Shown here piece after piece: positions 1 through 35,904 of a DNA stretch of 35,904 nucleotides (position 1 is the first letter of the stretch; each line of letters opens with the position of its first letter). The notes under the pieces were generated by a model. The model saw only the letters and a program-made list of their open reading frames with translations, made no database searches and was not told the DNA's origin. Both the position numbers and the translations under genes were made by a program. Source of the stretch: Rhodobacteraceae bacterium REDSEA-S34_B6 (GTDB taxonomy: Bacteria; Pseudomonadota; Alphaproteobacteria; Rhodobacterales; Rhodobacteraceae); assembly GCA_001627925.1 (NCBI GenBank), contig LUQC01000086.1:1-35904 (forward strand). Reading direction: 5' to 3'.

Positions 1-40
1 TACTGTCGGGTCAGGCGTCGTCGCCAAAATTATCGAATAG
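1..40 (+). CDS. tuf: EF-Tu, C-terminal end only (partial)
   Basis: The window opens inside a gene. Reading from base 2, the last twelve codons give TVGSGVVAKIIE followed by TAG at 38-40. This is the characteristic C-terminus of elongation factor Tu, the GTPase that delivers aminoacyl-tRNA to the ribosome. In alphaproteobacteria a tuf copy commonly sits directly upstream of rpsJ, which agrees with the next gene here. The rest of the gene lies outside the window, so domains and GTP-binding motifs cannot be checked. The identification rests on a short but distinctive tail plus gene order. Confidence 0.85.
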   Translation, partial: TVGSGVVAKIIE

Positions 41-55
41 TCGTCAAAATAATGT

Positions 56-81
56 GTAAAGCTCACTCCAGTGAGCTTTAC
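56..81 (+). promoter_or_regulatory. Perfect 12-bp inverted repeat between tuf and rpsJ
   Basis: Arms 56-67 (GTAAAGCTCACT) and 70-81 are exact reverse complements with two bases between them, so the RNA would form a long stable hairpin. No T-run follows (next bases TAAACATTG), so it is not a typical intrinsic terminator. It may mark a processing site or partial attenuator separating tuf from the S10 operon. A second small hairpin with a GAAA tetraloop (TGGG 89-92, CCCA 97-100) follows it in the rpsJ leader. Confidence 0.6.
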
Positions 82-176
82 TAAACATTGGGGAAACCCA
101 GTAAGGTTCGAAGAAGTAATGAGATGCCCTCATTCCCTCCTCTCAACTTTAACGTCGGTTAAAAAGGCAAGGTACA

Positions 177-485
177 ATGCAAAGCCAAAACATCCGTATT
201 AGGTTAAAAGCCTTCGACTATCGTGTTCTAGATGCAAGTACACAAGAGATAGTAAATACTGCGAAGCGAACGGGTGCGTCTGTTCGAGGTCCTATTCCAC
301 TTCCGAACAAGATTGAAAAATTCACTGTTCTTCGTGGTCCGCATGTTAACAAAAAGTCGCGCGATCAATTTGAAATACGCACTCACAAGCGGCTATTAGA
401 CATAGTTGACCCAACACCACAGACTGTAGATGCTCTTATGAAGTTAGATCTCGCAGCTGGTGTTGATGTTCAAATTTCTGTTTAG
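177..485 (+). CDS. rpsJ: Small ribosomal subunit protein uS10
   Basis: A 102-residue protein starting [19 protein letters not shown] and carrying the conserved S10 segments [21 protein letters not shown] and [17 protein letters not shown]10 sits in the head of the 30S subunit and, as NusE, also takes part in transcription antitermination with NusB. The length is usual for the family. It is the first gene of the S10 operon, 136 bases after tuf; an AAGG-type ribosome-binding sequence precedes the ATG. rplC follows after a 9-base gap. Confidence 0.97.
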
Positions 486-494
486 GAGAGCAAA

Positions 495-1217
495 ATGCGC
501 TCTGGTATTATAGCTAAGAAAGTTGGAATGACGCGGCTATTTATGGGAGATGGTAAGCAGATACCTGTTACCGTTCTTCAGATGGATAAGCTGCAAGTAG
601 TGGCCCAGCGTACTAATGAAAAGCACGGATATAGTGCGGTTCAACTTGGTGCAGGTTCCATCAAAGCAAAAAACGTTTTGAAGCCTGTGCGCGGTCAATT
701 TGTTGTCGCAAAAGTTGAGCCAAAGCGGAAGCTCGCCGAGTTTCGGGTGGCTCCAGAAAACTTAATTGAGGTGGGAGCAGAAATAACTGCAGACCACTAT
801 GTCGAGGGCCAATTTGTAGATGTCTCGGGGACATCGATAGGTAAAGGTTTCGCTGGAGCCATGAAACGTCACAATTTTGGTGGCTTAAGAGCTTCTCACG
901 GCGTCTCTATTAGTCATAGATCTCATGGATCAACTGGTCAGTGTCAAGGGCCAGGAAAAGTCTTTAAAGGTAAGAAGATGGCAGGGCATATGGGAGCCGT
1001 TAGAGTTACCACTCAGAATCTTCAAGTAATGAAGACAGATGTTGAGCGTGGTCTCATAATGATTAAAGGTGCTGTGCCTGGTTCTAAAGGTGGTTGGGTC
1101 ACTATTAAAGACTCTGTCAAAAAACCTCTTTTAGATAATGTGCCTTTTCCTGCCGCTCTTCGCTCTGACGGATCAAAAGTCGATGAAGCACCACAGCCAG
1201 AGGGAGGTGAGGCATGA
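495..1217 (+). CDS. rplC: Large ribosomal subunit protein uL3
   Basis: A 240-residue L3. The N-terminus [16 protein letters not shown] and the central [34 protein letters not shown] and [10 protein letters not shown] blocks are family hallmarks; the long central loop reaches toward the peptidyl-transferase centre. L3 is an early-assembly protein of the 50S subunit. The C-terminal tail is longer than in E. coli (209 residues) and acidic at its end ([11 protein letters not shown]), as often seen in alphaproteobacteria. A GGAG sequence lies 9-5 bases before the start. Its TGA overlaps the ATG of rplD (ATGA), implying translational coupling. Confidence 0.97.
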
Positions 1218-1831
1218 AAATTGATGTAATAAAATTGGATGGAAAAAAAGCTGGTTCAGTTGAATTAGTAGATGACGTTTTTGGTTTAGAGCCGAGAGCA
1301 GATATCTTACATAGAGTCGTTAGATGGCAACGCAATGGTGCCCAGGCTGGTACTCACAAGGTAAAAACCCGGCGAGAAGTCAGTTACTCAACAAAGAAAA
1401 TCTACCGTCAAAAGGGTACAGGTGGCGCCCGACATGGTTCTCGACGTGCTCCTATTTTTCGTAAAGGTGGCATTTATAAGGGTCCAACCCCGCGGAGCCA
1501 TGCTTTTGATCTGCCAAAGAAAGTTAGAAGGTTGGGTCTTAAATTAGCATTGTCGGCTAAGGCTAAGTCCGGTTCAATCGTAGTAATTGACCAAGCCCAA
1601 AGTTCGGGTAAGACCGCCGATCTTGCCAAACAAGTTAAAAACCTCGGGTGGAAACGCGCATTGGTTATCGACGGATCGTCTGTTAATGATACATTTGCCA
1701 GGGCAGTTCAGAATATAGAGGGATTGGATGTGTTGCCGTCCATCGGGGCTAACGTTTATGACATTTTGAAGCGTGATACACTTGTAATTACCAAAGCTGG
1801 TGTAGAGGCATTGGAGGCTCGTTTAAAATGA
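1214..1831 (+). CDS. rplD: Large ribosomal subunit protein uL4
   Basis: A 205-residue L4. The conserved internal loop is visible around residues 60-95 ([20 protein letters not shown] and [20 protein letters not shown]), which lines the polypeptide exit tunnel. In E. coli L4 also represses its own S10 operon through the rpsJ leader RNA; whether that happens here is unknown because the leader differs. The start overlaps rplC by four bases and the stop overlaps rplW by four bases (ATGA both times), so rplC-rplD-rplW look translationally coupled. Confidence 0.97.
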
Positions 1832-2124
1832 GTGTAAAAGCAGAACATTATGATATTATCCGAAAGCCGTTAGTTACAGAAAAATCTACTATGGCATCAG
1901 AAAACGGTGCGGTCGTGTTTGAGGTCTCTATTGATAGTAACAAGCCCCAAATTAAAGAAGCTGTCGAAGCATTATTTGGTGTTAAAGTTAAGGCTGTGAA
2001 CACCTCTATTACAAAAGGAAAGAAAAAGCGTTTTAGGGGCGTCATTGGACGTCGTAAGGATGTAAAGAAGGCCTTTGTAACATTGGAGGACGGAAACACT
2101 ATTGACGTAACTACCGGTCTTTGA
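1828..2124 (+). CDS. rplW: Large ribosomal subunit protein uL23
   Basis: A 98-residue L23 beginning [20 protein letters not shown], with the typical ...[18 protein letters not shown] extended loop and [15 protein letters not shown] end. L23 sits at the exit of the peptide tunnel and forms the docking site for trigger factor and SRP. Length matches the family. It overlaps rplD by four bases. Unusually for this operon, 220 bases separate it from rplB, and that gap has strong secondary-structure potential (see the entry at 2203-2290). Confidence 0.97.
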
Positions 2125-2202
2125 CCTAGTTAAGTAATGATTTTTGGACGTATTTCCAGGGTGTGTAAATACAAACATGAAACAAAAGTTTCAAAGCCCT
2201 AG

Positions 2203-2290
2203 ACCTTTTTTATAAAGGTGGCTATATGTCCTTCGCTACAGCAATCAAGATTCGTTTTGAGTTGCTTCAAATTGGCCACCTTCGGGGGGC
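2203..2290 (+). promoter_or_regulatory. rplB leader with mutually exclusive hairpins
   Basis: The rplW-rplB gap (2125-2344) is far longer than other gaps in this operon. Within it, ACCTTT (2203-2208) pairs with AAAGGT (2214-2219), and GCCACC (2275-2280) with GGGGGC (2285-2290) around a TTCG tetraloop with one A-G mismatch. A third pairing is perfect over 8 bp: AAGGTGGC (2215-2222) with GCCACCTT (2275-2282); it uses one arm of each of the other two hairpins and so excludes both. A simple TGAAAC/GTTTCA hairpin lies at 2178-2193. This architecture resembles an RNA switch or an autoregulatory binding site, but no ligand or protein is known and no T-run follows. A TATAAA at 2211-2216 could alternatively be a promoter -10 box, without a good -35. 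Confidence 0.4.
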
Positions 2291-2344
2291 TTCACCATAG
2301 GCAGAGTAATACTTTGTCGTACAAGCAAACGGAAGACAGAAAGC

Positions 2345-3187
2345 ATGGCACTAAAGTCGTACAAACCAACGACGCCGGGCCAGCGAGGGCTGGTACTGAT
2401 TGACCGTTCGGAGCTTTGGAAAGGACGTCCAGTTAAGTCTCTTACAGAGGGACTGACAAGATCTGGCGGTCGGAACAATACCGGACGAATAACATCTCGC
2501 CGACGTGGTGGTGGAGCTAAGAGGCTCTATCGAATAGTTGATTTCAAAAGAACTAAATTTGATGTGCCGGCGAGGGTTGAACGGATCGAGTTTGACCCCA
2601 ACAGAACGGCTTTCATAGCTTTGGTTAAATACAAAGATGGTGAGCAGGCTTATATTTTAGCCCCTCAAAGGCTCGCTGTTGGCGACACAGTAGTTGCATC
2701 TTCAAAAGCAGATATAAAACCTGGTAATGCTATGCCTTTTTCAGGTATGCCAATTGGCACCATCATTCATAATATCGAACTGAAGCCTGGAAAGGGCGGC
2801 CAAATTGCGAGAGCGGCTGGTACTTATGCTCAATTTGTTGGTCGGGACGGTGGCTATGCACAAATTCGGCTTTCGTCTGGTGAGCTGCGCATGGTACGGC
2901 AAGAGTGTATGGCAACAATTGGTGCGGTTTCTAATCCAGATAATTCGAACCAGAACTACGGTAAAGCAGGTAGAATGCGGCATAAAGGCATTCGTCCTTC
3001 TGTCCGGGGAGTTGTTATGAATCCGATTGATCACCCCCATGGTGGTGGTGAAGGTCGTACGTCTGGGGGTCGGCATCCCGTGACTCCATGGGGAAAACCT
3101 ACTAAAGGTAAGCGTACGAGAAATACAAACAAAGCGTCGCAGAAATTAATCATTCGCTCGCGGCACGCAAAGAAGAAAGGGCGCTGA
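2345..3187 (+). CDS. rplB: Large ribosomal subunit protein uL2
   Basis: A 280-residue L2, starting [15 protein letters not shown]. The C-terminal part contains [21 protein letters not shown], holding the histidine known to matter for peptidyl-transferase activity, then the usual basic tail ([21 protein letters not shown]). L2 binds 23S rRNA and is needed for subunit association. Its length is usual. The ATG is preceded by GGAAG at 12 bases, a weak and distant ribosome-binding site, consistent with control by the structured leader. rpsS follows three bases after the stop. Confidence 0.97.
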
Positions 3188-3190
3188 TAA

Positions 3191-3469
3191 ATGTCACGTT
3201 CATTATGGAAGGGACCCTTTGTCGACGCTCATGTGCTTAAAAAGGCCGAAGCAGCGCGCGAAAGTGGTCGAAATGATGTTATTAAAATTTGGTCTCGAAG
3301 ATCTACTATTCTTCCGCAATTCGTCGGTTTAACATTTGGTGTTTATAACGGTAGAAAGCATGTACCGGTGTCGGTTTCTGAGGATATGATCGGTCAAAAG
3401 TTTGGTGAATACTCTCCAACTCGTACTTATTACGGTCACGGAGCTGACAAAAAAGCGAAACGAAAGTAA
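3191..3469 (+). CDS. rpsS: Small ribosomal subunit protein uS19
   Basis: A 92-residue S19 with the family signature [18 protein letters not shown] at the start, [20 protein letters not shown] in the middle and a C-terminal [20 protein letters not shown]. It lies in the 30S head beside S13 and contacts the A-site region and 16S rRNA. It begins three bases after rplB and ends five bases before rplV, as in a normal S10 operon. Nothing unusual is seen. Confidence 0.97.
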
Positions 3470-3474
3470 AGACC

Positions 3475-3855
3475 ATGGGAAAAGAAAAAAATCCTCGCCG
3501 TGTGGCAGATAATGAAGCAATGGCAAAATTGCGCATGTTAAAGACGAGCCCCCAAAAGCTTAATTTACTTGCTGGCCTGATCCGTGGAAAGAAAGTTGAT
3601 AGGGCACTAAACGATTTGACTTTTAGCAAAAAAAGAATTGCCGTCGATGTTAAAAAGTGTCTTCAGTCAGCAATCGCTAACGCTGAAAATAACCATAATT
3701 TAGATGTTGATGAACTAATTGTTTCTGAGGCATATGTTGGGAAGAATTTGACAATGAAACGTGGTCGACCGAGAGCTCGCGGTCGTTTTGGGCGTATCAT
3801 TAAACCTTTCTCAGAAATAACAATTAAAGTGCGTCAATTAGAGGAGCAGACTTAA
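3475..3855 (+). CDS. rplV: Large ribosomal subunit protein uL22
   Basis: A 126-residue L22. After an N-terminal extension of about 17 residues the family core begins ([20 protein letters not shown]), and it ends with the tunnel beta-hairpin and [19 protein letters not shown] block. L22 lines the narrow part of the exit tunnel with L4 and is a macrolide-resistance locus. It is longer than the E. coli protein (110) because of the N-terminal extension typical of alphaproteobacteria. Its TAA shares one base with the ATG of rpsC (TAATG), implying coupling. Confidence 0.97.
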
Positions 3856-4562
3856 TGGGTCAGAAAGTTAATCCAATAGGAATGCGGCTACAAGTAAATC
3901 GCACTTGGGATAGTCGTTGGTACGCAGATACGAAGGATTATGGAGATTTACTTTTGGAAGACCTCCGTATGCGTGATTTTATAAGGGAAGAGTGTTCTCA
4001 GGCAGGTGTGGCTAGAGTAATAATTGAACGTCCCCATAAGAAATGTCGTGTTACAATTCATACGGCTCGACCTGGGGTCATTATTGGTAAAAAGGGTGCT
4101 GATATTGAGACTTTACGTCAAAAATTAGCAAACATGACAGAGTCCGATCTACATCTAAACATCGTAGAAGTGCGCAAGCCAGAGTTAGACGCTCAACTTG
4201 TTGGTGAAAGTATCGCTCAGCAATTGGAGCGCCGTGTTTCTTTTCGAAGGGCAATGAAACGGGCAGTTCAGAACGCAATGAGAATGGGTGCTTTAGGAAT
4301 TCGGGTTAACGTTGCTGGGCGTCTTGGAGGAGCTGAGATAGCTAGAACGGAATGGTACCGAGAGGGTCGGGTTCCGTTACATACGCTCAGAGCCGACGTT
4401 GATTACGCCAATGTTGAAGCATCTACTCCGTACGGCATAATTGGTATAAAGGTTTGGATATTTAAAGGTGAGATTATGGAACATGATCCACAGGCTCGAG
4501 ACAGACGTGCACAAGAGCTGCAAGATGGACCGGCACCGCGTGGCGCGTCGACCCGCCGGTAA
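3855..4562 (+). CDS. rpsC: Small ribosomal subunit protein uS3
   Basis: A 235-residue S3 starting [20 protein letters not shown]. It carries an N-terminal KH-type RNA-binding domain with [15 protein letters not shown] around residues 74-88, and the C-terminal S3 domain ([41 protein letters not shown]). S3 forms the mRNA entry pore with S4 and S5. The tail after residue 210 is charged and ends APRGASTRR. It overlaps rplV by one base; rplP follows 11 bases later behind AAGGAGATAG, a strong ribosome-binding site. Confidence 0.97.
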
Positions 4563-4573
4563 GGAGATAGAAA

Positions 4574-4987
4574 ATGTTGCAACCAAAGCGTACAAAGTTT
4601 CGTAAAATGCATAAGGGCCGCATAAAAGGTGAGGCCAAAGGTGGATCTGACCTTAATTTCGGGACTTATGGGCTTAAGGCACTCCAACCAGAACGAGTGA
4701 CTGCTCGACAAATAGAAGCCGCCCGTAGGGCTATGACTCGTCATATGAAGAGACAAGGTCGAGTATGGATTAGAATATTTCCAGATACACCAGTTACCTC
4801 AAAACCAACTGAAGTTCGGATGGGTAAAGGTAAAGGTTCGGTAGATTTTTGGGCTGCTAAAGTAAAACCTGGCCGAGTTATGTTTGAGATTGATGGTGTG
4901 AATGATGATACAGCAAGGGAAGCTTTGCGTTTGGCTGCAATGAAACTGCCCATTAAATCTAGAGTTGTTGTTCGGGAAGATTGGTAA
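4574..4987 (+). CDS. rplP: Large ribosomal subunit protein uL16
   Basis: A 137-residue L16 with the canonical start [16 protein letters not shown], the core [20 protein letters not shown] and the loop [13 protein letters not shown]. Arg82 of this loop corresponds to E. coli L16 Arg81, which is hydroxylated in E. coli by the 2-oxoglutarate oxygenase YcfD/RoxA. L16 contacts the A-site tRNA elbow and is a late-assembling 50S protein. rpmC normally follows at once; here an oppositely oriented putative 2OG oxygenase gene starts its stop codon 70 bases downstream, which makes the Arg82 site interesting. Confidence 0.97.
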
Positions 4988-5057
4988 TTTATTACGTTGG
5001 TTTTTTACCAATGCGAGTGTAGTAAAATCACGCAAGCAATTAAAAAGAGATCTTTGA

Positions 5058-5678
5058 TTAGTCCGACCACTTATAATTGAAACTAATCGATATTCTTTCG
5101 CCTTTTGAGCCATTCTGACGTACTTCGTGTCTCAACCAGCTCTCCCATAGAAGCACTTCTCCTGCCACTGGATGGTGGCTATGAAAAGTTTTTAAGTCAT
5201 TTCGTGCGTCTTTCTTTCGTGGTGGTGCTGACATCATAAATTGTAGTCTGGGATCCTCAAACCGTATTTCGCCAGCCTCATTTGGAATTGATACATATGT
5301 CGTGCCTGAAATTACTGAATGTGGGTGAATATGCGAGCCGTGTGAACCGCCCTCATCAAGGATGTTGATCCACATGTCCTCCAAAACAATATCTCGGTCA
5401 TCAAGGTCAAAGTCTAACTTTTCTACAAAGTTTGCCACGTGACTGTCCAAAATATCTTTTAATTCGTTAAAAATTGGGAAACGCCATGTTAGGTCTGAAA
5501 GTGAGGCATAGCTGGTATACCCGGAATATCCATTATTTTCGCACCATTGCTGGCCAGCTAGATCATCTTCCGCTATTGAGCGGCAAGATACTTCCAGCTC
5601 TGAAATATCTAATTCACCTCCTCTGGATAGGTTGGAGAGGTACAACTGCGTTACGAATAATGGCGTTATCGACTTCAT
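5058..5678 (-). CDS. Putative 2-oxoglutarate/Fe(II) oxygenase (TIGR02466-like)
   Basis: A 206-residue protein if started at the ATG at 5678 (MKSITPLFVTQLYLSNL), which matches how this family usually begins; the frame is open for another 32 codons upstream, but that stretch is lysine- and aromatic-rich and unlike the family. Features: histidine cluster SHGSHIHPHS (residues 112-121), SGTTYVSIP (124-132), GEIRFEDPR (136-144), GEVLLWESWLRHEV (173-186, His184 a likely iron ligand) and ERISISFN (194-201, whose Arg is placed to bind 2-oxoglutarate). These suit a double-stranded beta-helix hydroxylase of the TIGR02466 type, known from marine bacteria and phages. The substrate is not known. It lies antisense in the ribosomal array, convergent with rplP and divergent from rpmC, so read-through from rplP would make antisense RNA to it. 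No clear ribosome-binding site is seen. Family assignment fairly sure, function inferred. Confidence 0.75.
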   Translation of the reverse strand: MKSITPLFVTQLYLSNLSRGGELDISELEVSCRSIAEDDLAGQQWCENNGYSGYTSYASLSDLTWRFPIFNELKDILDSHVANFVEKLDFDLDDRDIVLEDMWINILDEGGSHGSHIHPHSVISGTTYVSIPNEAGEIRFEDPRLQFMMSAPPRKKDARNDLKTFHSHHPVAGEVLLWESWLRHEVRQNGSKGERISISFNYKWSD

Positions 5679-5821
5679 AGGATGTGTATAAACGAAGCTG
5701 TTTTTTTTTAATAGCGATAATAAATTTTTCAATGGGTGTTGCCATTTAATAAATAAGACTGTATGTCGCCTCATCCGGATGTGATTTGTCGGAATCGCAA
5801 CCGTAGTAATTAGGTAATGTC

Positions 5822-5859
5822 CACCAGATTAAGAGTGACCCGCCAGGGGCTCACTGGTG
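5822..5859 (+). promoter_or_regulatory. Hairpin in the rpmC leader
   Basis: CACCAG (5822-5827) pairs with CTGGTG (5854-5859). Inside it GTGACCC (5835-5841) can pair with GGG...TCAC (5846-5854, with a small bulge) around GCCA. The outer and inner stems share base 5854. The structure ends 18 bases before the rpmC start. Because the oxygenase gene separates rpmC from rplP, the genes from rpmC onward either depend on read-through or have a promoter in 5775-5877; TTGTCG near 5786 and TAGGTA about 19 bases on are only a weak match. Confidence 0.4.
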
Positions 5860-5877
5860 TATGAAAGAGGATAGGCT

Positions 5878-6075
5878 ATGAAAGCCCAAGAGTTACGTGA
5901 AAAAACACCAGATCAGTTGCGTGAGCAGTTAGCTGCATTGAAAAAAGAGTCGTTTAATCTGCGTTTTCAGCAGGCAACTGGTCAACTTGAAAATACTGCT
6001 CGTATGAGAACCGTCAAACGCGATACGGCGCGTGTTTTAACCATTTTAACTCAACAAGCAGTTTCTGAGGAATAG
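5878..6075 (+). CDS. rpmC: Large ribosomal subunit protein uL29
   Basis: A 65-residue L29 ([36 protein letters not shown]...), an all-helical two-helix protein at the peptide-tunnel exit that helps form the trigger factor and SRP docking area with L23. The family signature [19 protein letters not shown] is intact and the length is normal. It starts the distal part of the ribosomal array after the antisense oxygenase gene, behind the ribosome-binding sequence AGAGGAT. rpsQ follows after 10 bases. Confidence 0.96.
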
Positions 6076-6085
6076 GGAGTTAGAG

Positions 6086-6316
6086 ATGCCAAAAAGAGTA
6101 CTACAAGGTGTTGTGACTTCCGACTCTAATGCTCAAACCGTTACAGTATCTGTTGAGCGTCGTTTTAAGCATCCGGTTATGCAAAAAACGATCCGGAAGT
6201 CCAAGAAGTATAGAGCCCATGATGAAAATAATACGTTCAAAGTGGGTGATGCGGTGCGCATAATGGAGTGTGCTCCGAAATCTAAAACAAAACGTTGGGA
6301 AGTGCTTGAAACTTAG
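6086..6316 (+). CDS. rpsQ: Small ribosomal subunit protein uS17
   Basis: A 76-residue S17 with an OB-fold. It starts [19 protein letters not shown] and has the typical [22 protein letters not shown] and [20 protein letters not shown] segments. It binds 16S rRNA early in 30S assembly. The length is usual. The ribosome-binding site is GGGAG at 6074-6078, just inside and after the end of rpmC. A 78-base gap to rplN follows that carries a motif also seen before rplQ. Confidence 0.96.
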
Positions 6317-6345
6317 TCTTTGAGCTTTCACGATTTAACGAAACC

Positions 6346-6373
6346 CTGGGGAAAAGGCAAAAGCATTAGCCCC
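6346..6373 (+). repeat. Leader motif copy 1 (before rplN)
   Basis: CTGGGGAAAA (6346-6355) and GCATTAGCCCC (6363-6373). GGGG (6348-6351) can pair with CCCC (6370-6373). An almost identical pair of blocks occurs before rplQ at 14827-14852 (CTGGGGAAA, then GCATAAGCCCC). Together they look like a shared RNA element of ribosomal-protein leaders in this genome. Confidence 0.5.
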
Positions 6374-6394
6374 TCATAGGTCGGGAGAAAATTT

Positions 6395-6763
6395 ATGATC
6401 CAGATGCAAACTAATCTGGATGTCGCTGATAACTCCGGCGCTCGCCGTGTTCAGTGCATCAAAGTTCTAGGTGGCTCTAAGCGAAAATACGCCTCGGTTG
6501 GTGACGTGATTGTGGTATCCGTTAAGGAAGCTATTCCACGAGGTCGAGTAAAGAAGGGTGATGTTCGAAAAGCAGTTGTCGTGAGAACATCCAAAGAAGT
6601 GCGTCGGGAGGACGGCACAGCTATCCGATTTGATAGCAACGCTGCAGTTATTTTGAACAATACCGGTGAACCAATCGGTACCCGAATTTTTGGTCCCGTA
6701 GTAAGAGAATTGCGTGCCAAAAATTTTATGAAAATAATATCACTTGCACCGGAGGTGTTATAA
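6395..6763 (+). CDS. rplN: Large ribosomal subunit protein uL14
   Basis: A 122-residue L14 starting [20 protein letters not shown], with the signature [20 protein letters not shown] and the C-terminal [21 protein letters not shown]14 lies at the subunit interface, where it contacts 16S rRNA and is the docking point of the silencing factor RsfS. The length is exactly usual. GGGAGAAAA serves as ribosome-binding site. The last base of the stop codon is the first base of the rplX ATG (TAATG), so the two are coupled. Confidence 0.97.
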
Positions 6764-7074
6764 TGGCTGCTAAACTTAGAAAAGGTGATGAGGTCATTGT
6801 TCTTGCTGGAAAAGATAAAGGCAAAAAAGGGACAGTAACGTTTGTTGTGCCTAAAACTGGCAAGGCGATTGTTGATGGCGTTAACATGGCAATTCGCCAC
6901 GAACGACAAACACAGACCACTCAAGGTGGGCGTTTGCCCAAAGCAATGCCTATTGATATTTCAAATTTATCTTTAATGGATAAAAACGGTAAAGCCACCC
7001 GCGTGGGTTTCAAAGTTGAGGGTGGCAAAAAAGTACGCGTGGCTAAGACAACGGGGGATGTTATCGATGCTTGA
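6763..7074 (+). CDS. rplX: Large ribosomal subunit protein uL24
   Basis: A 103-residue L24 with the KOW motif near the N-terminus ([21 protein letters not shown], residues 5-25), followed by [18 protein letters not shown] and a normal C-terminal part ([24 protein letters not shown]). L24 starts 50S assembly and sits near the tunnel exit. It overlaps rplN by one base and rplE by eight bases, so the three genes are likely translated together. Confidence 0.96.
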
Positions 7075-7630
7075 TAAAGCAAATTATACACCGCGATTGC
7101 AGGACGAATATAAGACCAAAATTCGGGCGGCTATGAAGGAAGAATTTGGTTATAAGAACGATATGATGATACCGAAACTGGAAAAAATTGTATTAAACAT
7201 CGGATGCGGGCGCGCTGCTGTTAAAGATAGTAAAAAGGCTAAGTCGGCGCAGAACGATTTGACTTTGATCGCGGGGCAGCAGGCTATAATCACCCGAGCT
7301 AAAAAATCTATTGCTGGTTTTCGAGTTCGCGAAGATATGCCGATGGGTGCAAAAGTGACCCTGCGCGGTGCAAGGATGTATGAATTCATGGATCGATTGA
7401 CTACTGTCGCGATGCCTAGAATAAGAGATTTCCGTGGTGTTTCAAGCAAATCTTTTGATGGTAGGGGAAACTATGCTTTTGGGATAAAAGAGCATATTGT
7501 ATTTCCGGAAATTGATTTCGATAAAATTGATGAGGACTGGGGCCTCGATGTCGTTATAACCACTACTGCTGAGACAGATGCAGAGGCCAAATCTTTGCTA
7601 GGGCATTTTAATATGCCATTTAGCAATTGA
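7067..7630 (+). CDS. rplE: Large ribosomal subunit protein uL5
   Basis: A 187-residue L5. The start at 7067 ([20 protein letters not shown]) was chosen because it matches the alphaproteobacterial N-terminus and has GGGGGA eight bases upstream; an ATG at 7058 sits directly on that sequence, and the frame extends further back into rplX without family similarity. Core motifs: [48 protein letters not shown] and [19 protein letters not shown]5 is part of the 5S rRNP and of bridge B1b. It overlaps the end of rplX by eight bases. Confidence 0.95.
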
Positions 7631-7649
7631 GCGCTGGAGGATTTTCTAA

Positions 7650-7955
7650 ATGGCAAAAAAAGCAATGATTGAACGCGAAAAGAAAAGAGCACGGTTGGTA
7701 AATAGATATGCAGCGAAGCGTGCCGAATTAAAAGAAATTGCTAAAGATGAAAGCCTTCCAATGGAGGAGCGGTTCAAGGCGCGGTTGAAACTGGCTAAGT
7801 TACCGAGAAATTCAGCAGCTAATCGTATGCACAACCGTTGTCAATTGACCGGAAGACCGCATGCTTATTACAGAAAATTAAAGGTTTCTCGTATCGCTCT
7901 GCGGGAATTAGGTTCGTCTGGGCAAATGCCTGGAATGGTAAAGTCAAGTTGGTAG
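7650..7955 (+). CDS. rpsN: Small ribosomal subunit protein uS14
   Basis: A 101-residue S14 of the long, zinc-free type: there is a single cysteine ([20 protein letters not shown]) rather than the four of the zinc form. It begins [20 protein letters not shown] and ends [18 protein letters not shown], both typical. S14 completes the 30S head together with S3 and S10. A GGAGG ribosome-binding site lies 12-8 bases before the ATG. It is 19 bases after rplE and 12 before rpsH. Confidence 0.97.
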
Positions 7956-7967
7956 GAGAGAATAGAT

Positions 7968-8360
7968 ATGAATGATCCTATTGGTGATATGCTTACTAGA
8001 ATGAGAAACTCTCAAATGAGAGGACAGTCTACTGTTCTTACACCAGCCTCCAAAGTAAGGGCTTGGGTGTTGGATGTTCTGGTAGATGAAGGTTACATCC
8101 GTGGTTATGAGAAGACAACTGACACTTCGGGACATCCTATGTTGGAAATAAGTTTGAAATATTATGATGGTTTGCCTGTGATTAGGGACATTAAACGCGT
8201 CTCAAAGCCTGGTAGGAGGGTTTATCTTGGCGTCAAGAATATTCCCCAAGTTAGGCAAGGTTTGGGTGTGTCGATTGTATCTACGCCTAAAGGAATAATG
8301 TCAGACGCGAACGCTCGTGCCAATAATGTTGGTGGCGAAGTTCTTTGTACGGTATTTTAA
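7968..8360 (+). CDS. rpsH: Small ribosomal subunit protein uS8
   Basis: A 130-residue S8 starting [20 protein letters not shown], ending [26 protein letters not shown]; the middle [21 protein letters not shown] is also typical. S8 binds the central domain of 16S rRNA and, in E. coli, represses the spc operon by binding a mimic of that site near rplE. No such mimic was looked for in detail here. The ribosome-binding site is AGGAGAG. Length is usual. Confidence 0.97.
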
Positions 8361-8372
8361 GGAGATTTTGAG

Positions 8373-8906
8373 ATGTCGCGCATAGGAAAAAAGCCAGTAG
8401 AACTTCCTTCAGGGGTAAGTGCTGCGGTTTCAGGGCAGACGATAGAGGTAAAAGGCCCTAAAGGTGTGAGAAGTTTTACCGCTTCGGATGATGTAACACT
8501 AGCGGTTGAAGAAGGAAAAGTTGTAGTGAGCCCCCGCGGTAAGTCGAAGCGGGCGCGGCAACAATGGGGTATGAGCCGTACGATGGTAGCAAATTGTGTT
8601 ACTGGAGTTAGCGAAGGTTTCAAGAAAGAGCTTGAAATTCAGGGAGTTGGTTACCGTGCCCAAATGCAAGGCAATGTACTCAAGCTCAATCTTGGCTTGT
8701 CCCACGATGTGGACTATGCAGCTCCGTCAGATGTGACGGTGACGGCGCCGAAGCAAACAGAAATCGTGGTTGAGGGTATAGATGCTCAACGCGTGGGCCA
8801 AGTGGCAGCTAATATTAGAGAATGGAGAAAACCGGAGCCATATAAAGGCAAAGGTATTCGTTACAAAGGTGAATATATCTTCCGCAAGGAAGGTAAGAAG
8901 AAGTAG
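8373..8906 (+). CDS. rplF: Large ribosomal subunit protein uL6
   Basis: A 177-residue L6 built of two repeated alpha/beta domains. The start [17 protein letters not shown], the middle [20 protein letters not shown] and the C-terminal signature [20 protein letters not shown] are all present. L6 lies near the sarcin-ricin loop and the GTPase centre. An AAGGAG ribosome-binding site is present. The length matches E. coli L6. rplR follows nine bases after the stop codon. Confidence 0.97.
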
Positions 8907-8915
8907 GGCAAACAA

Positions 8916-9275
8916 ATGGCAAATTCCAAAAGGCAACTTTTTCTAAAACGACGCTTGCGCGTAAGGAATAAGTTACGAAAGGTTAACGCAGGGCGTGTGC
9001 GTCTTTCTGTTCATAGGAGTAATAAAAATATCAGTGCTCAATTAATTGATGATGTAAATGGTGTTACTTTAGCCGCTGCGTCATCTTTGGAGAAGAGCTT
9101 AGGTGTGGTTGGTAAAAACAACGTAGATGCATCTTCAAAAGTAGGAAAATTATTAGCAGACCGTGCCAAGAAAGCAGGTGTTGTGGAATGTTACTTCGAC
9201 CGTGGTGGTTTTTTGTTCCATGGTGGAATTAAAGCTTTAGCAGATGCTGCCCGTGAGGGCGGCCTAAAATTTTAA
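8916..9275 (+). CDS. rplR: Large ribosomal subunit protein uL18
   Basis: A 119-residue L18, starting [20 protein letters not shown] and containing the 5S-rRNA-binding [38 protein letters not shown] and [17 protein letters not shown] segments. L18 forms the 5S rRNP with L5. The length is usual. It lies nine bases after rplF and 14 before rpsE, whose AAGGAGAC ribosome-binding site overlaps the rplR stop region. Confidence 0.97.
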
Positions 9276-9289
9276 GGAGACTCCTAAAT

Positions 9290-9850
9290 ATGGCAAAGGA
9301 ACCCAATAATAAAGGTCGTCGTGATGAAGCTGCTCCTGAGTTTGCAGATCGTCTTGTAGCTATAAATCGTGTATCAAAAACGGTAAAGGGTGGTAAGCGT
9401 TTTGGTTTTGCAGCCTTGGTAGTTGTTGGTGACCAAAAAGGTCGAGTTGGCTTTGGAAAGGGCAAGGCGAAGGAAGTGCCGGAAGCCATAAGAAAAGCAA
9501 CTGAGCAGGCCAAAAGAAATATGATTCGTGTTCCACTGCGAGAGGGTAGAACATTGCACCATGACATGGAGGGTAGGCATGGTGCTGGTAAAGTAGTTAT
9601 GAGGACTGCTCCAACAGGTACAGGAATTATCGCCGGTGGTCCCATGCGTGCTGTATTTGAAATGTTGGGTATTCAGGATGTTGTTGCTAAATCAATCGGT
9701 TCGCAGAATCCTTATAACATGATACGAGCTACACTAGACGGATTAAAGAAAGAGGCTTCGCCAAGAATGGTGGCTCAGCGGCGTGGTAAGAAAGTTGCAG
9801 ACATTCTTCGTCGTGACGAAGCTTCTTCTCCAGAAGCTGTTGAAGCATAG
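9290..9850 (+). CDS. rpsE: Small ribosomal subunit protein uS5
   Basis: A 186-residue S5 with the dsRNA-binding-like N-domain ([40 protein letters not shown]) and the C-domain ([40 protein letters not shown]). It starts with a short charged extension ([18 protein letters not shown]), and ends with an acidic tail. S5 helps form the mRNA entry channel and affects decoding fidelity. rpmD follows after 12 bases. Confidence 0.97.
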
Positions 9851-9862
9851 AGGTAGAGTGCG

Positions 9863-10051
9863 ATGGCTAAAACAATAGTTGTAAGACAAATCGGATCTCC
9901 AATCCGGCGCCCAGCTAAACAACGTCAAACATTAATAGGGTTGGGTCTTAACAAAATGTATAAAACTCGTGAGCTTGAGGACACTCCTTCGGTGCGAGGC
10001 ATGGTTAATAAGATACCGCACCTAGTGGAGATTGTAGAGGAAAGAAGTTAA
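9863..10051 (+). CDS. rpmD: Large ribosomal subunit protein uL30
   Basis: A 62-residue L30 ([20 protein letters not shown]...), with the family pattern [20 protein letters not shown] and [17 protein letters not shown]. It is a small 50S protein missing from some lineages. The length is usual. A 138-base gap separates it from the start of rplO, much longer than the neighbouring gaps, and the following rplO is broken near its start. Confidence 0.95.
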
Positions 10052-10189
10052 GGTTACCTGTAGGTGTAGATCAGCTAAATCGATATTCTGGGTTACCGGT
10101 AGAAAGATAATTTACTCAATACTAAATTAAGGCTGTGTTTACCTCTTTCGTCGCAACCGGGAGGTAATTCCGGCAAAAGGAGAAGCGAC

Positions 10190-10620
10190 ATGAAACTCAA
10201 TGAATTAAGAGAGGTGTAGGTTCTGGCAAAGGAAAAACTGCTGGTAGGGGAATTAAAGGACAGAAATCACGTTCTGGCGTTTCCATAAATGGCTATGAAG
10301 GTGGGCAAATGCCCCTTTATCAAAGACTACCTAAGCGTGGATTCAACAAGCCGAATAGAAAAAAATACGCTATTGTTAACCTTGGAATAATAGAAAAGTT
10401 TATCGAGGCCGGTAAGCTTAACGCCAAAACTGATATTACTGAAGATGTTCTTTTAGAGTCCGGATTGGTACGGCGAAAGTTGGATGGTGTGCGAGTTCTT
10501 TCTAAGGGGGATATAAAATCCAAGATTAATATAGTTGTTACCGGGGCGTCTAAATCTGCGATAGAGGCTGTAAAGAAGGCAGGGGGCAGCTTGACATTGA
10601 CGTCGGAAACTTCAAACTAA
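10190..10620 (+). pseudogene. rplO: Ribosomal protein uL15 with disrupted N-terminus
   Basis: A start with a good ribosome-binding site (AAAAGGAGAAGCGAC) gives MKLNELREV and then TAG at 10217-10219. L15 continues in another frame (-1) from about 10210: [20 protein letters not shown], then [18 protein letters not shown] and an intact C-terminal part to 10620. Compared with normal L15, about 13-15 basic residues (the usual NPGATKKRKRVG-like segment) are missing between LRE and GVGSG, and the frame is off. The only ATG in the downstream frame is at 10309 ([12 protein letters not shown]), which would give 103 residues lacking the glycine-rich rRNA-binding arm. No slippery heptamer precedes the TAG. 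It may be a real deletion plus frameshift, or a sequence/assembly error. L15 is a late 50S assembly protein reported dispensable in E. coli. Confidence 0.8.
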
Positions 10621-10667
10621 TCGAAGTTGAGCGTGCCGGTTAGCAAATCGGTCAATTTTTACAGTAC

Positions 10668-10676
10668 TGCTATAAT
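10668..10676 (+). promoter_or_regulatory. Candidate extended -10 promoter before secY
   Basis: TGCTATAAT is a perfect extended -10 element. No convincing -35 lies 16-18 bases upstream. Transcription would start near 10683, about 27 bases before the secY ATG, which could give secY and adk expression independent of the disrupted rplO. The sequence is AT-rich, so a chance match is possible. Confidence 0.35.
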
Positions 10677-10709
10677 TAATTAGGATTATTTTTTTACAGT
10701 GAGAGATAA

Positions 10710-12071
10710 ATGGTATCTGCAGTAGAGCAAATGGCAGCAAATACAAGTTGGTCGGCTTTGGGTAGGGCCACTGAGCTTCGTAGTCGCATATTATTCACGC
10801 TTGGTTTATTGATTGTGTATCGGTTGGGTACGTTTATCCCAGTCCCAGGAATAGATGGTGTTGCTCTAAGAGACTTCATGGAGCAAGCGCAGTCAGGCAT
10901 CGGTGGTATGCTGACTATGTTTACTGGAGGTGCCCTTGGTCGGATGGGTATCTTCGCTTTGGGAATTATGCCCTATATTTCTGCGTCAATTATAGTTCAA
11001 TTATTAACCTCTATGGTCCCCTCTTTGGAACAGTTAAAAAAAGAGGGAGAGCAGGGCAGAAAGAAAATAAATCAATATACACGTTATGGTACTGTAGCAT
11101 TAGCAACTTTGCAGGCCTATGGTCTTGCTGTGAGCCTCGAAAGTGGCGACTTGGTTACTGACCCCGGTCTCTTTTTCAGACTGTCATGTTTGATTACTTT
11201 GGTGGGTGGCACCATGTTTTTGATGTGGCTTGGGGAACAGATCACAGCTCGAGGAGTAGGTAACGGTATATCATTGATAATCTTCGTTGGAATTATTGCT
11301 GAAATTCCAGCAGCGTTGGCTCAATTTTTTGCATCTGGCCGATCTGGAGCATTAAGTCCTGCGGTTATAATTGGCGTGATTGTGATGGTAATCGCAACCA
11401 TCGCTTTAGTGGTTTTTATGGAGAGAGCCCTGCGAAAGGTTTTGATTCAATACCCAAGACGGCAAGTTGGTATGAAAGTAATGGAGGGCCAGAATTCTCA
11501 TTTACCGATCAAGGTGAATCCGGCTGGCGTAATACCGGCAATTTTTGCTAGTTCTTTGCTGCTACTTCCAACTACCGTTAGTACGTTTTCCGGATCTCAG
11601 ACCGGACCAATAATGTCCACCATACTTGCATATTTTGGACCCGGTCAGCCTTTGTACTTGGCATTTTTTACCTTAATGATTGTATTCTTTGCTTATTTCT
11701 ACACATTCAACGTCTCCTTCAAACCTGATGATGTTGCTGAAAATTTAAAAAATCAAAATGGTTTTATCCCTGGAATTAGGCCAGGTAAAAAAACTTCAGA
11801 ACATTTGGAATATGTTTTAAATAGAGTTCTGGTGCTTGGAGCTGCATATCTTGGTGGAGTTTGTTTGCTTCCTGAGATCCTCAGAGGCCAATTTGCGATA
11901 CCTTTTTACTTTGGCGGAACATCAGTCTTGATTGTAGTATCAGTGACTATGGATACCATTCAACAAGTTCAAAGCCATTTGTTGGCTCATCAATATGAAA
12001 GCCTGATTCAGAAATCTCAATTAAGGGGTAAATCACGCAGTAAAAGGCGCCGGGGGGCAGCCCGTAAATGA
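10710..12071 (+). CDS. secY: Preprotein translocase subunit SecY
   Basis: A 453-residue integral membrane protein with about ten hydrophobic segments. Family marks include [13 protein letters not shown] near residue 38, the plug-region [53 protein letters not shown], the cytoplasmic loop [26 protein letters not shown], and [20 protein letters not shown]. SecY is the channel of the Sec translocon in the inner membrane. The start [17 protein letters not shown] fits alphaproteobacterial SecY. The C-terminus is very basic ([13 protein letters not shown]). Its TGA overlaps the adk ATG (ATGA), so secY and adk are coupled, as in many bacteria. Confidence 0.97.
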
Positions 12072-12715
12072 ATATCATACTGCTAGGACCTCCTGGTGCA
12101 GGTAAGGGAACACAAGCTCAATTTTTAGTTGAGTCTCTGGGTATGGTTCAGTTATCTACCGGTGATATGCTTCGTGAGGCAAAGGATAGTGGGACTGAAA
12201 TGGGTAAGGTTGTTGCTGAAGTAATGTCGCGAGGCGACTTGGTCACTGACGACATTGTAATAGGTCTAATTAAAGAAAAGCTGGATGGTGACAAAGGTGC
12301 TGGTTTCATATTTGACGGTTTCCCGCGGACTCTGGCACAGGCCGATGCTTTAGGTGCTTTGCTAGACGACTGTAATATCGACTTGGATAGTGTTATTGAG
12401 ATTCAAGTTGATGATAAAGCATTGATAAAAAGAATAACTGGAAGATCAACGTGTGGTGGTTGCGGTCAAGTCTATCATGATGAAACGAAACCTTGGCCTA
12501 CTGACGGAAAATGCAGCACTTGCGGTAGCAATGATGTAAAGCGACGAACTGACGATAATGAGGAAAGCTTAAAACAGCGATTAATGGAGTATTATAAGAA
12601 GACTTCTCCGCTCTTGGGTTATTACTTTGCTAAAGGAAACCTTGTTTCTATCGATGGGCTGTTATCCATGAATGAGGTTCGTGATAGCCTTAAAAAAGTT
12701 ATCAACAAAGAATAA
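12068..12715 (+). CDS. adk: Adenylate kinase with zinc-type LID
   Basis: A 215-residue adenylate kinase (ATP + AMP to 2 ADP) in the cytoplasm. The P-loop is GPPGAGKGT (residues 7-15), the AMP-binding part includes STGDMLREA and [13 protein letters not shown], and the LID begins at KRITGRSTC. The LID has four cysteines, C129, C132, C149 and C152 (CGGC ... CSTC), a zinc-binding arrangement usual in Gram-positive bacteria and known among alphaproteobacteria from Paracoccus, which supports a Rhodobacterales-like host. It overlaps secY by four bases. A 203-base leader for rpsM follows. Confidence 0.97.
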
Positions 12716-12752
12716 CAGATTGGGTTAAATTCAATATTTTTCCACTTAAGCC

Positions 12753-12781
12753 TTGACGTAGATCTAAAATGCTCATAGGCA
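12753..12781 (+). promoter_or_regulatory. Candidate promoter of the alpha operon
   Basis: TTGACG (12753-12758), 17-base spacer, TAGGCA (12776-12781). The -35 is good and the -10 poor, but alphaproteobacterial -10 boxes are lax. It lies in the 203-base gap between adk and rpsM, so it could drive rpsM-rpsK-rpoA-rplQ apart from the spc genes. Nearer to rpsM, GGTTC (12882-12886) and GAACC (12897-12901) form a small hairpin just before the ribosome-binding site GAAAGGAAAG. Confidence 0.35.
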
Positions 12782-12918
12782 CCCATATTCCTACTAGGAA
12801 TCACCTGTTATACATAACAAATCCACTTTGTAAGGTGGTAGCGGGAACAACAAATTTTAAAGTTTTCGCGTTGTGAAAAAAGGTTCTGGTTTTACGGAAC
12901 CGCAACGAAAGGAAAGAA

Positions 12919-13287
12919 ATGGCACGGATCGCCGGTGTAAATATCCCGACAAGTAAGCGGGTACCTATAGCTCTTACTTATATTCACGGAATTGGATCAT
13001 CAATAGCGAATGAAATATGTGACGCTGTCAAGATTGACAAATCAAGACGCATCAACGAACTATCAGATGCGGAAATACTCGCAATGCGCGAGCATATAGA
13101 TGCAAACTTTACCGTTGAGGGTGATTTGCGTCGCGAAGTGCAAATGAATATTAAAAGACTTATGGATTTAGGCTGCTATCGTGGTCTTCGGCATCGCCGA
13201 AATCTGCCTGTTCGTGGTCAGCGCACTCATACTAACGCAAGAACTCGTAAGGGTCCTGCAAAAGCTATTGCTGGCAAGAAGAAGTAG
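12919..13287 (+). CDS. rpsM: Small ribosomal subunit protein uS13
   Basis: A 122-residue S13: start [20 protein letters not shown], then [20 protein letters not shown] (helix-two-turn-helix), and the C-terminal [20 protein letters not shown] and [13 protein letters not shown] tail that contacts P-site tRNA. It forms intersubunit bridges from the 30S head. It starts the alpha operon and is followed by rpsK after 12 bases. rpmJ (L36), which precedes rpsM in some bacteria, is not present here. Confidence 0.97.
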
Positions 13288-13299
13288 GGAGAGGGATCA

Positions 13300-13692
13300 A
13301 TGGCACGCGAAACACGTCGTGGAACGAAGAGGAAGGTCATTAAAAATATTGCAGCTGGGGTTGCTCACGTTAATTCTTCTTTTAACAACACAAAAATACT
13401 GATTTCTGATGTTCAGGGAAACGCTATAGCTTGGTCTTCAGCTGGCACTATGGGTTTTAAAGGTTCTCGTAAATCGACACCTTATGCAGCTCAAATGGCA
13501 GCAGAGGACGCAGGTCAAAAAGCTCAAGAGCACGGTGTTAAAACTCTAGAGGTCGAGGTGCAGGGGCCTGGATCTGGAAGAGAAAGTGCGCTTCGGGCAT
13601 TAGCAGCGATTGGTTTTAATATCACCTCAATCAGGGATGTTACACCAATTGCGCACAACGGTTGTCGGCCGCCAAAAAGGCGCCGCGTTTAA
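13300..13692 (+). CDS. rpsK: Small ribosomal subunit protein uS11
   Basis: A 130-residue S11 with the family core [60 protein letters not shown] and the C-terminal [18 protein letters not shown]. It lies on the 30S platform near the E site with the mRNA. The length is usual. AGGGAGAGGG provides a strong ribosome-binding site. rpoA starts 98 bases after the stop. Confidence 0.97.
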
Positions 13693-13790
13693 TTTAACTT
13701 GAATTTATTTTATAGATTCATTTTCAGCATTTTAACCTCGGGCGCGTTTGATTTTACGGTCATGGAATCAACGCAAGAATGGAGGGACTC

Positions 13791-14807
13791 ATGATCCACA
13801 AAAATTGGGCAGAGCTCATAAAACCAGCACAATTAGAAGTAAAACCTGGAAACGATCAGCTTAGACAAGCTACTATGATTGCCGAACCGCTTGAAAGAGG
13901 TTTTGGTTTAACCCTTGGAAATGCTCTTCGCCGTGTATTGATGAGTAGTCTTCAGGGTGCAGCCATTACAAGCGTTCAAATAGATAACGTTCTTCATGAA
14001 TTCTCTTCTATCACGGGCGTAAGAGAGGATGTTACAGACATAGTTCTGAACTTGAAGGGCGTAGACTTAAGAATGGAAGTTGAAGGGCCTAAGCGTTTGT
14101 CTGTTAATGTTAAGGGCCCAGCTGTAGTAACAGCAGCCGATATATCCGATAGTGCGGGGATCGAAGTGCTAAATAAAGAGCATGTGATCTGTCACTTGGA
14201 TGACGGAGCCGATCTTTACATGGAATTAACGGTGAATACAGGCAAAGGATACGTTCCCGCTGAAAAAAACAAACCGGAGGACGCCCCTATTGGTCTTATG
14301 CCGATTGATGCGATCTACTCTCCCGTAAAAAAAGTTTCTTACGATGTTCAGCCTACCAGGGAAGGTCAGGTGTTAGACTACGATAAACTTACGATGAAAG
14401 TTGAAACGGACGGCTCTATTTCGGCAGATGATGCGCTTGCCTTTGCAGCACGTATTTTGCAGGATCAACTTTCTATTTTTGTGAATTTTGAGGAACCTGA
14501 GTCTGCAGATAGTGGTGATGACGATGATGGGTTGGAATTCAATCCACTTCTTCTCAAGAAAGTTGATGAGCTAGAACTCTCGGTTAGATCTGCAAATTGC
14601 CTGAAGAATGACAATATAGTTTACATAGGCGACCTTATTCAAAAGACTGAGGCTGAAATGCTCAGAACACCTAACTTTGGTCGAAAGTCGCTGAACGAAA
14701 TTAAAGAAGTATTGTCCGGAATGGGACTGCATCTTGGAATGGATGTGGAAGATTGGCCCCCAGACAACATTGAAGAGCTTGCTAAGAAATTTGAGGATAA
14801 CTTCTAA
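13791..14807 (+). CDS. rpoA: RNA polymerase subunit alpha
   Basis: A 338-residue alpha subunit. The start at 13791 ([17 protein letters not shown]) was chosen over an ATG 12 bases upstream because GGAGGGACTC then serves as its ribosome-binding site and the N-terminus matches relatives. The N-terminal assembly domain shows [20 protein letters not shown] and [19 protein letters not shown]; an acidic linker ([15 protein letters not shown]) follows around residues 237-251; the C-terminal domain ([19 protein letters not shown] ... [14 protein letters not shown]) binds UP elements and activators. It lies in the alpha operon between rpsK and rplQ. Confidence 0.97.
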
Positions 14808-14826
14808 TTATTAAATGCCCAGATTT

Positions 14827-14880
14827 CTGGGGAAATTAGGGCATAAGCCCCAAGGAGAGTGGCTGGCACGCACCAGCCGC
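14827..14880 (+). promoter_or_regulatory. rplQ leader: motif copy 2 and GGCTGG hairpin
   Basis: CTGGGGAAA (14827-14835) and GCATAAGCCCC (14841-14851) repeat the motif seen before rplN at 6346-6373. TGGGG (14828-14832) can pair with CCCCA (14848-14852); alternatively ATGCCC (14818-14823 region) can pair with GGGCAT (14839-14844), which excludes the first pairing. Next comes a separate hairpin, GGCTGG (14861-14866) with CCAGCC (14873-14878). The rplQ ribosome-binding site AGGAGA lies further downstream. Confidence 0.45.
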
Positions 14881-14910
14881 CGGACAAAGAAAAAATTATA
14901 GGAGATATAA

Positions 14911-15333
14911 ATGCGTCATTCTAAAGGCTATCGCCGCTTAAACCGGACTCATGAGCATCGGAAAGCTTTATTTGCTAATATGGCTGGCTCGTTGATAGAG
15001 CATGAGCAGATTAAAACAACACTTCCGAAAGCAAAAGAATTGCGTCCAATTGTGGAGAAATTAATAACTTTAGCCAAACGAGGTGATTTGCACGCAAGAC
15101 GCTTAGCAGCTTCGCGGCTAAAGGAAGATCAATATGTAACAAAACTATTTGATATTCTTGGACCACGCTACACTGAGCGCAAGGGTGGTTGTACTAGAGT
15201 ATTGCGGGCTGGGTTTCGTTATGGTGATATGGCCCCAATGGCGATAATTGAATTTGTCGACCGCGATGTTGCGGCAAAGGGAGCCGCGGACAAAGCGAGG
15301 GTTGCAGCAGAAGAAAGTGCTGAAGAAGCATAA
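14911..15333 (+). CDS. rplQ: Large ribosomal subunit protein bL17
   Basis: A 140-residue L17, starting [20 protein letters not shown], then [20 protein letters not shown] and [21 protein letters not shown]17 lies near the tunnel exit. The C-terminal extension past the core is alanine- and glutamate-rich (AAEESAEEA), as usual in alphaproteobacteria. It is the last gene of the ribosomal array, and a strong intrinsic terminator follows 24 bases after the stop. Confidence 0.97.
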
Positions 15334-15356
15334 AACAAGTTTATTTGTTAAATCGG

Positions 15357-15386
15357 ACCCCAGCTGACCGGCTGGGGTTTTTTTTG
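15357..15386 (+). terminator. Intrinsic terminator after rplQ
   Basis: CCCCAGC (15358-15364) pairs with GCTGGGG (15371-15377) around TGACCG, followed by eight Ts (15378-15385). This is a textbook rho-independent terminator closing the alpha operon. The degP-like gene starts 48 bases after the T-run. Confidence 0.92.
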
Positions 15387-15433
15387 TGTCATTTTTAAAT
15401 ATACTAATAGCCAAAACTTTAGAGCTTTATAAG

Positions 15434-16801
15434 ATGTATGCCATTCTAGTTTGGGTTTTTGTTAGTTTATCGTTTCCCTTCGTATTGTTTGCTGAAACGC
15501 GGATACCATTAAATTTCAATGAAATAACTCTTAGTTTTGCTCCTGTCGTCAAGCGAGCAGCACCAGCAGTCGTAAATATTTATGCTAAAAGACTTGTCAA
15601 TCAAAATAGGTCTCCTTTTCAAAATGATCCCTTTTTTAGGAGATTCTTTCAAAATAGAATAAACCCTCAGCAAAGGGTGCAAAACTCGTTAGGCTCTGGT
15701 GTCATTTTAAGCGAGGATGGCTATGTGGTATCCAATTATCATGTGGTAGGAAATGCTTCTGATATCAGAGTGGTTCTAAATGATCGACGCCAGTTTACAG
15801 CATCGGTAGCTTTGGCTGATGAAAAAAATGATTTAGCAATCTTAATTTTAGAAAATGCCGAAAGTATGCCGTTTCTTGCGCTTAGAGAAGATGAAGCAGT
15901 AGAAGTTGGTGAGTTGGTCTTGGCTATAGGTAATCCATTTGGCGTTGGCCAAACCGTTACCAGCGGTATTATCTCAGGTTTGGCTCGATCTGGTACGGCA
16001 GATGGTTCTGGTCGTGGATATTACTTACAGACCGATGCAGCAATAAACCCTGGCAATTCAGGTGGTGCATTGGTGGATATAAATGGATCGCTAGTCGGAA
16101 TAAATACCTCGATTTTAACAAGATCCGGTGGCTCAAATGGTATTGGCTTTGCTATACCTGCTGCTTTTGTGCGCGAATTCTTGCGTCAGGCAAAAAGTGG
16201 CGTAAAAAAATTTGAACAGCCTTGGCTAGGTGTTTTTGGTCAAGCAATTACTCCTGAATTAGCAGAAGCTCTCCAATTAGACGGTTTTGATGGAATGGTG
16301 ATTTCAGCCTTGCATGAGAAAAGCCCGCTTATGTTAGCAGGACTGTCTAAGGGTGACGTAGTAGTTTCAGTAGATAATTTTGCAGTAAATGGTCCGGCAG
16401 AAATGCTATTTCGTTTAACTGTAGCAGGGATCGGTTCTAAATCTAAATTATCGATCGTGTCTGGTGGGCAAAGGCGTGATCTTTGGGTCGATGATCCACC
16501 AAGCAATTTGAAAAGGTTGCCGAAAACATCACCACTTCGAGATTTAATCGTGAGAATTATAAATCCTGCGGTACAACAAGAAATGGGATTAGGGCTGAGT
16601 ACAAGGGGAATAGTAGTCGTTGAGCCCGGACCAATTGGTTCTAGGTTGGGCTTTAGATCGGGTGATATAATCGAGGAAATAAATGGAACCCGTTTAATTT
16701 CTGCTGAACAAATCGATGAATTAATAGGAACTAGTAATCGCTCTGGTCAATTTATTATTTCTCGTGATGGCCAGAGACTTACAATAAGATACCGAACATG
16801 A
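15434..16801 (+). CDS. DegP/DegQ-type periplasmic serine protease
   Basis: A 455-residue protein with an N-terminal signal peptide (about residues 1-21, MYAILVWVFVSLSFPFVLFA). The start at 15434 was chosen because an in-frame GTG at 15386 lies in the rplQ terminator and would put 16 residues before the hydrophobic core; no strong ribosome-binding site precedes either. The trypsin-like domain has the triad His103 (SNYHVVG), Asp133 (NDLAIL) and Ser209 (NPGNSGGALVDINGS). Two PDZ domains follow (about 255-345 and 375-455). Such proteases degrade or refold misfolded envelope proteins. It could equally be called DegQ or DO-family. The stop overlaps rarA by four bases (ATGA). Confidence 0.92.
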   Translation: MYAILVWVFVSLSFPFVLFAETRIPLNFNEITLSFAPVVKRAAPAVVNIYAKRLVNQNRSPFQNDPFFRRFFQNRINPQQRVQNSLGSGVILSEDGYVVSNYHVVGNASDIRVVLNDRRQFTASVALADEKNDLAILILENAESMPFLALREDEAVEVGELVLAIGNPFGVGQTVTSGIISGLARSGTADGSGRGYYLQTDAAINPGNSGGALVDINGSLVGINTSILTRSGGSNGIGFAIPAAFVREFLRQAKSGVKKFEQPWLGVFGQAITPELAEALQLDGFDGMVISALHEKSPLMLAGLSKGDVVVSVDNFAVNGPAEMLFRLTVAGIGSKSKLSIVSGGQRRDLWVDDPPSNLKRLPKTSPLRDLIVRIINPAVQQEMGLGLSTRGIVVVEPGPIGSRLGFRSGDIIEEINGTRLISAEQIDELIGTSNRSGQFIISRDGQRLTIRYRT

Positions 16802-18123
16802 CGGATTTGTTTGACAAAGAAGCTAAAGAGTCGGTTGATAATATTTCTCACAAAAATATCCCTCTGGCAGAAAAACTTCGACCAAAGATTTTGGATGAAG
16901 TAATCGGACAAGACAAGACACTAGCGTCTGATGGCCAACTGAAGTCAATGGTGAAAAGTGGCCAATTATCTTCGATAATCTTTTGGGGACCACCTGGAAT
17001 TGGGAAAACCACTCTTGCTCGCGTTATCGCAAATGAAGTTAGTGCTCATTATGAGGAGATAAGTGCTATTTTTTCAGGGGTTTCAGATTTAAAGAAATTA
17101 CTGACTGCGGCAAGTGTTAGGCATTCAAATGGTTTAAAAACAATCTTATTCGTAGATGAAATTCATCGATTTAATAAATCCCAGCAAGATAGTTTTCTGC
17201 CTTATATGGAAAATGGAACTATTACCCTGATCGGTGCAACAACTGAAAACCCATCTTTCGAATTGAATTCAGCGTTGCTATCTCGGTCTAATGTGATCCT
17301 TCTCGAAAGACTTAACGCGGAAGACCTAAGGAAGATTTTTAATCGTGCTATAGGTTTTATGGGTAATGCACCTATTTTTTCGGATGATGCAATTTCGCTT
17401 ATAATTCAAATGTCCAATGGCGACGGACGGGCGTTGATAAATCTTTTGGAGCAAGTCGGGTCCTGGAAAAATAATGGCACTGTGGATACGCATGATCTAA
17501 AAACCAAACTTTCGCAAAGAGCCGCGAATTATGATAAAAAAGGCGATGAGCATTATAATCTAATTTCTGCTTTGCACAAATCTATTAGAGGGTCTGATCC
17601 AGACGCGGCAATTTATTGGTTGGCGAGAATGTTAGAAGGTGGGGAAGACCCATCTTACATCTGTAGACGGTTGGTGAGAATAGCTTCGGAGGATATTGGC
17701 CTTGCTGACCTCAATGCATCATCAATATGCATAGAGGCTTGGGAGTCATATGAGAGGCTTGGGAGCCCAGAAGGTGATTTGTCATTGGCTCGAGCAGTTT
17801 GCTATCTCGCACTCGCTCCAAAATCAAACGCCGTTTATACTGCATTCAGTGATGCGCGGCAATTAGCCAAAGAAACTGGGTCAATTCCGCCACCAAAACA
17901 CATTCTCAATGCACCTACGCAACTTATGAAAAACAATGGCTATGGGGATGCGTATATTTATGACCATGATAGTGAAAATGCATTTTCCGGGCAAAACTTT
18001 TTTCCTGACGAGCTATCACGAAAGGTCTTCTATAGTCCAGTTGAGAGAGGATTTGAGCGTGAACTTAAAAAAAGACTCGCCTATTTCGAAAAACTCAGAT
18101 CGAAACGTGATAAAAATATGTGA
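16798..18123 (+). CDS. rarA: Replication-associated recombination protein A
   Basis: A 441-residue AAA+ ATPase (RarA/MgsA, kin of eukaryotic WRNIP1). Walker A is GPPGIGKTT (residues 64-72), Walker B ILFVDEIH (116-123), sensor 1 GATTENPSF (146-154), and LLSR at 160-163 carries the likely arginine finger. The C-terminal part has the family's tetramerisation region (SAMHKSIRGSDPDAAIYWLA-like block ALHKSIRGSDPDAAIYWLAR near 260, and PPPKHILNAPTQLMKN near 365). It acts in the cytoplasm at stalled replication forks with SSB and clamp loader. It overlaps the protease gene by four bases, so both are likely one transcript. Confidence 0.95.
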   Translation: MTDLFDKEAKESVDNISHKNIPLAEKLRPKILDEVIGQDKTLASDGQLKSMVKSGQLSSIIFWGPPGIGKTTLARVIANEVSAHYEEISAIFSGVSDLKKLLTAASVRHSNGLKTILFVDEIHRFNKSQQDSFLPYMENGTITLIGATTENPSFELNSALLSRSNVILLERLNAEDLRKIFNRAIGFMGNAPIFSDDAISLIIQMSNGDGRALINLLEQVGSWKNNGTVDTHDLKTKLSQRAANYDKKGDEHYNLISALHKSIRGSDPDAAIYWLARMLEGGEDPSYICRRLVRIASEDIGLADLNASSICIEAWESYERLGSPEGDLSLARAVCYLALAPKSNAVYTAFSDARQLAKETGSIPPPKHILNAPTQLMKNNGYGDAYIYDHDSENAFSGQNFFPDELSRKVFYSPVERGFERELKKRLAYFEKLRSKRDKNM

Positions 18124-18213
18124 TATTGACATTATTCCCTCTGAAACACACAAAGTCATGCGCGATCTTGCCCTAATAATCTGAGCGTCATTAAACTCGG
18201 TAGGATAATTTTT

Positions 18214-19245
18214 ATGAGTGCTAAAATATTAGAAATTTCGGCATCCGATGACGACCAGCGGTTAGATCGATGGTTGAGGCGTAGTTTCCCGCAGCTTACT
18301 CAGGGTCGAATTGAGAAAATGTGTCGAAAGGGTGAGCTGAGAATAGATGGCAGTCGTTGTAAAGCCTCAAGCCGTTTAAAGGTTGGGCAAGCAGTAAGAA
18401 TTCCGCCGTTAGGTAACTTTGAAACAAGGTTTCCAAAACTTAGTAAACCACTGCGTGCAGATGATGCAAGGACAATAATGAATGCGGTTATTTACCGTGA
18501 TGATTATATTATAGCATTAAATAAACCCCCAGGAATTGCCACCCAGGGAGGTAGTAAGCAAGAAACGCATATAGATGGGCTAACTGAGGCATTAAAATTT
18601 GGAATGGATGAGAAGCCAAGATTGGTGCATCGTTTGGATAAAGAAACTTCAGGCGTATTGCTGTTGGCTCGTTCTAGAAATGTTGCTACACATTTGGCAA
18701 ATGCTTTTCAACGGAAGAAGACACGTAAAATTTACTGGGCTGCTGTAGCGGGTGTGCCGACCCCAAATGTAGGAACAATTAAGTATGGACTAGTAAAGTC
18801 TACTAATAAAGATTTTGAAAAAATGCGATGTGTGCATCCGGGTGATGTAAAAAAGATAGATGGAGCCAAGCAGGCAGAAACTGACTATATGGTTTTGACA
18901 CAACTTGCTAAACGCGGTTCTTGGCTGGCAATGGTTCCAGTCACAGGTCGAACACATCAACTTAGAGCTCATATTGCTGAATTAGGTCATCCGATTATTG
19001 GTGATAAAAAATATGGTAATATGAGCCAGCAAAATTTAGGTGATGGATGGGGCGCTAAACTTGGGGGTGATCTTAGTGACGATCTACATCTTCATGCCCG
19101 TTATTTAAAACTGGAACACCCCATAACAAAAAAACCCTTGGAATTAGTTGCTGATTTGCCTCCTCATATGGCACACACATGGAAAACATTTGAGTGGAGC
19201 AGTAAAGACTTCTCTGATGATCCATTTTCGGATTTCTTGGAATAA
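18214..19245 (+). CDS. rluC: RluA-family 23S rRNA pseudouridine synthase (RluC-like)
   Basis: A 343-residue enzyme. An N-terminal S4 RNA-binding domain (DQRLDRWLRRSFPQLTQGRI, residues 15-63) precedes the catalytic domain, with HRLDKETSGVLLLAR at 139-153 (catalytic Asp142) and MVPVTGRTHQLRAHIAELGHP further on. This layout fits RluC/RluD, which convert uridines of 23S rRNA to pseudouridine. In E. coli RluC acts at 955, 2504 and 2580; site specificity here is inferred only from resemblance. It starts 90 bases after rarA. TTGACA at 18126 resembles a -35 but has no matching -10. Confidence 0.85.
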   Translation: MSAKILEISASDDDQRLDRWLRRSFPQLTQGRIEKMCRKGELRIDGSRCKASSRLKVGQAVRIPPLGNFETRFPKLSKPLRADDARTIMNAVIYRDDYIIALNKPPGIATQGGSKQETHIDGLTEALKFGMDEKPRLVHRLDKETSGVLLLARSRNVATHLANAFQRKKTRKIYWAAVAGVPTPNVGTIKYGLVKSTNKDFEKMRCVHPGDVKKIDGAKQAETDYMVLTQLAKRGSWLAMVPVTGRTHQLRAHIAELGHPIIGDKKYGNMSQQNLGDGWGAKLGGDLSDDLHLHARYLKLEHPITKKPLELVADLPPHMAHTWKTFEWSSKDFSDDPFSDFLE

Positions 19246-19301
19246 CTATGTGAGCAATCATGATTATTTACAAATGCTTTTGTTCTTAGATTGGAAATGT
19301 A

Positions 19302-20009
19302 ATGAGTGAATGGAAGATTAAGCGCACGTGGGATACCGTTGAAGTGAAGCGAACTGAAGCTGGCTTCTTGGTGGCGTTGGATGATCGGCCAATCGTCACG
19401 CCTGCTAAAAATCCTCTTTTATTACCGTCCAACGCGTTAGCAAATAGGGTAGCAAATGAGTGGAAAGATCAAGATAATGAAGTTATTCCGGCAAAAATGC
19501 CTTTTACTAGATTATCCAATTCAGCTTTAGACAAAGTCTCGGTACAATTTAAGGAAGTTGCAGATATTTTGTCTGAATTCGGCGAAACTGATCTATTTTA
19601 CTATCGAGCCAGTAGTCCAGCTACACTAATCAAAAAACAAACTACTGCTTGGGATCCATTTTTAGATTGGGTTAAAAATTCTATGAATGTCAGTGTGAAT
19701 GTTTCTTCTGGCGTAATGTTCATAGAGCAAGATGATGGTGAAATGGATAAATTAAAAGCTCCAATTTATGCTATGACACCGTTTCAGCTAGCTGGTTTCC
19801 ATGAAATTGTTACTATTTCGGGAAGTTTAATAGCTGCTTATGCCATTGTTAATAATGCATTTATGGTAGATCAAGTTTGGTCTGCATCTCGCGTAGACGA
19901 AGAATGGCAGATAGAACAGTGGGGCAGCGATGAAGAAGCGATGGCCGCTTCTGAAAAAAAATATAATGACTTTAAAATTGGGTGTGAATTTTTTCAACTG
20001 TCGCTCTGA
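19302..20009 (+). CDS. ATP12-family F1-ATPase assembly chaperone
   Basis: A 235-residue protein. The start is MSEWKIKRTWDTVEVKRTEA, with the ATP12 pattern VALDDRPIVTPAKNPLLLPS, VANEWKDQDNEVIPAKMPFTRLSNSALDKV and FGETDLFYYRASSPATLIKK, and near the end a conserved SRVDEEWQIEQWGSDEEA block. ATP12 proteins assist the F1 alpha subunit during ATP synthase assembly; they are found in mitochondria and alphaproteobacteria, which supports the taxonomic placement. It follows the rluC-like gene by 56 bases. The 192 bases after it form the aapJ leader. Confidence 0.93.
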   Translation: MSEWKIKRTWDTVEVKRTEAGFLVALDDRPIVTPAKNPLLLPSNALANRVANEWKDQDNEVIPAKMPFTRLSNSALDKVSVQFKEVADILSEFGETDLFYYRASSPATLIKKQTTAWDPFLDWVKNSMNVSVNVSSGVMFIEQDDGEMDKLKAPIYAMTPFQLAGFHEIVTISGSLIAAYAIVNNAFMVDQVWSASRVDEEWQIEQWGSDEEAMAASEKKYNDFKIGCEFFQLSL

Positions 20010-20142
20010 ACACATTTTTTTTCTCAAAATTATAAAAAAAACTAAAAATTATTAATATATTAACATTTGTGACCTTGACCTTTTAGGTCCATTTAGGACA
20101 CACTCCCTGCACTTGGTTGGCCGGGTACGTTCGTCTGACGCT

Positions 20143-20164
20143 AACGGGCCCGTTCAATTTTTTT
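20143..20164 (+). promoter_or_regulatory. Palindrome plus T-run upstream of aapJ
   Basis: AACGGGCCCGTT (20143-20154) is a perfect palindrome followed by CAA and seven Ts (20158-20164). It may be a weak terminator for the ATP12 transcript or an operator for the aap genes; the stem has no free loop unless its centre opens, so folding is uncertain. The region also has GACCT/AGGTC (about 20081-20093) and a CCCT-GATCA-AGGG hairpin just before the AGGAAGAGG ribosome-binding site of aapJ. No convincing sigma-70 promoter was identified. Confidence 0.35.
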
Positions 20165-20201
20165 AATGCCCTGATCAAGGGAAATTTAGGAAGAGGTAAA
20201 A

Positions 20202-21218
20202 ATGAAGACTTCATTTATTCTTGGCGCAGTGACTGTTGCAGGTCTTACTGCTGGTGCTGCTTTCGCAGGCACACTCGATGACGTTAAAGCGCGAGGCAAA
20301 CTAAATTGCGGCGTTTCAACTGGCGTTCCAGGTTTTGCAGAACCTGACGCAAATGGTGTATGGCAGGGTTTTGACGTAGCTGTATGTCGAGCTGTTGCAG
20401 CCGCCGTTCTTAACGATTCTGATGCTATCGAATTTGTCCCAACAACAGGTAAGACACGTTTTACTGCGTTGGCTTCAGGTGAAATTGACATGTTGGCACG
20501 AAATACAACTTGGACTTTCAGCCGTGATGTTGACCTCAAGTTCGAATTTGTAGGCGTGAACTACTACGATGGTCAGGGCTTTATGGCTAAAGCTGATCTT
20601 GGTGTTAGCTCAGCTACTGAGTTAGATGGTGCTACAGTGTGTATCCAAACTGGTACTACAACTGAGCTAAACCTGGCTGACTTTTTTCGCTCAAACAATA
20701 TGAGCTACGAAGCAGTACCAGTTGAAACTGGTTCTGAGGCTGTAACAAACTACCTCGCTGGTGCATGTGATGTTTTCACAACTGACCGATCAGCACTTGC
20801 TGCAAGACGTGCAAACTTTGAAGTTCCAACAGATCACGTAGTGCTGCCTGAAATCGTATCAAAAGAGCCTCTCGGCCCTCTTGTACGTCATGGTGATAAC
20901 AACTGGGGTGACGTAGTGCGCTGGACCTTGAATGCGCTGATTACTGCAGAAGAGCTAGGTGTTACTTCGGCAAATCTTGAAGAAATGTCAAAAGGCACCA
21001 ACAATCCTGAAATGAACCGTTTACTTGGTTCAGAAGGCAATCTTGGTGAAATGCTTGGTCTTGATGCAGAGTGGGCGAAAAGAGCTATCGCTGTTTCAGG
21101 AAACTACGGCGAAATTTTCGAAAATAACATTGGCGCTGCTACAATCATTGGATTGGCTCGCGGCGTTAACGCGAAATGGACAGACGGTGGTTTAATTTAC
21201 TCACCACCTTTCCGTTAA
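20202..21218 (+). CDS. aapJ: General L-amino-acid ABC transporter, binding protein
   Basis: A 338-residue periplasmic solute-binding protein with a clear signal peptide (MKTSFILGAVTVAGLTAGAAFA, cleaved after residue 22). The mature protein starts GTLDDVKARGKLNCGVSTGV and shows the AapJ pattern GFAEPDANGVWQGFDVAVCR and DMLARNTTWTFSRDVDLKFE. AapJ captures a broad range of L-amino acids and passes them to the AapQM permease. It is the first gene of aapJQMP. A strong intrinsic terminator lies directly after it, a usual way to make the binding protein more abundant than the membrane parts. Codon choice is more GC-rich and uniform than in aapQ, which fits high expression. Confidence 0.95.
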   Translation: MKTSFILGAVTVAGLTAGAAFAGTLDDVKARGKLNCGVSTGVPGFAEPDANGVWQGFDVAVCRAVAAAVLNDSDAIEFVPTTGKTRFTALASGEIDMLARNTTWTFSRDVDLKFEFVGVNYYDGQGFMAKADLGVSSATELDGATVCIQTGTTTELNLADFFRSNNMSYEAVPVETGSEAVTNYLAGACDVFTTDRSALAARRANFEVPTDHVVLPEIVSKEPLGPLVRHGDNNWGDVVRWTLNALITAEELGVTSANLEEMSKGTNNPEMNRLLGSEGNLGEMLGLDAEWAKRAIAVSGNYGEIFENNIGAATIIGLARGVNAKWTDGGLIYSPPFR

Positions 21219-21235
21219 TAGTTAAAGTAATCACT

Positions 21236-21261
21236 AAAGGGCGCATTCTTGCGCCCTTTTT
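21236..21261 (+). terminator. Intrinsic terminator between aapJ and aapQ
   Basis: AAAGGGCGCA (21236-21245) pairs perfectly with TGCGCCCTTT (21250-21259) around TTCT, with the T-run overlapping the stem end (21257-21261). Since aapQ follows 68 bases later with no obvious promoter, it probably terminates only partly, lowering expression of aapQMP relative to aapJ. Confidence 0.88.
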
Positions 21262-21329
21262 GTTGCGTAAATGCTTTAAAACGTTTAGCGTGCCGCAATT
21301 AACTTTGGCATATCCAGGTTTAGTTTTAT

Positions 21330-22544
21330 ATGAATACATCTGAGTTGGCGAGACGTGACAAATTTCAGTTTTCTATGCTGCTGAACGATAAGCGTTATCG
21401 ATCATATACGTTCCAGTTTTTTGCTTTATTTGTCCTGATATGTGCAATGGCATATCTGGGAAAGAATTTACTAGAAAACTTAGCTGCTGCTGGTCTGAAT
21501 ATTTCTTATAGTTTTCTAGGTGAACCTGCTGGTTATGATATTAACCAACGACTTATTGAATACAATAGTCAGTCAACCCATTTAAGAGCATCAATTGTTG
21601 GAGTTCTTAACACTTTGTTAGTGGCATTTTTGGGCTGTATTGCAGCAACTTTTTTCGGTGTTACTGCTGGTATTTTAAGGTTATCGAACAATTGGATTGT
21701 TGCTAAACTTATGATGATTTACGTTGAAATCTTCAGAAATGTACCAGTTCTTATTTGGATATTAATTATTCATTCTGTTTTCCTAGCTTTTTTACCTCAG
21801 CCAAAGGCTTTCCGTGGAGAGAACCCAGAGGCAACCATGCTATGGGATGCTTTTGCTTTCACCGGTAGGGGGTTTTATATACCTAAACCTGTATTTAACG
21901 ATGGTTCCTTCATCGTTATCGTTACGTTTATTTTGTCTATTATCGGTATTTTTGCATTTCGCTACTATGCCCGACAAAAACTTTATTCAGAGGGCAAGTT
22001 ATTAGAGACCCGCTGGACTAGTGTTGGAATATTTTTTATTCCGACACTCATAATCTATTTTGCGATAGGAAGTCCTATTGGTTTGGAATACCCAGAACTA
22101 AAGGGATTTAATTTTAAAGGTGGAATACACGCAAGAGGATCTTTAATTTCACTTTGGTTTGCGCTCTCAATCTACACAGGTGCATTTATAGCTGAGGTTG
22201 TTAGAGCAGGTATCCAGTCCGTAGATAAAGGCCAAAGCGAAGCGGCAGGCGCACTTGGCATGCGTCCTAATTTTATAATGAACTTAGTTATTTTGCCTCA
22301 AGCACTTCGGGTTATCGTTCCACCGCTAATTTCTTTTTATCTGAATATTACTAAAAATAGTTCGTTGGCATTAGCGGTTGGCTATATGGATATCACAGGT
22401 ACATTAGGTGGTATAACTTTAAACCAGACTGGCCGTGCGATTGAGGCCGTGCTTCTATTAATGTTATTCTATTTAGTCATAAGTCTCAGCATATCTGCGA
22501 TTATGAACGTTTATAATCGCAGCATTATGTTGAAGGAGCGCTAG
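21330..22544 (+). CDS. aapQ: General L-amino-acid ABC transporter, permease AapQ
   Basis: A 404-residue inner-membrane permease with about eight hydrophobic segments. The EAA loop that docks the ATPase is EVVRAGIQSVDKGQSEAAGA followed by LGMRPNFIMNLVILPQALRV, near residues 289-328. Permeases of this family are normally longer than simple HisM/GlnP types, and AapQ near 400 residues is usual. It pairs with AapM as a heterodimer. The N-terminal segment (residues 1-20) is cytoplasmic and charged. aapM begins two bases after its stop. Confidence 0.95.
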   Translation: MNTSELARRDKFQFSMLLNDKRYRSYTFQFFALFVLICAMAYLGKNLLENLAAAGLNISYSFLGEPAGYDINQRLIEYNSQSTHLRASIVGVLNTLLVAFLGCIAATFFGVTAGILRLSNNWIVAKLMMIYVEIFRNVPVLIWILIIHSVFLAFLPQPKAFRGENPEATMLWDAFAFTGRGFYIPKPVFNDGSFIVIVTFILSIIGIFAFRYYARQKLYSEGKLLETRWTSVGIFFIPTLIIYFAIGSPIGLEYPELKGFNFKGGIHARGSLISLWFALSIYTGAFIAEVVRAGIQSVDKGQSEAAGALGMRPNFIMNLVILPQALRVIVPPLISFYLNITKNSSLALAVGYMDITGTLGGITLNQTGRAIEAVLLLMLFYLVISLSISAIMNVYNRSIMLKER

Positions 22545-22546
22545 TT

Positions 22547-23830
22547 ATGTCTGAAGATAATTCATTTGTTCGCAAGGAAATGATTTCAGAACGTATTCCT
22601 CCTGCAGCTGAGAGGGGTTTAGTTAAATGGGTTCGTGAAAATTTATTTTCATCTGCATTTAACACAATTATGACGTTCATTTCACTATGGGTGATATACT
22701 CGATTATTGTTTCAGTTACTCCTTGGTTTTTAAATGGAGTTTGGGATGCTAAGACTGTCCGAGAATGCTACGACTTATTAGATGGGAAAAGTGGTGCATG
22801 TTTTGCTGTTTTGAAGGAAAGGTTTCCACAGCTTATTTATGGTTTTAAATACCCGTCGTCAGAATACTGGAGACCAAATTTAGCAACCGTATTACTTCTT
22901 ATTGCTTTGGCTCCTATTTTGTTTAGGAGGCTTCCCCGCCAGCTTTTAATATTTAGTGCAGTATATCCATTTCTGGCATTTTGGTTGATATGGGGAGGAT
23001 CAATATTAACATCAGTGTCTGCATTTTTAGGATGTGCACTTGCCATTATCTGTTATCGAAGGTTCTCTAGTGGATCATTTGCAATAGCAGTTTTGGTTAG
23101 CCTAATCGCTGCTAATGTCTGGTGGATTATTGGAGGTTATATTGTTGACTTAAACAAATCCTTGCTTGCATTGGAAGTTGTTCCTTCAAGAGATATGGGT
23201 GGTTTTATGCTCAATCTCCTATTGGGCACAATCGCAGTTTGTCTTTCCATTCCACTTGGAATTGCATTGGCCCTTGGGCGGCAGTCAGGTATGCCTATAA
23301 TTAAATGGATTTGTGTTGTCTTCATTGAGTTCATAAGAGGTGTACCGCTTATAACACTTTTATTTGTCGCGAATGTCATTCTAGCATTTTTCTTTCCGCC
23401 CGATACCTCCCTAGATCTTATTTTGCGGGTATTAATCATGATGACCTTTTTCAATGCGGCATATATTGCTGAGGTTGTAAGGGGTGGTCTGGCGGCACTG
23501 TCTAAGGGACAATATGAGGCCGCAGATAGCATTGGTCTTGATTACACCCAATCGATGCGCTTCATAATACTTCCTCAAGCATTAAAGATTTCGATACCCG
23601 GTATTGTAAATGTTTCGGTTGGAATGCTTAAAGATACTACTCTGGTATCAATCATATCAATGTTTGACTTGGTCGGAATGATTAGGGGACCGATTTTGTC
23701 TTCGACGGACTGGAACGGTGTATATTGGGAACTATTCGGAGCGGCTGCTGCTATCTTTTTTGTCGTATGTTTTAGTGTATCAAAATATTCTCAATGGTTG
23801 GAACGGCAACTGGAAACTGATAAACGGTAG
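22547..23830 (+). CDS. aapM: General L-amino-acid ABC transporter, permease AapM
   Basis: A 427-residue inner-membrane permease, with hydrophobic segments from about residue 40 on and the EAA loop EVVRGGLAALSKGQYEAADS followed by IGLDYTQSMRFIILPQALKI near residues 311-350. The upstream segment VVFIEFIRGVPLITLLFVAN is typical of polar amino-acid permeases. A cysteine-containing loop (VRECYDLLDGKSGACFAV) lies after the first membrane segment, as in other AapM proteins. Two bases separate it from aapQ and 15 from aapP. Confidence 0.95.
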   Translation: MSEDNSFVRKEMISERIPPAAERGLVKWVRENLFSSAFNTIMTFISLWVIYSIIVSVTPWFLNGVWDAKTVRECYDLLDGKSGACFAVLKERFPQLIYGFKYPSSEYWRPNLATVLLLIALAPILFRRLPRQLLIFSAVYPFLAFWLIWGGSILTSVSAFLGCALAIICYRRFSSGSFAIAVLVSLIAANVWWIIGGYIVDLNKSLLALEVVPSRDMGGFMLNLLLGTIAVCLSIPLGIALALGRQSGMPIIKWICVVFIEFIRGVPLITLLFVANVILAFFFPPDTSLDLILRVLIMMTFFNAAYIAEVVRGGLAALSKGQYEAADSIGLDYTQSMRFIILPQALKISIPGIVNVSVGMLKDTTLVSIISMFDLVGMIRGPILSSTDWNGVYWELFGAAAAIFFVVCFSVSKYSQWLERQLETDKR

Positions 23831-23845
23831 GAAAAGGAAAGCTAT

Positions 23846-24613
23846 ATGGCGGAAAAGTTAAAACTTGAAGTTTCTGATGAAATTGCAATTAAGATTCAGG
23901 GCATGAATAAGTGGTTTGGCTCTTTTCATGTCCTGCGAGATATTGATCTAACTGTGAATAGAGGTGAGCGCATTGTTGTTTGCGGTCCTTCAGGCTCTGG
24001 AAAATCAACCCTTATTCGTTGTATAAACGCACTAGAGGACCATCAGAGTGGCCAGATTATCGTCGATGGAACAGAGCTTACATCCGATATTAAAAATATT
24101 GATAGGATTAGATCTGAGGTCGGAATGTGCTTCCAACACTTTAATCTATTTCCTCACTTAAGTATTCTAGAGAACTGTACCCTAGCACCTATATGGGTGA
24201 GAAAAATTCCAAAAAAAGAAGCTGAGGAAACAGCGATGCATTTTTTAGAGAAAGTGAAGATTCCTGAGCAGGCTGACAAATATCCTGGTCAGTTATCTGG
24301 GGGGCAGCAGCAGCGTGTTGCAATTGCCCGATCACTTTGCATGCGACCTAGAATAATGCTTTTTGATGAGCCTACTTCGGCACTTGATCCTGAGATGATC
24401 AAAGAGGTGCTTGATACCATGATTGAATTAGCTGAAGATGGTATGACAATGATTTGTGTTACACATGAAATGGGATTTGCCCGTCAAGTTGCTAACCGAG
24501 TTATTTTTATGGATGACGGACAAATTGTAGAACAAAATGAGCCTGAGCAATTTTTCAATAATCCTCAGTCAGATCGTACAAAATTATTTTTGAGCCAGAT
24601 ATTAGGACATTGA
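23846..24613 (+). CDS. aapP: General L-amino-acid ABC transporter, ATPase AapP
   Basis: A 255-residue ABC ATPase. Walker [10 protein letters not shown] (residues 47-55), Q-loop [11 protein letters not shown], signature [12 protein letters not shown], Walker [15 protein letters not shown] and the H-loop VTHEMGFA are all intact. It powers AapQM on the cytoplasmic face. Aap transporters belong to the polar amino-acid uptake family and can also affect solute efflux in rhizobia. It is the last gene of the cluster; the next gene is convergent, 40 bases away, with no clear terminator between. Confidence 0.96.
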
Positions 24614-24653
24614 GCCCTTAAATTTATTTTAATTGTTTTGTGATTAAGGTGGT

Positions 24654-25136
24654 CTACAATTGCTGCGGCATTATAAAATCGACGATAAGTCCGCTGTTTG
24701 ATTTTATTTCGCTCCATCGATCTGCTTTGAAGTCTATTATTAAAGTAGAGGCAGCCGGGAAATCGATAAAATGTTCATGTTTTTCTTCATGGATCATTAA
24801 GTCATGTGCTAGTTCACTTATTCCTGGATTGTGCGCCAACAAAATAACTATTTCTGATAAAAGCGTTTGAAGAGTTGATTTCATTTGGTCTGCGTCTGCT
24901 AAGTATAATGACCTTTCGAACATTTGGGGGCAGTCTAAAGATAAGTAGCTCAAAGTTTCCCTGGTTCTTACAGAAGTAGATGAGATGACTTCATCAGGTA
25001 TATATGCTTTCTCTTTTAACCATGAACCAATTTTTTTTGCATCACGAATGCCACTATCGCTCAGGGGACGCTGGTGATCATCCATATTTATATGCCATCC
25101 AGCTTCAGCATGACGCATTAGTATGAGACGTTTCAT
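24654..25136 (-). CDS. SixA-like histidine phosphatase
   Basis: A 160-residue protein of the histidine phosphatase (phosphoglycerate mutase-like) superfamily. The catalytic RH motif is at LMRHAEAGWH (His9), with RPLSDSGIRDAKKIGSWL, the SSTSVRTRETL segment and LLAHNPGISELAHDL (second histidine) following. Small proteins of this shape resemble SixA, a phosphohistidine phosphatase, but the substrate here is unknown. Its ATG overlaps the stop of the 4Fe-4S protein (ATGA), so the two are translationally coupled. It is the last gene of the leftward run. Confidence 0.85.
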   Translation of the reverse strand: MKRLILMRHAEAGWHINMDDHQRPLSDSGIRDAKKIGSWLKEKAYIPDEVISSTSVRTRETLSYLSLDCPQMFERSLYLADADQMKSTLQTLLSEIVILLAHNPGISELAHDLMIHEEKHEHFIDFPAASTLIIDFKADRWSEIKSNSGLIVDFIMPQQL

Positions 25137-25786
25137 AGTTTTAAAAATGCTTTCATGTGAAATTTTGTTTGATCGGCATGTCTATTATTCTTATGCGATA
25201 AAGGGCAGCTTAGTCTAACACTGCATCCTTTTTGAAGGCACGTATCTTGTCCACTATTAGAACATAGAAAAGACTTACAAGCATCAGTATCATACGCGGC
25301 TATACTAAATGCATCTGCTGGGCAGGCACTTATGCATGGCTTACTACAGGCTTCGCATGGTGATTTATCGCTACTAACTGGCAGCTTGAGTGATTGGTCT
25401 AATACCAGAGCCCCCCTATATGATATCATTAAGCCGACGTCCTCATGGACGAGTAATTTCAATGGTGATACGAATGCCTTTTCACTCAAAACTGCCCAAG
25501 TGTAAAAAGGTGCATACGGTGGTCCATCAGAAGGATACACTGCTTTTGAATTAAGGTCTGACGCTATTGCTCCGATTACGCGTTTTGACCATCTGTCCAT
25601 TGGATTTGGAAGAGTATCTTTATATTCAGGGGAGTTTCTGAAATAGTCCCAAAAGGAGGGTTCATTAGGTCCAATTAGCAATGTTGTTTGATCTTCTTGA
25701 GTAAATCCACCTCTCAATATGAGGCCACGTCTTTTTAGTTTCTCATTAATAGAAGCATAGGTCACTTGTTTTTGAAAGGTAGCCAT
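25133..25786 (-). CDS. 4Fe-4S protein with QueG-like ferredoxin domain
   Basis: A 217-residue protein. The start at 25786 (MATFQKQVTYASINEKL) is preferred because GGTGGAG lies just upstream; an in-frame TTG four codons earlier is possible. About 120 residues without recognised motifs (with GPNEPSFWDYFRNSPEY and DGPPYAPFYTWAVLSEKAF) precede a cysteine-rich domain: CEACSKPCISACPADAF, then CKSFLC, CLQKGC and SVRLSCP. The first group resembles the ferredoxin part of epoxyqueuosine reductase, but the protein is much shorter than QueG and lacks its cobalamin-binding parts. Probably a soluble redox protein of unknown role. It overlaps the upstream desaturase-like gene by 25 bases and sixA-like by four. 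Confidence 0.75.
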   Translation of the reverse strand: MATFQKQVTYASINEKLKRRGLILRGGFTQEDQTTLLIGPNEPSFWDYFRNSPEYKDTLPNPMDRWSKRVIGAIASDLNSKAVYPSDGPPYAPFYTWAVLSEKAFVSPLKLLVHEDVGLMISYRGALVLDQSLKLPVSSDKSPCEACSKPCISACPADAFSIAAYDTDACKSFLCSNSGQDTCLQKGCSVRLSCPLSHKNNRHADQTKFHMKAFLKL

Positions 25787-26556
25787 ATGCTCCACCAAAA
25801 TTTTGTGGGTTTATCGTTTTGCCATCTTAAACCCACTTCCATTTCCTGATGACTAAGATTGGGCTCTACTTTGTAGGTGCCAAATAATTTATCCCAAATA
25901 GAGAGTGCGAACCCGTAGTTAGTATCGTGTTCACTTCTATCTGAGGAATGGTGTATTCGGTGCATGTCTGGTGTAACGATGAATAATCTGAGAAACTTTT
26001 CAAGTTTTGGCGGGATTTTGATATTGGCGTGATTAAACATCGCACTGGCATTAAGTAAAATCTCAAATATCAAAACGGCTAATGCAGATGGTCCGAGCAG
26101 GTATACAAGGCCAACTTTAAAAAGCATAGAAAGGACAATTTCAATAGGGTGAAATCTAATAGCTGTGGAAACATCAAATTCAGGATCAGAATGGTGGACT
26201 TGGTGCACTCTCCATAAAAATGGAATCTTGTGCGTTACCAAGTGTTGAACCCAAATAGCGAAATCCAAAATCAATATTGATAAGATAAATTCAATAACAA
26301 TCGGCCAATCAAATAAATTTAAAATTCCAATTGAATTTGCCTTTGCATCCACCGCCGCGCCTATTGCGAGCAATGGAATTGCAAAAGCCAATAGTTTTAA
26401 GAAAAAGCTATCTATAATGATGAAAGACCAGTTCGTTCTCCATCTAGACCCTTTATTCGCTTCTTCTGACCTGCGCGGAATAACTTGTTCAAGCAAAGCT
26501 AAAGCTGCGAAAGCCAAAAAGAATATTCCAAGTCTTATGAAGATTTCATTATCCAT
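25762..26556 (-). CDS. Sterol desaturase/fatty acid hydroxylase family protein
   Basis: A 264-residue membrane protein with hydrophobic segments near residues 6-24, 45-68, 85-104 and 140-170. The di-iron histidine clusters of this superfamily are complete: HLVTH (105-109), HQVHH (118-122), His136, His176, HRIHH (199-203) and His210. These enzymes oxidise lipids such as sterols, fatty acids or carotenoids using a membrane di-iron centre and an external electron donor. The substrate cannot be told from sequence. The overlapping downstream 4Fe-4S protein gene might supply electrons, which is inference from context. It follows argB by 71 bases. Confidence 0.88.
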   Translation of the reverse strand: MDNEIFIRLGIFFLAFAALALLEQVIPRRSEEANKGSRWRTNWSFIIIDSFFLKLLAFAIPLLAIGAAVDAKANSIGILNLFDWPIVIEFILSILILDFAIWVQHLVTHKIPFLWRVHQVHHSDPEFDVSTAIRFHPIEIVLSMLFKVGLVYLLGPSALAVLIFEILLNASAMFNHANIKIPPKLEKFLRLFIVTPDMHRIHHSSDRSEHDTNYGFALSIWDKLFGTYKVEPNLSHQEMEVGLRWQNDKPTKFWWSIWLPFKNK

Positions 26557-26627
26557 AAGCAGAGATGTACTGTTTGAAAGTGAATTTTCAAGCCGTTTAG
26601 AGTTTTAATTTATATAATTTACAATTC

Positions 26628-27488
26628 TTAAGCTCTTATTAGTGAGCCGGCCCCATGTTCGGTGAATAACTCTAATAAACATGCATTTGGCACTCGCCCG
26701 TCTAAAATTACAACACCTCTCACTCCGCCCTCTAGTGCCATTAGAGCTGTCTCTGTTTTGGGGATCATACCACCTGAAATTATACCGTCATTTATCAAGT
26801 TTTTAATTTGGTTAGAATTCAGCTCAGTTATGATGGAACCATCTTTATCTTGAACGCCACTCACGTCCGTCAGTAAAAGTAATCTGTCAGCCTTTAAGGC
26901 TGCAGCGATAGCACCTGATACTGTGTCACCATTTATATTCAAAGTTTCACCGTCAATGCTGGAACCCAGTGGGGCAACTACGGGGATCATGTCATTTTCA
27001 AATAAATTAAAGATTACTTCGGGATTAACATCTTTGGGTGTACCCACGAGTCCCAATTCTGGTTTATCTTGAACGCAGTTAATTAGTTTTGCATCTTTGC
27101 CGGATAGACCGACAGCACGCCCATCTTGTTTATTAATAGCTTGTACAATTTTTTTGTTTACGTTCCCAGACAAAACCATTTCAACTACACTGATTGTCTC
27201 TGAGTCTGTAACGCGCTTTCCATCAATGAACTCGGACTCAATGTTTAATTTATCTAACATAGAATTAATCATCGGTCCGCCACCATGGACGATTACAGGA
27301 TTTATGCCTACTTGGCGCATAAGTACGACATCTCTTGCGAAAGTTTCGAGGGCTTCATCACTTACCATAGCGTGACCGCCAAGCTTAATCACGATGATAG
27401 CTCCCGAGTAACGTTGCAAGTACGGAAGCGCTTGTGACAAGGTTTCTGCCGTAGCTATCCAATCTCTATTCATATTCTGCTTCTTCAT
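26628..27488 (-). CDS. argB: Acetylglutamate kinase
   Basis: A 286-residue amino-acid kinase that phosphorylates N-acetylglutamate, the second step of arginine synthesis. Motifs: VIKLGGHAM (34-41, phosphate binding), [20 protein letters not shown] (substrate loop, 64-83), [20 protein letters not shown] and [18 protein letters not shown] (nucleotide site). An ATG five codons in ([12 protein letters not shown]) is an alternative start; the first is kept as it gives the usual length. It follows engB by 74 bases on the same strand. Confidence 0.96.
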
Positions 27489-27562
27489 AGATAATCCAAA
27501 AGTGTAGAGATTTTTCTACTACCCCAATGTAGCCTTATAGTGAAACATTATATTTCAACATA

Positions 27563-28210
27563 CTAATCTAATGTTGCAATTATACTCCGCAGCGTCTCTA
27601 GCCCTACTTTATCTTCCGCCGAAGTAACTAATAGTTCTGGAAAGGCAGCTGGGTGGGTTTGAAGTTTCTTTCTCACCTGATTTAGTATTTGATTTCTCTG
27701 TTCTATGCTTACTTTGTCACATTTTGTTAAAACACATTGAAATGTGACGGCAGACGTATCCAATAAGTCCATAATTTCTTCGTCGACTTTTTTAATTCCA
27801 TGGCGAATGTCAATTAGTACAAATGCTCTACGAAGCGACGATCGCCCTGATAAATAACTTGTCAACAGTTTTTGCCATTTTTTTACAACGTCAATTGGAG
27901 CGTTTGCAAAACCATAACCAGGCAAGTCTACAAGGTAGTGATGATCCTCAGTTTTGAAAAAATTAATTTCTTGCGTTCGTCCAGGAGTGTTAGACGCTCG
28001 TGCAATAGACTTTCTTCCAGTGACTGCATTTATCAGTGAAGATTTGCCTACGTTGGATCTTCCTGCGAAGCATACTTCTAGCCTATCTGCGGGAGGGAGG
28101 CCATCCATGTGCACTACACCTTTCAAAAAGTCTACGTTTCCAGCGAAAAGCTTTCTTCCCTTTTCTCTAGCAAACTCATCTGGTTCAGGACTTTCCTTAA
28201 ACTCTAGCAT
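27563..28210 (-). CDS. engB: Ribosome-assembly GTPase EngB (YihA/YsxC)
   Basis: A 215-residue TRAFAC GTPase. G1 is GRSNVGKSS (about residues 50-58), switch region ASNTPGRTQEINFF, G3 DLPGYGFA, G4 LTKCDKVS and G5 TSAEDK. EngB helps late 50S assembly. The start at 28210 was chosen because its ATG overlaps the TGA of the MOSC gene by one base (TGATG), a usual coupling; a TTG one codon upstream is also possible. The position between yidC-MOSC and argB is typical of the Rhodobacterales-type cluster. Confidence 0.95.
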   Translation of the reverse strand: MLEFKESPEPDEFAREKGRKLFAGNVDFLKGVVHMDGLPPADRLEVCFAGRSNVGKSSLINAVTGRKSIARASNTPGRTQEINFFKTEDHHYLVDLPGYGFANAPIDVVKKWQKLLTSYLSGRSSLRRAFVLIDIRHGIKKVDEEIMDLLDTSAVTFQCVLTKCDKVSIEQRNQILNQVRKKLQTHPAAFPELLVTSAEDKVGLETLRSIIATLD

Positions 28211-28953
28211 CAATCAATTAACGTGAGTTTGTCATCCAAACTCAAAGTTCCATTATTTTTTGCAACTGCGTAAACACTAAAATTCTGATGACCGTGTGAC
28301 TGTAGTGCGCCTAAAGTGTCGGCATCACGTACTCCGGTTTCAGGGTTGGCAGTTGTTGCCATGCATCTTTGTACAGGCTCTACTATGTCAAATTTTATAT
28401 TTCCGATCTGAACTATTTTACCTATCCATTCCATTTCTTCCCATGGTTCAAGATCGTCTATCCAAAGATTTCCTCTCCACCTGTTTTTTGACAAATCACA
28501 CCCCATTTCTTTGGCCAAAGCGTCATGAGACGTTGAGCTGCAAATAGTTATTGAAGGGTAATCCGTATCCGTCATCGCAGATGCCTTTGCTCTAATAAGC
28601 TTAGCAGATCCACTTCTATCACTGGGTATAAGATCTTTGGTCCACTCAATTAATTTGTCACCTTCGGTATCTGGGCAAAAAATTAAATCATTTTTATTTG
28701 GATGTGACATTTTCAAAATATTTGTCGTCTCATCGAAATTCGCTGAAATAGCCATTAGTCCAGGTGCTTTAGCGCCTCGTGAGAAATTATGGCAAGCTAC
28801 CCACTGACTACCGTCTGCAGTACTATGCTCGTGAACCACAGCCCAAATTCTATCGTGTGGTAGTGTCTCTCTAGCCTTTACTTTGACTGCTGAAATACAC
28901 TCTCTCCCATGTGATTTTATAGGATAGCGCCATATTTCTGATAGGTAAGCCAT
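28210..28953 (-). CDS. MOSC-domain protein
   Basis: A 247-residue protein with an N-terminal beta-barrel domain (MAYLSEIWRYPIKSHGRE) and a C-terminal MOSC domain. The motif EPVQRCMATTANPETG (192-207) contains Cys197, which in mARC- and YcbX-like proteins coordinates the molybdenum cofactor. Such proteins reduce N-hydroxylated compounds or carry sulfur or metal groups; the exact substrate here is unknown. It directly abuts yidC (TAA then ATG) and overlaps engB by a base. No strong ribosome-binding site is seen, so coupling to yidC is likely. Confidence 0.88.
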   Translation of the reverse strand: MAYLSEIWRYPIKSHGRECISAVKVKARETLPHDRIWAVVHEHSTADGSQWVACHNFSRGAKAPGLMAISANFDETTNILKMSHPNKNDLIFCPDTEGDKLIEWTKDLIPSDRSGSAKLIRAKASAMTDTDYPSITICSSTSHDALAKEMGCDLSKNRWRGNLWIDDLEPWEEMEWIGKIVQIGNIKFDIVEPVQRCMATTANPETGVRDADTLGALQSHGHQNFSVYAVAKNNGTLSLDDKLTLID

Positions 28954-30738
28954 TTAGGTTTTTTTTCGCTTGAAGCTTGCCTTTATATTGCCAAATACAT
29001 CAGGCTTATAACCTTGAGATCGCATAATCATATATTGTTGAGCAAACGTTATCATATTGTTAGCAATCCAGTATATTATGAGCCCAGAAGCGAAAGTACC
29101 CAGCATGAACATAAATACCCAAGGCATCCATGCGAAAATCATAGCTTGGGTTGCATCAGTTGGCGCGGGGTTTAGCTTCTGCTGAAGCCACATAGATATT
29201 CCTAGTAAAATTGGCAAAACGCCCAGTGAGAATATAAATAGTAAGCTGTCTGGTGGAAATGGGTTTGCCCAAGGAAGCAGACCGAAAAGATTTAAGATAG
29301 TAGAAGGGTCTGGAGCACTAAGATCCTTTATCCACCCAATCCATGGAGCGTGTCTGAGTTCCAGAGTAACAAATATCACCTTATACAGTGCAAAGAAAAT
29401 TGGTATTTGGAGTAAAATTGGCAAGCAACCAGCTGCAGGGTTTACCTTTTCTTTTTTGTATAGCTCCATCATTTCAGCTTGTAATTTTTGTCTATCGCCA
29501 GCGGCGCGCTCCTTTATTTTTTCCATCTCTGGTTGGAGCTCTTTCATTTTTGCCATCGAAACGTAAGACTTATACGCCAAAGGTAACAACAGAGTTTTTA
29601 TTAATAATGTTAAGCCGATGATTGCCCAGCCTGTATTACCAATAAACTTATTTAAATAATGTAAAGCTGCGAAGATTGGCTTTGTTAAGAAAAAGAACCA
29701 GCCCCAATCGATACTATCCAAGAAGCCATCTACGCCGGTTCTTTCGTAATTTCGTATTGCCTCCCATTCTTTTGCTCCAGCAAAAAGGTAAGAAGTTACG
29801 CTTGCTGACTGTCCGATGCCCACATTCTGAGGACTAAAAACGGTCTCTGCCTGAAAAATATCAGACTTATCATAATACTTAGCGGTGGAGCGAAACCTGT
29901 TGTTTTGCTCTGGAATTAGCGTTGCCATCCAGAAATGGTCGGTAAAACCAATCCATCCCGAATTTTCCACTTCAATTCTATCCGCGTATGCTGCTTCTCT
30001 GTCACTGTATGAATAGTCTCTAAGATCATCGTAACTGTCTTCAGCCAAAGTTCCATCGGACATTCTGACTAACCCTTCATGAAGTATGAAGAAATTTTTG
30101 AGACCAAGTGGTTCGCCATGACGTCTGAGAAGGCCATAGGGCCTTAACTGCACTTCAGAACCACTTTTATTCGTAACAGTCTGGTCGATTGTGAAAAGAT
30201 AATTTTCATCAATTGATATTGTTCGGCTGAACAAAAGGCCATTTTGGTTATCCCAATATATCGTTACTGGATCTTGTGGCGTCAATTTTGGGTTGCCTGA
30301 CACTGACCAAATAGTATCTGGATTTGGGACTGACTTAGAATCTAGTCCTGCTAATGCTGCCCATCCATATGCAGCATAAAACGCGTGTGGGATAGTACTT
30401 GGCTTTAAAAGAGTAACTATCTCGGCGGTTTCATCCAAAGCAACGCGATAATCCTTCAAAGAAAGATTGTCTATTCTTCCACCCTCTAAAGAGATCGATC
30501 CGACAACTCGATCTGTCTCAATATCGATGCTGGGGACATCTTTATTGTCACTGAGATCAGACGGTAGGGTCACATTTTCCTGAATATCTTGAGCGGGCAA
30601 ATTTTGGGCCTGTGTTTGCTCGATATTTTGCTCGTCAGTTTGAATTGGCTCGGGTGGAGGAAATAAAACAAACCAAACGATAATAACAACAAAACTAAGC
30701 ACGGATGCTAGAATTAGATTTTTATTCTGATCGTCCAT
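28954..30738 (-). CDS. yidC: Membrane protein insertase YidC
   Basis: A 594-residue inner-membrane insertase. The start at 30738 (MDDQNKNLILASVLSFVVII) is chosen as it begins the family N-terminus; the frame is open 13 codons further upstream without similarity. After the first membrane segment comes a large periplasmic domain (about residues 55-340, rich in acidic and aromatic residues), then the conserved Oxa1/YidC core: GNTGWAIIGLTLLIKTLLLPLAYKS with its hydrophilic-groove arginine region, MKELQPEMEKIKERAAGDRQK, GCLPILLQIPIFFALYKVIF, and the last helices. It inserts and folds membrane proteins alone or with SecYEG, encoded in the same window. Confidence 0.96.
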   Translation of the reverse strand: MDDQNKNLILASVLSFVVIIVWFVLFPPPEPIQTDEQNIEQTQAQNLPAQDIQENVTLPSDLSDNKDVPSIDIETDRVVGSISLEGGRIDNLSLKDYRVALDETAEIVTLLKPSTIPHAFYAAYGWAALAGLDSKSVPNPDTIWSVSGNPKLTPQDPVTIYWDNQNGLLFSRTISIDENYLFTIDQTVTNKSGSEVQLRPYGLLRRHGEPLGLKNFFILHEGLVRMSDGTLAEDSYDDLRDYSYSDREAAYADRIEVENSGWIGFTDHFWMATLIPEQNNRFRSTAKYYDKSDIFQAETVFSPQNVGIGQSASVTSYLFAGAKEWEAIRNYERTGVDGFLDSIDWGWFFFLTKPIFAALHYLNKFIGNTGWAIIGLTLLIKTLLLPLAYKSYVSMAKMKELQPEMEKIKERAAGDRQKLQAEMMELYKKEKVNPAAGCLPILLQIPIFFALYKVIFVTLELRHAPWIGWIKDLSAPDPSTILNLFGLLPWANPFPPDSLLFIFSLGVLPILLGISMWLQQKLNPAPTDATQAMIFAWMPWVFMFMLGTFASGLIIYWIANNMITFAQQYMIMRSQGYKPDVFGNIKASFKRKKT

Positions 30739-30855
30739 AAAAAAGCCGCCAAATTTTTCTATTTTACACACGTTCAACAGACTAAGATCAAAAAGGTCAA
30801 GCCTGTTTAAGTGAATTTATAGATACCATGTTAATTTTAATAAAAAAAATAGAGA

Positions 30856-31734
30856 TTATTCAACAATATCTCTAATTTTTGGGTCAGATTGGATTTTGTG
30901 TTCGTCTATTAGTTCTCTCTGCAAGCCTAAGAAATCAAATAAATTCGTATCCAGCAAATGAGAGGGTTTAGTATTCATCAACGATCGAAACATTACTTGA
31001 CGTCGTCCAGGGCTATTTTTTTCCCATCCATCTAAAATCTTTTTTACTTGCTGTCTCTGCAGTCCATCTTGTGATCCACATAAATCACACGGAATTATTG
31101 GATAATCCATTTGTTTTGAAAATTTTTCACAATCAGATTCGGCTACGTAAGCGAGGGGGCGGTAAACAAATAAATCTTTTTCTTCATTTACAAGTTTTGG
31201 TGGCATTGTAGCAAGCCGGCCGCCATGAAAAAGGTTCATAAAAAAAGTTTCAAGGATGTCATCTCTGTGGTGGCCTAGAACAACTGCTGAGCAACCTTCT
31301 TCCAGTGCAATACGGTATAAGTGGCCACGTCTTAATCGTGAACATAATGAGCAGAATGTACGACCTTCAGGAATTTTATCAACCACGACAGAATAAGTGT
31401 CTTGATATTCAATCCGGTGAGGCACTTTCATTTTTTCTAAAAACTCTGGAAGAACTGTTTGTGGAAAATTCGGCTGACCCTGATCCAGATTACATGCTAA
31501 TATATCAACAGGTAATAAACCTCTCCATTTTAATTCGTGGAGAGCTGCTAAAAGTGTATAACTGTCTTTCCCACCAGACAAACAGACTAACCACCGCGCA
31601 TTCCTCTCCACCATGCCGTAATCTGCAATAGCCTGGCTCACATTTCTAATAATTCTACGGCGCAGTTTTTTGAATTCAGTACTCGATGGGGCACTGTAAA
31701 ACAAAGGATGGATATCGTTTAGATCATCTAGCAT
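30856..31734 (-). CDS. ttcA: tRNA 2-thiocytidine synthetase TtcA
   Basis: A 292-residue PP-loop ATPase that thiolates cytidine 32 of certain tRNAs with an iron-sulfur cluster. The PP-loop is SGGKDS (53-58). The cluster cysteines are C128 and C131 (CSLC, just before SRLRRG) and C216 and C219 (CDLC). [20 protein letters not shown] is the usual middle block. The length agrees with TtcA. It sits between yidD and yidC, 56 and 117 bases away, on the same strand. Confidence 0.94.
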
Positions 31735-31790
31735 ATCATGGCTTTAAATTAGATTAATATCCATAACAAGTCATGTATATATCCGGATGA

Positions 31791-32021
31791 CTATTTTCTT
31801 TTTTTAGGAACGGGATCATAGCCTTGCCCCCCCCACGGATGGCATTTTAGTAAGCGCCTTACAATTAAGTAGAGCCCTACCAATGCCCCATGTTTCTCTA
31901 GAGCTTCTAAGGCGTATGCGCTGCATGTCGGTTGATAACGGCAGTTATGTCCCACCCAGGGTGAAAAGATAACCCTGTAGGCTCTGATTGGAAGTGATAT
32001 TACAAATGAAATAGGGTTCAT
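31791..32021 (-). CDS. yidD: Membrane protein insertion efficiency factor YidD
   Basis: A 76-residue protein of the YidD family. It shows the conserved block [27 protein letters not shown] and the [16 protein letters not shown] tail. YidD is a small membrane-associated protein usually encoded between rnpA and yidC and thought to aid YidC-dependent insertion. It overlaps rnpA by four bases (ATGA). A run of eight Gs on the coding strand (31826-31833 region) encodes the WGGQ stretch and is intact in frame. Confidence 0.94.
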
Positions 32022-32392
32022 TTTAGTTTCGCATTCAGGTTTTCAAAAGCGCAGATTAGTTCGTCCTTAAGCTCTTCAAATTTTGTATTACAGGTGGTTT
32101 GGGCACGTCCAATCAAAACGTAATCTGTTCCAGAAGTCCCATAAAAAGCCAAAGTTTCTGCCATAGCTGCTCGCATCCGACGCTTAGCTCTATTTCGCTT
32201 TACGGCATTACCGACCCTCTTGCTAGCCGTATAGCCCACTCTTATATTTTGGAGGGAGTTGGGTCGGGCCTGCACAATGATAGATTTTCCAACATACTTT
32301 TCTGCCTTGGAAGCAGCCACAAAATCTGATCTCTTAGAAAGAGTTTCCAAAAAGGTTCTTGGATTCCGGCGGTTTGTTGTAAAATTTTCCAT
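32018..32392 (-). CDS. rnpA: Ribonuclease P protein component
   Basis: A 124-residue basic protein with the RNR motif [20 protein letters not shown] (about residues 57-76) that binds the catalytic RNase P RNA, and the start region [20 protein letters not shown]. It assists 5' maturation of tRNA. The chosen ATG gives an N-terminal extension of about 15 residues common in alphaproteobacteria. It lies 40 bases after rpmH and overlaps yidD by four bases. Confidence 0.94.
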
Positions 32393-32432
32393 GAGTGTGC
32401 ACCGAAAGTGCGTCTCAGGACTGAGCGTAATC

Positions 32433-32567
32433 CTAGGCGCTTAAGGACTTCCGTCCTCTTGCTCTTCGAGCATTGAGAATTTTTCTACCGGCTTTGGTTG
32501 CCATTCTAGAACGGAAACCATGTCGGCGCTTTCTAACCAAATTTGATGGCTGGTATGTACGTTTCAT
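32433..32567 (-). CDS. rpmH: Large ribosomal subunit protein bL34
   Basis: A 44-residue L34, translated by hand from the reverse strand: it starts [20 protein letters not shown], continues [20 protein letters not shown] and ends SLSA before TAG. Every family hallmark and the length agree. A GGAGAA ribosome-binding site lies just upstream. It is the first gene of the leftward rpmH-rnpA-yidD run. A likely promoter lies about 65-95 bases upstream. Confidence 0.97.
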
Positions 32568-32632
32568 GGCTTATTCTCCATATTTTGTGTCCCTAACTAA
32601 GAATCGTTAAGTCGCATATCTCTGAAATTGTG

Positions 32633-32661
32633 TTCTTAAGGGCCTAACACAGAGAAGTCAA
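32633..32661 (-). promoter_or_regulatory. Likely promoter of rpmH-rnpA
   Basis: On the reverse strand TTGACT (32661-32656) is followed after 17 bases by TAAGAA (32638-32633). The -35 is a good alphaproteobacterial match, the -10 moderate. It would give a leader of about 60 bases before rpmH. The region 32568-32799 is the divergent intergenic region between rpmH and the TVP38-like gene; no DnaA-box cluster was seen. Confidence 0.5.
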
Positions 32662-32799
32662 ACCGTTCTACTAGTTCAAATATACTTTTAAGTCCCATGA
32701 GCTATTTTTTGCCACAGACAAACTTTGAGTTAATATCTACCAGACAACCGTTATTATTTTTGGCATTAAGTTTAGCCGTATTGAAAGTATGAAAACACA

Positions 32800-33540
32800 A
32801 TGAATAAATTAGATTTAAGAAAAATAATTATAATCTTACTTCTAATTATTGCTGTTTTTGGCCTTATCTTTTTTAGTGAATGGATAAGTTTTGAGGCTCT
32901 TAAAGAAAATAGAGCAGAAATCGCAGAATTTCGTGATAAAAATTTCACACTATCAATCATTAGTTTCTGGATATTTTACGTAACATTGGTTGTTTTTTCG
33001 CTACCGGGCGCCGCAGTCGCCTCAGTTTCAGGCGGATTTTTATTTGGTCTTGGCGGAGGCTTAATAATTAATGTAACTGCCGCTAGTACTGGCGCCACTT
33101 TATTGTTCGTACTAGTTCGATACGGTGTGAAGAGCTTCAATTATAATAAATCAAATAAGTTCAATAATAATTTTGTCTTTCGAATTAAAAATGCTCTCAC
33201 GATCAATCAAGTTTCAATAATGCTGATACTCAGACTGGTTCCAGTGGTCCCCTTTTTTTTAGCAAATATCTTGCCTGCACTTGTTGGTGTCAGACTTTTT
33301 AATTTTGTCTGGACCACCATTATTGGCATTATTCCTGGAGGTATAGTTTTCACATGGATAGGAGTCGGCGTTGGTGAAGTATTTGACCAAAATGAGTATC
33401 CCAGCTTTGAACTTTTATTCAGTCCAGTGATCCTAGGCCCCATACTGGGTCTTGTGGCCCTACTTTTGTTACCAATTATTTTGAGGCGCTCTGGCATTAT
33501 GCCAAGAACAATAACGGAGTGGGGAAATGAAAAAAATTAA
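32800..33540 (+). CDS. TVP38/TMEM64 (DedA-like) membrane protein
   Basis: A 246-residue inner-membrane protein with about six hydrophobic segments and the SNARE-associated/VTT core: SLPGAAVASVSGGFLFGLGGG (about 67-87), ASTGATLLFVLVRYG, and RLVPVVPFFLANILPALVGV (about 146-165). Members are linked to lipid scrambling or small-solute transport, but the substrate is unknown here. Its end overlaps the next flavoprotein gene by 14 bases; this pairing of VTT protein and mercuric-reductase-like enzyme is common in bacteria. Confidence 0.88.
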   Translation: MNKLDLRKIIIILLLIIAVFGLIFFSEWISFEALKENRAEIAEFRDKNFTLSIISFWIFYVTLVVFSLPGAAVASVSGGFLFGLGGGLIINVTAASTGATLLFVLVRYGVKSFNYNKSNKFNNNFVFRIKNALTINQVSIMLILRLVPVVPFFLANILPALVGVRLFNFVWTTIIGIIPGGIVFTWIGVGVGEVFDQNEYPSFELLFSPVILGPILGLVALLLLPIILRRSGIMPRTITEWGNEKN

Positions 33541-34945
33541 GGCAGATTTGCTCGTCATTGGGGCAGGCTCTGGAGGGTTGGTTGTGGCTTCAGGTGCTGC
33601 ACAATTGGGGGCTAATGTTGTTTTGGTTGAGGGCGATCGAATGGGTGGGGATTGTCTTAATTACGGCTGCGTACCTTCAAAAGCTCTGTTGGCCGCAGCA
33701 AATACCGCGAAGCAAGTCAATCAATCGGATAAGTTTGGCATTAAGGCAGAAATAGTCAATTTAGATTACGCTGAGGTCATGGCCTATGTAGAGAAAAAAA
33801 TAGCAGAGATTGCTCCTCACGATAGCCAAGAGCGTTTTGAAGAAATGGGGGTAACTGTACTAAGAGACTATGCGAAATTTAAAGATCCTAAAACAGTCGT
33901 CGTCGGTAACAACGAAATAACTGCTCGTCGCATCGTGCTTGCTACTGGCTCCAGGGCAAAAATTCCAAATATAAACGGTCTCGATAAAGTAAATTATTTA
34001 ACTAATGAATCTTTGTTCGATTTAAGAAAATCGCCTCGGCATCTTGCTATAATAGGTGGAGGTCCAATCGGTGTGGAGATAGCACAGGCCCATGCTAGGC
34101 TAGGCGTAAGAACTACAATAATAGAGATAAACAGAATTATGCAGGGCTATGAGCGAAGATTTGTTGAGCCCGTTTATAAAAGTTTAATTGATGATGGTGT
34201 TAATATTCTTGAGGATACTGTTGTTGATCATGTTGAAAATGACAGATCCAGTATCAAGTTACATCTAAGCTCTGCTGGTTCACTTTTTGTGAGCGACTTA
34301 TTAATTGCCGCAGGTCGCGCACCCAACATTGAGAAGCTGACTTTGACAGAAGCAGGCATTAAATACAATGACCGTGGTGTTATTGTAGATAGGAATCTGA
34401 AAACCACCAATCGGTCGGTTTATGCAATTGGGGATTTAGTTGACGGTCCAGGCTTTACTCATACCGCCAGCTATCATGCTGGTATTGTTCTTAAAAAAAT
34501 TTTGTTTGGTCTCTCGTCCACAATGCAAACCATTCATATACCTCAAGTTACATACACCGACCCAGAAATTGCATCGGTCGGATTGAATTTTAATGACGCC
34601 GTGAAGCGTTTTGGAAATAAAGTTGAACGGTCATGTGTGAACTTGGAGAGTAATGATAGGGCTATAACGGATAATAAAACTGAGGGTTTTGTGGAAGTTG
34701 TATTACTTGGAAGAAAAGTAATTGGTTGCACAATTGTTTCTAAAAATGCCGGAGAGTTAATATCGTTTTGGGCGTTTATCATTTCAAGGAACCTTAAAAT
34801 TTCGAATGTCAATTCAATGGTGCCTCCGTATCCTACACTAGGAGAGGTTAACAAAAGGGTTGTCAGTGAATACTACGCTCCCAAGCTTTTCGGGAATAGC
34901 TTTTTGAAATTTTACGTCAAAGTGTTTCAGAAGATTTTCAAGTAA
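33527..34945 (+). CDS. Mercuric-reductase-like FAD/disulfide oxidoreductase
   Basis: A 472-residue class I pyridine-nucleotide-disulfide oxidoreductase. FAD site GAGSGG (12-17), redox disulfide C43 and C48 (GDCLNYGCVPSK), NAD(P)H-binding GGGPIGVEIA in the middle, and AIGDLVDGPGFTH for the second FAD site. At the C-terminus the catalytic His of lipoamide dehydrogenase-type enzymes appears replaced by Tyr (YPTLGE), as in mercuric reductases. The MerA cysteine pair at the very C-terminus and the N-terminal metal-binding domain are missing, so mercury reduction is unlikely. It overlaps the membrane protein gene by 14 bases. The electron acceptor is unknown. Confidence 0.88.
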   Translation: MKKIKADLLVIGAGSGGLVVASGAAQLGANVVLVEGDRMGGDCLNYGCVPSKALLAAANTAKQVNQSDKFGIKAEIVNLDYAEVMAYVEKKIAEIAPHDSQERFEEMGVTVLRDYAKFKDPKTVVVGNNEITARRIVLATGSRAKIPNINGLDKVNYLTNESLFDLRKSPRHLAIIGGGPIGVEIAQAHARLGVRTTIIEINRIMQGYERRFVEPVYKSLIDDGVNILEDTVVDHVENDRSSIKLHLSSAGSLFVSDLLIAAGRAPNIEKLTLTEAGIKYNDRGVIVDRNLKTTNRSVYAIGDLVDGPGFTHTASYHAGIVLKKILFGLSSTMQTIHIPQVTYTDPEIASVGLNFNDAVKRFGNKVERSCVNLESNDRAITDNKTEGFVEVVLLGRKVIGCTIVSKNAGELISFWAFIISRNLKISNVNSMVPPYPTLGEVNKRVVSEYYAPKLFGNSFLKFYVKVFQKIFK

Positions 34946-34984
34946 GTCAGCTCATGCTAGCGAGCTAAATTAGGTATCTGTATA

Positions 34985-35025
34985 ATCCCCTCCTTTGACT
35001 CAAATGGGCGAGGGGATAGATTTTT
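34985..35025 (+). terminator. Intrinsic terminator after the flavoprotein gene
   Basis: ATCCCCTC (34985-34992) pairs with GAGGGGAT (35010-35017), with an inner TTTG-ACT-CAAA hairpin; AGATTTTTA follows. It is also GC-rich and stable in the reverse direction. A smaller AGCTC/GAGCT hairpin lies at about 34948-34966. Confidence 0.8.
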
Positions 35026-35077
35026 ATGTATTTATGTATTGCAAAGCCATGACTTTCACCTTAACCACATCTGGCAT

Positions 35078-35154
35078 GCACCGGTAGCTCAGCTGGATAG
35101 AGTACTTGACTACGAATCAAGGGGTCGGGGGTTCGAATCCTCCCCGGTGCGCCA
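35078..35154 (+). tRNA. tRNA-Arg(ACG)
   Basis: A 77-base cloverleaf. The acceptor stem is GCACCGG (35078-35084) with CCGGTGC, the discriminator base is G and CCA is encoded (35152-35154). The D-arm has GCTC...GAGT, the anticodon arm CTTGA-CTACGAA-TCAAG gives anticodon ACG (read CGN arginine after A-to-I editing), the variable loop is GGGTC, and the T-arm GGGGG-TTCGAAT-CCTCC. A possible promoter (TTGCAA at 35039, TAACCA at 35062) lies very near. The 3' side is followed within 180 bases by a recombinase-like gene. Confidence 0.95.
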
Positions 35155-35193
35155 CCAACCCTCTTAATTGCGCCGAACACTTGCATATCTTAG

Positions 35194-35334
35194 CTATGTT
35201 GCTGAATTGCTTATTCCTTTTCGGGCAGTAGTTTCTAATGAGCTCCCTGCAAGTCTGTTTACAGACAGAAAACCAAGCTTAATCTGCCAAGGATCTCCGG
35301 CAAAACGCAATGCACGGAGTGCACATTTTATGTT
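35194..35334 (-). other. Protein-like open stretch after recombinase stop
   Basis: In another frame of the reverse strand, a 46-codon stretch without its own ATG runs from the recombinase stop to TAG at 35194-35196. It encodes a protein-like sequence that includes CALRALRFAGDPWQIKLGF and ends ARKGISNSAT. It may be the remains of a frameshifted recombinase tail or a separate degenerate gene. No function is claimed. Confidence 0.25.
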
Positions 35335-35904
35335 TAAATGAGGTTTGGGTCGGCTAGGAGTTTTGCCACGCTGAGATCAGGTGCATGATGGCCTGTAAGA
35401 AGCTTTTCAATTTGATCTGTATTGAGGGTGGCAAGTGGTAGATTGCGTGTAACGGTTTCAACACTTGTCTTTTCTTGCGCTGCCAGTTCCTGCACTGATC
35501 TCACTTTGCCTTTTGAAAGCGCTTGATACCATTTCCAGCTTTTTGCAACGCATAGGATTAATTCCTGGTTTGGAGTATTCTGAGGAACATTACTTAAAAT
35601 AACCTTGTTTCTTTTTCCAACGCTGCGCGGCTTGATCGGATAAGAACAACAGGCGGGCTTCGTAAGCCCTAATCGCTCCGCGATGGATTGGGACAGCGTC
35701 ACCACTAGCCGGTCCTTATACAAAACTACAGTTTCCGTAAGCTCTCGAAGAGACAGCTGCAAAACTTCCTGCCGTATTTGCAAAAACATTTCCGCTGATA
35801 AATCTGATTGCTCGGCTTTTAAATCTGCCAAAAGCTTTTGAAGCGCAAGCGATGTAACTTGTTCGGCTTCCTGAGCGGGCAGGGAGGTTAACTCCCCATA
35901 GGGA
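35334..35904 (-). CDS. Serine-recombinase-like protein, C-terminal part (partial)
   Basis: The frame is open from the right edge (reading PYGELTSLPAQEAEQVTSLA) to a TAA at 35334-35336, giving at least 189 residues without a start in view; a TTG at 35831 is not needed as start. The sequence matches the C-terminal region of large site-specific recombinases often seen in Rhodobacterales: a regulatory stretch (ELTETVVLYKDRLVVTLSQS), a helix-turn-helix-like segment (GKVRSVQELAAQEKTSVETV followed by TRNLPLATL) and a C-terminal APDLSVAKLLADP. The usual tail of about 15 residues is missing. The catalytic resolvase domain, if present, lies outside the window. It sits beside tRNA-Arg, which suggests an island edge. 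Confidence 0.65.
   Translation of the reverse strand, partial: PYGELTSLPAQEAEQVTSLALQKLLADLKAEQSDLSAEMFLQIRQEVLQLSLRELTETVVLYKDRLVVTLSQSIAERLGLTKPACCSYPIKPRSVGKRNKVILSNVPQNTPNQELILCVAKSWKWYQALSKGKVRSVQELAAQEKTSVETVTRNLPLATLNTDQIEKLLTGHHAPDLSVAKLLADPNLI

Follow-up and report, generated by a model that had tools for sequence, protein, structure and literature searches.

A TIGR02466 oxygenase gene marks a family-wide split of the S10 ribosomal protein cluster, and a candidate leader heads the separated half

The S10 ribosomal protein cluster, a highly conserved bacterial gene cluster, is cut between rplP and rpmC throughout the Rhodobacteraceae, and the gene of one enzyme, an oxygenase of the TIGR02466 family, marks the cut. 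A covarying hairpin at the head of the separated downstream half is a new candidate ribosomal-protein leader. The family-wide split marked by one oxygenase and the presence of this candidate leader are both solid results. The fuller account that joins them, with a junction oxygenase of the protein-hydroxylase type beside a separately controlled downstream half that has its own leader, is favored here with moderate confidence. In a cluster where the L2 leader is the only one that Rfam detects, the hairpin is an additional candidate, and it points to a way in which a divided operon may regain control of its second half.

The window, meaning the whole stretch of 35,904 nucleotides that was analyzed, comes from Rhodobacteraceae bacterium REDSEA-S34_B6 and is contig C97 of a 2.4 Mb assembly that is 96% complete. 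Its oxygenase gene separates rplP from rpmC and runs on the other strand, toward rplP and away from rpmC (Table 1), and no other gene was seen in the window's rplP/rpmC insert. The gene is real: its product belongs to TIGR02466 over its whole length (253.3 bits against a curated cut-off of 62.5, E=1.7e-75, residues 7-204), and matches both Pfam 2OG-FeII_Oxy_5 (E=3.1e-34) and the PDB chains 2rg4 and 3bvc (E about 1e-82). These matches, together with the open reading frame, bear out an earlier note on this DNA, which had described an antisense 206-residue 2-oxoglutarate (2OG) type oxygenase splitting rplP from rpmC. An alternative in-frame ATG upstream, at 5774, would give an oxygenase of 238 aa; the family matches begin at residues 3-7 of the 206-aa form.

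Table 1. Features of the split ribosomal protein cluster in the window (positions of the forward strand).
Feature	Position	Strand	Basis
L2-Alphaproteobacteria ribosomal leader RF03142	2274-2342	+	69 bits (Rfam 15), directly before rplB
rplP (L16), at the end of the upstream half	4574-4987	+	ORF and family match
TIGR02466 / 2OG-FeII_Oxy_5 oxygenase gene	5058-5678, stop included	-	206 codons from ATG at 5678
Possible rpmC promoter, TTGCCA-N17-TATGTC	5739-5767 (TTGCCA 5739-5744, TATGTC 5762-5767)	+	By eye; picked by neither scan
Covarying hairpin, candidate ribosomal-protein leader	5820-5859	+	Alignment, covariation, covariance model
rpmC (L29), at the head of the downstream half	5878-6075	+	ORF and family match

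The position of the oxygenase gene is conserved well beyond what one sequence could show. The positions of TIGR02466, L16, and L29 matches were compared in 121 genomes drawn from the window's order, every one of which falls in the window's family. TIGR02466 scores over its cut-off in 100 of these, and the high-scoring form is found in 98; G057 and G110, which have a low-scoring paralogue only, were left out of the carrier count. In 96 of the 98 carriers no more than 3.9 kb separates the oxygenase gene from rplP or rpmC, and the gene may be on either strand. It is flanked by both genes on one contig in 89 (90 with G111, which was counted apart because its rplP is 640 kb off, the oxygenase gene being 1.5 kb from rpmC). 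Six further carriers have it beside one of the two genes, the other having moved or standing on another contig (G030, G044, G059, G082, G083, and G096), and two have it elsewhere (G018 and G073). The gap between rplP and rpmC measures 0.9 to 101 kb in the 89 genomes with the oxygenase gene in between, and 105-2745 bp in 21 family members that lack the gene there.

A second set of named loci gives a similar distribution, with 68 of 80 oxygenase genes between rplP and rpmC, 9 beside one of them, and 3 with neither in the DNA examined, although this set is biased to the window's family since only the best 80 matches were kept. Among the named relatives, which belong to the Rhodobacterales, are Roseovarius, Marivita, and 'MED-G08'. 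Within the window's own genus, the oxygenase gene stands beside rplP in 10 of the 11 other genomes that have rplP, antisense in all 10; in the eleventh, G413, the contig stops 5 bases past the L16 match. Ten family genomes (G059, G043, G028, G003, G032, G111, G096, G077, G083, and G103) also hold a second, low-scoring TIGR02466 copy elsewhere.

In the high-scoring genomes of other families, the gene occurs away from rplP. The class-level sample of 289 genomes held 4 of the window's family and 285 of other families. TIGR02466 scores over its cut-off in 69 of the 289, and above 200 bits in 20 genomes of other families, where the oxygenase gene is on another contig than rplP (16 genomes) or at least 68 kb away from it (4 genomes, of which G182 is the closest). 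The place of rplP was obtained for 30 of the 31 other-family genomes examined, including all 20 that score above 200 bits. In all 17 junctions that were read, comprising 15 of the 20 high scorers together with G302 and G262 (G282, G388, G259, G182, and G304 were left out), rplP and rpmC are spaced by 17-86 bp with no gene between them. A search for conserved neighbors of the oxygenase gene in other families, using 1.5 kb flanks and crude ORF calling, gave only two shared pairs among 77 neighbor ORFs at 20 loci. The earlier note had proposed a survey of gene order in relatives, and this survey finds a fixed place within the family but no linkage to rplP in the 20 genomes of other families.

The second mark of the split is a hairpin that is conserved across the family within 200 bp upstream of rpmC. 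In the window, an asymmetric internal loop joins its outer helix of 6 bp to an inner helix that has a two-base bulge on the 5′ side. The hairpin alignment holds 60 of 105 non-redundant rows; the 45 rows left out include some with long loops (for example L022, L028, and L142) and some in which no hairpin was seen (L160, L178, and L197). Across the alignment, 97.3% of 838 cells pair, and both sides change in 9 of the 14 pairs. Changes on both sides occur in 94 cells, where shuffles give 19.5. The score for covariation, which no shuffle out of 500 equaled, is 0.377 compared with 0.162. When the partner is slid by 1-3 columns, pairing falls to 40-55%, a comparison that favors the drawn structure because it was drawn from the same rows. 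The window hairpin taken alone folds only modestly better than shuffles (z -1.75).

A covariance model built from these rows finds a match in 116 of the 121 family genomes, the exceptions being G014, G061, G083, G095, and G110. In all 116 the hairpin lies 27-36 nt before the L29 match on the same strand; since the model rows come partly from the same genomes, the count of 116 is no independent test of the structure, but the fixed place is. G089 has a second, weak match elsewhere. In other families the model found the hairpin in 0 of 285 genomes, under strict filters and with few candidates scored per genome. The hairpin is present in 21 of the 23 drawn genomes without a high-scoring oxygenase, and thus goes with the split operon, not with the enzyme. 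Two family members without the hairpin, L160 and L197, share by eye another stretch before rpmC, GGAAAAGCG ... CTTCTGATGA, which is perhaps a different element; L178 is also without the hairpin.

The hairpin resembles the L2-Alphaproteobacteria leader RF03142 in being a covarying structure directly upstream of ribosomal-protein genes (PMC7247131), and differs from it in gene (rpmC) and in structure. With RF03142 found before rplB, the cluster holds at least two leader-like elements. Against Rfam 15, the hairpins of the window and seven relatives gave no match at the gathering score; a search at E up to 10 also gave no relevant match. Table 1 of Eckert and Weinberg 2020 (PMC7247131) has 20 leaders, among which an rpmC leader does not appear, and a term search of its main text finds neither 'rpmC' nor 'L29'. 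The results of our literature searches likewise contained no printed rpmC leader.

In the favored account, the split severed rpmC and the genes that follow from the upstream half, and the downstream half would start from a promoter of its own and carry the hairpin as its leader. A TTGCCA-N17-TATA pattern precedes the hairpin in many family members (100 of the 105 rows were examined), the best -10 element falls 24-28 nt upstream of the hairpin in 40 of 100 rows, and the mean best promoter score is 7.89 as against 7.08 for shuffles. The leader's probable ligand is a ribosomal protein of the downstream genes, and binding would let that protein repress its own translation. Alternatively, the hairpin may only stabilize the 5′ end of the mRNA or set basal translation without binding a protein. 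A single short hairpin just before the ribosome-binding site would suit such a role, and no likeness of the hairpin to 23S or 5S rRNA was found, while the 16S stretch reads N. However, in its inner part the sequence (GU-N-AC, GGC) is as well kept as the pairing, which a mere stem would not need. The non-leader role is a minority possibility, and the hairpin is best treated as a candidate leader of the separated operon half on the comparative evidence.

The enzyme itself has a double-stranded beta helix fold, as seen in the AlphaFold2 model (mean pLDDT 83) and its Foldseek matches. Its closest structural relatives are 3bvc, from Roseovarius nubinhibens ISM, and 2rg4, from Oceanicola granulosus HTCC2516, both TIGR02466 members that are 61-62% identical to the window protein. 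The model superposes on them with a TM score of 0.77 and an rmsd of 7-8 Å, so that parts of the model are off. The protein of locus L124 is that of 3bvc, identical from residue 6, and the L145 protein matches 2rg4 from residue 2; both genes sit between rplP and rpmC. Two such junction proteins have thus had crystal structures since 2007-2008, under titles that give no function and make no mention of a place in the ribosomal cluster. The results of a literature search on TIGR02466 contained nothing beyond a cyanophage genome.

Beyond 3bvc and 2rg4, 2OG oxygenases make up the best Foldseek matches, and many of them belong to the prolyl-hydroxylase group. The fold matches listed include Burkholderia and Shewanella oxygenases, 4j25, 4iw3, a Dictyostelium PHD, and human PHD2, as well as the small-molecule oxygenases HygX, MysH, and TlxI. 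The likeness to Pseudomonas PPHD (4j25, and 4iw3 with EF-Tu) and PHD2 is one of fold (Foldseek E about 2e-6 to 4e-5, TM 0.35-0.63), at 10-21% sequence identity. The predicted fold is prolyl-hydroxylase-like and not like that of the JmjC enzyme YcfD. YcfD (RoxA), which hydroxylates L16 at Arg81, shares the 2OG oxygenase class with the window protein, whose gene neighbors rplP in this bacterial family; however, YcfD is a JmjC protein (PF08007), and a Pfam search of the window protein at E up to 1 returned only PF13759 and PF13640, with JmjC_2 not found. The earlier note had called the enzyme unlike YcfD, as the Pfam profile and the fold matches confirm. The structural comparison that it proposed matched TIGR02466 structures and the prolyl-hydroxylase fold, but brought out no likeness of the YcfD type.

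The usual metal site of Fe(II)/2OG oxygenases consists of an HxD/E...H triad together with a 2OG-binding arginine. In the window protein the place of HxD reads H116-x-H118, with H184 and R195 kept, in a register taken from the sequence. H113, H116, H118, H184, and R195 are invariant in all 79 family rows and in a set of 21 rows that includes other families. An HxH motif thus seems to replace the usual HxD at the metal site, which would be unusual, and in the same register it would set the window protein apart from PPHD and PHD2, which have HxD.

The product would work in trans, as a stand-alone Fe(II)/2-oxoglutarate oxygenase with the prolyl-hydroxylase fold. Its most likely reaction would be the hydroxylation of a protein side chain, although its neighbors do not point to the target. 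The earlier note had suggested that the oxygenase modifies L16 or a neighboring ribosomal protein, and this finds no support here. As that note observed, the window's L16 has Arg82 in VRMGKGKG, but the residue is invariant in all 117 rows, with or without the oxygenase gene, and is thus uninformative as a target. A scan of S3, L22, and L16 found no column that convincingly tracks loss of the oxygenase gene. L16 residue 96 (window numbering), which looked striking in a first scan, was tried as a site: across 124 genomes it is K in 96 and R in 3 with the gene, and K in 15 and R in 10 without it. The column ranks only 15 of 177 variable columns with just 5 well-supported independent pairs, a number too small for any test, and taken alone its branch-share estimate gives P 0.01-0.07 by event count, before correction for 177 columns; the candidate was rejected. 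YcfD-type genes score over the cut-off in 11 of the 121 family genomes. Among the ten with a clear match, 9 carry the oxygenase gene at the junction and not one is without it, so that the two co-occur and the junction enzyme is not a simple replacement of YcfD.

A broader version sees the substrate in L16, in some other protein of the ribosome, or in a translation factor (EF-Tu, for example), and the hydroxylation as what keeps the gene in the cluster. Several points favor it: the place is kept in 96 of 98 carriers, the P. putida prolyl hydroxylase with EF-Tu (4iw3) is among the fold matches, few genomes of the family have a YcfD-type gene and the window's genome has none, and 2OG oxygenases do act on proteins of the ribosome and on EF-Tu (examples are YcfD, OGFOD1, and the EF-Tu hydroxylase; PMC4682802). 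It is nevertheless unlikely, given the lack of rplP linkage in other families, the free orientation and changing insert content within the family, the absent residue signal, the coexistence with YcfD-type genes, and the breadth of a fold class with 314 PDB matches at E up to 0.001. Ribosome hydroxylation by this oxygenase is thus unproven, with support limited to position and fold class. More doubtful still is the specific proposal that it is an oxygen- and 2-oxoglutarate-dependent modifier of the family's translation machinery, with a three-histidine metal site, which is kept in the cluster and with the rpmC leader marks a cluster of two separately controlled halves. Action on a small molecule or another non-protein target, with the place a frozen accident, would agree with the fold matches to HygX, MysH, and TlxI and with the scattered places and lack of shared neighbors in other families. 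Yet no pathway gene stays with the oxygenase gene, and the nearest characterized folds are mostly protein hydroxylases, which leaves this reading a minority possibility beside the favored one of a protein hydroxylase.

The gene probably reached the junction in a single entry near the origin of the window's family and would have stayed there since, being lost in some lineages and repeatedly inverted. When presence at the site is mapped on a quick-method tree built from six ribosomal proteins (117 rows), 8 changes are needed compared with 32.2 for shuffled labels, a pattern that fits one gain plus losses, although the change count cannot prove the direction of change. A second, weakly supported tree (124 genomes, three proteins) needs 13 changes. 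Oxygenase distances follow those of the ribosomal proteins only moderately (Mantel r 0.36, a value reached in 0 of 2000 permutations), and the nearest oxygenase neighbor is among the three nearest by ribosomal proteins in 41 of 79 rows, so that some exchange or re-entry of the gene is possible. As a measure of coding constraint, dN is 0.025 and dS 0.063 in one genus pair, and dN is 0.029 and dS 0.266 in another. The alternative raised by the earlier note, that this is only a mobile gene that landed here, has in its favor the variable orientation and insert content and the existence of distant relatives in cyanophages. As a recent event it is refuted by the one place common to 96 of 98 carriers. 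Phage relatives are few (6 records, all cyanophages, 25-42% identity), and neither scattered sites in close relatives nor close phage copies, as would mark mobile cargo, were found; we give a recent landing next to no credence.

Orientation bears on a further suggestion, a growth-linked switch in which transcription from rplP runs convergently into the oxygenase gene and silences it through antisense RNA. Convergence with the S10 transcript holds in the window and in all ten assessable relatives of its genus, and a scan found no terminator-like site between rplP and the oxygenase gene in the window. However, only 51 of the 89 countable family junctions are antisense while 38 are sense, and on the six-protein tree orientation changes 14 times among 79 rows, so silencing as a general purpose is very unlikely. 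In four members of the window's own genus (L066, L068, L069, and L070), a G+C-rich inverted repeat that runs into T can be seen by eye to occupy the space after rplP, which also speaks against a switch; the scan shows it to be absent from the window.

Single entry, followed by retention with losses and flips, remains the preferred history, and the content of the rplP/rpmC inserts varies around the oxygenase gene. A crude ORF caller, which found the oxygenase itself in just 45 of 68 inserts, gave as the next commonest insert gene a cluster at 22 of 68 loci, with products of about 250 aa (e.g., L125:5183-5938 (-)) and no Pfam match. Also, the insert of one genome contains a partial second L16-like stretch (G102:C3:277272-277448 (-), profile positions 73-132) at a distance of about 1.4 kb from the complete rplP, possibly a duplication remnant.
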